A DNA stretch of 64,000 nt from a virus: IMG/VR virus record IMGVR_UViG_3300029258_001212, positions 62,001 to 126,000 of that record, one strand, 5' to 3'. The position numbers and the translations under genes were made by a program. This document shows positions 1-64,000 of the stretch, piece after piece. The notes under the pieces were generated by a model. It worked only from the letters and a program-made list of their open reading frames with translations. It was not told where the DNA came from and did no database searches. The first letter of the stretch is position 1; each line of letters opens with the position of its first letter.

Positions 1-1353
1 CTCGGGGCCGGCGACTACGTGGTGCAGGAGCAGCTCGGGCCGTTCAACCTCACCACGGCGGGTGATCCGGACTACTTCGTGGACGAGGTGAACGCCAAGT
101 CGGACCTGGTGCGCGTGGCGGCCGGCGCCAGCCCGGGCGTACCCTGGGAGCTCCAGCCGGCCACCTGGACGGCCGAGCCGCTGTTCCTCGAGGACGGTGC
201 CAGCTTGGCCTACACGCTCTATCTGGCGCACCCGGAGGTGCTCCGGAGCTCGGTGAGCATCACCGATGGCACCGAGACGTTCACCGACGACGGCAATGGC
301 ACCCTCACGGGTGACCAGGGCGGCGACGGGACGATCAACTACACCACCGGGTACGTGACCCTCAACTTCAACGCCACGGGTACGGCGGTGGTGACGGCCA
401 CCTACAAACAGGTGAGCCATGACACCGAGGCGTGCTGCACCCTGTCCGGCGGCTCGGACGGCACGGGCGGTCTGACCCGTTCCCTGGTGACGGACCCGGC
501 GCTCCAGTCCAGCCGGCGCGGGATCTACGCCCTGGACCAGATCGAAGAGATCCTCCAGGTGTTCCTCCCGGACTTCGCGGGCTCGGTGATCGTGGCCAAC
601 GACCTGATCGCCTGGGCGGAGGACGGCAAGGACCGGTTCATCCTCCTGGATCCGGCTTCGGATCTCACCCCCCAGGAGGTGCTCGAGTACCGGCAGTTCA
701 CCGGGGCGTTCGCCAGCTCCTACGCGGCGCTGTACTACCCCTGGGTGACCATCGCCAACAGCCTGGCGAACAACCGGCCCATGAACATGCCCCCCTCGGG
801 CTTCGTGGCCGGCGTGTTCGCCCGGACGGATCAGCAGCGGAACGTCGGAAAGGCCCCCGCGGGCATCAACGACGGGAAGCTCCTCCTGGCCATCGGGCTC
901 GAGTACGACACGAGCAAGGGCGAGCGGGATCTGATCTACCCGGCGAACATCAACCCCCTGGTGGACAGCCCCCAGACGGGCCGGGCTGTATGGGGCGCTC
1001 GGACCATGAGCATCGACGCGGAGTGGAAGTACATCCAGGTCCGCAGGTTGTTCATGTTCCTGGAGAAGTCCACGTTCCTGGCCACCCACTGGGCGGTCTT
1101 CGAGTCCAACAACGCGGGGCTGTGGGCGCGGATCTCCGCGAGCCTCAACTCGTTCATGCTCAACCTCCACAACGAGGGCTACTTCGCCGGGCAGGATCCG
1201 GACGAGTCCTTCAAGGTGGTGTGCGACAGCACCAACAACCCCCAGGAGAACATCGACCTGGGCCTGGTGACGTGCGACATTTACGCCGCTCCGAACAAGC
1301 CCGGCGAATTCGTGCGGTTCCGGTTCCAGCAAAAGGTCAACCAGAGCGCCTAA
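1..1353 (+). CDS. Tail sheath protein (5' end outside window)
   Basis: Contractile sheath subunit that surrounds the tail tube. The frame is open from base 1, so the N-terminus is missing and 450 residues are visible. The C-terminal half has the usual sheath layout: a GVFARTDQQRNVGKAPAG segment, then GRAVWGARTM, then an EWKYIQVRRLFMFLEKS stretch and a final FRFQQK strand. Near the visible N-terminus (about nt 247-411) there is an inserted beta module with the pattern TDDGxGxLxG...GTINYxTG...ATYK, which recurs in at least five other structural proteins of this window. It lies directly upstream of the tube gene, the standard sheath-tube order. Identity is well supported by the C-terminal domain and synteny. 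Confidence 0.9.
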   Translation, partial: LGAGDYVVQEQLGPFNLTTAGDPDYFVDEVNAKSDLVRVAAGASPGVPWELQPATWTAEPLFLEDGASLAYTLYLAHPEVLRSSVSITDGTETFTDDGNGTLTGDQGGDGTINYTTGYVTLNFNATGTAVVTATYKQVSHDTEACCTLSGGSDGTGGLTRSLVTDPALQSSRRGIYALDQIEEILQVFLPDFAGSVIVANDLIAWAEDGKDRFILLDPASDLTPQEVLEYRQFTGAFASSYAALYYPWVTIANSLANNRPMNMPPSGFVAGVFARTDQQRNVGKAPAGINDGKLLLAIGLEYDTSKGERDLIYPANINPLVDSPQTGRAVWGARTMSIDAEWKYIQVRRLFMFLEKSTFLATHWAVFESNNAGLWARISASLNSFMLNLHNEGYFAGQDPDESFKVVCDSTNNPQENIDLGLVTCDIYAAPNKPGEFVRFRFQQKVNQSA

Positions 1354-1383
1354 TCGGCACTGGATCCGGAAAGGAGATAGAAC

Positions 1384-1857
1384 ATGGCGCGTTCCATTGC
1401 TCTCGACTACTACCAGGCGTTCCGGTTCGGTGCATCGTTCACCTGGAACGGCACGGCCTACGTCCAGGAAGGGACGGGGTTCAACAACATCACGATCCCG
1501 GAGACCAGCCAGGAGGCGGCCGAGTACCGCGAGGGGAAGGACACCTGGACCAAGAAGCAGCCGGGTCCCCCCACCGTCTCCGAAGTCACGCTCCAGCGTG
1601 GCGTCACCAAGGCGTTCACCGGGTTCTGGGACTGGATCATCGGATCCATCCGCGGTGCGGAGTACCGCGTGGATCTGATCATCCACCACTTTCACCGTGA
1701 GGACGACATTCAGGGCGCCGCCAGCTTCCGCGTGGAGCTCGGCCAGGCGTTCCCGAGCCGGGTGAAGCCCACGGGTGACCTGGACGCCACCAGCTCGGAG
1801 ATCTCGCTGGCGGAGCTGGAGCTCACCTGCGAGGAGATGGACATCGCCATCGCGTAG
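1384..1857 (+). CDS. Tail tube protein
   Basis: Tube subunit of 157 residues, the usual size for the gp19-like tube family. Features seen are an early phi-x-W-N-G strand, an EYREGKDTW segment, a VTLQRGVTKAFTGFWDWI core and the C-terminal LDATSSEISLAELELT strand, which is characteristic of the family. An AAAGGAG ribosome site lies 8 bases before the ATG. It follows the sheath by 30 bp and is followed by a paralogue, so it is part of the sheath-tube operon. Confidence 0.88.
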   Translation: MARSIALDYYQAFRFGASFTWNGTAYVQEGTGFNNITIPETSQEAAEYREGKDTWTKKQPGPPTVSEVTLQRGVTKAFTGFWDWIIGSIRGAEYRVDLIIHHFHREDDIQGAASFRVELGQAFPSRVKPTGDLDATSSEISLAELELTCEEMDIAIA

Positions 1858-1896
1858 GCGGTGGACACCATGACCCCTCTTCGGTAGGATCGTCAC

Positions 1897-2493
1897 ATGC
1901 CCCGGCTCCGTTTACTGGACCGGCTCCAGGTGTACCAGTTTCACCTGATGGACGTGTCCTACAGCTTGGCGTTTCCCCCTTGGGCCCTGGACCCGCTCCT
2001 TTCCTTCAAGTCCATTACCGCTCCCGAGGTTACTCTCGAGGTGGAGGAGCTTGCAGAGGGCACGCACCCGTTCAAGCGGCACCTGATCTCAGGTGGATCT
2101 GTGAGCTCCATCACGCTGACCCGCGGGGCCAGCTTCTACGATTCGGAGTTCTGGCGGTGGATCGTGGCCACGGCCAAGGGCAACCCCGGGGGGCCGTTTG
2201 GATCCATGAGCGGCAAGCGGCGCAACCTCCTCTTGATCCAGTTCACCGGCTACAGCGCCACGGCCATCGGGGAAGCTGGTGCCGAGCTCCAGGCGGTGGC
2301 CCAGGTGGCCCGGGGGTTCCTCCCGGACGTTGGGGGCATCCTTCGGGTTCCAGCCCGGGCATGGCTCCTGATGGATTGCCTACCAATTCGGTATAAGTCT
2401 GGGAGTGACTTCGATGCGAGCTCCAGTGAGATCTCGCTGATGGAGCTCGAGCTACATCCGGACCGGATCGAGGAGTTCTCCATCACGGGGTGA
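1897..2493 (+). CDS. Second tail-tube-family protein
   Basis: A 198-residue protein that shares the tube fold signature with its upstream neighbour: SITLTRGASFYDSEFWRWI corresponds to the tube's VTLQRGVTKAFTGFWDWI, and the C-terminal FDASSSEISLMELEL matches LDATSSEISLAELEL. Family knowledge says such extra tube-like proteins act as tube initiators, tube terminators or baseplate-to-tube adaptors; which one applies here cannot be told from sequence. The insert around residues 90-150 (glycine and alanine rich) is absent from the main tube protein. The ribosome site is weak (TAGGA). Confidence 0.7.
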   Translation: MPRLRLLDRLQVYQFHLMDVSYSLAFPPWALDPLLSFKSITAPEVTLEVEELAEGTHPFKRHLISGGSVSSITLTRGASFYDSEFWRWIVATAKGNPGGPFGSMSGKRRNLLLIQFTGYSATAIGEAGAELQAVAQVARGFLPDVGGILRVPARAWLLMDCLPIRYKSGSDFDASSSEISLMELELHPDRIEEFSITG

Positions 2494-2495
2494 CC

Positions 2496-2738
2496 ATGAA
2501 CCTATCCAGAGCGCAGCGTGAGGCCCTGTGGGCGTATCTCGAGGGCCAGACGACCCAGGAGGCCACCACGGCCAGCATGGTGTTCCCAGCGGCCATCCTG
2601 GGGCCAGCGGTGAGTCCCCCGACCATCGTGCGCCGGCCGTGGCCAGCCCCGGTCACCGGAGAGCGCAAGCGCAAGCGCAAGGCCCGCACGCGCGTGCGGG
2701 AAGAGACCCTGTTTCCTCACTCCACGGCCGCCAAGTAG
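2496..2738 (+). CDS. Small hypothetical protein, basic C-terminus
   Basis: An 80-residue reading frame starting 3 bp after the previous stop, or at a GTG 6 bases earlier that overlaps it. The N-terminal 20 residues (NLSRAQREALWAYLEG) look helical, the middle is proline rich and the C-terminus carries a GERKRKRKARTRVRE basic cluster. In phages of this type the slot between tube and tape-measure chaperones often holds small tail assembly proteins, but no family is recognised. Confidence 0.5.
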   Translation: MNLSRAQREALWAYLEGQTTQEATTASMVFPAAILGPAVSPPTIVRRPWPAPVTGERKRKRKARTRVREETLFPHSTAAK

Positions 2739-2773
2739 TACACTCGGATTCGAATCAGATCCCGCCAGTCCCA

Positions 2774-2803
2774 TTGACATGGGATCTACAACACCTGTAT
2801 AAC
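2774..2803 (+). promoter_or_regulatory. Sigma70-like promoter before the ribbon-helix-helix gene
   Basis: A perfect TTGACA -35 box (2774-2779) and a TATAAC -10 box (2798-2803) are separated by 18 bp. Transcription would begin near 2810, only about 8 bases before the ATG at 2818, giving an almost leaderless transcript. A 10-bp palindrome GATTCGAATC sits at 2747-2756, upstream of the -35 box, in an operator-like position. Confidence 0.7.
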
Positions 2804-2817
2804 TCTTGAGTAGATCC

Positions 2818-3036
2818 ATGGCAGGACGCGGCTACAAATTCCCAGATCCAGAGGACAAGCACACGTTCAACTTCTGGATGAAAAAGTCCCACTACGTGGA
2901 GCTCCAGGAGCTCGCCGGATTCGAAAGCCGAAGCGTGGCGGACATTGTGCGGGAGCTGATAGCAGAGCACCTACGTGACAAGTCAGAGGCGGACAAGGCC
3001 AGGCGCCGCCGGACCACCAGGAGGAAAGCCAGATGA
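2818..3036 (+). CDS. Small ribbon-helix-helix-like DNA-binding protein
   Basis: A 72-residue protein with a strand-helix-helix pattern: FNFWMKKSHYVELQELAGF followed by SVADIVRELIAEHL, typical of CopG/Arc-type regulators that bind DNA as dimers, and a very basic tail (ARRRRTTRRKAR). It has its own strong promoter with almost no leader, unlike its neighbours, and its stop overlaps the next start (ATGA). It could be a regulator of early or tail genes. The fold call comes from pattern only. Confidence 0.6.
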   Translation: MAGRGYKFPDPEDKHTFNFWMKKSHYVELQELAGFESRSVADIVRELIAEHLRDKSEADKARRRRTTRRKAR

Positions 3037-4034
3037 GCACCGATGAGAGCAAGCCCACCGATTCCCGGCCGATGCCCGAAGGCGTCAACTTCGCCCCGCT
3101 CAAGCCGGCCGGCGAGCGCCACCAGGGGCCACCCAAGTCGGACGGTCCGCCCCCTGGCATCCCCGGCGGCCCGGCCCCGGGCGCATCCCTGGGCACGGAC
3201 TTCAAGGGAGCTCACCAGGGAGGCGTCCTGGACGCCCCCAAGCCCCAGGCACCGGCGCCCTATGACATGGACAACGCGGTCCACAGTGGAGGCGAGGTGA
3301 AGCTCCTGGGGGGCGCCATCGAAGAGAACGGTGCGGAGCCCAGGCGCCTGTACCGGGTACTGCTACGTGAGATGACCGGTGTGGAGGAGGACATTCTCAC
3401 CAACGGTCGGATCGAAGCGGCCACCCGGTTCTCCCGGGTGATCTCCGGCTGCATGGAGCGCGTGGGTGGCGATGAGGGTGACTGGATCACGGATCCGCGC
3501 AAGATGCCCGGTCTCTTCGAGGAGTTCACCATCGCGGACCGCACGCTTCTCCTGTTGCACCTTCGGATCATCAGTGTGGACGACGGGGAGTGGTTCAAGT
3601 TCGTCGCACGCTGTCCCCAGTGCGGCGCGGAGAACCGGCTCCGGGTCAACCTCACCGAGCTCGAGCGCCAGCCGATGCTGGATCCGATGGAGCGTGCCTA
3701 CGATGTGACCCTTCCGAGCTCTGGCCACGTGGCGCGGTGCCGGATCATGCTCGGGAAACATGAGGGCATCGTGGCCAAGGCCCAGGAGGCGCGTCGGGAT
3801 CTCCTGTCCGCCGCTCTCCTGGCGCGCGTGGTGGAGATCAACGGGCGCCCAGTGCGGATCCAGGACCTGAAGCAGCTCTCCCTCAAGGACCGCAACTTCC
3901 TCCGCGGTGAATTCGAGAAGCGCGAGGGCGGGATCGACACCAGTGTGGACAACACGTGTGGATCCTGCGGAGCCGGATTCGAAGCCGATCTGGACATCAC
4001 CCAAAAGGATTTTTTCTTCCCCTCGGGGACATAA
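3033..4034 (+). CDS. T4 gp26-like baseplate/tail assembly protein
   Basis: A 333-residue protein with a low-complexity proline-rich N-terminus (about residues 1-95) and a conserved C-terminal body: RVLLREMTGVEEDIL, then FEEFTIADRTLLLLHLRI, then CPQCGAENRLRVNL and CGSCGAGFEADLDI. The two CxxC pairs suggest a bound zinc. This arrangement matches the T4 gp26-type baseplate protein family (Pfam T4_baseplate) by recollection. It lies directly upstream of the tape measure. Its last codons contain a slippery heptamer, and a -1 frame continues to 4207, so two products are likely. Confidence 0.72.
   Translation: MSTDESKPTDSRPMPEGVNFAPLKPAGERHQGPPKSDGPPPGIPGGPAPGASLGTDFKGAHQGGVLDAPKPQAPAPYDMDNAVHSGGEVKLLGGAIEENGAEPRRLYRVLLREMTGVEEDILTNGRIEAATRFSRVISGCMERVGGDEGDWITDPRKMPGLFEEFTIADRTLLLLHLRIISVDDGEWFKFVARCPQCGAENRLRVNLTELERQPMLDPMERAYDVTLPSSGHVARCRIMLGKHEGIVAKAQEARRDLLSAALLARVVEINGRPVRIQDLKQLSLKDRNFLRGEFEKREGGIDTSVDNTCGSCGAGFEADLDITQKDFFFPSGT
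4010..4016 (+). other. Putative -1 ribosomal frameshift site T TTT TTC
   Basis: In the reading phase of the gp26-like gene the bases read GAT TTT TTC, so the heptamer fits the X-XXY-YYZ rule for tandem slippage. A short CCCC-TC-GGGG hairpin follows at 4020-4028 approximately. Six codons later the zero frame stops at 4034, while the -1 frame stays open to 4207. Confidence 0.65.
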
Positions 4035-4207
4035 AGGAGCTGGAGCACGAGGTTTTCTACCTTATGGAGGAGCTCCAGATCCCATATAATGATGCGATGA
4101 CAATGCCGAGCTCGAGGCGGTTCAGAATGTGTCAACGCAAGGCAGATCTGGAAGATGCGCGGGAAGCGGCAACAAAGGCAGAGCTAAACAAGATCAAGCG
4201 GGTTTAG
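4016..4207 (+). CDS. -1 frame extension of the gp26-like protein (tail chaperone type)
   Basis: The reading frame entered by -1 slippage adds 63 residues, giving a fusion of about 391 residues. The segment contains ELEHEVFYLMEELQIPYNDA and MPSSRRFRMC followed by a charged helix. The E-V-F-x-L ... L-x-x-P-Y ... M-P-S-x-R-R pattern is seen in tail assembly chaperones immediately upstream of tape-measure genes. Independent initiation at ATG 4064 would only give a truncated version without a good ribosome site, so frameshifting is preferred. Confidence 0.6.
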   Translation, partial: LPLGDIKELEHEVFYLMEELQIPYNDAMTMPSSRRFRMCQRKADLEDAREAATKAELNKIKRV

Positions 4208-4261
4208 CGCCACGATTGTACTGATTAGATCCACTGGACCCGCCAGGTAGGCGAGCAACCC

Positions 4262-7200
4262 ATGGCGGGCTACAACTTCGGCGGCCTCGGATTCACGTTC
4301 TTCGGCAAGGACGTGACACTCGGTGCGACCCTCAACAAGGTCTCCGAGGGCTTCACGACAGTCTGGAACGGGCTCAAGAATCTGGCCGGCAACGCGGCCA
4401 GGATGACGGGCCGAATCACGTCCAGCTTCAAGGGGCTCGCCTCCCGCGGCAAGGGGCTGATGGGGGCCGTCACCGGCGCCCTGGACAACATGGCCAACCG
4501 GGCCATGAACCCCAACATAGACAATGCCCTGAGCTCCACAGCGGCCCAGTTCCGCAAGACGTGGGGCGAGATCACCGTGGGCATGAACATGAACAGCAAG
4601 GTGGCCAGCCGGTGGAAGTCCGCCCTGAGTTCCGCGGCATACTCGCTCAACACCGACTGGGGGGAGGCGGCGAAAAACTGGGCGGCCTTCCGTCGCCAGG
4701 GGCTCAAGCTCGAGGAGGTGCTGGGCACGAAGGGGATGACGGCTACAGCGCGCCAACTCATCCGGGTCACCTCGGTGCTGGGCATCGAAGGGAAGCAGCT
4801 CGCCCTGATCTACTCTGGGCTCACCAAGGGGTTCGGGTTCACCACGAAGCGCGTGCGCGGGCTGATGGACATGGTGTTCTCCCTGGGCAAGCAATTCAAC
4901 TTCGGCAAGGAGGCGGTCCAAGGGATGCCAGGCATCCTGGATGTGCTCAACAAGGAGCTCGCCGGGATGTTCAAGGGGGCCGGCCCCAAGGACATTGAGA
5001 AGTTCACGTTCTCCATCATGAAGCTGGCGGCCGGCTTCAAGGAGGGGCTCGGCGCCAGCGCGGAGGACGCACTCGAGCTCTCGAAAAACCTGTTCACTAC
5101 CCTGGCCAAGGAGCGCAAGGGCCTCGAGCGGATGTTCATCGGGATGGGGGACGGATTTTCAGGCATTGCCAAGGCGCTGTCCGAAAAGGGCGGGGTCCAA
5201 AAAGCCTTCAAGATGATCATGGCGGACCCCGCCAAGTTCATGGAGGCCCTCCGCAAGATGAGCGCAGACGCGGAGAAGCGCGGCGGCAGCATGGGCGCCA
5301 GCTTCCTCCGGCTCAAGACGAGCATCACGAAGGCTCTGGGGGCCAACGTCTCGTTCCTCGCCACTGGGAAGGATTCATGGAGCAAGGCCAGCAAGGCCAT
5401 GGACACCATGAACAAGATGATCGCCAACCAGTCCAAGTACCTGGGGGCGATGGGCAAGGCGGCCAAGAAAAACTACGGCACCGGGCTCACGAAGGGGGAC
5501 GCCTACAAGCGAATGCTGGACCAGTTCAACATCCGGCTCAAAAAGCTCTCCGAGCCAGGGTTGAACAAGTGGATCAAGATGCAGAAAAAGGGATTCGACT
5601 CCCTGATGGATCGGCTCGGTGGAAAGAACGGGCTGGCCAAGAAGTCGGGTCCGATTGGAGCTCTCACCAGGCGCCTCCTCCTCATGCAGCGCGTGGGTCT
5701 CTCCGGTCTGTTTGTCGGGCTTGGAAACCTGGGGCCCATCATCGAAATGGTGGTCACCAAGATGGGCCCGATGCTCACGGCCTTGGCGGCCATGGGTGTC
5801 TCGTTCGCCTTCCTGGGCAAGCTCCTGTTGCCCGGGGGGATAATTCTCGCTGGGCTGATGCTGTTCCACAAGGGCATCCGCGAAAAGGTCCTGAGCGGCC
5901 TGGAGAAGCTCTGGGAGTACGCCAAGGAGTACCTCCCCAAGATGTGGCCCCAGATCAAGGAGGGGCTCTATCTGGCATGGACGAAAGCCGTCGCGGCCAT
6001 GAATTGGCTCATGGAGGTGGTGAGCCCGATGATGCTTCGCCTGGCGGACGCCATCGCCGGGGTGGACTGGGGCGGCCTGACCATGAAGCTCCTGTCCTAC
6101 ATGGGCAAGTTCTTCCGGGGTCTCTTCGAGGCCATCTTCGGCGGCAAGGAGGCCACGAAGGGGGTCACGGCCGGCGTGGACAAGTCCACGGACACGGCGG
6201 CGAGCAAGTTCGCTGCGGCCGGCAAGAAGCTCGCCGGGGCCATCGGCAAGGCCCTCAAGACGGTGGTGGTCACGGTCGGGAGTCAGATCTACAAGTTCTT
6301 CACCGACTGGTCCATGGGCTTCGAGAAAGGGGTGGCCCAAAAGGGCAAGCTGATCGGCGGGATTTTCATCACGATGATGTTCTTCGGGTCCACCAGGCGC
6401 CTCATGCTCCGGGGCCTGATGTGGATCGCTTCCACGATGTATTCCATGCTCGCCGGGATGCTCACCAAGATGTACGTCTGGGCGGCCGGAATGGCCACCC
6501 AGTGGGGCATCGCATTCTGGCCAGTGGTGGCAGCCATCGCAGTGATCGCAGCCCTGGGGGTGGCGTTCTACGCCCTCACGGGCAAGATGGGCAAGACGGC
6601 GAAGCTCATCGCCAAGATCATCCTGCACCCGTTCCTGATGCTGTGGGACCTAATCCAGCCCGTGATCAAGGCGATCAAGGCGCTCTGGAAGGGCGACGTG
6701 CTGGGGTTTTTCAAGTACGCCGGCATTGCCATGCTCAAGGCAATCACGTTCCCATTCCGCTATCTCGGTGGCGTGGTGGAAAACGCGGTCAACCTGGTGA
6801 GCCACCTGTGGGGCAAGCTGCGGGACTCACTCAGCGCCAGAGGCAAGGGAATCCTGGACGCAATCGCCGGACCGTTCAAGGTGATGTGGGGCGTGATCAA
6901 GCCGTTGATCGATGCGGTTAAGAAGCTGGCCGGTGGGGACTTCGTGGGCTTCTTTAAGAGCATGGGGAGCTTCCTCCTCGAGGCGCTCCTGTTCCCCTTC
7001 AAGATGCTGTGGAAGGGCGTCAAGCTGTTCTACACGTTGATCGTGGAAGGGTGGAAGTCTCTGTACGCCTCGCTCGGTTCCACCGGTCGGGGAATCATGG
7101 ACGCCATCACGTGGCCGTTCCGGATGCTGTGGAAGGCAGCGAGCTGGACTGTGGGCGCGGTGCAGACGGCGTTCCAGGGGATGTGGACAGGACTGAAGTG

Positions 7201-9271
7201 GGTGGCCAACGCCATCTGGCAGGTAATCAGTTTCCCATGGCGGATGCTCTACAAGGTGGTGTCCGGTGTCGTGAACGCAGTGCTCGCGGTGTGGCGCTAC
7301 ATGGGCGACAGCTTGACGACGCTGGCAGAGGGTATCTGGGCGATGATCTCCTGGCCGTTCCGCAAGCTGTGGCAGCTCGCCACTGCGGCCTGGAACGGAA
7401 TCAAGGCCGTCTGGGGCGTAGCGAGCCAGGTGTTCTCCGCCATCGGAAGCGCCATCTACAGCGCGGTGGGCTGGGTGTGGGAGAAGCTCAAGGTGGTGGC
7501 AACGGCGGCCTGGTCTGCGATCAAGGCTGTGTGGAGCACCGTGATCGGGTTCTACAAGAAGATCGGCACAGCGATCTACGATGGTGTCACCTGGGCGTTC
7601 CGCAAGATCAAGGAGGTGGCGCTGGCGGTGTTCGGTGCAGTCAAGGACGCAGCGAAAAAGGTGGCCGGGGCCATCACCGGGTTCTTCTCCAAGGCGTGGG
7701 GCGGCCTGAAGTCTATGGCAAGCAAGGCATGGGGAGGGATCAAGTCCGCGGCGAGCGCGGTGGGCGACAAGGTGCGGGGTGGATTCAGTGCCGTGGGCAA
7801 CGGTCTCAAGTCGTTCTTCGGTGGGGCCACCGAGACGATTGGCGTCAACATCTCGAGCATCACGTCCAGCGTGGACAAGATGGTTGCCAAGATGCAGGCG
7901 GACCAGATTGAAGCGTCCAAGAACATCACCAGGGCGACTACGGTGTCCAAGGACAAACAGGTCACCAATCAGAAGCAGATCAAGGAGACGGCGGACTGGC
8001 TCTGGAACGGCATGAAGCAGGCGGGTGGAGCTGCCCTTAACTTCCTGGGCATGAGCTCGGCCCAGGTGACCACGCAGATGGCCGGCCACATGAACGTCAC
8101 TAGCTCCAACGCGGCCACCACCTGGACGAATGTGAGCTCCGCGGCTGCCCAAGGGAACACCAACGTCGCACGCGCGAGCGCGAGTGGTGCGAACCAGTCC
8201 GCTGCGGCCTACTCGAAGATGCGAGGCAAGGTGGGCGGTGAAATGGTGTCCGTGGGCCAGACTGGCGCCAAGATGTACCAGAAGCTCACCAGGGCCGCGA
8301 GTGACGCGGCGGCTATCCAGATCAAGCTCCAGATGGCGCAGCTATCGAAACAGGCAAAGTTCACGAAACAGACGGCCGAGCTCCAGGAGGTGCTGGGCAA
8401 GATCAACACGCTTCGCCAGCAAGCGGACAAGATGGGCCTGAAGGGCGTTGGGGTCTCCACCAGGGATCTCAAGAAGCGCATCGCTGCCCAAACGAAGATT
8501 GAACGCCAGGCCAGGATCAAGTTCTACGATTGGTGGTCCACCAGGATCGGCTCCCGGGCCAGAGCCATCAAAATGGACGTGTTCGGGCAGAACGTCATGC
8601 CCATGGTCAAGGAGTACCTGGACAAGGGCATGTCCATGCAACAGGCACTCAGCAAGGGCATGATGAAGTTCCAGCGGAAGATGGTGCGCGACCGGGCGGA
8701 CCAGCTCACGCAGCTCTACGCGCAGCTCAAGACGGGCGAGAATCTGTACGATCTACCCAGGGAGCAACGCGAGGCATTCCGTGGGATCTTCCGTCGTCTC
8801 CAGGGAGCTCGAGCGCAGCGGATTTTCAAGGGCCTGGACCTGGGTGCCCTCACGGGTAAAAACGTCGAGTTGAGTCCCAAGATCATCGCGGCCCTCAAGA
8901 AGTTCGATCCGCGCCTGAAGGTAGGCGAGGGGTCCACGGTCTCCGGGATTGGCTTCAAGAAGATCGGCACGAAGGGCCTCGGGAAGGCTCCGGCCATGGG
9001 GACCGGTGGAGCTGGCGCTGGAGCTCGGGCGGGTTTCCGAGCAAGGACGCCTGAGCGCCAGGTGAGCGCCGCTATTTCCAAGGACACGAAGGCGGCCATG
9101 GCGGATGTGAGCGTGGCCATCTCGCAGCTCACCCAGGCCATCAGGACGTTCCAGGTGAACGTCTACATCCAAGGTGACATTGGCAACTATCTGGATGCGA
9201 AGTCCAAGCGAGCTCGGGTGATCAGGCAACGTGCGAACGCGAGCAAGGTCCGGAGTGCCGGCTCGCAATAG
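4262..9271 (+). CDS. Tail tape measure protein
   Basis: At 1669 residues this is the largest gene in the window and by position (after the chaperone-type frame, before hub genes) the tape measure that sets tail length. It is rich in alanine, lysine and tryptophan, with long helical stretches and a hydrophobic segment around residues 490-540 (GPMLTALAAMGVSFAFLGKL and following). A second hydrophobic group lies around residues 690-775. Between about residues 790 and 1120 there is a degenerate repeat built on a [F/W]PF[K/R]MLWK core, six or more copies, and two copies of a longer unit ending GDxxGFFK. The C-terminal third is coiled-coil and polar. No lysozyme or peptidase motif was seen. Confidence 0.92.
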   Translation: MAGYNFGGLGFTFFGKDVTLGATLNKVSEGFTTVWNGLKNLAGNAARMTGRITSSFKGLASRGKGLMGAVTGALDNMANRAMNPNIDNALSSTAAQFRKTWGEITVGMNMNSKVASRWKSALSSAAYSLNTDWGEAAKNWAAFRRQGLKLEEVLGTKGMTATARQLIRVTSVLGIEGKQLALIYSGLTKGFGFTTKRVRGLMDMVFSLGKQFNFGKEAVQGMPGILDVLNKELAGMFKGAGPKDIEKFTFSIMKLAAGFKEGLGASAEDALELSKNLFTTLAKERKGLERMFIGMGDGFSGIAKALSEKGGVQKAFKMIMADPAKFMEALRKMSADAEKRGGSMGASFLRLKTSITKALGANVSFLATGKDSWSKASKAMDTMNKMIANQSKYLGAMGKAAKKNYGTGLTKGDAYKRMLDQFNIRLKKLSEPGLNKWIKMQKKGFDSLMDRLGGKNGLAKKSGPIGALTRRLLLMQRVGLSGLFVGLGNLGPIIEMVVTKMGPMLTALAAMGVSFAFLGKLLLPGGIILAGLMLFHKGIREKVLSGLEKLWEYAKEYLPKMWPQIKEGLYLAWTKAVAAMNWLMEVVSPMMLRLADAIAGVDWGGLTMKLLSYMGKFFRGLFEAIFGGKEATKGVTAGVDKSTDTAASKFAAAGKKLAGAIGKALKTVVVTVGSQIYKFFTDWSMGFEKGVAQKGKLIGGIFITMMFFGSTRRLMLRGLMWIASTMYSMLAGMLTKMYVWAAGMATQWGIAFWPVVAAIAVIAALGVAFYALTGKMGKTAKLIAKIILHPFLMLWDLIQPVIKAIKALWKGDVLGFFKYAGIAMLKAITFPFRYLGGVVENAVNLVSHLWGKLRDSLSARGKGILDAIAGPFKVMWGVIKPLIDAVKKLAGGDFVGFFKSMGSFLLEALLFPFKMLWKGVKLFYTLIVEGWKSLYASLGSTGRGIMDAITWPFRMLWKAASWTVGAVQTAFQGMWTGLKWVANAIWQVISFPWRMLYKVVSGVVNAVLAVWRYMGDSLTTLAEGIWAMISWPFRKLWQLATAAWNGIKAVWGVASQVFSAIGSAIYSAVGWVWEKLKVVATAAWSAIKAVWSTVIGFYKKIGTAIYDGVTWAFRKIKEVALAVFGAVKDAAKKVAGAITGFFSKAWGGLKSMASKAWGGIKSAASAVGDKVRGGFSAVGNGLKSFFGGATETIGVNISSITSSVDKMVAKMQADQIEASKNITRATTVSKDKQVTNQKQIKETADWLWNGMKQAGGAALNFLGMSSAQVTTQMAGHMNVTSSNAATTWTNVSSAAAQGNTNVARASASGANQSAAAYSKMRGKVGGEMVSVGQTGAKMYQKLTRAASDAAAIQIKLQMAQLSKQAKFTKQTAELQEVLGKINTLRQQADKMGLKGVGVSTRDLKKRIAAQTKIERQARIKFYDWWSTRIGSRARAIKMDVFGQNVMPMVKEYLDKGMSMQQALSKGMMKFQRKMVRDRADQLTQLYAQLKTGENLYDLPREQREAFRGIFRRLQGARAQRIFKGLDLGALTGKNVELSPKIIAALKKFDPRLKVGEGSTVSGIGFKKIGTKGLGKAPAMGTGGAGAGARAGFRARTPERQVSAAISKDTKAAMADVSVAISQLTQAIRTFQVNVYIQGDIGNYLDAKSKRARVIRQRANASKVRSAGSQ

Positions 9272-9278
9272 GTGACCC

Positions 9279-9605
9279 ATGACGATTGAAATTGATCCCT
9301 ACAGCCGGCTCAACTTCGCGCAGCTCATGACGGGTAGCGATGGCACGCGCGAGGTGGAGTGGTGGGATCTGCCTGTCATTCGCAAGATCAGCCCGGCGGA
9401 TTCGGATACGACGCTGCGGGTGGAGAACCATGTTCGCATTGACCGGCTGGCGAACGATTACCTGAACAGCTCCATCCTGTGGGACGTGATCGCGGAGATC
9501 AACGGATTCCGGCTTCTGCCCATGGCGCTGCGGTTCGGAGACATGATTCGCATCCCGAGCCAGATCCGAACGATGGTCAGCATCCGCGCCAAGGAGGACC
9601 AGTAG
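9279..9605 (+). CDS. Baseplate protein, gp53/LysM-like
   Basis: A 108-residue protein beginning IDPYSRLNF and containing SSILWDVIAEINGF followed by LRFGDMIRIPS. The L-W-x-V-I...N...G-x-x-I-x-I-P pattern is typical of LysM-like tail proteins, and the size and position fit T4 gp53-type wedge proteins, which also start with a Y-S-R/Y motif. It is placed between tape measure and hub. The exact baseplate role is inferred from position. Confidence 0.7.
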   Translation: MTIEIDPYSRLNFAQLMTGSDGTREVEWWDLPVIRKISPADSDTTLRVENHVRIDRLANDYLNSSILWDVIAEINGFRLLPMALRFGDMIRIPSQIRTMVSIRAKEDQ

Positions 9606-9606
9606 A

Positions 9607-11058
9607 GTGGCCGGCGTGACCCCCACAGAGCCCTATGACTTCCTGGGGCTGATGATGCAGTGCAATGTCTACGCTGCGGACATCGGCAAGTGGGCCAGTT
9701 TCTCTGTGATGCCAGGCCAGGTGAAGCCGGCTGTCCACCTTCCGTGGTTCTCTTCGATGCAGCAAAAGGAGACCATGAGCGGCTTCGGGGAGGTGACGAT
9801 TAACCTCACTCCGCCCACCTACGAGGAAGCGTTACAGCTCCTCGGGTCTCACTGGCTCACCATCGGCAACACGATGGCGGTGCGCTGGGGCTACACGCGA
9901 CACGCCAGCCACCTTGGGCCGCTCAAATACTACATGATGCTCAAGCCGGACGTGAGCTTCGGGGACGAGTTCACCGTTTCGCTTCGAGGCACCAGCTTCG
10001 GGTGGCTCACGACGCAGCTCCAGAACCAGGATGCGCTGATCTGGAACCATACGTTCGCTGACAGCCAGGGCGGCAAGAAGCGAAAGAACCGGGCCACCTA
10101 TCGCCAGGTGATTGAGCTTGTCGCCAAGCGATACGGGTTCACCATCGACTGGAACGGTGACAAGAAGTATGACTCCAAGCGGTTCTCCCAGGACGCGCGA
10201 ACCATCCTGGACTCGGACAAGGAGCAGATCTGCCAGGGCGGACTGAACGATTGGCAGTTCCTGAAGCACCTGGCGGCGAGGTGCTGTTGCCGAGCCGTGA
10301 TCGTGGGGGGCAACGTGCTCCGGATCAGCGACGTGCGTGAGCCGAAGCAGGCAGACTGGACGTTCCGGTTCCGCGGCCAGCTCGACCTGGCCAACAACGT
10401 GATCCCGATGGACTCGTTCGATTCCGAGTCCACTGCGATGTTCCTGCCCGTGCGCGCGGCCGTGACCAGGTTCCTGGGGCCGGACGACAAGCGGGTGAAG
10501 CTCCACCCGACAGAGAAGACGGACATGGCCACCAGCAAGGCCAAGTCCTACAGCGGGAAGGATGCTCCGGCGGCGCCATCGGACCAGCCCGCCCAGCGCA
10601 GCCAGAGCGGCCAGAATCTACCGCACGATGCCAAGGGAAGTCAGAACGTGCCCATCCCCGGGCGTGAGCAGTTCATCGGGAGCAAGCTCAAGAACCTGTT
10701 TGACTACAACGCGGAGGCGCACGGGGCTAAGGCCAAGATTTCGAGCATCGGGGTGCCGTCTCTGCTACCTGACGACCTGGTGCGCGCCGAAGGGGTGGGG
10801 GACTACTTCACCGGGATGTACCGGGTGTTCGAAATCAACTGGTCCCTCGGTGAAAGCGTGGCGAAGCAGGACGTGGACCTGATGCCCAGGGGATTCCCCA
10901 GCGCCAGCATCGCCAACTGGATGAGCCAGCGCGCGAGCTCTCCCTACGTGGAAAAGGCGGCGAAGAAAGCTCTACAGAAGCGAGCGGCGGTAAGCACGGA
11001 CGCGAATTTCAACTGGACCCGGGAGCTGTACGGCCCCGGCGGGTGGTTTAGGGACTGA
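9607..11058 (+). CDS. Baseplate hub protein (gp27/gpD-like)
   Basis: A 483-residue protein starting at GTG just after the previous stop. It lies directly before the spike gene and overlaps it (TGATG), the usual position for the hub. The body has the hub pattern: an N-terminal beta region, a helical YRQVIELVAKRYGFTIDW segment near residues 160-180, NDWQFLKHLAAR around 217 and a C-terminal strand EGVGDYFTGMYRVFEINW. The region around residues 300-350 is serine, glutamine and proline rich, probably a linker. Confidence 0.78.
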   Translation: MAGVTPTEPYDFLGLMMQCNVYAADIGKWASFSVMPGQVKPAVHLPWFSSMQQKETMSGFGEVTINLTPPTYEEALQLLGSHWLTIGNTMAVRWGYTRHASHLGPLKYYMMLKPDVSFGDEFTVSLRGTSFGWLTTQLQNQDALIWNHTFADSQGGKKRKNRATYRQVIELVAKRYGFTIDWNGDKKYDSKRFSQDARTILDSDKEQICQGGLNDWQFLKHLAARCCCRAVIVGGNVLRISDVREPKQADWTFRFRGQLDLANNVIPMDSFDSESTAMFLPVRAAVTRFLGPDDKRVKLHPTEKTDMATSKAKSYSGKDAPAAPSDQPAQRSQSGQNLPHDAKGSQNVPIPGREQFIGSKLKNLFDYNAEAHGAKAKISSIGVPSLLPDDLVRAEGVGDYFTGMYRVFEINWSLGESVAKQDVDLMPRGFPSASIANWMSQRASSPYVEKAAKKALQKRAAVSTDANFNWTRELYGPGGWFRD

Positions 11059-11999
11059 TGGACGCCATCGACGCATTCCTGGGGTTCATTCAGAACCTCC
11101 GCATGTACGGCCTCGAGCACTATGACCGCTGGTATGGCCTCTACCGCGGCGTGTGCGAGGACAATGAGGACCCGGACATGAAGGGACGAATCATCGTGAG
11201 CTGCCAGGCGGTGGCCGGGGATGAGCTCCTGGCGGACTGGGCGTGGCCGGTGGCCCTCGGGGCCGGGGCCCAGGCGGGTATCTTCCATGTGCCAGCCGTA
11301 GGTGACCCCGTGATGATCGCCTTCGAGAACGGCGACTCCAGGTTTCCGATGTACGTGGGCGGATGGTGGGGTAAGCCGGACGGCGTGCTGGACACCCCGA
11401 GCTCCTGTCAGAAGAACCCCCCGCACGTGCGTGCGTGGACGACGCCCAACGGGCACGCCATCGAATTCTCGGATGACCCTGGCAAGGAGTCCGTCACGAT
11501 CAAGTGGCACCAGTCCAAGGACAACAGCCCGGACGGCGAGGACCGCTACAGCTTCATCAGCGTGGACAAGGACGGCTCGGTGCAGGTGCAGGACCACACG
11601 GGCACCAGCATCCTGTTGAACGCGGCAGATGGCAAGGAGGGGCTTACCCTTCGGGACTCCAACGGCAACATCGTGTCCACCGACAAGGATGGGATCAAGC
11701 TGGTCCAGTCGGACGGCGTGTTCATCGAAGCGAAGAAAGACTTGATCCAACTCGCGGGCAAATCAGTGACCGTGGCAGCGGAGGCGTTTGGGGTCACCGG
11801 GGGGAGCACCCTCGGGGACGGGGGCACCGAGCCCCTGGTGCTCGGCAACAAGCTCCTGGCGCTGTGGGGCAAGGCGGTGGCCATCTTCGCCAGCCACACG
11901 CACCCAACCTCATCGCCGGGGGCCCCAACTGGTCCCCCGGCCGGGGCGTGGCCGACGTACACGCCAGACGTGAACAGCACCACCAACAAGGGGAAGTGA
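11058..11999 (+). CDS. Baseplate spike protein (gp5/gpV-like)
   Basis: A 313-residue membrane-puncturing spike. The N-terminal part has the OB-fold pattern (YRGVCEDNEDPDMKGRIIV, GIFHVPAVGDPVMIAFENGD, YVGGWWG). The central part repeats short strands with D/N-G turns (DGSVQVQDHTGTSILLN, LRDSNGNIVSTDKDGIKL), expected for the triple-stranded beta-helix. The C-terminus carries SHTHP followed by a proline-rich PTGPPAG stretch, a motif commonly found at the spike end. It closes the first gene block; a 70-bp repeated element follows 5 bp after the stop. Confidence 0.82.
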   Translation: MDAIDAFLGFIQNLRMYGLEHYDRWYGLYRGVCEDNEDPDMKGRIIVSCQAVAGDELLADWAWPVALGAGAQAGIFHVPAVGDPVMIAFENGDSRFPMYVGGWWGKPDGVLDTPSSCQKNPPHVRAWTTPNGHAIEFSDDPGKESVTIKWHQSKDNSPDGEDRYSFISVDKDGSVQVQDHTGTSILLNAADGKEGLTLRDSNGNIVSTDKDGIKLVQSDGVFIEAKKDLIQLAGKSVTVAAEAFGVTGGSTLGDGGTEPLVLGNKLLALWGKAVAIFASHTHPTSSPGAPTGPPAGAWPTYTPDVNSTTNKGK

Positions 12000-12004
12000 A
12001 CCGG

Positions 12005-12073
12005 AGACCCTCAAGACTCTTCTCTTCTAAGAGGGGAGATAAGGTTAATTAAGCAGAAGCAACAGGCGTGCCA
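12005..12073 (+). promoter_or_regulatory. Repeated block-boundary element, copy 1
   Basis: First of six copies. It reads ACCCTCAAGACTCTT, a variable hairpin (CTCTT-CT-AAGAG inside), GGGGAGATAAGG, TTAATTAAG, CAGAAGCAACAGGC and GTGCCAA. It belongs to the CTCAAGACTC subclass. An ATG follows 3 bases after GTGCCAA, at 12078. It separates the spike gene from the wedge and fibre block. Confidence 0.75.
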
Positions 12074-12077
12074 ACTC

Positions 12078-12119
12078 ATGGTAGACATCGGAACAGCGAC
12101 TCAAGCGGCCTCGAAATGA
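12078..12119 (+). CDS. Short reading frame in phase with the proline-rich gene, ended by TGA
   Basis: The ATG at 12078 is spaced from the GTGCCAA of the repeated element just as the starts of other element-led genes are. It encodes 13 residues (MVDIGTATQAASK) and then TGA at 12117-12119. The same phase is then open through the whole proline-rich gene to 12494. This is either a leader peptide, a recently acquired nonsense codon, a stop that is read through, or a sequencing error. Confidence 0.4.
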   Translation: MVDIGTATQAASK

Positions 12120-12137
12120 GGGACGTGCCCACTGCCC

Positions 12138-12494
12138 GTGCCGGCAGTACCAGCGCCCCCGGCCATCCCCCCGGCCCCGACTCCGCCGGCTGTGCCAGAG
12201 CTCCCGGAGCCACCTGGTGCCCCGGCCTCGGTGCCCGTGGCGGCGGTGCCCCCGACGCCTACGCCGGCCATCCCGACTCCGCCGGCTATCCCGCCGTTGC
12301 CCACCCCGCCGTCTATCCCGGAGCTACCGGAGCCCCCAGCGGCCCCTGGGAGCATTCCGGTGGACGCGGCACCCCCAGTACCCCCGACACCTGTTCCGGC
12401 CATTCCAGCGCCCCCTGTGGTGCCCCCAGCGCCAGCTCTGCCCGAGGTGCCAGAGGTGCCGGAGCTGCCAGGGTGCCCACTGGACGAGGAGTAG
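12138..12494 (+). CDS. Proline-rich protein between spike and wedge genes
   Basis: A 118-residue product if translation starts at the GTG at 12138; no good ribosome site is seen for it, and the same frame extends back past a TGA to an ATG at 12078. The sequence is almost entirely P, A, V, E, L and T in two imperfect long repeats, each with IPPxPTPP, IPELPEPP and GxxPV segments. It ends with GCPLDEE. Proline-rich small proteins are found next to spike genes in several myoviruses, possibly at the spike tip, but no enzymatic role is visible. Confidence 0.55.
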   Translation: MPAVPAPPAIPPAPTPPAVPELPEPPGAPASVPVAAVPPTPTPAIPTPPAIPPLPTPPSIPELPEPPAAPGSIPVDAAPPVPPTPVPAIPAPPVVPPAPALPEVPEVPELPGCPLDEE

Positions 12495-12498
12495 CACC

Positions 12499-12900
12499 AT
12501 GACTGAACCTGCATACATCAACGGCACTGGCGCGACGGGTATCGCGTGGCCGTGGAGTTCCACAGGCCCCCAGGCGGTCACGGGCACTGACCTGGTGGAA
12601 GCCAAGATCAGCTTGGTGATTTTCACCTTCGTGGGCGTCCACAAGATGGAGCCGACGTTCGGATCCACAGTGCTTTCCCTGGTTTTCGAGAACATCGGGC
12701 CGATCATGCGAACGGCGGCAAGTATCGAGATCCGCAACGCATTGGCCACCTGGGTTCCGGACGTGGAAGTGGACGGGGTTCGGATCCTTGACGATGAGGA
12801 CGTTGAAGGGGGCGTTATCATTGAGGTAGACTACATCTACCTTGGGCAACCCAACACCTGGAGCCAGCCGGTGACCCCGCCGGCCGGTGGAGGCGCATAG
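12499..12900 (+). CDS. Baseplate wedge protein, gp25-like
   Basis: A 133-residue protein of the gpW/gp25 family. It shows the family's core: ISLVIFTFVGVHKMEPTFGSTVLSLVFE, in which the E-P-x-F-G-x-x-L segment is diagnostic, then IRNALATWVPDVEV and a final strand. The start ATG at 12499 has GAGGAG 6-11 bases upstream. It precedes the gpJ/gp6-like gene, the conserved order for contractile tails. Confidence 0.88.
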   Translation: MTEPAYINGTGATGIAWPWSSTGPQAVTGTDLVEAKISLVIFTFVGVHKMEPTFGSTVLSLVFENIGPIMRTAASIEIRNALATWVPDVEVDGVRILDDEDVEGGVIIEVDYIYLGQPNTWSQPVTPPAGGGA

Positions 12901-12901
12901 C

Positions 12902-15820
12902 ATGGCCGTCCTGGCGATCCCAGAATTCGATGACTATCCACTGGATCCGGAGCAGTGGTATCGCTTCTACCACACGGCCCTGGACCGGGTGTACGAGCAG
13001 ATCCTTCAGGCGGGATCCCAAGATCCGTCCACCATCGTGACGGCCACCGGAGCGGACCGCACCTCGGGCCTGGTAACCCTCACCACCACTACGGCCCACG
13101 GCCTGGCGGTGGGCGACACCATCACCGTGGCTGGGGTAACGGATCCGACCTTCGATGGCGAGTTCGTGGTGGCCAGCGTGCCCAGCACCACCAGCATCAC
13201 CTATGACCAGAGCGGCGCGGACGCCACCAGTGGATCTGGAACCATCACCCCGGCCTACCCCCGGTGGCAGGAGGTGACCACCGGCCGCGAGCTCCGCGCG
13301 GACGTGCGCGTGACCGACACCCTGGTCCGCTCCAAGTACGCCGGCCGCGACTACCAGACGTTCCTGGACGAGGGCCTGAGCTGGCTGGCCGAGAAGTACG
13401 GGGACCAGTTCACGGACTTCGTTGATTCCGATTTCGGAATCATGTTCGTGAAGTACGTGAGTTCCGCCCTGGACACCCTGAGCTGGTACATGGATAAGGA
13501 GGTGTCCGAGTGGTACTACTCGCTGATGCGCCTCCGGTCCCGGGCGGAGGAGCTCGCCCGGATGAGCGCCTACAAGCCCAGGAGCGCCACGGCCTGCACG
13601 GCGGACCTGACTCTGACCCTGGACGATGGGCCCTACGCTTTCGACATTACGGTGCCTGAGCGATTCCAGTTCCAGGGCCCGAACAGCCTGATCTTCGAGA
13701 TCACTCAGGACGTGACGTTCGCCGCGGGCGAGACCACCAAGACGGGCGTGCCGGCCACCCAGGGCCAGACCCTTCGGGACAGCGTGATCTCGGATGCGGC
13801 CCCTAACTTCCAGCTTCCGCTCACCAGCATCCTCGAGGACACCCAGGTGGCCCAGGATTCGGTGGAGGTGTACGTGGACGGGCAGCCATGGGAAGAGGTG
13901 GACTTCCTTCCGTTTGCCAAGGAGGACAAGGTGGAGGTGCTCTACGGGGCGGATCCTCCCTTCGTTCTCTTCGGTGACGGCGTGAGCGGCAACATCCCGG
14001 ATGCGGGCCTCACGTGCCTGGCGATCTACCGGGTGACCTACGGCAAGGCGGGCCTCGCGGCCACGGCCGGCACCATCGAACAGCCAGTGATCCCCCTGGT
14101 GGCCAACTCGCAGAGCATCGCCATCACGGCGAACAACCCCTCGGGGGCGCGCGGGGGCGTGGACCTGGAAACCCTCGAGGAGATCGTCAAGACGGCGCCA
14201 GCCTACTTCAAGACGGCGGACCGCGGCACCACCACGCAGGACATGACCACCCTGGCGGACTCCTACTCGAGCGGCACCTACGGCACCGTGGCCAAGGGGA
14301 AGGCGCACATCGTTCGGGGGATCTCGGATGACCTACAGCTCCAGGCCCTCCTGGCGTCCATTGACGGGCACGCCACGGACCTGGAGACGGCCATGACGGC
14401 CATCTCCACCTCGGTGGACGCTATCGCCACGGCGCGCGGCCTGGCGGCCACGCAGCTCGCGGCCATCACTACGGCCCAGGGCAACATCGACACCAACGTG
14501 ACGGCGATCAAGGGTGGTGTCACGCTTGCCACCGAGCACCTCGAGACGGCCAAGGAGGGGCTCGAGAACATCCCCTATCAACAGGTGTTCGCCCAGGCGG
14601 ATGGCGCCACGAAGGTCTGGAACAACGTCCAGCTCCAGAAAGGGGACATTTACCCCGGGACGGTGTTCCTGTGGGTGGACGACCTGAACGAAGAAACGAG
14701 CGTCAACGATGGCAACTGTGATGTGCAGCCCGGGCGAGTGCGCGTGGGATCTGCCATCTTCGAGGCCACGGATGTGGGGCGCCAGATCAAGATCGGTGAC
14801 CAGTTCCGAACCATCACGAAGTACACCAACACCACCGAGGTGACCTACTCCGGCTCGCTGATCTCCGGAACCAACCTCGAGGTGATCCTGTATGAGCAGA
14901 GCGTGTACGCGCGAGACGATGGCGCTGGCAACCTGTCCGGGCCTGGCGTCGTGTCCGGCGCTATCACCTACTCCACTGGCCTGGTGGACAGCCTCGAGCT
15001 CGCCGTGGAGCCCCCCGGAACCGGCCAGTATGGATCGAACATCTTGATCCAGTTCGGGGCCACCCAGACCGTGGCCACCCAGCCCATCGACAACGCGATC
15101 ACCGAGCTCGACGCCATCGACACCACGGCGGACTCCATCTCGGACGAGACGGGGGACATTTCCGACGCGGTAACCGAGGCCACCACGCAGCTCGTGGCCA
15201 TCGCCACCCAGGAAACGACCATCGACACGGCCATGGACACGGTGCTCGCCATCCCGGCCAGCATCGAAGACGACGTGGAGGAGCTCGAGGCGTACCTAGA
15301 CGCCAACCTGAGCGCGGACTGCAAGGCGAACATCGTGATGGTCCAGGTGCTGGTGGTGGACGAAAACGGCTTCTACGCCGCGCCCAGCCAGACCCTCCTC
15401 ACGGCTGTCCAGGAGTACCTGGACGAGCGCAATGTGCTCCCCACCACCGTGACAGCCGTGAACGGCTACTACAACCTGGTGGCCGTGAACATGCTGGTCC
15501 AGGTGAGCATCCTGAAGCCGTACCTCTACTCCAAACAGCTCCCCTCAATCCAGGCGGCCATCGACGCGGAGCTCAAGGGACGCGACTACGGTGTGAACCT
15601 GAACCGAAGCGACTACTACAACCGGGTGGTGCCGGACAAGACGACTGGCATTGGTGGAGTGGAAGGCGTTGACTACGCCAACATCACGATCACAGCCACC
15701 AGCTACCCGGATCCGGCCAACACCGGAACGCCACCGAGCGTGGACGCAAACGGAAACCTGGTGATCCCGGACACGCTGATCATCACCAGGGGAACCATCA
15801 CGTATGAGGAGATCGTCTAA
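12902..15820 (+). CDS. Large baseplate wedge protein, gp6/gpJ-like
   Basis: A 972-residue wedge protein. The conserved baseplate J features are LYGADPPFVLFGDGVSGNIPDAG, YRVTYGKAGL, and NNPSGARGGVDLETLEEIVKTAPAYF read as consecutive pieces around residues 340-440, plus a C-terminal domain with YLDERNVLPTTVTAVNGYY. It is longer than usual because of insertions: an N-terminal beta module (about 40-115), an alanine- and threonine-rich predicted coiled coil (about 480-560), a DDGxGNLxG beta module (about 660-720) shared with the sheath and fibres, and a second coiled coil (about 730-800). Start chosen at 12902, two bases after the gp25-like stop. Confidence 0.88.
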   Translation: MAVLAIPEFDDYPLDPEQWYRFYHTALDRVYEQILQAGSQDPSTIVTATGADRTSGLVTLTTTTAHGLAVGDTITVAGVTDPTFDGEFVVASVPSTTSITYDQSGADATSGSGTITPAYPRWQEVTTGRELRADVRVTDTLVRSKYAGRDYQTFLDEGLSWLAEKYGDQFTDFVDSDFGIMFVKYVSSALDTLSWYMDKEVSEWYYSLMRLRSRAEELARMSAYKPRSATACTADLTLTLDDGPYAFDITVPERFQFQGPNSLIFEITQDVTFAAGETTKTGVPATQGQTLRDSVISDAAPNFQLPLTSILEDTQVAQDSVEVYVDGQPWEEVDFLPFAKEDKVEVLYGADPPFVLFGDGVSGNIPDAGLTCLAIYRVTYGKAGLAATAGTIEQPVIPLVANSQSIAITANNPSGARGGVDLETLEEIVKTAPAYFKTADRGTTTQDMTTLADSYSSGTYGTVAKGKAHIVRGISDDLQLQALLASIDGHATDLETAMTAISTSVDAIATARGLAATQLAAITTAQGNIDTNVTAIKGGVTLATEHLETAKEGLENIPYQQVFAQADGATKVWNNVQLQKGDIYPGTVFLWVDDLNEETSVNDGNCDVQPGRVRVGSAIFEATDVGRQIKIGDQFRTITKYTNTTEVTYSGSLISGTNLEVILYEQSVYARDDGAGNLSGPGVVSGAITYSTGLVDSLELAVEPPGTGQYGSNILIQFGATQTVATQPIDNAITELDAIDTTADSISDETGDISDAVTEATTQLVAIATQETTIDTAMDTVLAIPASIEDDVEELEAYLDANLSADCKANIVMVQVLVVDENGFYAAPSQTLLTAVQEYLDERNVLPTTVTAVNGYYNLVAVNMLVQVSILKPYLYSKQLPSIQAAIDAELKGRDYGVNLNRSDYYNRVVPDKTTGIGGVEGVDYANITITATSYPDPANTGTPPSVDANGNLVIPDTLIITRGTITYEEIV

Positions 15821-16606
15821 ATGCCCACCACCAGCCGCACCAGCCTGAAGTACCCGGCGCGCGGCCAGGAGCCGTGGTTCGATCTGTTTGAAGCGATGCT
15901 CAACCAGCTCGACGCCATGCTGTACGCCCATCGTGAGGACCGCAATATCCTCATCGTGGGGGGCGGAACGCTCTCCTGGGATGCCACCTCCAACACCCTG
16001 AGCTGGAACGCGCCCATCGTGCTCAATAGCCCCCAAAAGGGCTTCCAGGAAAGCGTGGCGGCGGGGAGCATCGAAATCGCGGAGAGCCAGGTGCTCTACG
16101 TGGACGTGTCGCGCAACCCGGGGAGCAACATCGCTCTCACAGCCAGGCGCGCCGCCACGGTGCCCAACACCGATGACGGTCTCCTCTTGTGCTACCGCTA
16201 CGGCACCTCGCTGTGGTGGCGCAATGGGCTCCGCATGGAGGACACCTACTCGGGGCCCCTGTACCCGGCTGGTGGAGGCGGCGGTGGCGGGATCTCCGGA
16301 TTCGACCGACAGACCGTGGCCGTGGCGACAACCGGTGATGCGTGGGTTGGTGGCGGAGGTGGCACAGATACGGCTAATGCCCAGGGAAGCCTGGCTGGGC
16401 CAATCCAAGGCCCTGGCGCCACGGCGCCGCTATATCCACCCGATGGCGTGGACGTTCACCTGAACAACATCCTGGTGCGGTGGGCTGCGGCCCCGTCTGG
16501 GATCAACGAATGGACCTGGGTGACCACCGGTTCGCCGGCCCCAGTGATCCAATTCGGCGCCGGCCTTACGGCCGGAGACGTAGTGGAAGTCAAGTTCCCC
16601 TACTAG
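15821..16606 (+). CDS. Baseplate/fibre attachment protein
   Basis: A 261-residue protein that begins immediately after the stop of the wedge gene. The N-terminal part (SLKYPARGQEPWFDLFEAM, LDAMLYAHREDRNI) and the following alternating strands (TLSWDATSNTLSWN, YVDVSRNPGSNIAL) resemble a family found after gpJ in many phages with fibre or baseplate roles. A GGGGGGG linker follows at about residue 150, then a glycine-rich C-terminal domain with VHLNNILVRWA and VIQFGAGLTAGDVVEVKFPY. No enzymatic motif. Confidence 0.6.
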   Translation: MPTTSRTSLKYPARGQEPWFDLFEAMLNQLDAMLYAHREDRNILIVGGGTLSWDATSNTLSWNAPIVLNSPQKGFQESVAAGSIEIAESQVLYVDVSRNPGSNIALTARRAATVPNTDDGLLLCYRYGTSLWWRNGLRMEDTYSGPLYPAGGGGGGGISGFDRQTVAVATTGDAWVGGGGGTDTANAQGSLAGPIQGPGATAPLYPPDGVDVHLNNILVRWAAAPSGINEWTWVTTGSPAPVIQFGAGLTAGDVVEVKFPY

Positions 16607-16615
16607 GAGCAGACC

Positions 16616-19321
16616 ATGAGCGACGGACTCCCCAGAGCGGCACAATTCAGCCAGACGGAACCCATCGCCAACTTGGCGGGCGATCTGTCCGGGGACAACA
16701 CGGCGGCCGTGGTGGCAAAGCTCCGCGGCTATGCCATTGGCACCGGTGCGCCGAGCTCGGACGGCGATGTGCTCCAGTGGAACAGCTCGGCCAGCGAGTA
16801 CCAGCCTGGGCAGCTCGACCCAGCGGTAGGCGGAGACCTAAGCGGCACCATTGCGTCTGCAACGGTGGTGGCCATTCGCGGCGGCGGTGTGACCACTGAT
16901 GCCCGTGCAGACGGCAACCTCATGGAGTGGGATGACGGTGGCTCCGAGTGGGGCTACGTGAGCCCTGGCGGAGATCTGAGCGGCAAGATTGGCGCGGCCA
17001 CGGTGACTGGGCTACAAGGGCGAGACGTGGCCAACACGGCGCCCACGGACGGCCAGGCGCTAGTCTGGTCCGCGGGCAACTCGAGGTGGCAGCCCGGAGC
17101 CGGCGGCGGTGGGGCCTCGAGCTGGAATGCGCTGTACGCTGCCAGCAAGACGATGACTATCGACGGGGCGGTGCTCCAGTGGGAACAGGACATTGCTACC
17201 GGCTCTGGCTTCCGGGTGTTCCGAGACCAGGCCACCAGCGATGCTCCGCTCATGGTGGTGGAAGCTGTCAATGCGGCAGACGCGCAAGCGGCACTGAAGG
17301 TATCCGGCTTGCTCGCCCTGAATGCTGTTGGCAAGGTCACCCAGAGCATGACGGACAGCGGTACGGCTACGTTCGATGCCTACAAACTGTCCTACCAGCC
17401 AGGGGCTCTGGCGGCGGCCACCTGGGCCTACGGCATGGCAGTGGAGGCAGATGGATCGAATCTCACCGAGGCGGACTCTGCCGTGTTCGGGTACAGGGCC
17501 ACGGCTACTTCGCTCGGGTCTGGTGTTGGCGTGGGCTACTACGCGGACGACACGTGGACCCTGGGCATGTATCTCAAGTCCGCACTGAACATCGAATCGT
17601 CTGCGAGCAATCCCGCATTCCAGGCGAGTCACACCGGTGACGTGAAAGCCGGCGTGTTTTCGTCTGGCGGTCTGGCAACGGGAACACAGCCCGTTCTTTC
17701 TGTTTCCGGACAGAACACCGTGGCAACCCATACCGGCAAGACATTCGAGATCCTCACAGTGTCTGCCGAGGGCCAAGCCAACGGTGGCGCCAACGATGAC
17801 TATGACTTCATCGGTGTCAACTTCGGGTACACCGAAGCTGGTTCGGTCACGGCTCTCACGAAGGCGATGTACGTGCAGAATTCGTGGGACTGGTCTCTGT
17901 GGGCCTACGCGCCGTCATTCTGGTCGCTGACTGGAACGACGCCTTTTGCCGAGTACGCAGGGAATCCGCAAGCTGGGTCCGGGGGGAACATCAGCACAGA
18001 TAACGGCGCCACGGCGGACATGCTTCGCGTGGTGGTGGGTGGTAGCACCAGGTGGATTCCGGCATACAGCGCCACGGCGCTCGCTGGCTCCATCTCGAGC
18101 TGGGATGGGATGTACGCCGCAGACCCGAACAGCAATGTGCTCACGGTGTCTGGGGCAAGTGACCCATTCGAGATTAACCAGACTTCCAACAGTGGCAACG
18201 CATTCTACGTTCACAGAAGCAAGGCGAGTGGAAGCGAGACGGCTCCGATTGCCTGGTTCAAGCAACTCAACAACGGGACCCACACCGAGTACGTGGTGAA
18301 GGTCGAGGCGGATGACGGGTTCAATGAGATCCCGCTTTTCCAGTGCAAGGGCCAGTACGGCAACGGCTACCTCCAGGTGAGCACGCATGGCAAGGTGGAG
18401 ATCCAGCAAGCCAGCGGGCGCTACTTGGACCTGACTGGTTACAGCCGACTTCGTTGCGCCCAGATCGATTACAACAGCGCGGCCGGGCATTCGGTCAAGA
18501 TCCAAGGCAACGGCCAGGCGCTCGAGGTGGGCGCCGACACGGCGGCTTCCACGAAGATCACCGGTACGCTCCTGGACGTGAACGTGCGAACCGACATTAC
18601 CGCGTCCACCAGCGGTGGAACCCCGGCACTGTACGTGCGCCAGGACAGCACCGGCGACATTTTGCAGCTTATGGACGGCACCACCGAGCGGTGGGCGTGC
18701 GCGCCTGATGGCGCGGTGGACATGAGCGCGAATTCAGCTAACCCCGGCCTGACCGCTGACCAGGAGGGGGCTGGTGACATTTTCGACGCGCGCCTGAGCG
18801 GCACGTCCAAGTTCGCCGTCAAGAACAACGGGCGCATCACGCAACAGGTCACAGGGATCACCACCACCACCGAGGTGCTCCGGACCGAAGGCCAGTCCGG
18901 CAACCTGGGCAGCGGGCAGGGCCTGGTCGGACACAAGGTGTCGTTGGCCGGGGCCACGGACGATGCGACTTCTCAGATCTACGGTGTGTTCGTGGAGCTC
19001 ACCGGTGGAAGTGCAGCCACCACCAAGCGCGGGTTCTACGCGGACTCGAGCTGGGAGTACGGCCTTTACACCCTGAGCCCCGGCTATGTGAAGCAGAGTA
19101 GCGCCACTGGCGCCGTGGTGGCCCTCACCGTGGACCAGGCGGACAACGATGTATCCTTCATGGACTTCATCGGCTCCACGGCTGCGGACAAGACAAACAA
19201 CATCTCGAGTGGCGTAGGAACCCCGGACGGCAACGCGCCGGCCAGTGGGACCTGGACGCTGTGGCGGATGCTCAAGATCGACTTGGGCGGCACGGCCGGA
19301 TGGCTGGCCGTGTGGCAGTAG
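16616..19321 (+). CDS. Tail fibre protein, 901 residues
   Basis: A long beta-rich fibre. The N-terminal 160 residues contain three repeats with the pattern GDLSG-x-I-x-x-A-x-V-x-x-L-x-G-R followed by a P-x-D-G-x-x-L-x-W segment, seen in many tail fibres and also once in the fibre at 33653. The rest consists of irregular beta repeats rich in G, T, S and N with recurrent YxxSSWExGLY-like units (GVGYYADDTWTLGMYL, GFYADSSWEYGLYTL, AMYVQNSWDWSLWAY). A GGAGCAGACC site precedes the ATG. Likely a trimeric receptor-binding or long shaft protein. Confidence 0.75.
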   Translation: MSDGLPRAAQFSQTEPIANLAGDLSGDNTAAVVAKLRGYAIGTGAPSSDGDVLQWNSSASEYQPGQLDPAVGGDLSGTIASATVVAIRGGGVTTDARADGNLMEWDDGGSEWGYVSPGGDLSGKIGAATVTGLQGRDVANTAPTDGQALVWSAGNSRWQPGAGGGGASSWNALYAASKTMTIDGAVLQWEQDIATGSGFRVFRDQATSDAPLMVVEAVNAADAQAALKVSGLLALNAVGKVTQSMTDSGTATFDAYKLSYQPGALAAATWAYGMAVEADGSNLTEADSAVFGYRATATSLGSGVGVGYYADDTWTLGMYLKSALNIESSASNPAFQASHTGDVKAGVFSSGGLATGTQPVLSVSGQNTVATHTGKTFEILTVSAEGQANGGANDDYDFIGVNFGYTEAGSVTALTKAMYVQNSWDWSLWAYAPSFWSLTGTTPFAEYAGNPQAGSGGNISTDNGATADMLRVVVGGSTRWIPAYSATALAGSISSWDGMYAADPNSNVLTVSGASDPFEINQTSNSGNAFYVHRSKASGSETAPIAWFKQLNNGTHTEYVVKVEADDGFNEIPLFQCKGQYGNGYLQVSTHGKVEIQQASGRYLDLTGYSRLRCAQIDYNSAAGHSVKIQGNGQALEVGADTAASTKITGTLLDVNVRTDITASTSGGTPALYVRQDSTGDILQLMDGTTERWACAPDGAVDMSANSANPGLTADQEGAGDIFDARLSGTSKFAVKNNGRITQQVTGITTTTEVLRTEGQSGNLGSGQGLVGHKVSLAGATDDATSQIYGVFVELTGGSAATTKRGFYADSSWEYGLYTLSPGYVKQSSATGAVVALTVDQADNDVSFMDFIGSTAADKTNNISSGVGTPDGNAPASGTWTLWRMLKIDLGGTAGWLAVWQ

Positions 19322-19348
19322 GCCAACGATTGAACAAGGAGGATTGGA

Positions 19349-19843
19349 ATGGCCCGGGACAGCAAGAAGACTAGAGCGAAGCGGACGGCGAAGCGCGCCG
19401 GGAAAGCGAAGTCCAAGGACGACTTGAAGCGAGAGGCGGTGCTCGCCCAGGTGCGGGAGCGCAAGTACCGCGTGAGCGAGGTGGAGCTCCTCAAGCTCCA
19501 GAAGCTCAAGTACCAAGGTGAGGCCATCGGCACGAAGCTCCAGGCGGCCCAGGAGAAGCTGGCCGAGCTCCAGGTCAAGGCCCAGACGGCCAGCGCCCGG
19601 TTCCAGGCAGAGGTGAGCCGTGTGTTCAAGGCCCACGGCTTCGAGGAGTGGTTCAGTATCGATCTGTCGGACGAGGAGAGCGCCGGACTGGTCACCGAGA
19701 ACATGCAGCTCAAGAAGCAGCTCGAGGCGGCCCAGGACGCGGCAAGCAAGGAGAGCGAGCCCGAGGGAGACAAGGACACCAAGGCGCCCGAGGAACCCCA
19801 GGAGGAACCGGCTCCGGCTGCGGAGGAGGCATCGGGCGATTGA
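19349..19843 (+). CDS. Coiled-coil protein with basic head and acidic tail
   Basis: A 164-residue protein with AAGGAGG upstream. The first 30 residues are lysine and arginine rich (KKTRAKRTAKRAGKAK), residues 35-95 form a heptad-rich coiled coil (LLKLQKLKYQGEAIGTKLQ, AAQEKLAELQ), and the tail is glutamate and proline rich. The gene at 31049 has the same three-part architecture, also just before or between fibre genes, so the two may be analogous fibre accessory or assembly proteins. No known family. Confidence 0.55.
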   Translation: MARDSKKTRAKRTAKRAGKAKSKDDLKREAVLAQVRERKYRVSEVELLKLQKLKYQGEAIGTKLQAAQEKLAELQVKAQTASARFQAEVSRVFKAHGFEEWFSIDLSDEESAGLVTENMQLKKQLEAAQDAASKESEPEGDKDTKAPEEPQEEPAPAAEEASGD

Positions 19844-19913
19844 GGACCCTCAAGACTCTTATCTCCATAAGGGGGAGATAAGGTTAATTAAGCAGAAGCA
19901 AAGGACGTGCCAA
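19844..19913 (+). promoter_or_regulatory. Repeated block-boundary element, copy 2
   Basis: CTCAAGACTC subclass. This copy contains the best hairpin: CTTATCTCC (19858-19866) pairs perfectly with GGAGATAAG (19874-19882). Then come GTTAATTAAGC, AGAAGCA and GTGCCAA (19907-19913). The next ATG is at 19918. It starts 1 bp after the preceding stop. Confidence 0.75.
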
Positions 19914-19917
19914 CATC

Positions 19918-20910
19918 ATGGCTCGGTATGGATTCGGAAATCGTGCGTTCGGGACGACCCCCTTCGGGGAGAGCGACTGGTGCAAGATCGTCCTGTACGA
20001 TGAGCTCCCGGGTGATGTGCGTCAGCAGGATGTGGATGCCGGGGGCCCGTACCTGAAGTTCGTGGAGGCAATGTGCCCCAGCTTCACCTGGCTCAAGCGG
20101 CACCTGGACCGGTTCAAGTACATCACCAATCCGAGGGAGATCCGTGAGGATCTCCTCCTGTACCTCGGGGAGAATTTCGGGATCACCGTGGACTTGGCCG
20201 AACCCCTCGGTTACCAGCGGATGCGAGTGGGCCTCGCTGCCAGGTGGAACATCATCAAAGGCACCCTCGAGTCCTACGTGGTGCTGTGCAGGGTTCACGG
20301 CTTCGAGGTGGACGTTCATCCGCTCTGGTGGGATGGGATCAAGTACCTTACGACGCCTCCGGTGGTGGGCGGGGAAAGTCCGACCTACCAGCGCACGGTG
20401 TCCGTCGATACCCAGTACAAGATCTGGCTCCAGTGCGCGCCAGCGGAGCCGAGTTCGGTGGTGATCACCATCGCTGGCAACACGATCACCGATGACGGTG
20501 ACGGCAAGCTCCTGGTGGGAGTCACCGAGGTGGGCACGATTGACTACGGCTGGGGCTACGCGGACCTGACGCTGACTGGGGTGGTCACCGGAGCCCCGAA
20601 GGCCACCTATCAGAGCGTGGTGGGCGGGTGCGTGGAGACGTGCCGGAAGTGCAAGACGCACAGGATCAGACTCGACATTACCACCGGGACCATCGGTGGC
20701 CAGAGCGAGCTCACCATTGCGGATGCCTTCAAGCGCATGTGGCGGAAGATCGGGCTGGACACTGGCGATGGCGTGGTGCCGATCCATGTGGAGCTCGAGT
20801 ACATCGTGGCGGAGGACACGGCCGTGGCCAGCATCGGGCATCGCTATGACATTCTGGCGGACAGCGAGGTGTCCGCTGATTCCGGTTTCCGGGCAGAGGT
20901 GGTTTCCTGA
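19918..20910 (+). CDS. Baseplate/tail protein, gpI-like
   Basis: A 330-residue protein. The N-terminal half follows the P2 gpI pattern: KYITNPREIREDLLLYLGENFGI, then GYQRMRVGLAARWNIIKGTL followed by SYVVLCRVHGFEVDVHPLWW. The R-x-x-I-x-K-G-T and G-F-x-V-x-V...W features are diagnostic. A DDGxGKLLVG...GTIDY...ATYQ beta module interrupts it (about residues 178-232). It is the first gene after repeated element copy 2 and probably bridges baseplate and the fibres encoded downstream. Confidence 0.65.
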   Translation: MARYGFGNRAFGTTPFGESDWCKIVLYDELPGDVRQQDVDAGGPYLKFVEAMCPSFTWLKRHLDRFKYITNPREIREDLLLYLGENFGITVDLAEPLGYQRMRVGLAARWNIIKGTLESYVVLCRVHGFEVDVHPLWWDGIKYLTTPPVVGGESPTYQRTVSVDTQYKIWLQCAPAEPSSVVITIAGNTITDDGDGKLLVGVTEVGTIDYGWGYADLTLTGVVTGAPKATYQSVVGGCVETCRKCKTHRIRLDITTGTIGGQSELTIADAFKRMWRKIGLDTGDGVVPIHVELEYIVAEDTAVASIGHRYDILADSEVSADSGFRAEVVS

Positions 20911-21872
20911 TGGATCTGACTGCGGTGAGCTGCAACGGCGGAGACGACGAATTCGTCCAGTACATCTTCCGGTTGCTTTCGGATGCGGACATTGCCTACT
21001 TCAAGCTGGGCGAGGGTGGCTTCGATCTGTCCGCGGTCCGCACCGAGATCGCCGGGTACGGCTCTGGGGCTACCACCTACAGCGGCACCCTCGAGCGGCT
21101 CCCTGTGGGTCGCAATGCCGTCACCATCACTGCGGATCCGCTTGGTTCCGCACAGGTGGTCACAGACGATGGTGCGGGGAACCTGTCCGGCGCTGGCGGA
21201 AGCGGGACGATCAATTACAAGACGGGCGAGTGGGAGGTGACGTTCAACGTCGCGGTGAGCGCTGGGGACCCTATCCAGGCGGACTACCAGTACCACGGCA
21301 CCTTGAGCTCCGAGCAGTCCAGCGACTTCGGGCTGGGCGACGGCACCAAAGGACCCTACTACCATGACCTGGAGAACCTCCCCGTGGCGGAGGGCACGCT
21401 CACAGTGAACGAGGAGGGGGGCCTGAGCCTCACTGATGACGGCAACGGCAACCTGGTGGGAGATGGCAGCGGCACGGTCAACTATGAGACTGGTGAAGTG
21501 TTCGCCTTGTTCTCTGGGGTGGTGGCGCTCCACAGCCGAATCACGGCCACCTACAAGTACGATGGAGCCCCGAAGGCACCAGACCCGACCCTCACGGATC
21601 TGGAATCCGAGGGAGACCCGAACCTCTACACGTTCCAGCGCGATTTCGAGGAAGGCGAAATCACGTTCGTGGAGACCACACGGGGGCGGATCCGCTGCAC
21701 CATCTACCTGGACCTGTGGGAAGGGATCGATGATGGGAACGGCTACACGCCGTACCTGTTTGAAGGAGGACTATTCAGCTCCAACGATGAGATGGCCGTC
21801 TACTTCACCTACGCGAAGATCAGGAAGACCGGCTCCACGCGCATCGACTTCGATGTGGACACGGTGCTGTAG
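20910..21872 (+). CDS. Fibre/appendage protein with two DDG beta modules
   Basis: A 320-residue structural protein overlapping the previous gene (TGATG). It begins with DADIAYFKLGEGGFDL, carries two copies of the VTDDGxGNLxG...GTxNYxTG...ATYKY module (roughly 65-130 and 160-218), and ends with a domain containing EGGLFSSNDEMAVYFTYAKI. The gene at 23741 has the same order of parts and is a paralogue. Likely a distal tail or fibre-linker protein. Confidence 0.6.
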   Translation: MDLTAVSCNGGDDEFVQYIFRLLSDADIAYFKLGEGGFDLSAVRTEIAGYGSGATTYSGTLERLPVGRNAVTITADPLGSAQVVTDDGAGNLSGAGGSGTINYKTGEWEVTFNVAVSAGDPIQADYQYHGTLSSEQSSDFGLGDGTKGPYYHDLENLPVAEGTLTVNEEGGLSLTDDGNGNLVGDGSGTVNYETGEVFALFSGVVALHSRITATYKYDGAPKAPDPTLTDLESEGDPNLYTFQRDFEEGEITFVETTRGRIRCTIYLDLWEGIDDGNGYTPYLFEGGLFSSNDEMAVYFTYAKIRKTGSTRIDFDVDTVL

Positions 21873-21881
21873 GGGTTCGCC

Positions 21882-22826
21882 ATGGATAAAACTTGGACCA
21901 TGTACCGGAATCAGCTTTTTACTCCCAACTTCTGGTTCTACGATTGGATGGCGTTCCTGATCCCGATCTTGGAGTCCAACGGCTGGACGCTGATCGGCTG
22001 GGGCGAGGGCGGGTTCAGTGGTGGGGGCGCCTACTACTGGGATCGCAGCGGGGTCACAACGCCGTTCTCTACCAGCCAGACGAATTGCTGGGCATGTCTC
22101 CAGGCGCCGGACAACGGTGACGGCAAGACGCGCCCTGAGATCGTGTGGCAGGAGCCGTGGTCCACCAACGATCTGCGGATGTGGGTGCGGCACGAAGGCG
22201 GCTATACCAATGCTGGGATCGATTCGCACATCCGTCCTACGGCCGGGGACGGCGGCGAGATGGGGCGCACGTCCACCGATCTGGAATCCAACTCCGGAAC
22301 CGCTGCGAGTAGGTGGACGTTCTGCGTGGCAAGCGACGGGTCCTACATCGCCTACAGCTCCACCAGGAACAACGCATCCGCCATGTCTGCCTTCGTGCGT
22401 TGCATGGACGTGGAGGAGCTCGACCTGTATCCCTACGCTTGCTTCCACCGGAGTTCCTACAACTACCAGATGATCGATATTTGGCAGTTTTCCTACCAGA
22501 ACGGCAACGCGAGCATCATGGCGTACCACCCGACAGCGGGGGACATTTGGGGCAACAACGGGGCCAGTGCGGACGGGTACGGGATCGCCAAGCTCTACTG
22601 CGGAGGTGGCGATATTCGGCCTGGCATAGATCCAGTGACCGGTGAGCCGACGATGTACGGAATGCACGTCATGAGCTGGGGATCTTATGGTCACGTGAAA
22701 GGGCGCCTTCCGGATATGTTCTACTCTGGGATGGCCAACAACGACCGGGTGAACAGCGGCGAGTATATCCAGTGCGGCCACCTGATGCTGCCATGGGGTT
22801 CTGATTCGGAGGTTGTGGTCCCATGA
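21882..22826 (+). CDS. Tail appendage protein A (paralogue of the next gene)
   Basis: A 314-residue aromatic- and glycine-rich protein. It shares with the downstream gene an opening WxxYRN segment, an ILESNGWTLIGWGEGG unit (ILGTGNG in the partner), and a late DPVTGEPTMYGMHVM segment (DDPVTGDPVLHNVWI in the partner) followed by VKGRLPDMF (VRGKIPDVY). High W, Y, C and N content is typical of receptor-binding or fibre-tip domains. No enzyme motif. Confidence 0.55.
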   Translation: MDKTWTMYRNQLFTPNFWFYDWMAFLIPILESNGWTLIGWGEGGFSGGGAYYWDRSGVTTPFSTSQTNCWACLQAPDNGDGKTRPEIVWQEPWSTNDLRMWVRHEGGYTNAGIDSHIRPTAGDGGEMGRTSTDLESNSGTAASRWTFCVASDGSYIAYSSTRNNASAMSAFVRCMDVEELDLYPYACFHRSSYNYQMIDIWQFSYQNGNASIMAYHPTAGDIWGNNGASADGYGIAKLYCGGGDIRPGIDPVTGEPTMYGMHVMSWGSYGHVKGRLPDMFYSGMANNDRVNSGEYIQCGHLMLPWGSDSEVVVP

Positions 22827-23737
22827 CCGTTTGGAACATCTACCGGAACGACATTCCGTACACCGGCGGCAGCTACGATCCACGCGGGCGAAACGCCTGG
22901 TATCAGATCAAGGAGCGCCTGGTAGAAAACGGGTGGACTATTCTCGGCACCGGGAATGGCAGCTCGAGCTTCGATGTGTCCGGAGGAGATCTCTGGACTT
23001 CGGCTGGCGCCATGTCCGGAGGGTGCTGGCTTTGGATCAAGAACATCGAAGATGTGGAGTGCGTGCTCTGGTATCAGGACATTTACAACTGGTGGCTGTG
23101 GGCCAGCTTTGACGGATTCAACACCACTGGTGTGAGCGCCTCTAGCCCGCCCGGCAATTCGAGTCCACCGGCAGACCTGTGCAACCCCGGTGCAGACGGA
23201 AACAATGATCTCGCGCCTTACGTGGATTGCTACGCTACCCTCCTGGTGAACGAGACTTCGTTCCTGACGTTTGGGCGCACGGGCAACAACTATCGCGGTG
23301 TGCCGTCCATGTGCTTCGTGAAGCTGGACGTGCGAGACCAGACGGATCCATATCCGTATTGGTTTCGCGTGTGGGGGTACAACAGCTACAGCTCGAGCAA
23401 CAAGGCTTGGCTGTCAGTGCGGATGGAGGACACGCGAGGTAACAACAGGGGGCGACACCCTGGCGGGAACGTGTACCAATACAGTGCGGCAAAGTACCAA
23501 ACCCCGCGGAGCGCCATGATGGACACGATGCCAGATGATCCGGTTACCGGTGACCCTGTGCTCCACAACGTGTGGATCTGTTGTTTCGACAATCAGCACG
23601 TGCGCGGGAAGATCCCAGACGTGTATCGCGTGAGCGAGCTCAAGGCAGACGGGACGCATCTGCACGATGATGCGTTTGTAGTGTGCTCGGACTACTGTTT
23701 TCCGTGGGAGTCCACGGACACCCTGTGGGGGACATAG
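22823..23737 (+). CDS. Tail appendage protein B (paralogue of the previous gene)
   Basis: A 304-residue protein starting within the last codons of its paralogue (ATGA). The common parts are the WNIYRN start, the NGWTILGTGNG unit, the DDPVTGDP segment and GKIPDVYRVSEL. The middle region (about residues 60-190) is very different, consistent with divergence of exposed surface domains after duplication. Contains nine cysteines, more than its neighbours. Confidence 0.55.
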   Translation: MTVWNIYRNDIPYTGGSYDPRGRNAWYQIKERLVENGWTILGTGNGSSSFDVSGGDLWTSAGAMSGGCWLWIKNIEDVECVLWYQDIYNWWLWASFDGFNTTGVSASSPPGNSSPPADLCNPGADGNNDLAPYVDCYATLLVNETSFLTFGRTGNNYRGVPSMCFVKLDVRDQTDPYPYWFRVWGYNSYSSSNKAWLSVRMEDTRGNNRGRHPGGNVYQYSAAKYQTPRSAMMDTMPDDPVTGDPVLHNVWICCFDNQHVRGKIPDVYRVSELKADGTHLHDDAFVVCSDYCFPWESTDTLWGT

Positions 23738-23740
23738 GAT

Positions 23741-24775
23741 ATGGCCGATTACACTGCTACGCCGTTCGCCCCAGGGTTCTACGATCCGTTCATCCCCCCG
23801 GACCCGATTCCGGACCCGACCGTGATCAATGTGGTGGTCTGCGATGTGGGCCGGGACGAGCTAATCAAGCTCCGCGGTGGCCTCGGTGGATCCCAAGTGG
23901 GCTACTTCAAGTTTGGCTGTGGTGGCTGGGCTCCAGGCGCAGAGCTCGCTGAGCAAGCTGGCATCAGCACGGGGAGCGCCACGGTGCTCGGCCAGACCAC
24001 CAAGTACGTTGTGGCCCCTGGAACAGTGTCCGTGACGGTGGACGGCCAGACCGTAACTGATGATGGAGCTGGGAACCTGGTGGGGACCGGCGCCAGTGGC
24101 ACGATCAACTACCTGAGCGGTGCCTTCACCATCACGTTCACTACGCCCCCGGCGGGGGCCCAGCCGGTGATGGCCACCTACCGGACCGGGGGCACCGAAT
24201 CGGACTACCTGATGCAAGACGGTGCCATCGGCAACGGGGGCACCGGGCCGTACACTGGGACCCTGATCGGTGTGCCCGTGGTGCCCGGCTCCGCGGTGTT
24301 CTGGGATTGCTTCTCCCAGTACCTGATGGACAATGGCTCTGGCGTCCTGGTGGACCCGTCTGGCGGTGGGGGCTCCGGCACCATCGACTACGAGACCGGC
24401 GACTTCTCGGTGACGTTTGGATCCATCGTGGAGAACCTGTGCCCGATCCGCGTCACCCATCGCTACTGGCGGCGCCCATGGCAGCCGAACGCCGGCCAGA
24501 CAGATCTGGACGCGGTGGACAAGGGGCTGTTCACGATCCGCAAGGACTTGGAGCTCACGGACACGGTGTACCAGGGCGCTGGGACGCGCACCGTGCGTGT
24601 TACATGCGAGCTCGAGGCGGCCGAAGGGAACGATGACGGATCTGGAGCCGCTCCGGTGTACTATGAAGGTGGGATCTACACGTCCGACGACGTGCTGGTG
24701 ATGTACTTCACCTGGCCCGGAATCAAAAAGACCAGCGCGGCGGCCCTGACCCGCGTGATTGACTTGGTGGTGTGA
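23741..24775 (+). CDS. Fibre/appendage protein with two DDG beta modules (second copy)
   Basis: A 344-residue paralogue of the gene at 20910. Matching parts are VGYFKFGCGGW (AYFKLGEGGF in the partner), a VTDDGAGNLVG...GTINYLSG...ATYR module, a second module (DNGSGVLVD...GTIDYETG...THRY) and a final EGGIYTSDDVLVMYFTWPGI. The two paralogues flank the appendage pair at 21882 and 22823, so the block looks like a duplicated appendage-linker unit. Confidence 0.58.
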   Translation: MADYTATPFAPGFYDPFIPPDPIPDPTVINVVVCDVGRDELIKLRGGLGGSQVGYFKFGCGGWAPGAELAEQAGISTGSATVLGQTTKYVVAPGTVSVTVDGQTVTDDGAGNLVGTGASGTINYLSGAFTITFTTPPAGAQPVMATYRTGGTESDYLMQDGAIGNGGTGPYTGTLIGVPVVPGSAVFWDCFSQYLMDNGSGVLVDPSGGGGSGTIDYETGDFSVTFGSIVENLCPIRVTHRYWRRPWQPNAGQTDLDAVDKGLFTIRKDLELTDTVYQGAGTRTVRVTCELEAAEGNDDGSGAAPVYYEGGIYTSDDVLVMYFTWPGIKKTSAAALTRVIDLVV

Positions 24776-24777
24776 CC

Positions 24778-27700
24778 ATGGCGTTTCCGCAGTCCCTGAG
24801 CATCGTAGCAGACAACCTCAAGGCCCGATTCGAGGAGCCCTATGTGAGCGCGGCGATCAACCGCATGGGCTCCGGGCTTCCTCGAGGGATCTACCGCGGG
24901 TTCACCGTGGAGCAGATGGACACCCCCGGGGCCGGGGTGAAGATCTCTCCTGCGAGCGGCCGGGACAGCTTCGCGCTGCACGAAGATCTGGCCAACGGAT
25001 ACAAGCTGGCGATCCGATTCGATGCAGCCTTCGATTTCGAGTTTGAATTCGATGCCAGTGCGGCCTCCTTGGACCTGTACCTTTGGCTGGACGCCACCTA
25101 CCAGGTGAGCTCCACGGTCACGGGCTACGTGCGCGTGGGCGAGATCGGGGACCTTGGGGCCAACTCCATCCCGTTCGCCAAGCTCGAGATCCCCCTGGGG
25201 GCCACCACCATCCTGACCAGCTACGTGAGCCAGCTTGACAGCATGGCCAACACGCTCGAGCCCGTGCCGAGCACCACCTACCAGAACCCCTACGGGTTCA
25301 TGAATCAGGATGCGTGGGACCGGCTTCCGGACCAGGACCAGAAAGACGCAATGGACGCGGCGAGCTCCCCGAGCTCGAGCAATCCGTTCGCCACCATCAG
25401 CGCCACCGAAGCCCGGGTGTTCGCCAAGAAGACCACCCAGGTGGTGACCGTGACCCCTCCGGTGGCCAGCTTCCAGCTCCTGGGCACCTGGTACATCGGG
25501 AAGGGCGCGGTCGGTACGGCCAAGAAGTGGTTTGAGCTGTTTCGTGCCAGTGGCGGCGAGGCGCTCGAGGAGGGGCTCCGCGACTACTACACGTGGGAGC
25601 AGATTCAGATCTCCGGGATCTATGACAGCACCAACACATCACAGCTCATCCCGAGCTCGGACGCGGACGCGGATGGATTCTACGAAAACCCATTCATTCG
25701 CATGAGCCCCACCGTTGAGGTGTGGACTGAGGTGGCAGTCAAGGCCGGTGCCAAGTCTACCTTCGGTTCGTTGGACGTGCAGGAGTACACCAAGGGAGTC
25801 CTGGGTGTACGCGAGGGGATGAGCGCCGTCACCAGCGAGTTCATCAGGGAGCACGCTCCAAGCGTGCTGGTGGTGAGCGAAGTGAGCGGACAGCGCACGG
25901 ATTTCTCCGGCTCATCTTCCCTAGCGAGCGCCATTTCGTGGCTCGAGAGCGAGAATATCAATGGCACGATCTACGTGCGTGACCCTGGAAGCATCGCCTC
26001 TACTGGCCAGTGGTTTTCCGGCACCATTGCGATTACCCAGAAGATCAAGATCGTTTTCGAGGAGGGGGCAACGTGTCGGGTCTTCTCTCCGCTATCCACC
26101 CCCATCTTCCAGCTCGCCGGAAGCTACGCGAGCCTGGAGCTGGTGAACGCCAGCGTCACCAGTACCACCAGTGGGTACGTGTTCATCGACTCCAAAACGA
26201 ATGGCGGTGACGTGCGCTTGGTGAATACCCGGATGGGTGAGGCGTGCGAGTTCGGTGATGGCATGGTGGAGTTCCTGGACTGCGTGTTCCTGGACGATGC
26301 CCATGTGGAGTTCGTTGGCTCATACGGCCGCGTGGTGAACACCCGTTTCGCCGGCCAGGTGATTTGTGACGATGTGGGGAGGGCGCTGGTTCAGGGGAGC
26401 GGATACGCGGACCGCCTGATGTTCCAGACGTGCAGCTTCATCCCGAATGCGGTTGCCGGGCTCACGGACGAGTACGCCTTGGTGATTACTGGGAGCACCG
26501 AGAACCATGCCTATGTGGTGTTTCGGGACTGCGAGATCGATCCGGCTGTCACCAACTCCGGGGAAGGGGGAGGCGTCTGGATCGATGAGGATGCAGAGAC
26601 CGGGGACATTTTGTTTGAGGATTGCAGGATTGCCCAAAAAGACAGTGGATCCATCTTCCCGTCGTGCCTCTACGTGGAGACCAACCTGGCGGAGGGGATC
26701 ACCCTGACGCTGGACAAGGTGTCCTTTGTCCACCGTGGGATCAACTACGGTGTGTTCATCGGCCAGCGCGGAAGTGGTGGCGGCTACGGCCGGCTCACGG
26801 TACGAGACTGCAAGCTCAAGTACGATCACCCTGTCAACACCAACATCGGGGTGGCCCTGTTCGCCATTACTGGCGCTGGCCAGAAGATGCTGGTGGACGT
26901 TCACGGCCTCGAGATCGACATGGGCGAGGGCGAGCCCAACTTCGTTGCGGGGAGCGATGCTCTGCGAGGGGTATTTTGCCTGGACTGCACGGCCGGTTCT
27001 CAGGAGCACGTCCTGGAGGACATTGTGTTCAAGAATGTCGGCTACGGCCGTACCTTCGATCACGATGACAACTGCCTGTTGAACGTGAGCGACGTGAGCG
27101 GCGCGGAGGCCAGCGTCAAGATCGTCCGGCCGGCCATCGTTAATTACAGCTCCACGGTGGGGGGCACCGCGTTCGGACTCACAGCCATTCGGCTGCGGAA
27201 CGTGGAACAGCGCGGCCAGGTGGACATTGTGGCGGCGAACCTTCCCGGCCCAGACCCGCAAGTGGCCACCGAGTCCTATAAGGGGGTCTACATCACCAAC
27301 AGTGCCACCTACGGCTCGGTGAACATCATCGGCGGCTCCATCAAAAACTGGCAGACGAATGACGTTCACTGCGATGCGTTCTGCCGCTTGGTGATCGATG
27401 GGATGCACCATGTCAGCGTGGGGTCTGACCGGCACAAGTCTGGCCAACTGAATGCGCGGATCCGGGTGGACGACATTCTGAGCCTGGTGGTGGCCAACTG
27501 CGTTTACGAGGATCAGATGGGGAGCTCGAGTGCAGACCAGCGGGTGTGGCTCGGGATCGATTACCTGAGCGACTATCCCAACGGCGGCCCCTACGGGGTG
27601 AGCGTGACTGGGAATTCGGTGGCCATGGTTGGAACATCGCCCAACTTCGGCCGGGCGCTCTGGGTCAACACAATGGTGGTGAGCTTCCCGGATGCTTGTG

Positions 27701-27837
27701 TCATGAGCAACTCCGGCCAGGGACGAGCTCGGTATCCGGGCGGAGGGAGCACGAATCGGATCGTGGGCCTGAGTGGAAACAATCTCACCAGGAGCACTAC
27801 CTTCAACTTCAACACTTGGGACCTGGAGGAGGTGTAG
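24778..27837 (+). CDS. Large tail spike, predicted beta-helix
   Basis: A 1019-residue protein. The N-terminal 330 residues look like a virion-attachment region (QSLSIVADNLKARFEEPYVS, MDTPGAGVKISPASGRD). From about residue 370 to the end the sequence shows the regular short-strand rhythm of a right-handed parallel beta-helix: repeated V-x-F-x-D-C/N-x-x-F or V-x-I-x-N-x-x units such as VEFLDCVFLDD, YVVFRDCEIDP, ILFEDCRIA, LTVRDCKLKY. Pectate-lyase-like spikes with this form often depolymerise capsular or O-antigen sugars, but catalytic residues cannot be assigned here. Start taken at ATG 24778 rather than GTG 24772, which overlaps the upstream stop. Confidence 0.68.
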   Translation: MAFPQSLSIVADNLKARFEEPYVSAAINRMGSGLPRGIYRGFTVEQMDTPGAGVKISPASGRDSFALHEDLANGYKLAIRFDAAFDFEFEFDASAASLDLYLWLDATYQVSSTVTGYVRVGEIGDLGANSIPFAKLEIPLGATTILTSYVSQLDSMANTLEPVPSTTYQNPYGFMNQDAWDRLPDQDQKDAMDAASSPSSSNPFATISATEARVFAKKTTQVVTVTPPVASFQLLGTWYIGKGAVGTAKKWFELFRASGGEALEEGLRDYYTWEQIQISGIYDSTNTSQLIPSSDADADGFYENPFIRMSPTVEVWTEVAVKAGAKSTFGSLDVQEYTKGVLGVREGMSAVTSEFIREHAPSVLVVSEVSGQRTDFSGSSSLASAISWLESENINGTIYVRDPGSIASTGQWFSGTIAITQKIKIVFEEGATCRVFSPLSTPIFQLAGSYASLELVNASVTSTTSGYVFIDSKTNGGDVRLVNTRMGEACEFGDGMVEFLDCVFLDDAHVEFVGSYGRVVNTRFAGQVICDDVGRALVQGSGYADRLMFQTCSFIPNAVAGLTDEYALVITGSTENHAYVVFRDCEIDPAVTNSGEGGGVWIDEDAETGDILFEDCRIAQKDSGSIFPSCLYVETNLAEGITLTLDKVSFVHRGINYGVFIGQRGSGGGYGRLTVRDCKLKYDHPVNTNIGVALFAITGAGQKMLVDVHGLEIDMGEGEPNFVAGSDALRGVFCLDCTAGSQEHVLEDIVFKNVGYGRTFDHDDNCLLNVSDVSGAEASVKIVRPAIVNYSSTVGGTAFGLTAIRLRNVEQRGQVDIVAANLPGPDPQVATESYKGVYITNSATYGSVNIIGGSIKNWQTNDVHCDAFCRLVIDGMHHVSVGSDRHKSGQLNARIRVDDILSLVVANCVYEDQMGSSSADQRVWLGIDYLSDYPNGGPYGVSVTGNSVAMVGTSPNFGRALWVNTMVVSFPDACVMSNSGQGRARYPGGGSTNRIVGLSGNNLTRSTTFNFNTWDLEEV

Positions 27838-27840
27838 GCC

Positions 27841-28509
27841 ATGGCCGGTCTGCTTTCGCTGGTGGGGAGCTGGATGGGGGGGCAAAAAACAGGGTTCATA
27901 CAGAGCTCCGGGGCGAACGTCTATCTATTGCCGTGTACCCCCGAGGGGAACATCGACACCACGTGGCTCCGTGCGTTCCAGTTCTGGCCCCCGTCGATTG
28001 CGGACAACTACTCCCCCAATTGGAGCAACAAGACGATCCCGGGTGGCTCGGTGCCCCTGTACCAGTTCATCGCCATGGGGGAGCACACCATCAGCTTCAC
28101 AGCTACATTCGCCCGAGACCTGGCGGGGGAGTTCGGGCCGGCCCCCGGGCAACTCACCGAGAACAAGCACGACGTGGACATTGAAGCGGCTATCGCCTAC
28201 CTGCGAAGCCTGAGCACCCCGACCTATGACACCAAGAAGCAGTTTGTCCTGCCCCCGCCGCTGATCTACCTGACCATCCCCTACAACGCCATCGCTCCGA
28301 GCGAGGGGATCGCAGACGAGATGCTCTGCATCATGACCCAGTGCGACGTGGAGCGGAAGCGGTGGTTCCCTGATGGGACCACCCGGCTGGCGGAGGCGAC
28401 CCTGCAATTCAATGAGGTGGCCCAGAGGCCGAAGGCCACCCAGTGGTACGGCCGGACCCAGTGGCAAAAGGTGGCCAAGAATTACAAGTGGCAGGGCCAG
28501 AAGCCGTGA
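27841..28509 (+). CDS. Tail protein, possible contractile-system tube/LysM-type adaptor
   Basis: A 222-residue protein. The order of features, FQFWPPSIADNYSPNW, then PLYQFIAMGEHTISFTATFARDL, then DIEAAIAYLRSLSTP, then PPPLIYLTIPY, resembles the N-terminal tube-domain family of contractile injection systems (CIS_tube) and related phage tail adaptors. It is the last gene before element copy 3. Assignment is from pattern memory; a baseplate-hub or tail-terminator role is possible. Confidence 0.45.
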   Translation: MAGLLSLVGSWMGGQKTGFIQSSGANVYLLPCTPEGNIDTTWLRAFQFWPPSIADNYSPNWSNKTIPGGSVPLYQFIAMGEHTISFTATFARDLAGEFGPAPGQLTENKHDVDIEAAIAYLRSLSTPTYDTKKQFVLPPPLIYLTIPYNAIAPSEGIADEMLCIMTQCDVERKRWFPDGTTRLAEATLQFNEVAQRPKATQWYGRTQWQKVAKNYKWQGQKP

Positions 28510-28520
28510 CCTGCCATCGG

Positions 28521-28591
28521 AGACCCTCAAGACTCTTCTCTTCTAAGAGGGGAGATAGGGTATAGAGAAACAGAAGCAACAGGTGTGCCAA
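28521..28591 (+). promoter_or_regulatory. Repeated block-boundary element, copy 3 (divergent)
   Basis: CTCAAGACTC subclass. It shares the 5' half with copy 1 almost exactly but its TTAATTAAG box is replaced by TATAGAGAAA. AGAAGCAACAGG and GTGCCAA (28585-28591) are kept. The next start codon is at 28593, with no Shine-Dalgarno sequence between. Confidence 0.72.
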
Positions 28592-28592
28592 G

Positions 28593-28808
28593 ATGAGAAG
28601 CCAACCAGATGATGATGCGAGCGCAGTCCCCGTGGAGACCGTCCAGGGCGAGGACAATTTCGTTCTGGTGACAACTCCTGTAAGATATAGGCAGCTCTCC
28701 GATGCAGCGGTTCGCCTCGGGATGAGTGTTCAGGACTTTGTGGGACACACGCTCGAGAGCGCAGTACAGGCCGTAGCCGAAGGGCGGCGGCCATGGGAAA
28801 GGACGTGA
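28593..28808 (+). CDS. Small protein with ribbon-helix-helix-like segment
   Basis: A 71-residue protein beginning 2 bases after the repeated element. After a flexible acidic N-terminus it has FVLVTTPVRYRQLSDAAVRL followed by GMSVQDFVGHTLESAVQ, a strand-helix-helix arrangement seen in small regulators and antitoxin-like proteins. It leads the block that contains small membrane proteins and fibres. Function unknown. Confidence 0.5.
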   Translation: MRSQPDDDASAVPVETVQGEDNFVLVTTPVRYRQLSDAAVRLGMSVQDFVGHTLESAVQAVAEGRRPWERT

Positions 28809-28812
28809 GACA

Positions 28813-29577
28813 ATGCGACGATCCATGATGACCCTGGCCTTCCTGGCCCTCCTCCTGGTGGGCGCCACCCCCTCGAGCTCCCAGCCGGCCGCCCGGCCGG
28901 CGCCCCGCGCCACGGCTCCGGCTCCGGCTCCGGCAATGACGGTTGCTCCCGCTGCCATGACCGTGCCCGTGCCCGCGATGGCAGCCATGGCGCCCAAGGT
29001 GGCCCCCGTGGCTCCAGCGGCGGCAGCTCCGTCCGCCGGCGCCCCTGTGATGGCCCCAGCGTCCACGAGCGCCCCTGTGGCAGCCATGGGGGCACCCATG
29101 GCCACCGAGGCCCCTGTGATGGCTCCAGCGCCAGTCAGTGCCCAACCAGCGGCCATGGCGGCCCAGGACAAGCCCAAGGTGAGCGGATGGGACAAGGCGG
29201 ACAAGTGGATCGGGCTGATCGTCAAGATTCTGATCGGGCTCCTGAGCATCATCGGGGCCATCCTGGGCGTCGTGAAAGGCCAGGACTGGCGTGCCAAGCT
29301 CAAGACGGAACGCTGGCAGAAGATCCTCGGGTACGTGGACCAGGCATTCCCCGTGGTGGAGTCGCTGGCCAAGGGCACCTCCTGGAAGGGCGACGACAAG
29401 CTGGTGGAGCTCCTGAAGCGCGTGAACGATTGGCTCAAGGGCGAGGGCGCCCAGGGGCTCTCCGCAGAGGAGATGGCCCTGGTGAAGCGGGAAGCGGCCG
29501 ACAAGGCGGCGAAGCTCAAGACGGACAACGGCGCCGCGGACAAGGTGGACGCCAAGGCCGTGACCCGGAACGGGTAA
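28813..29577 (+). CDS. Exported or membrane protein, holin-like architecture
   Basis: A 254-residue protein with a signal-like N-terminus (MRRSMMTLAFLALLLVGA), a long Ala/Pro/Met low-complexity stretch (about 25-120), then a membrane segment (WIGLIVKILIGLLSIIGAIL, about 133-152) followed by an amphipathic soluble domain with RWQKILGYVDQAFPVVESLAKG. The last part resembles LLH-type holin C-termini. Two other small membrane proteins follow, supporting a lysis or membrane role. Alternatives are a virion-associated or spanin-like protein. Confidence 0.5.
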   Translation: MRRSMMTLAFLALLLVGATPSSSQPAARPAPRATAPAPAPAMTVAPAAMTVPVPAMAAMAPKVAPVAPAAAAPSAGAPVMAPASTSAPVAAMGAPMATEAPVMAPAPVSAQPAAMAAQDKPKVSGWDKADKWIGLIVKILIGLLSIIGAILGVVKGQDWRAKLKTERWQKILGYVDQAFPVVESLAKGTSWKGDDKLVELLKRVNDWLKGEGAQGLSAEEMALVKREAADKAAKLKTDNGAADKVDAKAVTRNG

Positions 29578-29581
29578 CACC

Positions 29582-29884
29582 ATGGCCCGCTTCAAAGCGT
29601 GGATCCGAAAGTGGTGGTGGGTCCTGGTGCTGGTGCTGGTGACAGTGGGCGGACTTGTCCTGTATTTACTCTTACGAAAAAGCCCCAAACCGGCTCCGGC
29701 CGAGACCTTCACAGTGAAAGCTCGCAAGGAGATCCTGAAAGCCGAAACAGACGCCACCATCGAACGCGCCAAAGTGGAAGCCAGGAGCTCCGTGGAGCGA
29801 GCCAAGCTCGAAGAGATCGGGAAGGTCGAGGACGATTTTGCTCGCCGCAAACGGCTGGCCGATTACCTGGACGAGGTGCTGTAG
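29582..29884 (+). CDS. Small single-pass membrane protein with coiled coil
   Basis: A 100-residue protein. Residues 12-31 form a membrane segment (WVLVLVLVTVGGLVLYLLL) preceded by positive charges, so the N-terminus is probably cytoplasmic. Residues 40-100 are a charged coiled coil with repeated A-x-x-x-x-E/K-R-A-K spacing. The layout is like an inner-membrane spanin or an assembly factor, but a partner lipoprotein gene is not adjacent. It sits 4 bp after the holin-like gene. Confidence 0.5.
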   Translation: MARFKAWIRKWWWVLVLVLVTVGGLVLYLLLRKSPKPAPAETFTVKARKEILKAETDATIERAKVEARSSVERAKLEEIGKVEDDFARRKRLADYLDEVL

Positions 29885-29915
29885 CGAGGGGACGCGATGG
29901 CAAACGGTAAGCGTC

Positions 29916-30383
29916 ATGAACCAGTGGATCGGTCCGATAGTGACAGCCGGAGGAGCTCTGCTTTCCGCTATCTTCGCTCTCATCGCCTGGGTAGCTCTGA
30001 GGGAGATCCGCCGAAAGGACAAGGAGATAGAGGATCTCCAGACGGACATGGAGGAGCTCCTCAAAATAGTCGTGATACTGGAGAACTTAGAAAAATCCTG
30101 CGAGCGCGAACGGAACGAGAGGAGAACGGTGGAGGAGCAGCTCTGGAGCAAGATCAACAGGCTGGTGGCGCAGATCTCGGCCCAGGCTACTACCATCTCG
30201 GAGCATCAGAGATCGTGTCGGAGCGTCTACATGACCCAGACAGAACACGACCGCCTGGAAGCTCTCCGGGACAAGGTGGAGGACGCGAAAGCGATCACGG
30301 ATGCCCGGCTGGATGCCAAGGTGGAGAATGTGATTCAGACCCTGAATTTCCTCCTCCAGCGGAATGGGATGAGCAGGAGATAA
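29916..30383 (+). CDS. Small membrane protein with long coiled coil
   Basis: A 155-residue protein. The N-terminus holds one membrane segment (IVTAGGALLSAIFALIAWVA, about 8-27), then a very charged helical region (REIRRKDKEIEDLQTDMEEL) and further coiled coil to the end. ATG 29916 is selected because it places the membrane segment at the N-terminus; an upstream in-frame start would add a sequence that overlaps the previous gene. Together with the two genes before it, this makes a cluster of membrane-anchored helical proteins. Confidence 0.5.
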   Translation: MNQWIGPIVTAGGALLSAIFALIAWVALREIRRKDKEIEDLQTDMEELLKIVVILENLEKSCERERNERRTVEEQLWSKINRLVAQISAQATTISEHQRSCRSVYMTQTEHDRLEALRDKVEDAKAITDARLDAKVENVIQTLNFLLQRNGMSRR

Positions 30384-30388
30384 CCGGC

Positions 30389-30526
30389 GTGATCGATCTG
30401 GCCGAGTCAGTCTCACCGGTGGTGGCAAAGCAGATTCGTCAAGACCGCGAGACCACCAAGCGGCGCCAGGCGTTCGTGGAGCGCATGGACACGCTCCTGG
30501 CGAAACTCCACGCACTCACGGTATGA
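30389..30526 (+). CDS. Small hypothetical protein (45 residues)
   Basis: Starts at GTG with AGGAG 9 bases upstream. The sequence (IDLAESVSPVVAKQIRQDRE and following) is a charged helix without membrane segment. It fills the gap between two better supported genes. Small size limits confidence. Confidence 0.35.
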   Translation: MIDLAESVSPVVAKQIRQDRETTKRRQAFVERMDTLLAKLHALTV

Positions 30527-30535
30527 TGCGGCCCG

Positions 30536-30952
30536 ATGCGCCAACGAAACACCGTAGCGTCAACGGCCGGCTCCATCGTCCGCGGCTCCTGCACCGCGGC
30601 GGAATCGGTCGGGGATCCGGTCTACCTCACAGGTGACCCCTCCGGCTACGTGTACCCGGTCGAAAAGGCAGAAGCGTGGGACGAGGACAAGATGCCAGCG
30701 TTTGGCATCGTGATCCGAAAGCTGTCCGATACCGTCTGCTTGGTGCAAACCGATGGAATCCTTCCTCACGGGATCCTGTCCGGCCTTCAGAGGGGCCACG
30801 GCTACATGGTGGGGGGCACCGGGGGCCTCGAGGCGGCCCCGCCAGTGGTTGGCCCCAACGGCTACTCCTGGATCCAATTCATGGGCCGGTCCCTGGGTGA
30901 CGACCGGTTCCAGGTGCGCCCGGACACCCTTATCACCATCAGACGTTCCTGA
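30536..30952 (+). CDS. Beta-rich structural protein, unknown
   Basis: A 138-residue protein with alternating strands: GDPVYLTGDPSGYVYPV, AFGIVIRKLSDTVCLVQTDG, GYMVGGTGGLEAAPPVV, FMGRSLGDDRFQVRPDTLITI. This pattern of parameters being wrapped with short strands is common in phage decoration and fibre-accessory proteins. It precedes a fibre cluster. No catalytic motif seen. Confidence 0.45.
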   Translation: MRQRNTVASTAGSIVRGSCTAAESVGDPVYLTGDPSGYVYPVEKAEAWDEDKMPAFGIVIRKLSDTVCLVQTDGILPHGILSGLQRGHGYMVGGTGGLEAAPPVVGPNGYSWIQFMGRSLGDDRFQVRPDTLITIRRS

Positions 30953-30957
30953 TAGTG

Positions 30958-30986
30958 TTGTTTCGGTCATGGGTTACGGGTACAAT
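30958..30986 (+). promoter_or_regulatory. Weak sigma70-like promoter upstream of the fibre genes
   Basis: TTGTTT (30958-30963) and TACAAT (30981-30986) with exactly 17 bp between. The -10 box matches the consensus at five of six positions, the -35 box at three. The palindrome GATTCGAATC recurs at 31008-31017, just downstream of the expected transcription start, the same 10-mer that lies upstream of the promoter at 2774. Confidence 0.4.
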
Positions 30987-31048
30987 GATGCCCGAGATCC
31001 AAATCAAGATTCGAATCCCAGCAAAGGGAAACCCGATTGGAGGCGAAG

Positions 31049-31615
31049 ATGACGACGAAAGCATCGAAATCCACCCGTTCCAAAAAGGCTCCGGCCAAGA
31101 AGCGCACCACGAAGCGCAAGGCAGCGGCCAAGAAAAAGGCCGCCAAGGCCAAGGTGAAGCCCGCGCCCGAGCCCGCGGACAAGGATGAGCCCCATCCGCT
31201 CGCTGAGATCACACTCGAGGAGCGTGACTGGCTCATGAGCAAGTTCATGGTGGAGCGAGTCAGCGGCACCCAGGCGAAGCTCACGGCGGCCAAGCAGCAG
31301 CTCGAGATCCTCATGAGGGATCACATCGCTCAAAAGGCTGCCCAGAAAGCCCAGATCAACACCGCGGAGGCGGAGGTTCGCCAGGCGGACAACGAGATGA
31401 AGGTGTTTTTGGGGGAACTCGAGCACAAGCTCGGGATCAACCTTCAGAATTACACCTGGCAGTCGGACGGCAAGATCATCTACATGGGTGACCTGGAAGA
31501 GATCGGCAATCAACAGCCGTCTCAACAGGCCAGCCAGCCCAAGAAAACCGAATCACCCGAACCTGGATCTGAGGATGAGGCGGAAGCTGAATTCCTGAAC
31601 AGTCGGGTGGTCTAA
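31049..31615 (+). CDS. Coiled-coil protein with basic head and acidic tail (second)
   Basis: A 188-residue protein with GGAGG upstream of ATG 31049. The head is lysine rich (KKRTTKRKAAAKKKAAKAK), the middle is helical (LTAAKQQLEILMRDHIAQKA), a short ordered part follows (LGINLQNYTWQSDGKIIYMG), and the tail is glutamate and serine rich. Same architecture as the gene at 19349. Each stands beside a large fibre gene, which suggests a fibre-related assembly or tail-completion role, but this is inference. Confidence 0.5.
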   Translation: MTTKASKSTRSKKAPAKKRTTKRKAAAKKKAAKAKVKPAPEPADKDEPHPLAEITLEERDWLMSKFMVERVSGTQAKLTAAKQQLEILMRDHIAQKAAQKAQINTAEAEVRQADNEMKVFLGELEHKLGINLQNYTWQSDGKIIYMGDLEEIGNQQPSQQASQPKKTESPEPGSEDEAEAEFLNSRVV

Positions 31616-31642
31616 CCATCTTCTGGACAGGAGCACCGAGAC

Positions 31643-33043
31643 ATGGCCCAAGTCAGATTTTTCAAGCTGGATCCGAGCAACGGATTCCACGATCAGCACG
31701 ACCCCACGGCGGACGAGCTCACCCTCGCCGGCATTGTGATGAATGGCGACATTGCCATGGGATCGAACGAGGTGACCGGCCTACCGGGGACGCCCAGCGG
31801 CGACACGGCGGCGGCCTCGAAAGCCTACGTGGACAGCGTGGCGGCGGGGCTGGCGTGGAAGGAACCGGCGGCGGTGCTCAAGATCAAGGATGACTCCGAC
31901 CAGAGCGGAGTGGATCCGACCGCTGGTGCGACCGGCGAGGCGTGGCTGGTGAACAACTGGTCCACCCAGACGGATGGCGACATTGTGGAGTGGGACGGCT
32001 CCCAGTGGAACGTGGTGGTGGCCAACTCCGGCGGCGAGCCCCCGGACGGCACCCGGGTGGTGGTGATCGACACCGGCGCGGCTGGATCGTTCACCGGCGA
32101 AGAGAACAACATCGGCACCTACGATGCTACCGGGAACACCTGGAGCTTCGATACTGCCACGGACGGCTGGGCGGTGCTGATCAACGGTGAGCTGTCCGTC
32201 TACGAGAACAAGGCGTTCGTCTACGATACCAACGCCTGGATCCAGTTCTCCGGCGGCAACTTCACGGCCGGCACCGGCCTGGACCTGACCGGCAACGTGC
32301 TGTCCGTCAACTTCGGTGACGGTATCACCGAGCTCCCCACGGACAGCGTGGGCATCGACCTGGCCACCACGCCGGGCCTCGAGCTCACCGGCGTCTCGCC
32401 GGACAAGCAGCTCCGCGTCCTGGTGGACGGTGCCCACGGCCTGGTGCTCGGTGCCAGCGGCGTGGAGCTCGAGCTGGACGACACCCCGGACACCCTGGAC
32501 GTGGACGGCGACGGGCTCAAGGTGGTCGGTCTGCCGAGCCTGTTCAAGATCAACGATGTGGCCGTGTCGGCCAACGTGACGGCGGCCAACCTGAACACCC
32601 TCACGGCGGGCCCCACCTCCAACGCGGACTCGCTGCACACGCACACCATCTCCGCCGTGGCCAGCGCCAAAAAGGTGCTCGACACCCACCTCAACAACGC
32701 AGCCGTCACCAGCGGCCGAGCAGTCCGCTGGAGTGCGGTCAACAACGAGATCCAGCACGCGGACAACGCGCCCATCGCCACCCCGGCCAATTCCCGGGCC
32801 ATCGGCGTGGCCCAGACGGGTGGCGCAGCCAACCCCGGCACCAGCGACGTGGTGAAGCATGGGATCTGCACCGGGTGCTTGAGCGGCGCCACGGTCAACA
32901 CGCCCTACTTCCTGGGCACGGCCGGCGCCCTGGTGACCTTCGGCAGCATCCCCACCCCGGGCCGCGTGGTCCGCATGGGCTTCGCTGCCAACGGGTCCGA
33001 CCTGGACGTGCAGGTGACGGACCTGGGCACCAAGCGCGTATAG
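31643..33043 (+). CDS. Tail fibre protein
   Basis: A 466-residue fibre. It starts with MAQVRFFKLDPSNGFHDQHD and contains SKAYVDSVAAGLAWKEPAAV, the S-K-x-Y-V-D-S...GLxWK motif found in many fibre proteins of prophages and myoviruses. The middle has strand repeats around FTAGTGLDLTGNVLSVNFGD, and the end is an aspartate- and glycine-rich beta domain with a SNADSLHTHTISA segment. Likely a trimeric shaft or tip protein. Confidence 0.72.
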   Translation: MAQVRFFKLDPSNGFHDQHDPTADELTLAGIVMNGDIAMGSNEVTGLPGTPSGDTAAASKAYVDSVAAGLAWKEPAAVLKIKDDSDQSGVDPTAGATGEAWLVNNWSTQTDGDIVEWDGSQWNVVVANSGGEPPDGTRVVVIDTGAAGSFTGEENNIGTYDATGNTWSFDTATDGWAVLINGELSVYENKAFVYDTNAWIQFSGGNFTAGTGLDLTGNVLSVNFGDGITELPTDSVGIDLATTPGLELTGVSPDKQLRVLVDGAHGLVLGASGVELELDDTPDTLDVDGDGLKVVGLPSLFKINDVAVSANVTAANLNTLTAGPTSNADSLHTHTISAVASAKKVLDTHLNNAAVTSGRAVRWSAVNNEIQHADNAPIATPANSRAIGVAQTGGAANPGTSDVVKHGICTGCLSGATVNTPYFLGTAGALVTFGSIPTPGRVVRMGFAANGSDLDVQVTDLGTKRV

Positions 33044-33054
33044 CGCAACCTGGA

Positions 33055-33095
33055 GCCGGGCAGCGATAGGGCTGCCCGGCCCTCCAGATTGGAGG
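33055..33095 (+). promoter_or_regulatory. Tandem hairpins sequestering the next ribosome site
   Basis: A perfect 10-bp hairpin (GCCGGGCAGC, 33055-33064, with GCTGCCCGGC, 33071-33080; 6-base loop) is followed at once by CCTCCA-GAT-TGGAGG (33081-33095), whose 3' arm is the Shine-Dalgarno sequence of the gene at 33102. There is no U-run, so it is not a classical terminator. Confidence 0.6.
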
Positions 33096-33101
33096 CCGCA
33101 G

Positions 33102-33656
33102 ATGGGCACTGATGGCGATGCGGTACTCCCTGTAAAGTGGGAAAGTCCTAGCAGCGGAGGCACCGAGACCGACTACACCCCCGGGGAGGTGAACCCCTGG
33201 GAAGATGTGCTCGCTGCCCGCGGAATCTATCCCCAGCGACCATCCCCTGATTCCACCATCCGCAAGACGGTCAAGCTATCCCAGGACGGCGCGGACCGGA
33301 TGACCTTCGAGGACGCGGAGAACACTACACCTCTGACTCTCACTGATTTGGCCACAGGTGGGGGTGGACTCACGCCGGCAACGCATCGTGTACTGGATCA
33401 ACTCGTCCACGATGTGGCAGAGGACTACTACCTGGAAAACACGTGGAGCGGTGCCCGGCTCACGAATATGACGTACTGGACGGATGCTACCAAGACGGTC
33501 AGGGTCCGCGAGCACCAATACACGTACACGGGCAGTCGGGTGACCCAAGAGGTGATCATTCAGTATGATGGGAGTGGTGTCGCTGTGGAGACGTTGACGA
33601 TCACGAACACCTGGAGCGGCGGCAAGCTGGCCAGCCAGACGGCGGTGCTTACATGA
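33102..33656 (+). CDS. Fibre-associated protein
   Basis: A 184-residue beta protein: YYLENTWSGARLTNMTYWTD, VREHQYTYTGSRVTQEVIIQ and TLTITNTWSGGKLASQT form repeats of the ENTWSGxxL type. The N-terminus has a proline- and glycine-rich linker. Its stop overlaps the next ATG (ATGA at 33653). Position within a run of fibres indicates a linker, chaperone or short fibre. Confidence 0.5.
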   Translation: MGTDGDAVLPVKWESPSSGGTETDYTPGEVNPWEDVLAARGIYPQRPSPDSTIRKTVKLSQDGADRMTFEDAENTTPLTLTDLATGGGGLTPATHRVLDQLVHDVAEDYYLENTWSGARLTNMTYWTDATKTVRVREHQYTYTGSRVTQEVIIQYDGSGVAVETLTITNTWSGGKLASQTAVLT

Positions 33657-34732
33657 GCGGAGCAACGATTGTCGTCATTGACGAAAGCAGCCCCCGGAAC
33701 ATCCTGGGGACCTACGAGTGGGACAGGAGCGGCGGCGGAGTGCTGATTGCCCCGGCCGTGAGCGCCCTACCCAGCCCCGCAGAGCCCGGGGAGATCGTCT
33801 GGCTAAAGACCGACAACAAGCTGTACCGTCGAAACGACTTGGACACGGCTTGGGATGCACTGGAGTCGGCTGTCGCATTGCACGGAAGCACCCATGAGGA
33901 AGGGGGTGCCGACGAAATCAACGTGGCCGGGCTCTCCGGTGTCCTGGCCGACGACCAGCCTGCCCAAACTCACGCCCTTGGCGGCTCGAAGCACAGCGCA
34001 GACACCTTGGCCAACCTGAACAGCAAGGTGTCTGACGCCACCCTGGACGACGCAAGTGACCCACGCGACCCGAACGCACATGCGGTAACCCATGAGAACG
34101 GCGGCTCTGATGAAATCAACGTCGCCGGGTTGTCCGGGACACTGGCCGACCCGCAGACACCATCGGGCCACGGCTCGACCCACCAGGATGGCGGCTCGGA
34201 TGAAATCAGCGTGGCCGGCCTGTCCGGTGTGCTCGCAGACGGACAGGACGCAGCACAGATCCAAGGCCGGGATGTGGCAGCCACGGCACCATCGGCAGAC
34301 CAGGTGCTCGCGTGGAGCGGCAGTCAGTGGGAGCCAGCGGACCAGCAGGGCGGCGTGTTCGGCACGGAGTTGGATTACGCCAACGATGACACGGTATCGC
34401 AGACCACCAGCACGTCATGGCAGCAGAAGCTACGGCTGTCGGTGACGGGCCTGCCTGCTGGGACATACCGGATCGCGTTCTACTACAACTGGCAGTACAG
34501 CGTGGCATTCCGTGACTTCCAGGGGCGTGTGCAACTGGACGACACCACGAACTTGTTCCTGCATCAGCAGGAGCCGAAGGATCCGGGCACCGATCAGGTC
34601 TACGTCGAGTCTGGGTTCATCCATGTGGCGCTGAACGGCGACCACGACATTGACATTGACTACCGCGCATCGCAGGCCGGCGATACGGCCTACATCGCGT
34701 TTGCTCGGTTGGAAATCTGGAGAGTCAGCTAA
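33653..34732 (+). CDS. Tail fibre protein with H-x-x-TH-x-x-GG repeats
   Basis: A 359-residue fibre. The centre has three copies of the HGSTHxxGGxDEIxVAGLSG repeat, each ending with xLADxQ, a histidine-rich trimer motif widespread in tail fibres. It is followed by QGRDVAATAPSADQVLAWSG, which is closely similar to a unit in the fibre at 16616. The C-terminal 130 residues form a beta-sandwich-like domain (AGTYRIAFYYNWQYS, DHDIDIDYRA). It overlaps the next gene at 34732. Confidence 0.7.
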   Translation: MSGATIVVIDESSPRNILGTYEWDRSGGGVLIAPAVSALPSPAEPGEIVWLKTDNKLYRRNDLDTAWDALESAVALHGSTHEEGGADEINVAGLSGVLADDQPAQTHALGGSKHSADTLANLNSKVSDATLDDASDPRDPNAHAVTHENGGSDEINVAGLSGTLADPQTPSGHGSTHQDGGSDEISVAGLSGVLADGQDAAQIQGRDVAATAPSADQVLAWSGSQWEPADQQGGVFGTELDYANDDTVSQTTSTSWQQKLRLSVTGLPAGTYRIAFYYNWQYSVAFRDFQGRVQLDDTTNLFLHQQEPKDPGTDQVYVESGFIHVALNGDHDIDIDYRASQAGDTAYIAFARLEIWRVS

Positions 34733-35757
34733 TGGCGGAGACCAAGTACAGCTACAGCGTCAGCGAAGACTTCCCGAACGGGAAGGTTGCGCCCGACCGG
34801 CTCACCCAGGAGATTCAGGCGAGCACCATCACGGTCGCCTTGGACTGCATCAACGTCAACGGTGACAACTGCGACGTTTGGTTCAAAGCAGAGCTTTCGG
34901 CCGGAGAGCATACGACGCTGGATGGCGTGGTGGCGGCCCACAGCGGTGAGCCGATCCCGAATCCAACGGCGCAACTCGACTCACAGAACCGCACAGTCAC
35001 AGTGAAGGAGCCACAGCACGATGGAGAGGCGCGTCTGATCGTGACGCACCTGTGGACCGACCCATGTACCTGGTATGGGGACAGCGAGCGGGTGGAAGGT
35101 GGAGATCTCACCGACTCCGGCGATGGGCTCACGTTCACCAGTGGCAAGGAGCATTGGATTGACCTGACACACGGGCGCGTGTTCCGTGAGGACCGTGTGA
35201 GCGCACCATATCTGGTCAAGGTCTACGTGGATGGCGTGGAGAAAGCCGAGCGTCCACCGTTCAAGGACGAGGGGGGCGACTACACGATCAACTACGAAGA
35301 CGGCACCGTGACGTTCGCGGAGTCGCAGGCAGGCAAGACGATCACGGCCGACTACAGCTACGAAAACGGTTCTACGTTCTACATGCAGCCGAACGAAGGC
35401 AAGAAGCTATGGATCGAGAAGTCGGAAGCGCAGTTCACCACCGACATTACGATGAACGATACCTTCCAGTACCAGCCGGCCGTGATCGGCGGCCCCACGG
35501 TTGGGCTTGGCCACATCTACAAGAAGTGGTTTGACTTGGTTCAGGAGGCAAACGGGGTGTATCCGATCACGCCAGCACTAGGCGGAGCAAAGCGGGGCCT
35601 GGAGCACGACGTGGTGAACATCCCATTCGACTTTGGCCCGGTGCGGGAGTTGATCGATGGGCAGGGCATCGAGATCCGCATTTGGCTGGAGGAGCACAAC
35701 GCCTTCGATGGTGAGGTGGTATCGGTCACATTCTACTGCATGGAATACGACAAGTGA
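34732..35757 (+). CDS. Fibre-associated protein with shared N-terminal anchor domain
   Basis: A 341-residue protein. Its first 70 residues (YSYSVSEDFPNGKVAPDRLT, CINVNGDNCDVWFKAELS) are homologous to the next gene's N-terminus. A central module has GGDYTINYEDGTVTF and TITADYSYENG, a degenerate member of the DDG beta module family. The C-terminal part contains a long beta domain ending VSVTFYCMEYDK. The shared N-terminus probably docks both proteins at the same virion site. Confidence 0.55.
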   Translation: MAETKYSYSVSEDFPNGKVAPDRLTQEIQASTITVALDCINVNGDNCDVWFKAELSAGEHTTLDGVVAAHSGEPIPNPTAQLDSQNRTVTVKEPQHDGEARLIVTHLWTDPCTWYGDSERVEGGDLTDSGDGLTFTSGKEHWIDLTHGRVFREDRVSAPYLVKVYVDGVEKAERPPFKDEGGDYTINYEDGTVTFAESQAGKTITADYSYENGSTFYMQPNEGKKLWIEKSEAQFTTDITMNDTFQYQPAVIGGPTVGLGHIYKKWFDLVQEANGVYPITPALGGAKRGLEHDVVNIPFDFGPVRELIDGQGIEIRIWLEEHNAFDGEVVSVTFYCMEYDK

Positions 35758-35768
35758 TTTTACCCGGG

Positions 35769-35784
35769 GCAACCGACTGGTTGC
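35769..35784 (+). other. Short intergenic hairpin
   Basis: GCAACC and GGTTGC flank a GACT loop, between the stop at 35757 and the ribosome site (GGAGG) of the gene at 35808. No T-run follows. Possibly an RNA processing or stability hairpin between the two paralogues. Confidence 0.35.
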
Positions 35785-35807
35785 TCGACGCTCTATGGAG
35801 GCTTCTC

Positions 35808-36413
35808 ATGAGCACCAGCTACGATTACAGCATCAGCGGCGACTTCCCGAACGGGCAAGTGAACCCGTCCGTTTTGTACGCAGAGATCAACGCCGAATCA
35901 GCTATCACGGTCCCATTGGAGGCGATCAACGTAAACGGCGACGTGTGCAGTGTCGTCTTCGAGGGTCCGTTGTCCCCCACAGAAAAAACCGCACTGGACG
36001 ACCTGGTTGCCAATCACACTGGTGAGGAAACCACGAGCGATGTGCAGTACGCCTATTCGGAAAACGAGCAGGGCACCACCGGGCAGACCTGGATGGAGAA
36101 GCTGGAGCTTCAGTCCGACCCGCTGGGTGGCGGCGAGTACCTGGTGACGTGGTACTGCGAGATCAAGCTCCTAAGCGGCACCCCGAACACGGGTGCCTTT
36201 GCCCAGTTCACCCTGAACGGCACAGAGCGCGGCGCCGACGTGAATGACCTGAATCAGTGGAAGGCGTTCAGTGGTTCGGCCATCGCCCCGTTCCCCGCCG
36301 GTGGTGAGCCGGTGCTGGCCATCAACTGGCGCCGCTTAGGTGGCTCTGATGAGGCCCTCATCAGGCGGGCGCGCTTGTCCATCAGTCCAGTCGAGAAAGG
36401 GAATGGCGAATAG
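35808..36413 (+). CDS. Fibre-associated protein, paralogue of the previous gene at its N-terminus
   Basis: A 201-residue protein starting at ATG 35808 with GGAGG 8 bases upstream. Residues 1-70 (YDYSISGDFPNGQVNPSVLY, INVNGDVCSVVFEGPLS, LDDLVANHTGEE) match the preceding gene closely; the C-terminal 130 residues are a distinct beta domain (YLVTWYCEIKLLSG, AFAQFTLNGTERG). It is the last gene before element copy 4. Confidence 0.55.
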   Translation: MSTSYDYSISGDFPNGQVNPSVLYAEINAESAITVPLEAINVNGDVCSVVFEGPLSPTEKTALDDLVANHTGEETTSDVQYAYSENEQGTTGQTWMEKLELQSDPLGGGEYLVTWYCEIKLLSGTPNTGAFAQFTLNGTERGADVNDLNQWKAFSGSAIAPFPAGGEPVLAINWRRLGGSDEALIRRARLSISPVEKGNGE

Positions 36414-36485
36414 GACACCCTCTTGACTCTTATTCCCCTACAAGGGGAGATAAGGTTAATTAAGAAGAAGCAATGAGCGTGCCAA
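36414..36485 (+). promoter_or_regulatory. Repeated block-boundary element, copy 4
   Basis: First copy of the CTCTTGACTC subclass. CTTAT-T-CCCCT pairs with AGGGG-AG-ATAAG with a T/AG bulge. GGTTAATTAAG, AAGAAGCA and GTGCCAA (36479-36485) follow. The ATG of the next gene (36473) lies inside the element, at AGCAATGAGC. It begins 1 base after the previous stop. Confidence 0.75.
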
Positions 36486-37012
36486 TCTCGGAAGACCAAC
36501 GGACCTGGGTGATCTTGAGCACCACCGAGACCTTCCTGGGAAGGGCCATCAGGTGGTTCACACGCGCGCCAAGGGGCGCGAGCCATGCCTCGGTGAGCTA
36601 CTACTCCGGCAAGCTGGGCCAGCGCCTGGTACTCGAGGCCAGCGCCTACGGATACCGGGTACTCCCTTGGGCGAAGTGGAAGAACATGGACCCCGGCAAG
36701 CGCGTGTGGGTGTACGCGGAGGCGCGCATCAGTCTCCTGAAGGGGCTCCAGCACGTGGCGGCCGAGCTCGGGCGCCCCTACGATTACAAGCTGATGCTCT
36801 GGCACGCCCTTCGGTTCTGGTTCAAGCGATGGCTCAAGAAGCCGTGGCGCAACCCAAGGCGGTGGGCGTGCCAGGAGGCGACAATCATCATGCTCCAGGC
36901 GTCTGGCGTGGGTGGATCTTTCCGCGTTGACCCCGAGGCCACAACACCTGAGCAGCTCCGCGTGTGGCTGTCCGGCTGCCCGGAGCTCGAGCAGATTGAG
37001 GTGCCCCTGTGA
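36473..37012 (+). CDS. YiiX/NlpC-P60-like permuted papain-fold hydrolase
   Basis: A 179-residue protein. A His in SHASVSYYSG (H38), an acidic residue in LVLEAS (E55) and a Cys in WACQEATIIM (C133) occur in the order His then Cys, which is the circularly permuted arrangement of YiiX/YebB-type NlpC/P60 enzymes. These hydrolyse amide, ester or thioester bonds; for a phage, peptidoglycan peptide or host-lipid targets are possible. It starts inside repeated element copy 4 and overlaps the next gene, a multi-pass membrane protein. Confidence 0.6.
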   Translation: MSVPISEDQRTWVILSTTETFLGRAIRWFTRAPRGASHASVSYYSGKLGQRLVLEASAYGYRVLPWAKWKNMDPGKRVWVYAEARISLLKGLQHVAAELGRPYDYKLMLWHALRFWFKRWLKKPWRNPRRWACQEATIIMLQASGVGGSFRVDPEATTPEQLRVWLSGCPELEQIEVPL

Positions 37013-38016
37013 CTTCCACCGTGATTCTCCTGGCGATGATCGGCACCATGTGGGGCATCATCGCCGGCTACCGCGCCTACTTCAATCGGCGCAAGCGGCG
37101 CCAGGTGGCCACGAACTCTGGCCGAGAGACCCAGGAGCTCCAGGCCATGGTGGACGCCTTCAAGGGTTCTCATGCAGTCTCCAGGGGCTGGATGATGGGC
37201 CTGATGGCAGCCGGCGTAGCTGTGGCAACGGCTCTGGGGGCGCTGTTCATCAGCCTGATGGCTGGTGAGCCGGGTGGCTCCACCAAGACGATGCCACAGC
37301 GTGCTTCTGGGATGAGCGCCGCCATGAACGCCATGCGGCCAGAGGCCATGGACGCCATGCGGCCACCAGAGCGGCGACACCGGCGCCGGATGCAGGTGGT
37401 GATCGTGATCACCGATGACGGGGTGGAACCCATCGACAACCCCATGGACCGCTGTGAGCCAGGCAAGGTGGTTCACGTCACCAAGGACGGCGTGAAGTGC
37501 CTCAAGCTCGGGTCCAAGGAGGCGAGAGCGGTGCTCGAGGAAGGCAACAAGCCGATCACGGACGTTGTGAAGCTCCGCGAGGACGTGATGCGCGTTGCCC
37601 CCATGCGGCCCCAGGTGATGCGCCAAGGTTTCGCGCCAGGCGTTGGGAACGTGGGCAAGGACGTAGCGAAGCGTAAGGGCAAGGGCGTCTGGCAGAAGTA
37701 CGCGGAGATTGTCTATTTCCTCACCACGTTCCTCGGGGTGGTGCTCAGATTCATCTGGGATCACAACCTCGAGCGCCGCCGGTGCCAGGCGGCCGGACTC
37801 GCCACAGAGCGGTTCAACTTCATGAACCTGGTGGTGGGCTTTTTCATCGGCGTGGCCGTTCATCTTCTCATGTCCAAGGCCATGGGCGTGGGCTATGAAA
37901 CGGCCACCTTTCAAAACGTGCTCCTCGCATCGTACAATGGGTTCCTGTGGCCGAGCATTCTCAAGGACGTGAGCGAGTTCCGCGGGTTGCGGAAGTCCGA
38001 TGGCGCGGTGGCATGA
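37009..38016 (+). CDS. Multi-pass membrane protein
   Basis: A 335-residue protein beginning at GTG, overlapping the previous stop. It has four likely membrane segments: near residues 4-21 (VILLAMIGTMWGIIAGY), 62-85 (MGLMAAGVAVATALGALFI), about 233-250 (IVYFLTTFLGVVLRFI) and about 270-288 (FMNLVVGFFIGVAVHLLM). A methionine-rich loop has tandem MNAMRPEAMDAMRPPE units, followed by a cytosolic beta segment (MQVVIVITDDGVEPI). Function is unknown; host membrane remodelling or holin-like activity are possible because the neighbours look lysis- or envelope-related. Confidence 0.5.
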   Translation: MTSTVILLAMIGTMWGIIAGYRAYFNRRKRRQVATNSGRETQELQAMVDAFKGSHAVSRGWMMGLMAAGVAVATALGALFISLMAGEPGGSTKTMPQRASGMSAAMNAMRPEAMDAMRPPERRHRRRMQVVIVITDDGVEPIDNPMDRCEPGKVVHVTKDGVKCLKLGSKEARAVLEEGNKPITDVVKLREDVMRVAPMRPQVMRQGFAPGVGNVGKDVAKRKGKGVWQKYAEIVYFLTTFLGVVLRFIWDHNLERRRCQAAGLATERFNFMNLVVGFFIGVAVHLLMSKAMGVGYETATFQNVLLASYNGFLWPSILKDVSEFRGLRKSDGAVA

Positions 38017-38019
38017 ACC

Positions 38020-38580
38020 ATGAGCAGAGAGCTACCTGTCAACGTAGGAGTCATTGACCAGTTCCCCGTCTGGGAACCGGACGGCTCCGGGCAGAAGCAC
38101 AGCGGGCTCACCATCGGGGACTTCGCCGTCACCATCTTCCACGATGGGGTGGAGCAGACCGGCTACGTCTACGGGATCGCGGAGATCGATAACCTGGGCG
38201 AGTACCGAATCTCCTGGACGCCCAACGCCACCGGCTTCTGGTTGGTGGAGGTGCTCATCGACTACAACCTTCAGGTCTGGTACGAGGAGTACGATGTGGT
38301 GGACGCCTCGCAGAGCGAGATCTACCAGATGGTGGCTCGCGCCCTGGGCCTGGTCCACGAAAACATCTTCATCGACACCACCAGCTACGATGCGGATGGT
38401 CAGCTTGTAGCGGCCCGCGTGCGCCTCTTCGAGTCCAAGGCAGACGTGGAGCTCGCCACCGATGGCGGCCAGCCCCCGCCGGCCGGCACGGACCCAGAGC
38501 ACCTGGCGGAGTACACCATCGGGATCACCTGGGAAGGCACCAACCGGTACAAGGTGTTCAAACAGGTGCTCGAGCCATGA
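38020..38580 (+). CDS. Ig-like structural protein, unknown
   Basis: A 186-residue protein with a beta-sandwich-like N-terminus (FAVTIFHDGVEQTGYVYGIA, LGEYRISWTPNATGFWLVEV) and a C-terminal helical and beta tail (SEIYQMVARALGLVHENIFI). This layout, a chitin-like beta domain then a helix, is common in phage structural proteins attached to neck or tail. It overlaps the next gene by ATGA. Confidence 0.45.
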   Translation: MSRELPVNVGVIDQFPVWEPDGSGQKHSGLTIGDFAVTIFHDGVEQTGYVYGIAEIDNLGEYRISWTPNATGFWLVEVLIDYNLQVWYEEYDVVDASQSEIYQMVARALGLVHENIFIDTTSYDADGQLVAARVRLFESKADVELATDGGQPPPAGTDPEHLAEYTIGITWEGTNRYKVFKQVLEP

Positions 38581-38888
38581 TCGCCTTCATCGCCCAGACC
38601 GGTCTACTCGAGCTCCTCGCCGTGTGCGTGGTAGTCGGGATTTCCCTGTCCACCCTCGGGAAGATTTGGCCCCAGGCGGCCATCACCAGGGAGCAGTTCA
38701 CGGAGCTCGACACGGACGTGGAGGGGGTGAGCGAGCTCCAGGTGGAAATGGTGGAGGTGGAGCCGGAGACCATGCAGGTGCAGCTCGAGGACATTGGCGA
38801 GATCACCGTGGAGGTGGAAGTGCTCGACACCGAGACCGGCGTGGTGGTGAAGGACTCTGGTATTACCGTGAAAATGGAGTGTGACTGA
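38577..38888 (+). CDS. Small membrane-anchored acidic protein
   Basis: A 103-residue protein. Residues 6-27 (AQTGLLELLAVCVVVGISL) form a membrane segment; the rest is strongly acidic with E/V repeats (LQVEMVEVEPETMQVQLEDI, TVEVEVLDTETG). No family is recognised. It overlaps both neighbours. Confidence 0.45.
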   Translation: MIAFIAQTGLLELLAVCVVVGISLSTLGKIWPQAAITREQFTELDTDVEGVSELQVEMVEVEPETMQVQLEDIGEITVEVEVLDTETGVVVKDSGITVKMECD

Positions 38889-39301
38889 TGGCTGACTCCC
38901 CGTTCTTCCAGCCCGATTGCGTGTGCTCGGATGTGATCAACCTCTACAAGAACCGGGATCGCACCATCCGGTTCACCATCACCAATGACGATGTGGGTGA
39001 TATTACGGGCGCCTTGATCTGGTTCTCTGTGAAAAAAGAGGTGACCGACACCGACAGCGAGGCGGTGATCACCAAGAAGTCCGCTGGCATCACTGGTGGC
39101 GACGATTCCCAAGCCAAGGTGGTGGACGGCGTGGCCAGGATCATCGAAGTCTACATCCTGCCAGCGGACACCGTGGACCTGGACGCTGGCGGCTACGTGT
39201 CGGACGCAGTGATCCAGCTCCCCACCGGGCGGAAGCTCCAGCTCAAGGACCCCTTCCGGTTCAACGTCCAGCAACCGGCCACCCTCGCGGAGACCCCATG
39301 A
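38888..39301 (+). CDS. Ig/BppU-like structural protein
   Basis: A 137-residue protein beginning with ADSPFFQPDCVCSDVINLYK followed by NRDRTIRFTITNDDVGDITG. The motif N-R/G-D-x-x-x-F-x-x-T...D-I-T-G...W-F-x-V with a K-K-S segment is typical of small phage beta proteins of the BppU N-terminal/Ig type found in baseplates and fibres. It overlaps its neighbours at both ends. Confidence 0.5.
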   Translation: MADSPFFQPDCVCSDVINLYKNRDRTIRFTITNDDVGDITGALIWFSVKKEVTDTDSEAVITKKSAGITGGDDSQAKVVDGVARIIEVYILPADTVDLDAGGYVSDAVIQLPTGRKLQLKDPFRFNVQQPATLAETP

Positions 39302-39720
39302 GCCAGATCCTCACCGAAGCGGAGCTTGAGCTCGCCCTGGCGGCCCAACAGGCCCAGCTAGAGGCCAAGGTGGCCCTCGCGGACCATGAGGTGGCCTACC
39401 AGGGCACCAAGGCCGAGCTAGTGGACCGGGTGAAGGCTACTACTGAGGCGCGCCAGCACGCCCTGGCGGCCATCCTACAGGCCCGTGGGCTTGACCCCCG
39501 CGAGTGGACGATCAACGTCGCTACGCAGGAGGTGGAGCCCGCTGGGGCGCCGTCCACGGGGCTCCTGGGTGGCCTGGGCGAGGTGCTACTGGAACAGGGC
39601 CAGGATCGGCCCTTTCGACCCCTGAGCTCCGAGGAGGAGCTCGAGCGCGGGCGCGGTGGCGCGGTGGCAGCGGTGCGCCTCACGCGACCTGGAAACGGAG
39701 GCCACGATGACAGGGACTGA
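39298..39720 (+). CDS. Coiled-coil hypothetical protein
   Basis: A 140-residue protein. Residues 5-65 form an alanine- and glutamate-rich coiled coil (LTEAELELALAAQQAQLEAK), then ARGLDPREWTINVATQEV and a glycine- and arginine-rich tail. Its end overlaps the start of the spanin-like gene. Function unknown. Confidence 0.45.
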   Translation: MSQILTEAELELALAAQQAQLEAKVALADHEVAYQGTKAELVDRVKATTEARQHALAAILQARGLDPREWTINVATQEVEPAGAPSTGLLGGLGEVLLEQGQDRPFRPLSSEEELERGRGGAVAAVRLTRPGNGGHDDRD

Positions 39721-40210
39721 ACGGCGCGGGATCGCCTTGATCCTGGTGACCACGATGCTCACGATGGCCACCTTGGCGTGCGCCCCCCAGGTGCAGACGG
39801 CCAAGCGGGCGCCCATCTTCGAGAAAGCCCAGGAGCTATCCAAGCTCCCGGCCCGGGTGGAGAAGCCGGCCAAAAAGACCGGCACGGTGGTGGCTGTCCG
39901 CAAGGGTGACCAGGTGCCCTTCGATGGCATCCTACTCACCGAGGACCGGGCGAAAAAAGCGGCCCAGCTCCGAATTTCCTACGATGAGCTGTACGATATT
40001 GCGACGATCAACCGGCGCTTCACCGGTGTGGCTCTCCGGGCGGCAGATGAGCAGCTCGCGGCGGCCGACAAGGAGATCGCCAGGCTTCGCAAGGCCCAGG
40101 ACTCCTGGTGGAACCGGCACAAGCTCACTGTGGGCATCGTGATCGGCACCATCCTCACGCTCGGACTCGGGGGCCTCGCGGTGTGGGGCGCCAGCGAGCT
40201 CAAGAAGTAG
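39707..40210 (+). CDS. Putative unimolecular spanin (lipoprotein with C-terminal membrane segment)
   Basis: A 167-residue protein from ATG 39707. The N-terminus is a lipoprotein signal: charged ERRGIA, hydrophobic LILVTTMLTMATLA and a lipobox cysteine (C25) in TLAC-A. The C-terminus has a membrane segment (VGIVIGTILTLGLGGLAVWG, about 142-161) and ends with KK. Outer-membrane anchoring at one end and inner-membrane anchoring at the other is the defining layout of u-spanins such as T1 gp11, which fuse inner and outer membranes at lysis. The middle has a beta part and an alanine-rich helix (LAAADKEIARLRKAQ). A phage lipoprotein of another function cannot be excluded. Confidence 0.6.
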   Translation: MTGTERRGIALILVTTMLTMATLACAPQVQTAKRAPIFEKAQELSKLPARVEKPAKKTGTVVAVRKGDQVPFDGILLTEDRAKKAAQLRISYDELYDIATINRRFTGVALRAADEQLAAADKEIARLRKAQDSWWNRHKLTVGIVIGTILTLGLGGLAVWGASELKK

Positions 40211-40632
40211 CAGCCTTTCCCTTACTTTCCCTTATCCCTCTTGTGTCGGGTGCCCTGGTAGGGTAATTGTAGAAGCTCGGGTGGTAGCGGCTGCCCGACA
40301 GCGGACGCGGGGGCGGTTCCTGCGATGCCTCGGTGGTCAGTTCGGTTGCCATGGCCCTCCCCCATCCCCGCGCCCAAGCCGCGAGGTGGCTCGCTCCCCT
40401 GTGATGGCTGCAAGGCTGGGCCGGAGGGCAGCTCGAGAAACCGGCCCCGGCGGAGGCATTGAATCCGCCGCTTTTCGCCCAGGAGGAGACGGTGTTGACA
40501 GTCAGATCTGGCCAAAGTACCCTGTCCGCAAAGCTGTGTTTCGTCACGGCTCCCTCGGACTGGTCGGGCAGCCCCCCAACACCCCCCCTGGCCAGTCCTT
40601 TTTTTGTCCAGCGACACGATTGGAGGTACGTG
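40211..40632 (+). other. Non-coding region with promoter, 422 bp
   Basis: Between the spanin-like gene and the DUF5131 gene. The left end has a pyrimidine-rich stretch with two TTTCCCTTA direct repeats (about 40215-40235), and the right end a promoter and RBS. The rest reads open only in frames that would extend the downstream gene with low-complexity sequence, so no gene is called. Confidence 0.5.
40495..40523 (+). promoter_or_regulatory. Sigma70-like promoter for the DUF5131 gene
   Basis: TTGACA (40495-40500), 17-bp spacer, TACCCT (40518-40523). The -35 box is perfect and the -10 box retains TAxxxT. It lies about 110 bp before the ATG at 40633. Confidence 0.5.
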
Positions 40633-41379
40633 ATGGGTCGCTCTGCGATTGAGTGGACGGACTACTCATGGAGCCCTGTGACCGGGTGTTCGATGGTCTC
40701 CACGGGGTGCCGTAACTGCTACGCGAAACGGATGGCCGAGCAGTTCCAGCGGGACGGCAAGGCGCGCTACAGGTACGGGTTCAAGCCGACGATCCACCCG
40801 GATGTGCTCGAGGAGCCGCTGGGGTGGAAAACGAGTCGGCTCATCTTCGTGTGCAGCATGAGCGATCTGTTCCACGAGGACGTTCCTTTCGAGTTCTTGG
40901 AGCGCGTGTTCGCCATCATGCGGCGGACCCCGCGGCACACCTACCAGGTGCTCACGAAGCGAGCGGAGCGGATGCGCGAGCTCGGCAACAAGATCGGCTG
41001 GCCGAGCAACATCTGGGCTGGCGTGACCGTGGAGCATCCCCGGTACGTGAAGCGGCGCATCCCCGAGCTCCTTGACACCGAGGCGCGGCTCCGATTCGTC
41101 TCCTTTGAGCCCCTGGTGGCCGAAATCGGCCCGTTCGATTTCACGGGCATCGACTGGGTGATCGTGGGTGGTGAACGGGGGAGCCGGGTGCGCCCCATGG
41201 ACGAGGCATGGGCCCTGGACCTACTACGCCAGGCCCGCGCGGCCGGCGTGCCGTTCTTTTTCAAGCAACGCGGCGATGCGGCTGGGATCATGGGCTACCG
41301 GGACCAGCTCCTCGGGGGCAAGAAAATCCAGGAGCTCCCCGAGCAAGCTGGCAACCAACCCAGCCTGTTTGACCTGTGA
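40633..41379 (+). CDS. Phage Gp37/Gp68 (DUF5131) family protein, radical-SAM-like
   Basis: A 248-residue protein from ATG 40633, with TGGAGGT upstream. The family signature is clear: AIEWTDYSWSPVTGCSMVSTG, CRNCYAKRMAEQF, then LIFVCSMSDLFHEDVPFEFL and TYQVLTKRAERM, later DWVIVGGERGSRVRPMDEAW and FFFKQRGD. Cysteines C19, C26 and C29 (C-x6-C-x2-C) could hold an iron-sulfur cluster. The family is widespread in phages but its substrate is not established. It has its own promoter and a strong terminator downstream. Confidence 0.85.
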   Translation: MGRSAIEWTDYSWSPVTGCSMVSTGCRNCYAKRMAEQFQRDGKARYRYGFKPTIHPDVLEEPLGWKTSRLIFVCSMSDLFHEDVPFEFLERVFAIMRRTPRHTYQVLTKRAERMRELGNKIGWPSNIWAGVTVEHPRYVKRRIPELLDTEARLRFVSFEPLVAEIGPFDFTGIDWVIVGGERGSRVRPMDEAWALDLLRQARAAGVPFFFKQRGDAAGIMGYRDQLLGGKKIQELPEQAGNQPSLFDL

Positions 41380-41479
41380 GCCCTTTGTCTGCTACGTTGA
41401 CGGGTGCGCGCCTGGAGGGGCGCTGGAAGGCTTGCCAGGCTCTCCGGTCTCCTCTGCGAGAAGCTCCCCGGCCAGGCAT

Positions 41480-41518
41480 GAATCCCCGTCTGCAATAGCA
41501 GCGGGGATTCGACTTTTT
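41480..41518 (+). terminator. Rho-independent terminator
   Basis: GAATCCCCG (41480-41488) pairs with CGGGGATTC (41502-41510), continued by CTGC-AATA-GCAG inside with one bulged T. It is followed by GACTTTTT. The T-run touches the Shine-Dalgarno sequence (GGAGG) of the methyltransferase gene at 41529. Confidence 0.85.
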
Positions 41519-41528
41519 GGAGGCCACG

Positions 41529-42242
41529 ATGATTGAACGATTGGAATCCTCCCCCCTCTGGTGCGCGTGGGACGTGGTGTGCTGTGACGCTGTGACGTTC
41601 CTCCGCCAGCTCCCGGACGCCTCGGTGGACCTGGCGATCACGGACCCGCCCTACGAGTCCCTTGAGAAGCATCGCAAGAAAGGCACCACCACGCGCCTGA
41701 AGGTGTCCAAGGCGAGCTCCAACGCCTGGTTCAAGACGTTCCCCAACGCGCGGTTCCCAGAGCTCCTGGCAGAGCTCAGGCGCGTCCTGAAGCGCGACCG
41801 GCACTGCTACATCTTCGTGGACCAGGAGACCATGTTCGCCTTGCGCCCCGTGGCAGAGGCAGCCGGGTTCAAGTGGTGGAAGGCGCTGGTGTGGGACAAG
41901 GTGGCCATCGGGATGGGCTACCACTACCGGGCCCGCTTCGAGCACATCGCCTTCCTCGAGCTGGGCAGGCGCAAGCTCAACGATCTGGGCGTACCAGACG
42001 TTCTCCAGGTCAAGCGCGTCTGGCGGGGCATCCCCGCGGAGAAGCCCGTGGAGCTGATGGAGGTGCTGGTCCGACAGAGCACCAGGCCCGGTGAGCTGGT
42101 GGTGGACCCCTTCCTGGGCTCCGGGGCCTCGGGTCAGGCAGCCGTGAAGCTCGGGCGCCGGTTCCTTGGATCTGACCTGAATCCAGAATTAGTGCAAGAA
42201 TCCACAGATCGGATTTGCGGCGCTTCTGCCATCCCCATGTAG
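41529..42242 (+). CDS. DNA adenine-N6/cytosine-N4 methyltransferase
   Basis: A 237-residue enzyme that transfers a methyl group from S-adenosylmethionine to an exocyclic DNA amine. The catalytic motif DPPY is at residues 39-42 and the AdoMet motif FLGSGASG at the C-terminus, in the order of beta-class enzymes. The N-terminal CCDAVTFLRQLPDASVDLAI is characteristic. No clear separate target-recognition domain is visible; the region 45-180 contains FPELLAELRRVLKRDRHCYI and GFKWWKALVWDK. No restriction endonuclease is adjacent. It is bounded by terminators on both sides and could protect phage DNA or reprogram host transcription. Confidence 0.85.
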   Translation: MIERLESSPLWCAWDVVCCDAVTFLRQLPDASVDLAITDPPYESLEKHRKKGTTTRLKVSKASSNAWFKTFPNARFPELLAELRRVLKRDRHCYIFVDQETMFALRPVAEAAGFKWWKALVWDKVAIGMGYHYRARFEHIAFLELGRRKLNDLGVPDVLQVKRVWRGIPAEKPVELMEVLVRQSTRPGELVVDPFLGSGASGQAAVKLGRRFLGSDLNPELVQESTDRICGASAIPM

Positions 42243-42258
42243 TGTGCCTGGCGGACTG

Positions 42259-42286
42259 AAACCACTACATCTGGTAGTCGGTTTTT
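42259..42286 (+). terminator. Rho-independent terminator after the methyltransferase
   Basis: AAACCACTAC (42259-42268) pairs with GTAGT-C-GGTTT (42274-42284) with one bulged C, 5-base loop and T-run ending at 42286. It lies 17 bp after the methyltransferase stop. Confidence 0.75.
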
Positions 42287-42294
42287 GACCATCT

Positions 42295-42376
42295 GGAAGT
42301 TTTCTTCTACATGGTCAGGAAGTTTTCTTCTACATGGTCAGGAAGTTTTCTTCTACATGGTCAGGAAGTTTTCTTC
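42295..42376 (+). repeat. Tandem 23-bp repeat array
   Basis: Three perfect head-to-tail copies of GGAAGTTTTCTTCTACATGG plus TCA (42295-42317, 42318-42340, 42341-42363) and a partial fourth copy (42364-42376). Each contains the small dyad GAAG-TTTT-CTTC. The array is AT-rich compared with its surroundings and lies in the 354-bp gap before the GHKL gene. Confidence 0.9.
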
Positions 42377-42382
42377 CTGACC
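42359..42382 (+). other. Perfect 10-bp hairpin at the end of the array
   Basis: GGTCAGGAAG (42359-42368), TTTT loop, CTTCCTGACC (42373-42382). It overlaps the last repeat copy and is followed by TATATGGAAGTATATG. It could be a transcription terminator-like structure, a protein-binding dyad or part of an origin. Confidence 0.7.
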
Positions 42383-42596
42383 TATATGGAAGTATATGCA
42401 GAGAAAAAGATGCAGAGAAGCAGAGCGGGGCTGGGCGCCCCGGCTGCCAGGTGCTCCGATGACAGCTCTCTGACGGCGGCTCACCTGGCACGAAAATTGA
42501 CCACCGAGTTTTGGACTGAAAGAAGTTGACCGGCCGTTTCGCCCCGTGATATGCCTGGACTCCTGGCAAGCCTTTCTGACTCACGAGGAGAACCAA
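42383..42596 (+). other. Non-coding remainder of the 354-bp gap
   Basis: After the repeat array there is an AT-rich ~50 bp (TATATGGAAGTATATGCAGAG) and then GC-rich sequence up to GAGGAG of the next gene. Two TTGACC boxes occur at about 42498 and 42525 but without convincing -10 partners. No gene is supported. Confidence 0.4.
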
Positions 42597-44006
42597 ATGG
42601 CGAAGATCGAGCTGACGTTAAAGCGGACATACCGCCCCCACTGGGGGGTTCCGGAGGCAGTCCGGGAGTTCCTTCAAAATTGGTTGGACGGGGGAGACAA
42701 GGGGTTCACGAAGTCCATGCGCCGGGACGGCGACTGGTTGGTGCTCCGCAACGAAGAGGTGGTGCTTCCGCGTGAGGCGCTCCTCCTCGGGTTCACCACG
42801 AAGGCGACGGACGCGGATTCACGCGGCCAGTGGGGCGAGGGGCTCGACATGGGGCTCCTGGTGGCCACCCGGTCCGGGCTGGACGTGGTGGTCTACACGG
42901 GCGCGGAGCGGTGGGCCCCGAAGCTGGTCCAGAGCGCATCGTTCGCAGACGAGGTGCTCGCGGTGTTCACGCGCCAGGTGCGGGACCGCGCCGGCACGGA
43001 AGTCCACCTGCGGATCTCTGAGGAGGAATGGGCCGAGCTCCAGTGGCGCTTCCTCGAGCTCCAGCCGGCGGAGGAGACCACCCCGGGCAGCAGAGGCCAG
43101 ATCATCTTCGATGCGGACAGGCGCGGGTGCGTGTACGTCAAGGGGATCTTCGTGTCCAAGATGGATGACCTACAGCACGGCTATGATTTCGAGCACGCGC
43201 ATGTGGACCTGGATCGGATGCTGGTCAGTGGCTTCGATGTGCGCTGGGAGGCGGCCATGCTGTGGGAGACCGCCATCAGCCGGTCGCCCAGTCGCAACGG
43301 GCGCGCCGCGTGGGAAATGCTCAAGTCCGAGAAGCCGGACGTGGCCGGCCTCGGAAGTCGCCTACAGCGCAACCCCAACCCCCAGGTGGCCAGGGCCGTG
43401 GCGGAGGTGTTTAAGGCGGAGCATGGCGCGGACGCTCTCCCGGCAGCCGACGACCACCAGATGCAGAAGATCGAACATCTAGGTCGCAAGCCCGTGCGGG
43501 TGTCCAGGTCCGCGGCAGATGTGCTCGAGGCCCATTACGGTCAGTTCCACGTGATGCTCAACAAGGTGGCCAAGGCGGAAAAGGTGGCGGTGGCCACGGC
43601 CGAGCTCACCGAGCTCGAGCGCCAGGTGGTGTTCCGAGGGGTGCGCCTGGTGGAGCTCGCCATGGACGGACTCAAGTGGAGCCGGGGCTACCAGGAGCTC
43701 CTCGCCGGGCTGGACGTGGTGGAGTACGCAGACGATCAGATACTGGGTACGTGGGAGCGCGAATCGCGCCGCATTGGTGTGTCGCGCCGTGTGCTCAATG
43801 ATGTGCCAGAGTTCCTGGGGACCTACCTCCACGAGCTGGCCCACGATTTGACCGAAGCTGTGGACGGCACCCGCATTCACATCAGCGTGGCTGAGTACCT
43901 GTGGGTGCGCTGCATGAGGGTGGTGCTGGAACGCTTCGGGATGGAGTGGCTGGATGAGCGTGCAGACGATGGGGCCGAAGTGCGGGATCTGCGACAAGGC
44001 GGTTAG
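42597..44006 (+). CDS. GHKL ATPase with C-terminal zincin (HELAH) motif
   Basis: A 469-residue protein from ATG 42597 (GAGGAG upstream). The N-terminus has the GHKL ATP-binding motifs: N-box E24-x3-N28-x2-D31 in REFLQNWLDGG, and a G-box GQWGEGLDMGLL (about 78-89). The C-terminus has HELAH at 412-416 in TYLHELAHDLTEAVDGTRIH, a zinc-protease motif preceded by a helix and followed by another. The two parts are separated by a helical region. A GHKL-zincin combination exists in a few bacterial proteins by recollection, but the function is not established. It follows a terminator and repeat array and heads the block leading to replication. Confidence 0.72.
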   Translation: MAKIELTLKRTYRPHWGVPEAVREFLQNWLDGGDKGFTKSMRRDGDWLVLRNEEVVLPREALLLGFTTKATDADSRGQWGEGLDMGLLVATRSGLDVVVYTGAERWAPKLVQSASFADEVLAVFTRQVRDRAGTEVHLRISEEEWAELQWRFLELQPAEETTPGSRGQIIFDADRRGCVYVKGIFVSKMDDLQHGYDFEHAHVDLDRMLVSGFDVRWEAAMLWETAISRSPSRNGRAAWEMLKSEKPDVAGLGSRLQRNPNPQVARAVAEVFKAEHGADALPAADDHQMQKIEHLGRKPVRVSRSAADVLEAHYGQFHVMLNKVAKAEKVAVATAELTELERQVVFRGVRLVELAMDGLKWSRGYQELLAGLDVVEYADDQILGTWERESRRIGVSRRVLNDVPEFLGTYLHELAHDLTEAVDGTRIHISVAEYLWVRCMRVVLERFGMEWLDERADDGAEVRDLRQGG

Positions 44007-44175
44007 CATGGACAACTGCGTGGAGGTGATCGTGATCGCCCACCGTGGCCGGTCCGAGACTCCGCTCGGTTCGATGTACTACCACATGGAATGCTACCTG
44101 GACGAGCAAGATGGCGAAGCAACGCAAGCCCAGAAAGAAGCCCGGGAAGCCCGCGCGAAAAGCGGCCCCAGGTAA
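43954..44175 (+). CDS. Small treble-clef-like zinc protein
   Basis: A 73-residue protein overlapping the end of the GHKL gene by 53 bp. It holds CGICDKAV and, 30 residues later, YYHMECYLDE, a C-x2-C ... H-x2-C arrangement expected to bind one zinc. The start at 43954 has GGAG 7 bases upstream; ATG 43969 is possible. Function unknown, maybe nucleic-acid binding. Confidence 0.55.
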   Translation: MSVQTMGPKCGICDKAVSMDNCVEVIVIAHRGRSETPLGSMYYHMECYLDEQDGEATQAQKEAREARAKSGPR

Positions 44176-45088
44176 CCGGAAGAAAGCCAAGCGGCCGTTT
44201 CGCCTGAAGCGCCGTAGGGCCGGCCCGGTAGACAAGCGGCCCAAGGGGTTCCTGGGGCCCAAGACGGAAGTGCCTCACCAGTGCAACCTGGCCGGGAGGT
44301 GCTGTTGGAACGGTTGGGTGAACCTCACGCCGTTCGATGTGTGGCGGATGGTCTCCGCCCGCAAGAGTCCGCTCCGCAAGTGGGGAGTGCGCTTCACCTG
44401 GGAGCTCTGGGAAAAAGGGCTGGTGACCATGGGGGTGGGCGAGCAGAAGCGGATGCCCCTTTGCATGATCATGCCCCAGCCGTACCGTGGCCAGGAGGGG
44501 GCGGCAGAGCATTGCCCCTTTGTCCAGTGGGATGACGACCAGGTGGGCGAGCCCGAGGCGCAAGCCCTCCTCGCTGGCAAGCTCCCCGGGCCCGGCTTCT
44601 GGACGGTGAACGGAAAGCCCAGGTTCACGTGTGGCCTGGGAGAGGTGGCGCCCATCTTGTGCCAGTTCTTCCCGATGGCGCGGGTGGGCAGCCCAGCCAA
44701 GGAGGGGCAGCCAGCCACGTGGCGATTCTCGTGCCCCCTCGAGACCTGCGAGGAGTGTATGCCGGAGTCGATCAAGCCGGCCGGTTTCACGGTGCAGAAG
44801 TGGCTCCGCAATCACGTGGTGCGCGAGTACCTCCGAGTGAGCCAGGAGCACCAGGAGGTGCTGTACGCGATCAAAGCGTTCCAGCTCCCAAACGTGGTGC
44901 GGAAGCGCCTGGCGGCCACGATGTTCAACTTCGATGGGATGCTCAAGGACGCCGGGGTGCCAGAGGAGGAGATCCTCGCCAAGCGCCCCGAGAAGCCAGA
45001 GTACCTGATCATGGCGGCGAAGATGGCGATCATGGGGATGATGCAGCCCCCGCCAGACGGAGTGGACGGTGGCGCATCGGCTGAGTGA
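44111..45088 (+). CDS. YkgJ-like cysteine-cluster protein
   Basis: A 325-residue protein from ATG 44111. A strongly basic head (KQRKPRKKPGKPARK) is followed by a cysteine cluster of the YkgJ type: CNLAGRCCWNGWVNLTPFDV, LCMIMPQPYRG, HCPFVQWDDD, FTCGLGEVAPILCQFFPMAR, CPLETCEECM. Family members are predicted to bind zinc or iron-sulfur clusters, and are otherwise uncharacterised. The C-terminus is helical. It overlaps both neighbours. Confidence 0.65.
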   Translation: MAKQRKPRKKPGKPARKAAPGNRKKAKRPFRLKRRRAGPVDKRPKGFLGPKTEVPHQCNLAGRCCWNGWVNLTPFDVWRMVSARKSPLRKWGVRFTWELWEKGLVTMGVGEQKRMPLCMIMPQPYRGQEGAAEHCPFVQWDDDQVGEPEAQALLAGKLPGPGFWTVNGKPRFTCGLGEVAPILCQFFPMARVGSPAKEGQPATWRFSCPLETCEECMPESIKPAGFTVQKWLRNHVVREYLRVSQEHQEVLYAIKAFQLPNVVRKRLAATMFNFDGMLKDAGVPEEEILAKRPEKPEYLIMAAKMAIMGMMQPPPDGVDGGASAE

Positions 45089-45428
45089 GGTGAACGCCAT
45101 CCTGGGATTCTGGGATGGCTGCTACGCGGATGCGACCCTGGGGACCAGGTGGCCCCCGAATGGGTCTCCGCGCGAGTACAGGTGGATCTGCGGATGCGAG
45201 GGCGTGTCTTTTGACGGGGTGACAGTGCAGATGACTCCGTGCCTTGACCACCAGGACGATTTGTTCCCCGTCCAAACGGATGGGGTTCCAGAAAAGACGC
45301 GCCAGGCAATGCTGGGGGTGCTGGACAGGGCTGCGGCGCGCAAGCGAGGGAGACGTGAGCGAGACAAGGGAACGAGTGGTGCAGCTCCTGATTCGGGACT
45401 GCCCGATAGTGGCAGCGTGGAAGGCTAA
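45069..45428 (+). CDS. Small hypothetical protein
   Basis: A 119-residue frame starting at GTG 45069, inside the end of the YkgJ-like gene. It contains WICGCEGVSFDGVTVQMTPC and a basic segment AARKRGRRERDKG. CxCxxG...C could hold a metal. The last third overlaps the next gene, so the true end of selection pressure is uncertain. Confidence 0.4.
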   Translation: MAHRLSEVNAILGFWDGCYADATLGTRWPPNGSPREYRWICGCEGVSFDGVTVQMTPCLDHQDDLFPVQTDGVPEKTRQAMLGVLDRAAARKRGRRERDKGTSGAAPDSGLPDSGSVEG

Positions 45429-45816
45429 GGGGAAGCCGATCCGTTGCATGTACTTCGGCGTGGGGGATAACTGCGGATCGTGTTCCTACCAGTGGCCGGA
45501 GCTCGCCCAGATGATCATGGACGAGGTGGCCACGGACGGACAGGGGATCGAAACCTACCGCAAGCGAGCGCGAAGCGCGCGGGCGCGAGCGAAGCAATTT
45601 GACCACCTGAGCGGACTGATCCTCACCACCATTGGACAAGCCCTCGAGGAGTGGCAACGCCAGTACACCGAGGCCGGTGGAACGATGGAGCTCGAGCATG
45701 ACGGACGCATGGGAGAAGTGGCCGAAAACGAGATCGAAGGTTCTGAGGTTCTCCAAGGGGGAGATGGTTCCGGTGACGGTGGAGGGGCAGACGGTGAGGA
45801 TGGAAGCGCCGGATGA
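45355..45816 (+). CDS. Small cysteine-containing hypothetical protein
   Basis: A 153-residue frame beginning at GTG with GAGGGAG upstream. It holds PIRCMYFGVGDNCGSCSYQW (C-x8-C-x2-C), an Arg-rich helix (YRKRARSARARAKQFDHL) and a glycine- and acid-rich tail. No known family. One of a series of overlapping cysteine-rich genes between the GHKL protein and the replication module. Confidence 0.45.
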   Translation: MSETRERVVQLLIRDCPIVAAWKAKGKPIRCMYFGVGDNCGSCSYQWPELAQMIMDEVATDGQGIETYRKRARSARARAKQFDHLSGLILTTIGQALEEWQRQYTEAGGTMELEHDGRMGEVAENEIEGSEVLQGGDGSGDGGGADGEDGSAG

Positions 45817-46180
45817 TGGCTTCCTGATCGATTACCCCCACCGGGGCACCCAGGTGCTAGATCGTGACCTGGCGGACGCGGATTCGCTGTACGCTCCGCG
45901 GCCATCAGTGGAACGCCAGCCAGAGGAGCCAGAGCCCCCCATGCCGCGGCTCCAGGGGCACTACCATTGTGGGTGCCCTGGGATGCGGTACAATCGGGAC
46001 GAGTACCGCCGCTGGCTGAATGGACTCCAAGCCTATCGTGAGGACTTCGAGGCAGCGGAGGGAGAAGCGTATGCGCGGAGCTCGGATGGTGAGCCACGGC
46101 CCCTGGATTGGCCAGGGAGCTGGTCTCACAATCGTTGCTCCGTGTGTGGCCAGGCAATCCAAACGGCGGGGGTGGACTGA
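45698..46180 (+). CDS. Zinc-ribbon-like hypothetical protein
   Basis: A 160-residue frame from ATG 45698 with GGAG upstream. The middle has HYHCGCPGMRYNRDEYRRWL and the end has WSHNRCSVCGQAI, so C-x-C plus C-x2-C may form a zinc site. N-terminal WEKWPKTRSKVLRFSKGEMV suggests a small beta domain. It overlaps the previous gene by about 120 bp in a different frame. Confidence 0.45.
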   Translation: MTDAWEKWPKTRSKVLRFSKGEMVPVTVEGQTVRMEAPDDGFLIDYPHRGTQVLDRDLADADSLYAPRPSVERQPEEPEPPMPRLQGHYHCGCPGMRYNRDEYRRWLNGLQAYREDFEAAEGEAYARSSDGEPRPLDWPGSWSHNRCSVCGQAIQTAGVD

Positions 46181-46204
46181 TGCCCCCCAAGAGAGGAAAG
46201 AACG

Positions 46205-46393
46205 ATGCTCGAGTCCAAGACCGAAACGGTGATCTGTTCCAAGTGCCATCGCCAAAAGACGATCAAGGAGGGTCTCCTGACGGAAGCTCAGAAAGCCAAC
46301 TGGGTGTGCCGGGTGTGCGTGGAGGAGCCGGTGGTGGAGCGCCAGGCGGACGCGCATCAGAGGGACGGCAAGGAGCTGCTACTCGAGGGGTAG
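46205..46393 (+). CDS. Small zinc-ribbon protein
   Basis: A 62-residue protein with GAGAGGAAAG upstream. It contains ICSKCHRQKTI and NWVCRVCVEE, two C-x2-C knuckles 25 residues apart, typical of a small zinc ribbon. A longer reading frame in another phase covers the same bases (back to ATG 46180) but its sequence is low-complexity glycine and arginine rich, as expected for an antisense-like shadow. Confidence 0.6.
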   Translation: MLESKTETVICSKCHRQKTIKEGLLTEAQKANWVCRVCVEEPVVERQADAHQRDGKELLLEG

Positions 46394-46413
46394 GCTCCAG
46401 CGACAGGGGGAAG

Positions 46414-46773
46414 GTGAAGCAGTATCGCAAGTGCGACACGTGCGGCCACAAGTTCCAGATTCGAGGCGACAAGGAGAGCTGGAAGCATCGGTGCGGCGAG
46501 TGCGCCCAGGCGCTTCGTGGCGCGTCCATCACGTGTGGTCTCTGCGAAACCCAGGTGTCGCTGCGTCGGGCCGAGCTAGTGACGTTCATCGTGAACCCAG
46601 GGAAAAAGGGCTCTAAGAAGTTCCAGGTGCGCTACTGCGTCAGGTGCGCGGTGGCCGTGCGCGCCAAGATTCGGGCGAACGCAGATCGGCAGAACACTGA
46701 ATTCGAGCGGGCCCAGAAGACCCAGAAACAGCTCATGCACGATATGTACGGACGACGGGGGGAAGGCAGATGA
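46414..46773 (+). CDS. Zinc-finger protein with two or three CxxC knuckles
   Basis: A 119-residue protein from GTG 46414, preceded by AGGGGGAAG. It holds KCDTCGHKFQ, HRCGECAQAL, ITCGLCETQV and YCVRCAVAV, i.e. four C-x2-C pairs, which would bind two zinc ions. The C-terminus is basic and helical (TEFERAQKTQKQLMHDMYG). Possibly a nucleic-acid-binding or transcription-associated protein. Its stop overlaps the start of the initiator-like gene (ATGA). Confidence 0.55.
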   Translation: MKQYRKCDTCGHKFQIRGDKESWKHRCGECAQALRGASITCGLCETQVSLRRAELVTFIVNPGKKGSKKFQVRYCVRCAVAVRAKIRANADRQNTEFERAQKTQKQLMHDMYGRRGEGR

Positions 46774-47702
46774 CAGATCAGGTGCAATTCGTTGACCAGG
46801 TTGCGGCCCTTGGTTTCGTGCAGCTCCCCGTGGCGGTGCTTCGAGATTCCAGGTTGTCCGATGGTGCGCTCCGCACCTACGCGACCCTGGTGTCCTTTGC
46901 TCGCCAGGAGCAGCGGTGTTGGCCGGGGCTGGACCGGATCGCCAGGGACCGCGGGAAGTCTACACGGAGCATCACGGCTCACCTACAGGAGCTCCGGCTG
47001 GTGGGCCTGGTGAGTACCACCCGGCGCGTTGGCACGAGCCAGGTGTACTGGATCATCCCTATGTGGAACGTGTACGGGCGCGAGGACGAGCCCCACCGGT
47101 TCACCGAGGAGGCCATCGCTGCGTGCAGCCTGGACAGCGACGGTCGCATCCCCAGGCGCAAGGACGTGAAGGTGTCCAAGGAGGTGCCAAGCGAACCACC
47201 ACCACCGGTGGATATGGGCACGGCGGCTCTGACCGTGGCGGCAGCATCGCAACGCACCGAGGAGGCCCGCGCCGCCCGGGGCGCCAAGGAGGCCACGCGC
47301 CAGGCGGCCAAGGCGGACAAGCGCGCGGCCAAGGTGGAGCGAGAGACCGGGCTGACAGGGGAGAAACTCCGGCTCAGATGGATGGAGCTCTATCGCGAGA
47401 AGTGGCCGAATCTGCCCATGCCAACGTGGGGCAAGGCAGAGCGCAGTTTGGCGAAGCGGATCGTGACCAATTACCCCGAGCTGGCCCTCGAGGTGTGCCA
47501 GCGCGTGATCGAATACTGGGAGGACTATGCGCGCCGATGGAGCCTAGACGGCGTGCCAACGATCAAGCTGGTGTGGGGCTACCGAGAGGCCCTGTTTGCG
47601 GAAGCTGCCCAGGGGCTTCCACCGGGAGGCCCAAAGGGTGATGCGTTGCGCGCGGACGAGTACCAGGACGATGGGGGCTCCCTTGGCAAAGTCGGCTGGT
47701 AA
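46770..47702 (+). CDS. Winged-helix replication-initiator-like protein
   Basis: A 310-residue protein. Residues 10-90 form a winged helix: GFVQLPVAVLRDSRLSDGAL, RTYATLVSFARQEQRCWPGL, RIARDRGKSTRSITAHLQEL and a wing VGTSQVYWI. The middle is charged and alanine rich; the C-terminus has SLAKRIVTNYPELALEV and EYWEDYARRWSLDGVPTI. The arrangement, an N-terminal HTH before a DnaC-like ATPase and a DnaB-like helicase, resembles phage replication-initiator/DnaD-type proteins that melt the origin and recruit loader and helicase. Confidence 0.65.
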   Translation: MTDQVQFVDQVAALGFVQLPVAVLRDSRLSDGALRTYATLVSFARQEQRCWPGLDRIARDRGKSTRSITAHLQELRLVGLVSTTRRVGTSQVYWIIPMWNVYGREDEPHRFTEEAIAACSLDSDGRIPRRKDVKVSKEVPSEPPPPVDMGTAALTVAAASQRTEEARAARGAKEATRQAAKADKRAAKVERETGLTGEKLRLRWMELYREKWPNLPMPTWGKAERSLAKRIVTNYPELALEVCQRVIEYWEDYARRWSLDGVPTIKLVWGYREALFAEAAQGLPPGGPKGDALRADEYQDDGGSLGKVGW

Positions 47703-48348
47703 ACCAGGGCTCACCGAGAAGCAGCTACAGCGGATGAAGCTGCCTAAGCTGTATTGGACGGCCAGCATGGACAAGGTGCTCCCGGCGGACAGTATTCACA
47801 GGCGCCAGGTGCAACGCTACCTGGACGTGCTTCCGGCGATGCTCGCCCGGGGTGGTGGCCTGTACCTGTGGGGTCCCAACCGGTCCGGCAAGACGGCTCT
47901 GGCGGCCATCATTTTGAAGGCAGTGCGGCGGTTTCGTTTCCAGGCGCTTTACATCCGGAGCTCGGACCTGATGGAGCTGGTGAATAACCGTACCCGGTAC
48001 GATGAGTCTACCACGGTGATGCAGCGTGCGAAGCAGGTGGATGCCCTTGGGCTAGATGACCTGGGCAAGGAGCACCGAACCAAGGCCCACGCCTACAATG
48101 AGCGGATCACCGAGAATCTCCTCCGGGCCCGCGCGGAGGACCGATTGATCACCATCGTGACAAGCAACATCAACCCCCACCAGGTGGACGGCAAGCCCAG
48201 CCAGCTCGAGCGCATCTATCCGGAGTCCATGGTGCGCCTCATGCGTGAGGTGCTGGTGCCTGTGCCAGTAGCCGGTCACGATTACGGTGCAGAGCTTGGT
48301 GCCGAGCTCAGGGCCATCCTTGAGGGAGGTGACAATGCCGGTGCTTGA
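47671..48348 (+). CDS. DnaC/IstB-like AAA+ helicase loader
   Basis: A 225-residue ATPase from ATG 47671 (32-bp overlap with the previous gene). Walker A is GPNRSGKTAL in LYLWGPNRSGKTALAAIIL; Walker B is ALGLDDLGKE; a sensor-like TIVTSNINPHQV segment follows. An N-terminal segment KQLQRMKLPKLYWTASMDKV and an internal YDESTTVMQRAKQ match the DnaC-family layout. Next to the helicase gene it would load DnaB-type rings at the phage origin. Confidence 0.75.
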   Translation: MGAPLAKSAGKPGLTEKQLQRMKLPKLYWTASMDKVLPADSIHRRQVQRYLDVLPAMLARGGGLYLWGPNRSGKTALAAIILKAVRRFRFQALYIRSSDLMELVNNRTRYDESTTVMQRAKQVDALGLDDLGKEHRTKAHAYNERITENLLRARAEDRLITIVTSNINPHQVDGKPSQLERIYPESMVRLMREVLVPVPVAGHDYGAELGAELRAILEGGDNAGA

Positions 48349-49615
48349 CCTGGATATGGCCCTGGTGTCGTCTCTTCTGATGGGGGGCAGGAGCGCCCTG
48401 AAGGTGGCGCGCGACTCCGGAATCACTGCCGAGCTTCTGAGCGGTTCAAGCGCGAAGCAGGTGTTCGATTTCATCGAAGCTCACACCCGTGAGCACCGGG
48501 AGCTCCCAAGCGAGGAGCTGGTGGTGTCCAAGTTCGGGGTGAGGCTACCCGAGGTGAAGGATTCGCTGCCAGTGCTGGTGAGCGAGATCCGCGACCGTCA
48601 CCTGTGGCAGCTCCAAGGGACCTTCCTGGGGGACTTCGAGAAGCTGGTGAACGGGCGCACCCCTCACGAGGCCCACGCGGCGGTGGAGGAGTACCAGCGC
48701 CAGGTGCGCCAGGCGCAGATGGTGGGCAGCAAGGTGGAGTCCCTTTTCGACTATGCCGAAGGGGTGATCCAAGCCTACCTGGACGCCAAGGACGGCAAGC
48801 TGGGCATCAGAACCTACTGGCCCACCCTGGACGATTCGACTCGCGGGTGGTGGCCGGAGGACTTTGTGGTGATCGCGGCCCGGCCCAAGACGGGCAAGAC
48901 CTGGGTGCTCCTGATGATGGCCCACCAGGCGTGGAAGGATGGCGCCAGCGTCCTGGTGATCTCCACAGAGATGAGCCGGGCACGGCTCCTCCGGCGCTTC
49001 GTGGCCCTCGAGCTCAAGCTCCCCTACAACGATCTGGTCCGCGGTGAGCTGGATATGTACGAGGAGGAGCGGTTCCTCGAGGAGACGCGCAAGCTGATCG
49101 GTCAGCCCGGGCTCGAGGTGATCGGCGCCGGGTGGCACTACACGACGGTGAACGTGGAGGACGCTATCGCCATCACGAAGCCGGATCTGGTGGTGATTGA
49201 CGGTATGTACCTGATCAAGCCTAGCTCTGGTGGAAACAACAGCCGAGAGCGCCTGAGTAATGTGGCGAACGACCTGGTGGAAACAGCGCAGCTCCACGCC
49301 GTCCCGATTGTCGGCACCCACCAGTTCAACCGAGAGGTGGACCCCAACGATCTATCCACCGGGCGCCTGGAGAACCTGGGCGGATCGGACGTGATCGGCT
49401 GGAACGTCTCGGCCGCGTTTGCCCTACTCCAGACCGATGACATGCGTGAGGACCGTCAGATGATCATCCGTCCGATGGCCCTCCGCGAGTCCGGTGCAAT
49501 GGACGATGTGGTGATTGACTGGGACCTGTCCAGGATGAGCTTCGGTGAGCTCGGTGGGGAGGCGGAGCTCGAGGCGGGCGAGCCCGGCGCGGCCGGTCAA
49601 GAGGTGCCGTTCTGA
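48335..49615 (+). CDS. Replicative DNA helicase, DnaB-like
   Basis: A 426-residue helicase (ATG 48335, GGGAGGTG upstream). Residues 1-130 form the DnaB N-terminal helical domain. The RecA-fold C-terminus has Walker A ARPKTGKTWV, an ISTEMSRARLLRR segment (H1a-like), Walker B LVVIDGMYLI and the motif VGTHQFNR. The C-terminus ends EPGAAGQEVPF, reminiscent of the acidic -IPF tip by which SSB-type proteins bind partners. Confidence 0.85.
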   Translation: MPVLDLDMALVSSLLMGGRSALKVARDSGITAELLSGSSAKQVFDFIEAHTREHRELPSEELVVSKFGVRLPEVKDSLPVLVSEIRDRHLWQLQGTFLGDFEKLVNGRTPHEAHAAVEEYQRQVRQAQMVGSKVESLFDYAEGVIQAYLDAKDGKLGIRTYWPTLDDSTRGWWPEDFVVIAARPKTGKTWVLLMMAHQAWKDGASVLVISTEMSRARLLRRFVALELKLPYNDLVRGELDMYEEERFLEETRKLIGQPGLEVIGAGWHYTTVNVEDAIAITKPDLVVIDGMYLIKPSSGGNNSRERLSNVANDLVETAQLHAVPIVGTHQFNREVDPNDLSTGRLENLGGSDVIGWNVSAAFALLQTDDMREDRQMIIRPMALRESGAMDDVVIDWDLSRMSFGELGGEAELEAGEPGAAGQEVPF

Positions 49616-50613
49616 TGCGTGAGCTGGACCTGATCTCTGTGCTCGAGCAGTGCGGATGCAGGCGCATCCGGACTTATGGCGAAGAGGTGCGCTCGACGTG
49701 TCCAGACGAGGCCAGCCACAGCCGTGGCATGGATCGGAATCCATCGTTTTCAGCGCGCATCAATCCGGACGGCTACTCCCCCTACTTCTGCCAGGCGTGC
49801 GGGCTCAAGGGGACGGTGGAGTTCCTCGCGCTGGAACATGGGATGCCCCAGTACATGCCCGAGAAAGGGCGCAAGTACGATCCGGAGGATTGGTTCCCTG
49901 CGGAGAACCGAGAGCTGTGGGGTGGCGATGAGGAGACCTGTATCCTGATGCCTCCAGAGGAGCTCCTCCGGCGGTTCCAGGGTGGCATTCCGCGCTACTT
50001 GGTGGAGCGTGGCGTGGAGCTCGAGACGGCGAAGCGGTGGGAGCTCGGATTCGACCGGGAGTTCAAGCGGGCGATGTTCACGATTCGGGATCGCCTTGGG
50101 CGTTTCCGCGGTGTGTGCGGGCGTGCATTGTTCAAGCAACAGAAGCCGAAGTATTGCCACTACTCATGGGACACCAGGGAGGAAAAGCTGGTGCCGTGGG
50201 TGGACTACAACCGGTACAAGGAATTCCTGCGAGTTGAGAAGCGCCTGATCTGCTACGGCGAGCACATGGTGAAAGTGCCAGCGAAGCGGCTCCTGGTCAC
50301 CGAGGGGCACCTGGACGTGGTGCTGAGTGACCAGGCGGGGGTTCCGGCGGTGGGGCTCCAGGGGAGCAAGCCGAGCGATGAGCAAGTGGAGACGATTCTC
50401 GAGCTCCTGGACCGTGATGGCGAGCTGGTGGTGGGGTTGGACCAGGACCAGTACGGCCGGGAAGGCAGGGATGAGCTGATCGCCAAGCTGGACGGACGGG
50501 TCCCCCTGTTTGACCCCAGGTTTCCAGAGGGCAAGGACCCAGCGGACCTGGTGCTCGAGGACCCAGGCGCCTACTGCGAGTTGGTGGCATCGGCGCGGGT
50601 GATTCAATGTTGA
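49615..50613 (+). CDS. DNA primase, DnaG-like (zinc plus TOPRIM)
   Basis: A 332-residue primase overlapping the helicase gene by TGATG. The N-terminus has a CHC2-like zinc element: CP at residues 29-30 and YFCQACGLKGTVEFLALEH. The TOPRIM domain has the catalytic Glu in LLVTEGHLDVVL, the acidic pair in LVVGLDQDQYGREG and a final D/P-rich segment EGKDPADLVLEDP. A helicase-primase pair adjacent to the loader makes a typical phage primosome. Confidence 0.82.
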   Translation: MRELDLISVLEQCGCRRIRTYGEEVRSTCPDEASHSRGMDRNPSFSARINPDGYSPYFCQACGLKGTVEFLALEHGMPQYMPEKGRKYDPEDWFPAENRELWGGDEETCILMPPEELLRRFQGGIPRYLVERGVELETAKRWELGFDREFKRAMFTIRDRLGRFRGVCGRALFKQQKPKYCHYSWDTREEKLVPWVDYNRYKEFLRVEKRLICYGEHMVKVPAKRLLVTEGHLDVVLSDQAGVPAVGLQGSKPSDEQVETILELLDRDGELVVGLDQDQYGREGRDELIAKLDGRVPLFDPRFPEGKDPADLVLEDPGAYCELVASARVIQC

Positions 50614-50637
50614 CAAAGCTGGTGGACACTGTATTTT
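50610..50637 (+). promoter_or_regulatory. Sigma70-like promoter for the ssDNA-binding protein gene
   Basis: TTGACA (50610-50615), 16-bp spacer, TATTTT (50632-50637). It overlaps the primase stop. The -10 box lies in the loop of an inverted repeat, so binding of a dimeric regulator there would block it. Confidence 0.6.
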
Positions 50638-50652
50638 GGAGTGTCCGTTTTT
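50624..50652 (+). other. Inverted repeat over the -10 box, terminator-like
   Basis: GGACACT (50624-50630) pairs with AGTGTCC (50640-50646), 9-base loop GTATTTTGG, followed by GTTTTT (50647-50652). It could be a Rho-independent terminator of the primase transcript, an operator, or both. The gene at 50693 has AAGGAG before its ATG. Confidence 0.6.
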
Positions 50653-50692
50653 CGCAATACCTGGATGAAAGAGAACAACAAGGAGAACAACG

Positions 50693-51517
50693 ATGAGCTG
50701 GTACACAACAGGCGAAGACAACCTGGACGAGGACGAGCGCCAAGAAAAGGAAGAGAATCAATCCAAGGGCGCCAAGCGGTTCTTCCTCCGGGAGAACACG
50801 GAACGGGAGATCATCTTCCTTTCCAACGATGCGGTGCGGATCTGGGAGCACAACCCCCTGGTCAACGGCGAGTGGAAGCCGGACAACTGGTACACGTGTC
50901 GCCAGGGAGTGTTCCGCGAGGACCCCACGTGCGCCATGTGCCAGGCGGGCATCTCGCGCTACAAGATGGGCTTCTACACCATCCTGGACACCACGGCGTT
51001 CACCTACAAGGGGCGCGAGTACAAGAACCTCCGGCGGCTTCTCGCGCTGCGGCTCGAGGGACTCAAGAAGATCAAGATCAAAAAGGATCGCGTGGGCGGC
51101 CTGGTCGGGCGCCGATTCCTGTTTGCTCGTACCAGCGCGAAGTCGCCCAACGTCGGAAACGACTGGGAGCCCATGGGCCAGGAGGACACCTTCCGCGCGT
51201 GCCCCGAGTGCCGTATGGAGCTCCAGGACCGCGAGGGCGAGGGCGGCGTCACCGAGCACTTCTGTGGCGGATGCGGCTACACCGGTGATGGCCTGTTCCT
51301 TTTGTCGGACAAGCAATACTGGTGGAAGGACCGGGAGGGAGGAGTCCATCCCCCGATGCCCTATGACCTGAAGAAGATCCTCGCCCCCATGAGCAACGAT
51401 GAGCTCCGGCGTGCCCTGCGTGAAGGTGGACGCCAGACGAGCCAGCCCGAGAGCTCCAAGCAAACCGAGATGCACGACAACAACGGTCCCGGTGCCGATG
51501 AGGAGATTCCGTTCTAA
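50693..51517 (+). CDS. ssDNA-binding protein, gp32-like with zinc and acidic tip
   Basis: A 274-residue protein. Two cysteine sets are visible: TCRQGVFREDPTCAMCQAG (about 68-86) and ACPECRMEL ... FCGGCGYTG (about 163-195). The C-terminus is acidic and ends ADEEIPF, the partner-binding tip used by bacterial SSB and by gp32-type proteins. The body contains YTILDTTAFTYKGREY and LRRLLALRLEGLKKI. Role: coats single-stranded DNA at the phage fork. Overlaps the next gene by TAATG. Confidence 0.72.
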   Translation: MSWYTTGEDNLDEDERQEKEENQSKGAKRFFLRENTEREIIFLSNDAVRIWEHNPLVNGEWKPDNWYTCRQGVFREDPTCAMCQAGISRYKMGFYTILDTTAFTYKGREYKNLRRLLALRLEGLKKIKIKKDRVGGLVGRRFLFARTSAKSPNVGNDWEPMGQEDTFRACPECRMELQDREGEGGVTEHFCGGCGYTGDGLFLLSDKQYWWKDREGGVHPPMPYDLKKILAPMSNDELRRALREGGRQTSQPESSKQTEMHDNNGPGADEEIPF

Positions 51518-52842
51518 TGCTTTCGGTTGGCGGATGGGCGTGGCTCGCGCCGGAAGATTGGACGCCGCGGGGCCTGGATTCGCTCCGGCGCAGCTTGCAC
51601 GTGACCCCCCGAAGGGACGAGCGTGACAAGCGAGGGTCACGACCCATCCGCCTTTACACTGAACGTGACGGTCTCCTGGGAATCCCCAGGGAGCACAAGG
51701 AGATCACCAAGTACGGGGGGCCCATTGACTACCAGGTGTCGGAAGGGAGCCCCATCAACCTCACGTTCAACGGCCGGCTCCGGGACGACCAGCCGGAGGC
51801 CACAGAGGCCGTGGTCAACTACCTCCGCTCTGCCCCGGCCGCCGGTGGAATCATGCAGGCCATCGGTGGCTGGGGCAAGACGGTCTGGGCGGCGAACGTG
51901 ATTGCGACCTTGGGTGTTACCACCCTGGTGATGGTCCACCGGGGCTACCTGGTGAACCAGTGGCGCAAGCGCCTCGAGGCGTTCCTGCCTGGGGTGCGGA
52001 TTGGCATTGTGCAACAGGAGCGGTGCGAGATTCAGGACGTGGACGTGGTGATCGCCATGATCCACAGCCTGGCCGGAGACCGCCAGTACCCCGAGGAACT
52101 CTATACCTGGCCCGGGCTCCTGATCACCGATGAGGTTCACATTCTGGGAGCTGACACCTGGGCCCCGGTGGCCCCCCGCTTCCCCGCCAGGTGGCGGCTC
52201 GGCCTGAGCGCCACACCTCGCCGCAAGGACGGGGCGGACAAGGTGTTCCGTCTGCACATCGGGAAGGTGCTCCACGTCGGCAAGCGTGGGACGATGCAAG
52301 GGGTGGTACGGCGGGTGTGGACCGACTGGGCACCGATCCGTCGCCAGGGCGACAACGGCGAGCTCCCGGACTTCGTGATCATGCGGAAGCTGGTGGCGAG
52401 CTCCTACCGAAACCAGATGGTCCTGGAGCAGCTCCTGAAGGCCGTGGCGGCCGGCCGAAAGGTGATCGTGTTCTCTGCCCAGCGAAAGCACCTGGACACC
52501 CTCCACGCGATGCTCCTCGAGGCCCAGCCGGATGCGGATGCGGACTTCTACGTCGGGGGCAGGAAGCAGGAGGAGCTCGACAAGGCCGAGCTCGCCCAGG
52601 TGATCTTCGCCACCTACAAGATGGCGAAGGAAGCCTTAGACATTCCGGACCTGGACTGCATGTTTGTCGCCAGCCCCATCGGGGACATTGAACAGGCGTA
52701 CTACCGGGTGACTCGCAAGGTTGAGGGCAAGAAGCAGCCGGTGGTGGTGGACTTCATTGACAGCCCGGAGGTGCCCCTCTACCAGCACCTGTGGCGAAGC
52801 CGTGAGCGGTTCTACCGCCGCATGAAGGCGCTACCCTACTGA
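51517..52842 (+). CDS. SF2 helicase, UvsW-like
   Basis: A 441-residue DEAD/DEAH-box-type helicase. Motif I is QAIGGWGKTVWAA, motif Ia VMVHRGYLVNQW, motif II ITDEVH, motif III LSATPRRKDG, and motifs V/VI are present near ATYKMAKEAL and QAYYRVTRKVEGK. This class of phage helicase (T4 UvsW) unwinds branched recombination intermediates and resets origin R-loops. It sits between the ssDNA-binding protein and the RecA-like genes. Confidence 0.82.
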   Translation: MLSVGGWAWLAPEDWTPRGLDSLRRSLHVTPRRDERDKRGSRPIRLYTERDGLLGIPREHKEITKYGGPIDYQVSEGSPINLTFNGRLRDDQPEATEAVVNYLRSAPAAGGIMQAIGGWGKTVWAANVIATLGVTTLVMVHRGYLVNQWRKRLEAFLPGVRIGIVQQERCEIQDVDVVIAMIHSLAGDRQYPEELYTWPGLLITDEVHILGADTWAPVAPRFPARWRLGLSATPRRKDGADKVFRLHIGKVLHVGKRGTMQGVVRRVWTDWAPIRRQGDNGELPDFVIMRKLVASSYRNQMVLEQLLKAVAAGRKVIVFSAQRKHLDTLHAMLLEAQPDADADFYVGGRKQEELDKAELAQVIFATYKMAKEALDIPDLDCMFVASPIGDIEQAYYRVTRKVEGKKQPVVVDFIDSPEVPLYQHLWRSRERFYRRMKALPY

Positions 52843-53645
52843 TGGGCAACCGGGACGATTACTACGCCCAGTGGTACGCGGAGAACCGGGCGCGGAGGAA
52901 CGCCAGGCGCCGCAAGCGGTGGCGCGAGGACCCAGCATACCGAAGGCGCCAGGTGCGGAAGCGGCCACGAAGGCGCAAGCGGTCAAGGGACCGACAGCAC
53001 TTGGCACCCCTCGAGCTCGAGGCCGGTGGGCGCGTGATCGTGCTGTGGAGCGTGGGCGTGCTGGCGAAGTGGATCGGTCGCACCGTTCGGACCGTGGATT
53101 CGTGGCAGGCCCGCGGCGCCCTTCCCGAGACCCCGTTTCGGCGGGGTGGAGTGCGCTACTACAGCGAGGGCATGATCAAGGCGATTCAAGATGCCCTCAC
53201 TCGGGCAGGCGGGCGCGTGCGAGACGATGATGCCCTTTGGTACTACCGCGTGTTGCTCCAGTGGCTCCAGGGGGACCTGGCGCACCTCGAGGAGCACGTG
53301 GACGTGGAGCCCAAGGAGCTCCGCCGCGTGTACCAGGACGGCGAACTGGTGGCCTACACGGTGCTGGGCGCATCCGAGGAGCTCGGGCGCCAGGTGCAGA
53401 CCGTGGTGGATTGGCAGCGATGTGGGCTGATCCCCAGGACCCCGCTTCGCTATGGCGAGGAGGAAGTATTCACGCCCGGGATGATCCGGGCTCTATCTGC
53501 GGCCGTACAAGCCCGCGGGGGCGTGGTGCCGTGGCAGGACGCCACGTTGCGCCGGGAGCTGCGGGAGGCATGGCGGCCGGAAATCAAGGCGTACAGGCGC
53601 CGCATGAAGGGAGCAACATGGCAGGCAAGGAAAAACACGAGGTAG
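52842..53645 (+). CDS. Tandem MerR-like DNA-binding protein
   Basis: A 267-residue protein. The first 55 residues are extremely basic (RARRNARRRKRWRED, RKRPRRRKRSRDRQH). Two MerR-type helix-turn-helix units follow: LAKWIGRTVRTVDSWQARGA with a PETPFRRGGVRYY wing (about 73-108), and EELGRQVQTVVDWQRCGLIP with an RTPLRYGEEEVF wing (about 180-210). Each is followed by an ALxxAxxARGG-like helix. A monomer with two HTH units could mimic a MerR dimer on one palindromic site. Confidence 0.6.
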   Translation: MGNRDDYYAQWYAENRARRNARRRKRWREDPAYRRRQVRKRPRRRKRSRDRQHLAPLELEAGGRVIVLWSVGVLAKWIGRTVRTVDSWQARGALPETPFRRGGVRYYSEGMIKAIQDALTRAGGRVRDDDALWYYRVLLQWLQGDLAHLEEHVDVEPKELRRVYQDGELVAYTVLGASEELGRQVQTVVDWQRCGLIPRTPLRYGEEEVFTPGMIRALSAAVQARGGVVPWQDATLRRELREAWRPEIKAYRRRMKGATWQARKNTR

Positions 53646-53944
53646 CGAGCGAGGTGACAGTGGGCAGCTCGGTGGAAATCCACAAGAACCAGATCTGGGC
53701 CAAGGAGGTGATGGAGCCCGTGGCGATTCACGATTTCATCACCGAGCCGGCCGTGATCAACATCAGCAAGGGCGTCACCATCAGCCCGGCGCGATTCGAG
53801 TTCGTGCGGGTGGACGTGAGCCTCAAGATGCCCTGCTACGCGGAGCACGTGGACGAGACCTTCGAGCAGGCCACCAGGTGGGTGGACGAGCGCCTCGGGG
53901 AAGAGATCGATGCCACGAAGGAAGCTCTAAGCAAGGGGAAGTAA
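53618..53944 (+). CDS. Small hypothetical protein upstream of RecA-like gene
   Basis: A 108-residue protein from ATG 53618 (AAGGGAG upstream, overlapping the MerR-like gene by 28 bp). It has a beta-rich body (VTVGSSVEIHKNQIWAKEVM, VTISPARFEFVRVDVSLKMP) followed by CYAEHVDETFEQATRWVDER. The FEFVRVDVSLxxPCY motif is common in phage proteins next to recombination genes, but their function is not established. Confidence 0.55.
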   Translation: MAGKEKHEVASEVTVGSSVEIHKNQIWAKEVMEPVAIHDFITEPAVINISKGVTISPARFEFVRVDVSLKMPCYAEHVDETFEQATRWVDERLGEEIDATKEALSKGK

Positions 53945-53945
53945 C

Positions 53946-55136
53946 ATGGCCAAGAAGTCGCCACCCAGTGCCCTGGCCACGCTCGCCCAGAGCATCGTTA
54001 AGAACCACGGTGTCGGAACGCTGATGACGGCGGACCGCGTGGCACACGTGTTACTCCCCCGGGTGAGCTCCGGGATCTTCGAGCTGGACAAGGCGCTGGG
54101 CGGCGGCTGGCCGGCCGGGCGCGTGTCCATGGTCTACGGGTGGGAGTCCACCGGGAAGACCAGCCTGTTTGTCCGCGCCGTGGCGAATGCCCAGCGCCTG
54201 TGCGGCACGTGCTTCCAACCGGCGAAGCTGGTGAAGGGGGAGGTGGAGACGATCAACCCCAACACCGGCGAGGTAGAGATCCGGGAGTCTATGATCGTGG
54301 GCGAGTGCGCGTGCGGGAAGCCCAAGTCCATTCGGACGGCCTGGGTGGACCAGGAGGGCACCTGGGACGGGGAGTGGGCCAGGCGCCTCGGGGTATTCGA
54401 GGAGCGGGTGATTCTGTCGCGCCCCCTGTACTCCGAGCAGACGGTGGACGTGATTGACGCCATCATGGAGCTCGGGGCGTCGGACATTATCGTGCTGGAC
54501 AGCATCGGTGCGATGGCCCCCTCCAAGGAGCTCGAGGACAGCGCGGTGGACAGTATCAACAACCCCGGGCTCCAGGCGCGCATCATGAACAGCGCCATCC
54601 GCAAGTGGATCAGCCAGCTCATCGCCAAGATGCGGGACGCCATGCGGGACAACATCGAACCGGCCCAGGTGGTGCCCACCCTGTGGCTGGTGAACCAGCT
54701 CCGCCTGAAGATCGGGGTGGCCTTCGGGAACCCCGAGGTAGTGACCGGCGGGCGCGGTCAGGGATTCGCTACGAGCTGCGAGGTTCGCACCAAGACGGTG
54801 AAGTACACTCAGAACGACAAGGGGGACGAGACCTACAAGGTGCAGCTCGGATTCACCGTCAACAAGAACAAGACGGCCCCGGCCAAGCGCAAGGGCGTCT
54901 ACACCCTCTGCATGAGTCCCCAGGGGCCATTCCAGCTCGGGGACGTGATGGACCAGGGACACGTGCTCAACTGGGGGCTCAAGGTGGGGCTGGTCACCGA
55001 GGTGTCCGCCAAGAAGCTCGGCTACAACGGCGAGGAGTACCTGGGCAAAAAGGGGCTGATCGAACACTGGGCAGCGCATCCGGATGAGTACGAGGAAGCG
55101 AAGCGGATCATCATGGCGCAGATCACTGCCCAGTGA
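53946..55136 (+). CDS. RecA/UvsX-like recombinase with zinc-ribbon insertion
   Basis: A 396-residue recombinase. Walker A is GWESTGKT (residues 65-72) in VYGWESTGKTSLFVRAV. Walker B is IIVLDSIGAMAPSKEL. Between them LCGTCFQP and GECACGKP form a C-x2-C...C-x-C insertion of about 40 residues. DQEGTWDGEWARRLGV corresponds to the RecA segment contacting ATP. It catalyses strand exchange for recombination-dependent replication and DNA repair; the neighbouring UvsW-like and ssDNA-binding genes agree. Confidence 0.85.
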   Translation: MAKKSPPSALATLAQSIVKNHGVGTLMTADRVAHVLLPRVSSGIFELDKALGGGWPAGRVSMVYGWESTGKTSLFVRAVANAQRLCGTCFQPAKLVKGEVETINPNTGEVEIRESMIVGECACGKPKSIRTAWVDQEGTWDGEWARRLGVFEERVILSRPLYSEQTVDVIDAIMELGASDIIVLDSIGAMAPSKELEDSAVDSINNPGLQARIMNSAIRKWISQLIAKMRDAMRDNIEPAQVVPTLWLVNQLRLKIGVAFGNPEVVTGGRGQGFATSCEVRTKTVKYTQNDKGDETYKVQLGFTVNKNKTAPAKRKGVYTLCMSPQGPFQLGDVMDQGHVLNWGLKVGLVTEVSAKKLGYNGEEYLGKKGLIEHWAAHPDEYEEAKRIIMAQITAQ

Positions 55137-55206
55137 ACACCCTCTTGACTCTTACTCCTCAAGAGGGGAGATAAGGTTAATTAAGCAGAAGCAATGAGCG
55201 TGCCAA
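55137..55206 (+). promoter_or_regulatory. Repeated block-boundary element, copy 5
   Basis: CTCTTGACTC subclass. 5' arm CTTA-CTCC pairs with GGAG-A-TAAG. TTAATTAAGCAGAAGCA and GTGCCAA (55200-55206) follow. It contains the same AGCAATGAGCGTGCCAA as copy 4, but here the ATG opens only five codons (MSVPT) before TGA; the next gene starts at TTG 55208. Confidence 0.75.
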
Positions 55207-55207
55207 C

Positions 55208-55648
55208 TTGAAACCGAAGCGACAGCGCGGTCAGCAGCCCACCCTCAAGCGGCGGTGGCTTGACCAGGAGACCGATGGCCGGAGCACCCCAAGGAGCGTG
55301 AAGCGCCAGGAGCGCCACCTGGGCAAGCTGATGGGCGGGCGGCGCCGCCCAGGGTCCGGGAGCAACAAGCTCGCCCCCGGGGATGCAGTGGGGCGCTTCG
55401 AGCTCGGGGAGGCAAAGCAGACGGCGGCGAAGTCCATCAGCATCAAACGCGCCTGGCTGGCCCAGATCGAAAACGAGGCGGCCGGGGAGGGGCGCGTGCC
55501 GGTGTTCCACCTCGAGTGGATCGGCTTCGAGGGGGACCCGGAGTGCAAGTTCATGACACCCGGCTGGGCGATGGTTCCGGACTGGTATTTGGCGAAGCTC
55601 ATGGAGGCGTACCATGCGGGAGATGGTGACGTGGAAGGCTCTGAATGA
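55208..55648 (+). CDS. Holliday-junction-resolvase-like PD-(D/E)xK nuclease
   Basis: A 146-residue protein starting at TTG one base after the GTGCCAA of the repeated element. The family signature is RQERHLGKLMGGRRRPGSGS, then D in APGDAVGRF, then E-x-K in FELGEAKQT, then SISIKRAWLAQIENEAAGEG and VPVFHLEWIG, ending WAMVPDWYLAKLM. This is the small phage resolvase/restriction-fold family with conserved PGSG...GD...ExK...S-I-x-x-x-x-x-L. It would resolve branched DNA before packaging. Confidence 0.65.
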   Translation: MKPKRQRGQQPTLKRRWLDQETDGRSTPRSVKRQERHLGKLMGGRRRPGSGSNKLAPGDAVGRFELGEAKQTAAKSISIKRAWLAQIENEAAGEGRVPVFHLEWIGFEGDPECKFMTPGWAMVPDWYLAKLMEAYHAGDGDVEGSE

Positions 55649-56057
55649 CCACCAGCGCCAGCGCGCCACCGAGGAGGCCCAGAAGCTCCTCCGGTGGTGC
55701 GCGAGCTGGGCGGACCAGGTGCGGCCCTGGGGGCACGTGGTGGACGGCCGGCGTGTGCGGGGACTGGTGGAGGAGGAGAACCGGCACCTCACGGATCGGC
55801 TGGACGCGACCGTGGTGCGGGTGCTGTCCGGACTGAAAAAGGACATTGCGCGCCCACTGGTTCCCTTGTACGTGGCTGTGTGGACGGCGGCCATGGAGAT
55901 TGAAGCTGGCGAGATTCCGCCCCAGGTGGAGCTCGCCATCGTGCTGGCGATGGTTCGGGTGCAGAGCACGGCGCGATTCGTCCATCTTTACAACAAGTCA
56001 CCCGGAGATAAGACCCTCGCCGCGGAGATGAAGCGGCGGGGCCTGATTCGGAGGTAG
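55614..56057 (+). CDS. Helical hypothetical protein
   Basis: A 147-residue protein overlapping the nuclease gene; GGAGG lies 6 bases before ATG 55614. Mostly helical (NDHQRQRATEEAQKLLRWCA, VELAIVLAMVRVQSTARFVH), with a basic C-terminus GLIRR. No recognised domain. Confidence 0.5.
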   Translation: MREMVTWKALNDHQRQRATEEAQKLLRWCASWADQVRPWGHVVDGRRVRGLVEEENRHLTDRLDATVVRVLSGLKKDIARPLVPLYVAVWTAAMEIEAGEIPPQVELAIVLAMVRVQSTARFVHLYNKSPGDKTLAAEMKRRGLIRR

Positions 56058-56062
56058 CAGCG

Positions 56063-56434
56063 ATGGCGAGAACCTACAGCGTGAACCGGACGTGCGACCG
56101 TTGCGGAGGCACCATGAAATCCGTGCAGCTCGAGATCGGCCAGGTGCCCGAGCCCCAGGAGGACGAGGTGGAGCTCGAGGTGTTCAAGATCTTCCTGGGC
56201 GGCCAGGGGCACGCCTACGCAGATCTGTGCCCCAAGTGCGAGAAGACCCTCACGCGGATCTTCAAGGACGCCGGGCCGATCAAGCGCAGCCACAACAACG
56301 AAACCGAGGTGGACAGCGGTGCCGAGAGCGGCGGTGCCGAGACCACCGAGGAGCCAGAGGGCGGCAACGGCACGAAGGGCCGGACCAGGATGGGGGCACC
56401 GAAGCCCCCGACGCGCCCCGAGGTGCCGAAATGA
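56063..56434 (+). CDS. Zinc-ribbon protein with acidic tail
   Basis: A 123-residue protein with GGAGG before the ATG. N-terminal CDRCGGTMKSVQLEIG and DLCPKCEKTL give two C-x2-C knuckles. The C-terminal third is glutamate, glycine and threonine rich and probably disordered. It overlaps the membrane zincin by ATGA. Confidence 0.5.
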   Translation: MARTYSVNRTCDRCGGTMKSVQLEIGQVPEPQEDEVELEVFKIFLGGQGHAYADLCPKCEKTLTRIFKDAGPIKRSHNNETEVDSGAESGGAETTEEPEGGNGTKGRTRMGAPKPPTRPEVPK

Positions 56435-57150
56435 CCCCAGATGAGGCGAGACTGAAGCTCCTCGAGGATGTGATCCGGAAGCAGATCCCATCCTTCGAGG
56501 TGCGCTTCAAGGACAAGGGGCCCGGGTCTGGCGGCCAGAAGCTGATCGCCAAGCTGATCTGGCTGTTCAACCGGGAGTACATGACCCGCTACATCAGCAC
56601 GTTCTACCCTCGGGTGTACTGGCCCACCGAGGCAGACTACAGGGACGATCCGCGTGGGGCGTTCAAGACGCTGGCGCACGAAGCCGTCCACCTCATGGAC
56701 GATCACCGGCGCCGTGGCTGGTTTGCGTTCTCTTACCTGTTGCCGGCGGTGCTGGCCCCGTTGGCGCTCGGCGCCCTGGCGGCTATCTGGGCGAGCAACT
56801 GGTTCCTGATGTTCCTGGTGGCCCTGGTGTTCCTCCTGCCCCTGCCGGCCTACTGGCGGATGTGGTGGGAGCTCCGCGGCTACAGCATGAGCATGGCCAT
56901 GTACGCTTGGCGGGACGGGAGCATCCCGGCGGACACGAAGACCTGGATGGCGGAGCGGTTCACCGGGCCTGCTTACTATTTCATGTGGCCTTTCAAGCGC
57001 GGGATCATGCGGCGCCTCGCCGCATCCGAAAAGGCCATTCACAACGGTGACATACTGAAGTGGGGGCCGATCTACGCCCAGGTTCACCGGATCCAGAAGC
57101 TGTCCGACTCCGAGGCGGTGGCACTGGCGTCCCGGGAGGGGGGGAGCTGA
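56431..57150 (+). CDS. Membrane-anchored zincin metalloprotease-like protein
   Basis: A 239-residue protein. HEAVH at residues 83-87 in KTLAHEAVHLMDDH is a zincin motif. It is followed by two membrane segments, FAFSYLLPAVLAPLALGALA (about 97-116) and FLMFLVALVFLLPLPAYW (about 124-141), and then WWELRGYSMSMAMYAWRDGS, where the Glu could be the third zinc ligand. A soluble C-terminus ends it. It may process host or phage membrane proteins; it sits between small zinc proteins and the endolysin gene. Confidence 0.6.
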   Translation: MTPDEARLKLLEDVIRKQIPSFEVRFKDKGPGSGGQKLIAKLIWLFNREYMTRYISTFYPRVYWPTEADYRDDPRGAFKTLAHEAVHLMDDHRRRGWFAFSYLLPAVLAPLALGALAAIWASNWFLMFLVALVFLLPLPAYWRMWWELRGYSMSMAMYAWRDGSIPADTKTWMAERFTGPAYYFMWPFKRGIMRRLAASEKAIHNGDILKWGPIYAQVHRIQKLSDSEAVALASREGGS

Positions 57151-57386
57151 TGGCAGGGACCGGTGACCTGGAGAGCCGGATCGCCAAGCTCGAGACCGGC
57201 ATGAAGCGGGTGGACAAGGCCATCGTCCAGCTCCTTGAGCTGGTCCAGGAGGTGGGCGGATTGACTATCAGCCTGGTTTCTGTTCTGATTTCGGGTTCAA
57301 GGATCCGTGCAGGAGCCAAATCGAAGCTGCGGAGCCGTGCCGATGGGCTGGCCGAGCGGTTCGGCGGAGATGATGATGAAGCATGA
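57150..57386 (+). CDS. Small helical protein upstream of the endolysin
   Basis: A 78-residue protein. DLESRIAKLETGMKRVDKAI and VQLLELVQEVGGLTISLVSV form a coiled coil then a hydrophobic stretch (GGLTISLVSVLISG) that may be a membrane segment, after which the tail is basic and acidic. A small hydrophobic protein directly before an endolysin is a holin or pinholin candidate, but the hydrophobic stretch is short. Confidence 0.5.
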   Translation: MAGTGDLESRIAKLETGMKRVDKAIVQLLELVQEVGGLTISLVSVLISGSRIRAGAKSKLRSRADGLAERFGGDDDEA

Positions 57387-58812
57387 TTACCAGCGATTGA
57401 GTCTGGTGCAGCTCCGAAAGGGGTGCAAGCGCCCCGAGGTTGGGCTCCTACAGAGCGCCATGGCCCACCTGGGCTACTACAAGGGCGCCATCGACAACTG
57501 GTTTGGGCGGGCCACCCAGGGGCGCCAGGGCTCGGATGGGCGCCCTGTGGACGGCCTGGTGCGGTTCCAGGCAGACCACGGGCTGGACCAGGACGGCGTG
57601 GCCGGGAAGATCACCCAGACGCTGCTACTGCGCCAGGCGGAGGCGGCCGGGTGGAAGCCTGAGCTGCGGCTTCAGATCCAATCCGTGATCACCTACTTCG
57701 AGACCAGCACTACCATGGACGCCTACGGCATGTCCGAATCGGACATTGGCGATGGCGCTGGGGCCAACTACGGGTTCATGCAGTCCAACAGCCTGGGCAG
57801 CGTGGAGCATGTGCTCAAGCTGGCCGGCGCGGAGCACCTGGTGGACGTGTACCGGGGCAGCGGGAAGTCCGAAGAGTGGATCCGCGAGTGGCTGGTGCGT
57901 CCAGGCGTTGCCCAGCGCAGTCCGACGATCCGGAAGATCGCCAATCGGGCGCGCGAGGAGCTCAAGATCGAAGAGGACGACATGCCTGGGATCGAGGAGT
58001 GGGCCGGGCGCCCGGACCTGGCGAAGTATTGGCGGGACGCCATCGAAGACTTCCCCAGGGCCTACCTGGACATTCCAAACCCAACGATCCAGAGCTGGTT
58101 CGGCTCGGTGAAGGGGATCGAAGCTCAGGACGTGTACTTCGATGAGGTGGTGCTCAGGGTGGCCAAGCGCCAGATGAAGGATCTACCGGAGATCTGCGAC
58201 TGGGAAGGTCACCCGAAGCTGCACCGGTACTGGGAGCGGGCGCTGCTACTGTTCTGCGACACCGTGATTCAGAACGGCGGGATGTGGAGCTCCTACGCCA
58301 GACCGTTCTGGAAGGACACCGTGGGCGTGGACTCCTATCCGCCCAGGCACAAGCTGATGGAGCTCTACACCGGCACCTGGTGGGATGGGCTCCTGGGGAA
58401 ATACATTCCCTACAAGGACCTGAAGGAGCTCTGGTGGGCGGAGCTCAAGCGCCAGGAGGCGGCCCACGAGGGCAAGCCCAGAACGGCCAAGCGCGCGGCG
58501 AACCGAGAGCTTTGCCGGCGCATCATGGAGGAGAACATCCCCGAAGACGATCCCGTGTCCAAGCTGGTGCTTCTCGCCCAGTGGCGGGCGCGTACCAGTT
58601 CACCGAAGTGGTGGTACATCGCCGTGGCGTGTCGCCGGATGCTGGACGCAACCGGCCATGGCGTCGTGAACGGTGCGACCATCGACCTGGTGGCGGACTA
58701 TCGCCTTGGTGTCCAGCGTGACCCAGATGAAAAAAGCCCGGGAAGAACAATCCGGGAGACCTATCTCAAGGACCACCACGCGGACATTCTGGAGAAGCTC
58801 GGGATCGGCTGA
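57376..58812 (+). CDS. Endolysin with N-terminal peptidoglycan-binding domain
   Basis: A 478-residue cell-wall hydrolase. Residues 18-86 are a PG_binding_1 domain (EVGLLQSAMAHLGYYKGAID, VDGLVRFQADHGLDQDGVAG). The next part has a lysozyme/chitosanase-like centre: E109 in VITYFETSTT and DIGDGAGANYGFMQSNSLG (about 123-141). A long helical C-terminus follows with unknown role (residues 200-478, YWERALLLFCDTVIQNG, DKDLKELWW-like segments). It overlaps the preceding small gene. Three in-frame ATGs occur at 57370, 57373 and 57376; the last has the best ribosome-site spacing. Confidence 0.68.
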   Translation: MKHDYQRLSLVQLRKGCKRPEVGLLQSAMAHLGYYKGAIDNWFGRATQGRQGSDGRPVDGLVRFQADHGLDQDGVAGKITQTLLLRQAEAAGWKPELRLQIQSVITYFETSTTMDAYGMSESDIGDGAGANYGFMQSNSLGSVEHVLKLAGAEHLVDVYRGSGKSEEWIREWLVRPGVAQRSPTIRKIANRAREELKIEEDDMPGIEEWAGRPDLAKYWRDAIEDFPRAYLDIPNPTIQSWFGSVKGIEAQDVYFDEVVLRVAKRQMKDLPEICDWEGHPKLHRYWERALLLFCDTVIQNGGMWSSYARPFWKDTVGVDSYPPRHKLMELYTGTWWDGLLGKYIPYKDLKELWWAELKRQEAAHEGKPRTAKRAANRELCRRIMEENIPEDDPVSKLVLLAQWRARTSSPKWWYIAVACRRMLDATGHGVVNGATIDLVADYRLGVQRDPDEKSPGRTIRETYLKDHHADILEKLGIG

Positions 58813-58835
58813 CGGGTTACGCAAGGAGGATCGGT

Positions 58836-59771
58836 ATGCGTTTCCTAGTTTTCATCATTGCCCTGTTCGCCATCATGCCTGAAGCTGGCGCCCGAGAGCC
58901 AGCTCAGGCCAGCAAGGTGGCGAGCGCCACGAAGGCGGCCATCCCTACCCTGGCCCCTCTTGCCCAGGGGCTCCTGGCTGTCCGTGGTCACCAGCGTCAC
59001 GTGAAGCCGGCCCTGGTGAGGCGTCTCGAGCGTGAGGCCAAGGAGGTGATCGCCATGCCCGGCAACGGATGGATGAAGCCTCACATCCTACTCGGGCTCG
59101 CTGTCACCGAGAGCGATCTTCGCGGCTGGCTCAAGCGCGGCTACGGCACCGTGGCAGACTGCGGGCTCACCCAGGTGAACCTCACTCGCCTCCGCATGAC
59201 CACCTACAAGAAGCGGAAGCTCTGCCGGGCTATCCGTAAGAACACCAAGCTGGCCATGGTGTGGACGATGAAGGAGCTCAATACGGTGAAGGCGCGCTAC
59301 TGCACACCGAAGTGGCTCAAGCGTATCAAGCGATACCAGCGCGGGACCGGGGAATGGCGCGGGCTCAACGATGACCAGCGATTCTGGATGTGTGTCCTGA
59401 ACGTCTACAATCAAGGGCCCAGATTCGTCACGTATAGGTGGAACACGTGCAAGTGGAAGCATCGGTTCCCGGAGGATCCATCTCAGGCGGTGCTCGACAA
59501 GCGCGCCAAGAAGTGCCGGAGCCGGAATCGGTACTGGCTTCGGACCATGTGCTTTGCGACCGGGATCCGCTTGAACAAGACGCCGAAGTACGCGCGGCGC
59601 CGGTGGACGCGGAGCGGCTGGAAGGTGAAGTCCCTTCACCGTGCGTCGTGCAGGCGCGTTTGGACCTGGAAGGGGATGCAGAAGCTATACTCCTGGAAGC
59701 CCCTTCCCGCGCCCCCGCGCCCGCGGCCGACAAACAAACCTGTTCGGGTGTCACAGATTGGAGGTAGCTGA
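58836..59771 (+). CDS. Secreted lytic transglycosylase-like protein
   Basis: A 311-residue protein with AAGGAGG upstream. Residues 1-19 (MRFLVFIIALFAIMPEAGA) are a signal peptide. An SLT-like core follows: LGLAVTESDLRGWLK with catalytic Glu candidate E92, then VADCGLTQVNLTRLR (Gly-Leu-Thr-Gln-Val matches the G-L-x-Q motif), and NVYNQGPRFVTYRWN. The C-terminus is very basic with many C, W, R and K. It would cleave peptidoglycan glycan strands in the periplasm during lysis or entry. Confidence 0.65.
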   Translation: MRFLVFIIALFAIMPEAGAREPAQASKVASATKAAIPTLAPLAQGLLAVRGHQRHVKPALVRRLEREAKEVIAMPGNGWMKPHILLGLAVTESDLRGWLKRGYGTVADCGLTQVNLTRLRMTTYKKRKLCRAIRKNTKLAMVWTMKELNTVKARYCTPKWLKRIKRYQRGTGEWRGLNDDQRFWMCVLNVYNQGPRFVTYRWNTCKWKHRFPEDPSQAVLDKRAKKCRSRNRYWLRTMCFATGIRLNKTPKYARRRWTRSGWKVKSLHRASCRRVWTWKGMQKLYSWKPLPAPPRPRPTNKPVRVSQIGGS

Positions 59772-60241
59772 TGGGTGACAACGGGCACCAGGCCCAAGTA
59801 GCAGAGACCGAAGGCTGGTTTACCAAGCGGCTCGAGGAAATCGACCGCGAGGTGGAAAGACTTGGCGGGGAGGCGCGTGCCGTTCTGTCAGGCGAGGCCA
59901 AGCGCGTAGAGGGGTGGTATCAGGAGCAACGCAAGATGCTCGAGCGCGTTCACCGAGAGAGCATCGGGGACGCCAAGCGGGAACACGGAGCTCGCCGCGC
60001 GGAGCTCGACCGAAACCACAAGGCCACACTCGAGAGCCTCGAGGCCCATCATAAGAACAAGCTCGCGGAGCTCCGCCTGGAGAAGACGGCCAAGCTGTCC
60101 CCCCTCGAGGGGGAGCTCGACGCCCAGGTGGACGCAGCGGAGCTGTGGAAGCGTGAGGCACTGGCGGCGGCGGAGGCGGAGCGCAAGGAGAGACTGAAGG
60201 CTATCGCGGACCGGGGGCGGGACGCGGCGGCCAGGGAGTAG
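59771..60241 (+). CDS. Long coiled-coil protein
   Basis: A 156-residue protein that is almost entirely charged helix: EEIDREVERLGGEARAVLSG, RRAELDRNHKATLESLEAHH, LAAAEAERKERLKAIADRGR. It overlaps the transglycosylase gene by TGATG. No family recognised; possible scaffold, assembly or membrane-interaction role. Confidence 0.5.
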   Translation: MGDNGHQAQVAETEGWFTKRLEEIDREVERLGGEARAVLSGEAKRVEGWYQEQRKMLERVHRESIGDAKREHGARRAELDRNHKATLESLEAHHKNKLAELRLEKTAKLSPLEGELDAQVDAAELWKREALAAAEAERKERLKAIADRGRDAAARE

Positions 60242-60291
60242 ACTGAACACGGGTCACCAGGTGGCCCACCGGCAACGATTGGAGGATTGGA

Positions 60292-61338
60292 ATGTCGGTA
60301 GCAGCGGTATTCGCCAAGAAAAAACCGGAGCTCGAGCAAGCCCGGTCAGCCTACACGAACCAAGGGGTGCCAGAGTGGCTCATGGGCGAGCTCACCTCGG
60401 TGCGGGAGAAGCCTCCGCTCAAGCCGGACTCCTGGGTGACGGCTTCCGGACTGGGGCGCCTGTGCCCTCGGTACGAGACCCTCCGGGCAGTTCACGAGAT
60501 CACGATCCAGGACACCACCACCGGTGTGATGCAGTGGACCTTTGACGTGGGCAACGCCTACCACGATATGTACCGGGAGCACTACATGGGCCCGCGTGGC
60601 GCTTACCTGGGGCGCTGGCGCTGTTTGCGGTGCGGGTGGAACACGGACCAGGGAGTTGAGAAGCCCCTCGACTGGGGAGAGCACGGGATCCCACAGCCGG
60701 CCAAGGCGCCCCTCAAGCCCACCAGCTATATGCCGGAGGGCGACTTCCCGAGCGAGGAGCACATCCTCCTGGCGAAGATGCCCGAGCGGTGTCCGAATTG
60801 CGGCGGCAAGCGCGCGTTTCCCGACTGGACGGCCAGCGGGCGCGAGGTGGACGGCCACCAGCGGGCCATCGTGTACCACGAGTGGCTCCTCACCAATGAG
60901 GAGTACCGGGTACGGGTGATGCCTGACGGATGGCGCCAGTCCTTGAGCACCGAGAAGATCCTATTCCAGGAGCTCAAGTCCATCAGCCCGAACGGCTACA
61001 AGAAGATCAAGTCCAGCGGCGCGGCCAAGCCGGAGCACGTTGTTCAGACCCAGGCGGGCCTCTGGCTCTCCGGTTGGGACATTGGCGAGATCGTCTACTT
61101 CTGCAAGGCGCCGATCTGGCGGTTCCCTGACGGCTGGAAGCCGGAGGACTTCTTTCACCAGGTGGTGGTGCGTTACGATGAGGGCACCCTCGAGGCCACG
61201 GTCTGGGGCCCGGTCACCGAGATGCGCGAAGCTCTCAAGGCCGGCACGGTCACGAAGCGGATCTGCGTCAACACGGAGGTGCCCCGGGCCAAGGACTGTG
61301 ACCTGTGCCAGCTTTGCTTCAAGGAGCCGAATGGATGA
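60292..61338 (+). CDS. PD-(D/E)xK-type nuclease with zinc fingers
   Basis: A 348-residue protein with GGAGG upstream. Cysteine pairs RCLRCGW, RCPNCGGKRA and a late CDLCQLCFKE are present. A D..E-x-K core is likely at EWLLTNEEYRVRVMPDGWRQ and ILFQELKSISPNGYKKI, where E-L-K is the nuclease dyad, and AKPEHVVQTQAGLWLSGW follows as in Cas4/RecB-like exonucleases. The late cysteines could hold an iron-sulfur cluster as in Cas4/AddB proteins. Overlaps the next gene by ATGA. Confidence 0.6.
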   Translation: MSVAAVFAKKKPELEQARSAYTNQGVPEWLMGELTSVREKPPLKPDSWVTASGLGRLCPRYETLRAVHEITIQDTTTGVMQWTFDVGNAYHDMYREHYMGPRGAYLGRWRCLRCGWNTDQGVEKPLDWGEHGIPQPAKAPLKPTSYMPEGDFPSEEHILLAKMPERCPNCGGKRAFPDWTASGREVDGHQRAIVYHEWLLTNEEYRVRVMPDGWRQSLSTEKILFQELKSISPNGYKKIKSSGAAKPEHVVQTQAGLWLSGWDIGEIVYFCKAPIWRFPDGWKPEDFFHQVVVRYDEGTLEATVWGPVTEMREALKAGTVTKRICVNTEVPRAKDCDLCQLCFKEPNG

Positions 61339-61700
61339 ACATCCCGAACGTGAGACCACTGCACGGCTACGTGATGCTCAAGTTCTACCCGGATCAGGAG
61401 TTCCCATTGGATCCAAGCTCCGGGCTGTACCTGGCCAGAGCTCCGCACCAGAAAGCCGTCTGGCGCATCGGGAAGGTGATCGCCATTGGCGATGGCATTC
61501 CGGCCAAGAAAGGCGACAAGGTGACGCCACACGAGCTCAAGGTGGGGGACTTCGTGGTTACAGACCACATCTTCGGGGCGGTGGTGTACGATGGGAAGAA
61601 CGTGGAGCACCTGGAGATTCGCGTGCTGTCCGTGGATCAGATTGAAGGCGTCCTGGAGGGCGTCACCGAGGAGGCGGCAAAGGTGCTGGACATAGGATGA
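61335..61700 (+). CDS. GroES-like co-chaperonin
   Basis: A 121-residue protein from ATG 61335. The beta-barrel pattern is seen in RPLHGYVMLKFYPDQEFPLD, AVWRIGKVIAIGDGIPAKKG, KVGDFVVTDHIFGAVVYDGK and EIRVLSVDQIEGV, matching the GroES fold's order (mobile loop, I-G-x-V-x-x-I-G-x-G, VGDxVx). It lies between a nuclease and a resolvase, without a GroEL gene in the window, so it may redirect host GroEL as T4 gp31 does, an analogy from established knowledge. Confidence 0.62.
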   Translation: MNIPNVRPLHGYVMLKFYPDQEFPLDPSSGLYLARAPHQKAVWRIGKVIAIGDGIPAKKGDKVTPHELKVGDFVVTDHIFGAVVYDGKNVEHLEIRVLSVDQIEGVLEGVTEEAAKVLDIG

Positions 61701-62281
61701 TCTCGGTACTCGGTGCAGATCTGGCTCAACGCCACAGCGGCTTCTGTTTCATCCCAGGTGGGTGGGACGGTCGTTTCGAGTCCTTGGTGACGGACTTCTG
61801 TGAGTACGGCGCCAAGGGGCGCATCGAAGATTCCACGGCCATCGAAATCATGCTCACTGCGGCCAGGACGGCCGTGAACCTCGCCAGGCGCACGAAGCCA
61901 GATGAGATTGTGGTGGAGGAGTACGCCTACCGCGCCAAGGGTAACGCCGTACATCGCCAGGCGGAGATCGGTGGAGTAGTCCGGTCCCAGCTCCGCCTGG
62001 CTGTTGGCATTGCGGCCGGACTGGTTCCGATGGGCACGGCCAGATCGTTCCTGATCGGCGGCTCCCTCCGCGGCAAGCGGAAGGCGGACAAGAAGAACGG
62101 CGTGAAGCCCCTCGAGAAGAAAGACCAGATCCTCGCGTTCCTGGCCAATCGTGGATTCTCATTCCCCACGGATGACGTGTCCGATGCCTTCGTGGTGGGG
62201 TACTATCACTATTGCCAGCGGAATGGCCTGGATTGCATGTTCGATCCGATTCTGGAGAGCGAGCAAGTAGTGAAGCTGTGA
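61697..62281 (+). CDS. RuvC-like Holliday junction resolvase
   Basis: A 194-residue protein. Acidic catalytic residues are D8 in LGADLAQ, E74/E75 in IVVEEYAYRAKG, and D159, D160 and D163 in PTDDVSDAF, the D-E-D-D arrangement of RuvC/RNase H folds. It would cut four-way junctions before DNA packaging. It overlaps the GroES-like gene (ATGA). Confidence 0.72.
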   Translation: MISVLGADLAQRHSGFCFIPGGWDGRFESLVTDFCEYGAKGRIEDSTAIEIMLTAARTAVNLARRTKPDEIVVEEYAYRAKGNAVHRQAEIGGVVRSQLRLAVGIAAGLVPMGTARSFLIGGSLRGKRKADKKNGVKPLEKKDQILAFLANRGFSFPTDDVSDAFVVGYYHYCQRNGLDCMFDPILESEQVVKL

Positions 62282-62284
62282 ACC

Positions 62285-62623
62285 ATGATGCCCAACCCCG
62301 CCAACACCTGGAACGGTATCGGCCGCGTGGCCCAGGATATTCGCTTCGGTCGGACCGGAGAGGGACAGCGCGTGTGCTCGTTCCAGGTGACTACCACCAG
62401 CCGGGGAGACCGGCTCACCTGGGTGCGGATCAACGTCTACGATCAGGAGCTGGTGAAGTACGTCAAGCGCCGGATCGTGAAGGGGGCGACAGTGCAGGTG
62501 GAGGGCGAGCTGATGAACCGCAACAAGGGCGGACGCAATGGTCCCCAGCTCACCGAGGTGAGGGCCTTTTCAATCGAACCGACAGACGATGAGGGAGCCG
62601 ATGGTAGCCGCAACCGAGAATGA
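62285..62623 (+). CDS. ssb: Single-stranded DNA-binding protein, bacterial SSB type
   Basis: A 112-residue OB-fold protein: NTWNGIGRVAQDIRFGRTGE, VCSFQVTTTSRGDRLTWVRI, KYVKRRIVKGATVQVEGELM and PQLTEVRAFSIEP match the SSB OB order including W-I-R-I-like and V-x-V-x-G-x-L. It lacks a C-terminal acidic IPF tip. A second, larger ssDNA-binding protein is encoded at 50693 and has the tip, so the two may have separate roles. Confidence 0.78.
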   Translation: MMPNPANTWNGIGRVAQDIRFGRTGEGQRVCSFQVTTTSRGDRLTWVRINVYDQELVKYVKRRIVKGATVQVEGELMNRNKGGRNGPQLTEVRAFSIEPTDDEGADGSRNRE

Positions 62624-63371
62624 CCTGCAAGTAGTGGACGGCCAGGCGCCGATCACTGATGACGTGAACGAAATCCGTGAGCACCTACAGGAGCTCAAGG
62701 GGCGCTTCACCCGTACCTACTTCGAGTTCGGGGAGGTGCTCCAGAGGGCTTACGAGCTCGGGGCCCATAAGACATGGGGATTCCCCACTTGGAAGGAGTA
62801 CGTGGAGGAGGAGCTCGGCATGTCCGAGCGCCGTTGCCAGTACCTCCTGTCCATTCACAAGTGGTTCAACAAGGTGCTCAAGGACCACCCGCACGTGCGC
62901 CAGCGCGTGGAGCACCTGGGCTGGTCGAAGGTCCGGCTCCTGGTGGGCGTGGTGGACGAGACCAACGTGGACGAGTGGGTGGCCCGGGCGGAGAAGATGA
63001 CCCTGGCGGCGCTCCAGGAGTTTATCAAGGAGCTCAAGGCCGGCAAGACACCGAGCGATGAAACCGAGAAGCTCACCACGCTTTCGATCAAGCTCTACCC
63101 CGAGCAGGTGGCCAACGTGGAGGACGCCCTGGAGCTCGCCAAGGAGATCGCGGAGAGCGACAAGCGCGGCCACCTGATCGATCTGATCTGCACGACGTTC
63201 AAGGCGGACCACGTGTTCTCTTCGAGCCCAGGCACGAAGATGAGCGAGCTCTACATCGCCAAGATCGAGAAGATCATGGGGGTGCGCCTGGTGGTGGTGG
63301 ACGAGGCATCCCGCAAGGTCAAGTACGGCCTGGATGTGCTCGAGCGACTGGCGGAGGAACCGAAGGAGTAA
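62601..63371 (+). CDS. ParB/KorB-like DNA-binding protein
   Basis: A 256-residue protein from ATG 62601 (GGGAG 4 bases upstream; an in-frame ATG at 62589 is possible). The segments RRCQYLLSIHKWFNKVL and WSKVRLLVGVVDETNVDEWV with LGMSE and KTWGFPTWKEYVEEE resemble phage ParB-like or DUF3102-type proteins, in which a helix-turn-helix recognises DNA. The C-terminal half has LTTLSIKLYPEQVANVEDAL. The next block also begins with a ParB-like gene, which supports a shared role. Confidence 0.5.
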   Translation: MVAATENDLQVVDGQAPITDDVNEIREHLQELKGRFTRTYFEFGEVLQRAYELGAHKTWGFPTWKEYVEEELGMSERRCQYLLSIHKWFNKVLKDHPHVRQRVEHLGWSKVRLLVGVVDETNVDEWVARAEKMTLAALQEFIKELKAGKTPSDETEKLTTLSIKLYPEQVANVEDALELAKEIAESDKRGHLIDLICTTFKADHVFSSSPGTKMSELYIAKIEKIMGVRLVVVDEASRKVKYGLDVLERLAEEPKE

Positions 63372-63422
63372 GAGGAGCCGGTGCCCATCCTGTGCAGCAT
63401 TGGAGCTGCAAAGGAGGCAGAG

Positions 63423-63725
63423 ATGGATAGTCTTAGCGTTGGATGCCAGGTGATCTACACGGATGAACACTTCAAGGACCACCACGCCCTGGTGACGGCC
63501 ATCTGGGCAGCGTCACATGAGCACCTGGTTCAGGGGAGCGACGAGGTGAAACACACCTGCGTGAACCTGGTCTACGTGTCCGGTGACGACACCAAGGACG
63601 ATCCCTACGGACGGCAGATCGAACGGAACACATCGGTGGTCCATTCGAGCGTGCAGCCGGCGGGGGGTGCGTGCTGGAGGTTCCCCAGTGAGCCACGGCC
63701 CAAGATGGGCGTGGTGAGCAAGTAG
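63423..63725 (+). CDS. Hypothetical beta-rich small protein
   Basis: A 100-residue protein from ATG 63423 with AAAGGAGG upstream. It reads MDSLSVGCQVIYTDEHFKDH, ALVTAIWAASHEHLV and CVNLVYVSGDDTKDDPYGRQ, a pattern like small SH3-type proteins with a K/D-rich loop. Function unknown. Confidence 0.5.
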   Translation: MDSLSVGCQVIYTDEHFKDHHALVTAIWAASHEHLVQGSDEVKHTCVNLVYVSGDDTKDDPYGRQIERNTSVVHSSVQPAGGACWRFPSEPRPKMGVVSK

Positions 63726-63790
63726 CCCGGCGGCCGGTGACTGGTGCCGAAGAGGTGCCTGCCCCACTGGTTCCAATGCTGCACAGGATG

Positions 63791-63863
63791 GGACACCCTC
63801 TTGACTCTTTTCTCCTAGTAAGGGTAGATAAGGTTAAGTAAGCAGAAGCAACGTCTGTGCCAA
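63791..63863 (+). promoter_or_regulatory. Repeated block-boundary element, copy 6
   Basis: CTCTTGACTC subclass. The hairpin is imperfect (TCTCCT with AGGGTAGA) and the box reads TTAAGTAAG. AGCAGAAGCAAC and GTGCCAA (63857-63863) are kept. Here the next ATG (63897) is 34 bases further on and has its own GGGAGG site. Confidence 0.75.
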
Positions 63864-63896
63864 TCTGCGATTTGAACCTCTGGAAGGGAGGCCCTG

Positions 63897-64000
63897 ATGA
63901 GCAAGAACATTCCCCTCAACAAGATCGACACCGAGCGATTCCCGAATCCGCGGGGACAGCTCGACCCGTCCAGCATTGCCAAGCTGGCGGCTTCTATCGA
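63897..64000 (+). CDS. ParB-like protein (3' end outside window)
   Basis: The 34 visible residues, MSKNIPLNKIDTERFPNPRG followed by QLDPSSIAKLAASIE, match the start of a ParB/Spo0J nuclease-like domain: I-x-x-x-x-I-x-x-x-x-F-x-N-P-R...LD-x-x-x-I-x-x-L-A-x-S-I. Cut by the window edge. It is the first gene after element copy 6. Confidence 0.75.
   Translation, partial: MSKNIPLNKIDTERFPNPRGQLDPSSIAKLAASI

Follow-up and report, generated by a model that had tools for sequence, protein, structure and literature searches.

A TGA (12117-12119) lying in frame within a proline-rich gene of this phage appears to be a conserved recoding site, and we put the chance that its UGA is translated through at slightly better than even. 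The stretch analysed (the window, 64,000 nt) covers bases 62001-126000 of virus record IMGVR_UViG_3300029258_001212, which is 153,540 bases long; matches to a portal, a T4-type major head protein and baseplate proteins mark its source as a tailed phage. Ribosomes would start at ATG 12078, pass the UGA at some rate and produce one protein of 138 residues, made up of 13 leader residues, the residue inserted at the UGA, G-T-C and a proline-rich rod ending in PGCPLDEE; selenocysteine is the most specific decoding that fits, and would create a U-G-T-C motif. The features of the region are listed in Table 1.

Table 1. Features in and around the proline-rich gene (window coordinates)
Feature	Position	Strand	Basis or remark
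gpV-like baseplate spike gene (OB domain)	11058..11999	+	Pfam PF04717, E 3.2e-18; ends in TGA; same frame as the ATG 12078 ORF
Repeated element: short inverted repeat, then GATAAGGTTAATTAAGCAGAAGCAA...GTGCCAA	12008..12074	+	
Leader, 13 codons MVDIGTATQAASK	12078..12116	+	MVDLGTATQAASK in relative; 5 substitutions (1/0/4 by codon position)
Proposed site of recoding as Sec or another residue: conserved TGA in frame	12117..12119	+	Identical in relative
Proline-rich ORF after TGA, ends in TAG	12120..12494	+	Substitution pattern; composition
SECIS-like candidate hairpin ACTGCC-CGTGCC-GGCAGT	12131..12148	+	Loop begins 17 nt past TGA
In-frame GTG, start codon under the re-initiation alternative	12138..12140	+	
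gp25/gpW-like baseplate wedge gene	12499..12900	+	Pfam PF04965, E 1.6e-10; PHROG 43
gpJ-like baseplate wedge gene	12902..15820	+	PHROG 219; 38% identical homologue in G007 (IMG/VR 3300036715_001368)

The arrangement of an ATG, 13 codons, a TGA and a long proline-rich open frame is as the preliminary description reported it, with 124 sense codons (12120-12491) downstream of the TGA and a TAG at 12492-12494. Its translation is MVDIGTATQAASK*GTCPLPVPAVP...PELPGCPLDEE, the asterisk marking the TGA. Proline accounts for 52 of the 124 residues after the TGA, and there are exactly two cysteines, at residues 3 and 119, with CPL occurring at both ends (TCPLP and GCPLD). Neither this ORF nor the read-through protein matches any Pfam or PHROGs family at E-values up to 10.

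The TGA is carried by two genomes only, the second being the sole close relative found (IMG/VR 3300028920_000034, 153,114 bases), which was separately assembled and encodes a gpJ-like protein 98% identical to that of the window. Each end of the relative's contig aligns to one and the same 147-base stretch in the window's record (140762-140908), so the contig is apparently terminally repeated and would represent a complete, circularly permuted genome. The ATG, the TGA and the TAG are all kept in the relative and there is no gap inside the ORF, in which 88 of 417 bases (21%) differ. These changes fall 15, 15 and 58 times at the first, second and third codon positions. Read in the proline frame, they give 47 synonymous and 25 non-synonymous codons, as against 4/66 and 8/61 in the other two plus-strand frames. 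This substitution pattern identifies the proline-rich frame as the one that is translated. DNA conservation is also seen elsewhere in the region, for example in the last 24 bases, and low divergence just past the TGA is thus not specific to that site.

The same comparison disposes of two other accounts. One takes the real gene to be an overlapping frame that starts at ATG 12116 and is open to 12502, an idea with some appeal since a stop-start overlap (ATGA in the window, GTGA in the relative) and an open frame are present in both genomes; it is rejected by the substitution pattern, with 61 of 69 changed codons non-synonymous compared with 25 of 72 in the proline frame, and we consider it very improbable. 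The other is that the TGA is a sequencing error or a recent nonsense mutation, for which there is no support beyond the stop itself. Conservation of the TGA at 21% divergence of the gene, together with a purifying pattern on both sides of it, makes an error or pseudogene scarcely credible unless one error is common to both assemblies. The preliminary description had offered the alternatives of a gene interrupted or read through, and it is the second half of this proposal that fares better.

We also scanned the record against 3300028920_000034 for conserved in-frame stops flanked on both sides by a coding signal in the same frame. There were 44 such rows, of which the 34 on the minus strand were put aside collectively as antisense shadows of plus-strand genes. 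Nine of the ten plus-strand rows are simply adjacent genes, with an in-frame ATG 0-9 nt past the stop, and the TGA at 12117-12119 is the only one without such an ATG. Reassignment of TGA as a sense codon throughout the phage is the least credible of all the explanations weighed and is excluded by stop usage: TGA is the commonest stop, ending 94 of 174 called ORFs (a list made by a crude calling rule that contains spurious ORFs), including the neighbouring spike gene, and 78 of those 94 are TGA in the relative too.

The leader differs between the two genomes by five base changes, four of them silent changes at third positions and the fifth an Ile to Leu replacement. Under simple nulls, P is 0.045 for four of five changes falling at third positions and 0.029 for no more than a single amino-acid change; the leader therefore evolves like a protein, although over a stretch as short as 13 codons this evidence is suggestive, not strong. 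Downstream of the TGA the earliest in-frame ATG, GTG or TTG is GTG 12138, and no Shine-Dalgarno-like word is found 3-12 nt upstream of it, in agreement with the earlier observation that no good start with a ribosome site follows the TGA. Of 47 genes of the phage hand-picked for comparison, mostly from the 174 called ORFs, 43 begin at an ATG and 29 are preceded by a Shine-Dalgarno-like word.

A real possibility, though one to which we give clearly less than an even chance, is that the 13 codons form a short separate ORF encoding a leader peptide, that ribosomes stop at the TGA and re-initiate at GTG 12138 or CTG 12132, and that the protein has 118-120 residues with nothing recoded. GTG 12138 is kept in 3300028920_000034, a GAGG overlapping the TGA lies 10 nt before CTG 12132, and short ORFs occur at other copies of the upstream element (for example, MSVPT-stop at 55194). 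Conservation in a relative of both the TGA and a GTG start downstream of it had been put forward in advance as evidence against read-through and is literally what we find, but this does not settle the matter, since GTG 12138 is also a plain Val codon of the V-P repeat, has no ribosome site at the usual distance and, as a start, would lose the N-terminal cysteine (codon 12126). The protein-like conservation of the leader would moreover need a separate reason.

The importance of that cysteine emerges from a more diverged genome, G007 (IMG/VR 3300036715_001368, 159,018 bases), which was reached via its capsid protein and has 51% identity to the window's phage in the capsid, 39% in V and 38% in J. 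In G007 a proline-rich gene of 133 residues (L058:10644-11045) starts with a GTG 9 bases beyond the spike gene; its product begins VSLPC and contains exactly two cysteines, at residues 5 and 114, so that the protein starts four residues before the first of them. It shares with the window gene its slot, a similar length and two cysteines near the ends; it differs in having its own GTG start right after the spike gene and in lacking a leader, a UGA and, in the stretches scanned, the repeated element. Identity between the two proteins is low (27%) and driven by composition, and the proposed homology of the genes is based on position, composition and the cysteine pair. A GTG-started gene without a leader is in keeping with re-initiation in the window; however, a start at GTG 12138 would remove the cysteine matching the N-terminal one of G007. 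Because codon 12126 lies upstream of GTG 12138, this cysteine would be kept only by read-through or by initiation at an unusual non-AUG codon, for example ACG 12123. The conserved TGA, the coding frame, the conserved leader and the G007 cysteine pair, with the first cysteine ahead of the usual starts, are what lead us to favour translation through the UGA. As G007 has neither leader nor UGA, the extension is specific to the element-bearing lineage, and it could be regulatory.

Other genomes vary in what they carry between the spike and gp25-like genes. Seven further relatives were found by major capsid protein (51-72% identity), and a homologue of V or J is present in one of the seven records, G007. 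Over 11,583 compared bases, L060 does not differ from G007; in L062, whose J is 34% identical, the slot contains no proline-rich gene. We note that a second small gene is found between the spike and gp25-like genes at L058:11053-11520 and at about 3541-4032 of L062, encoding AYDKY/AYDNY proteins; the L058 copy, the one scanned, has no confident Pfam or PHROG match. In LR756511, GXN1 and MN1 the gpV-like gene adjoins the gp25-like gene and the slot is empty, while in DP-2017a it holds a 73-residue protein without cysteine. Two Alishewanella phages were matched, and Slickus01, the one examined, has a slot protein of 284 residues with cysteines at residue 4, next to the end and elsewhere, which is too dissimilar to be taken as a homologue. 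Scans of viral_contigs gave no close relative besides 3300028920_000034, two scans of genome_contigs gave 112 and 27 stretches matching a pattern with no relative confirmed among them, and a tblastn search of phages with the N-terminal 33 residues gave nothing.

The ATG at 12078 lies 3 nt past the conserved GTGCCAA of a repeated element. The record has 12 copies of this element, eight on the plus strand and four on the minus strand, and six of the 12 lie in the window. Plus-strand copies include those at window positions 12038, 19877, 36449, 55170 and 63827; those on the minus strand (G000:C1:1031, 38367, 53361 and 139349) sit in gaps between called plus-strand genes and are oriented against them. 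It had been proposed that the position of the ATG relative to the element matches that in other element-led genes. This is true in part: starts are similarly placed at 19918 (ATG at +4), 28593 (ATG at +1) and 55208 (TTG at +1), but the gene start at 36473 falls within the element and several copies have no start at that place. Many copies include a short inverted repeat of varying sequence, such as CTTATCTCT...AGAGATAAG in stretch L009. No sigma-70-type promoter matched at the two copies scanned and no intrinsic terminator matched at 12008..12074; a transcription attenuator was also considered and rejected, there being no terminator-like site across 11900-12600. The element could be a phage promoter, a processing site or a regulator site. 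At another copy, the following gene begins with a TTG that is overlapped, in both genomes, by a 5-codon ORF (MSVPT-TGA; 55194-55211), and this may be a case of a leader or of re-initiation. Elsewhere in the window, 42292-42376 is a 23-base tandem repeat of TCAGGAAGTTTTCTTCTACATGG units.

By gene position, the likeliest role of the proline-rich protein would be as a spike-tip or spike-associated rod or baseplate protein. In Bacillus phage SP-15 the same slot is occupied by a PAAR protein, SP15_052, which also lies between gpV-like and gp25-like genes and has a proline-rich stretch; unlike SP15_052, the window protein has no PAAR match in Pfam or PHROGs. Spike-tip proteins are present in few copies per virion, and this bears on a further way in which the UGA might be passed, namely ordinary read-through at a few percent by a near-cognate tRNA (e.g. 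Trp), which would keep a low-copy tip protein scarce. The retained TGA, the coding frame and the sole plus-strand case in the scan agree with this as well as they do with any translation through the UGA, and the PAAR tip protein in the SP-15 slot is in its favour. It leaves the U-x-x-C motif and the hairpin unexplained, and the product of stopping would be a useless 13-mer; we regard it as unlikely.

Decoding of the UGA as selenocysteine would make the protein a selenoprotein and part of the virion, with Sec in a U-G-T-C near the N-terminus, inserted by the selenocysteine machinery of the host under the direction of a phage SECIS within the proline-rich coding sequence. We put this forward tentatively and give it well under an even chance. 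The UGA is followed by a cysteine at +3 in both genomes, and the chance of a cysteine at +3 or -3 from a UGA is about 0.029; a redox-type UxxC or CxxU is common, if not invariable, in bacterial selenoproteins. The candidate hairpin has a G and then a U early in its loop and forms six pairs in the window and five in 3300028920_000034, where the outer A-U pair is lost without compensation; there is no covariation. The bSECIS constraints given in the parts of PMC13188914 drawn on here are a stem of 4-16 bp, a loop of 3-9 nt with a G in the first two places, a loop position 16-37 nt after the UGA and an MFE of at most -7.5. Both hairpins satisfy them, as do 65-87% of controls for the stem, loop and spacing part, and the N1-N2 pair of the bSECIS loop is absent. 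More exactly, a loose model of stem, loop and spacing is satisfied by 64.9% of 4,138 TGA triplets and 87.4% of 5,000 synonymous shuffles, and a stem of at least six Watson-Crick pairs closing a G[GU] loop is found in 1.7% and 12.6%, respectively. An equally good hairpin in the same place in both genomes accompanies 17 of 1,526 conserved plus-strand TGA triplets, 12117 included, and the 66-base folds are not unusual (z -0.41 and +1.42). The GC-rich sequence forms such hairpins often, and SECIS-like predictions are stated to increase with GC content (PMC12013277). A TGN-degenerate scan of viral_contigs and tblastn of phages found no homologue with Cys or any other residue aligned at the UGA. No tRNA-Sec, nor any other tRNA gene, was found in either 153-kb genome, and no SelB wing domain was found in the record.

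If the UGA is passed, gene callers would overlook where a structural protein of this group of phages really begins, and a spike or baseplate component would be under the control of a recoded stop. Should the inserted residue be selenocysteine, this would be the first phage-encoded selenoprotein in a virion as far as the open-licence literature searched shows, none having been described there, and the phage would need selenium-using hosts for a structural protein.

In phage Qbeta, read-through of a UGA yields A1, a minor coat protein and virion component, and the likeness to the present case is that a UGA would be passed to give a minor virion component; the differences are that the stop product there is a functional coat protein whereas here it is a 13-mer, and that the window phage is a DNA phage. 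Read-through in Qbeta is mentioned in PMC8310308, where the poxvirus glutathione peroxidases also figure as a viral selenoprotein case. A phage link to selenocysteine is provided by the Basilisk-like Bacillus phages, in which a tRNA-Sec gene is reported (PMC6145125); those phages carry the tRNA, whereas the window phage has only a candidate Sec codon. Bacterial selenoproteins, many families of which contain a UxxC motif according to the tables of PMC9312934, differ from the window protein, which belongs to no Pfam or PHROGs family, is of proline-rich low complexity, is encoded by a phage and would have its Sec near the N-terminus, at a site with no Cys homologue found. The window gene has in common with the genes of those families a UGA in frame, coding sequence on both sides of it and a potential UxxC, and also a candidate SECIS-like hairpin with its loop 17 nt past the UGA and a G-U early in that loop.
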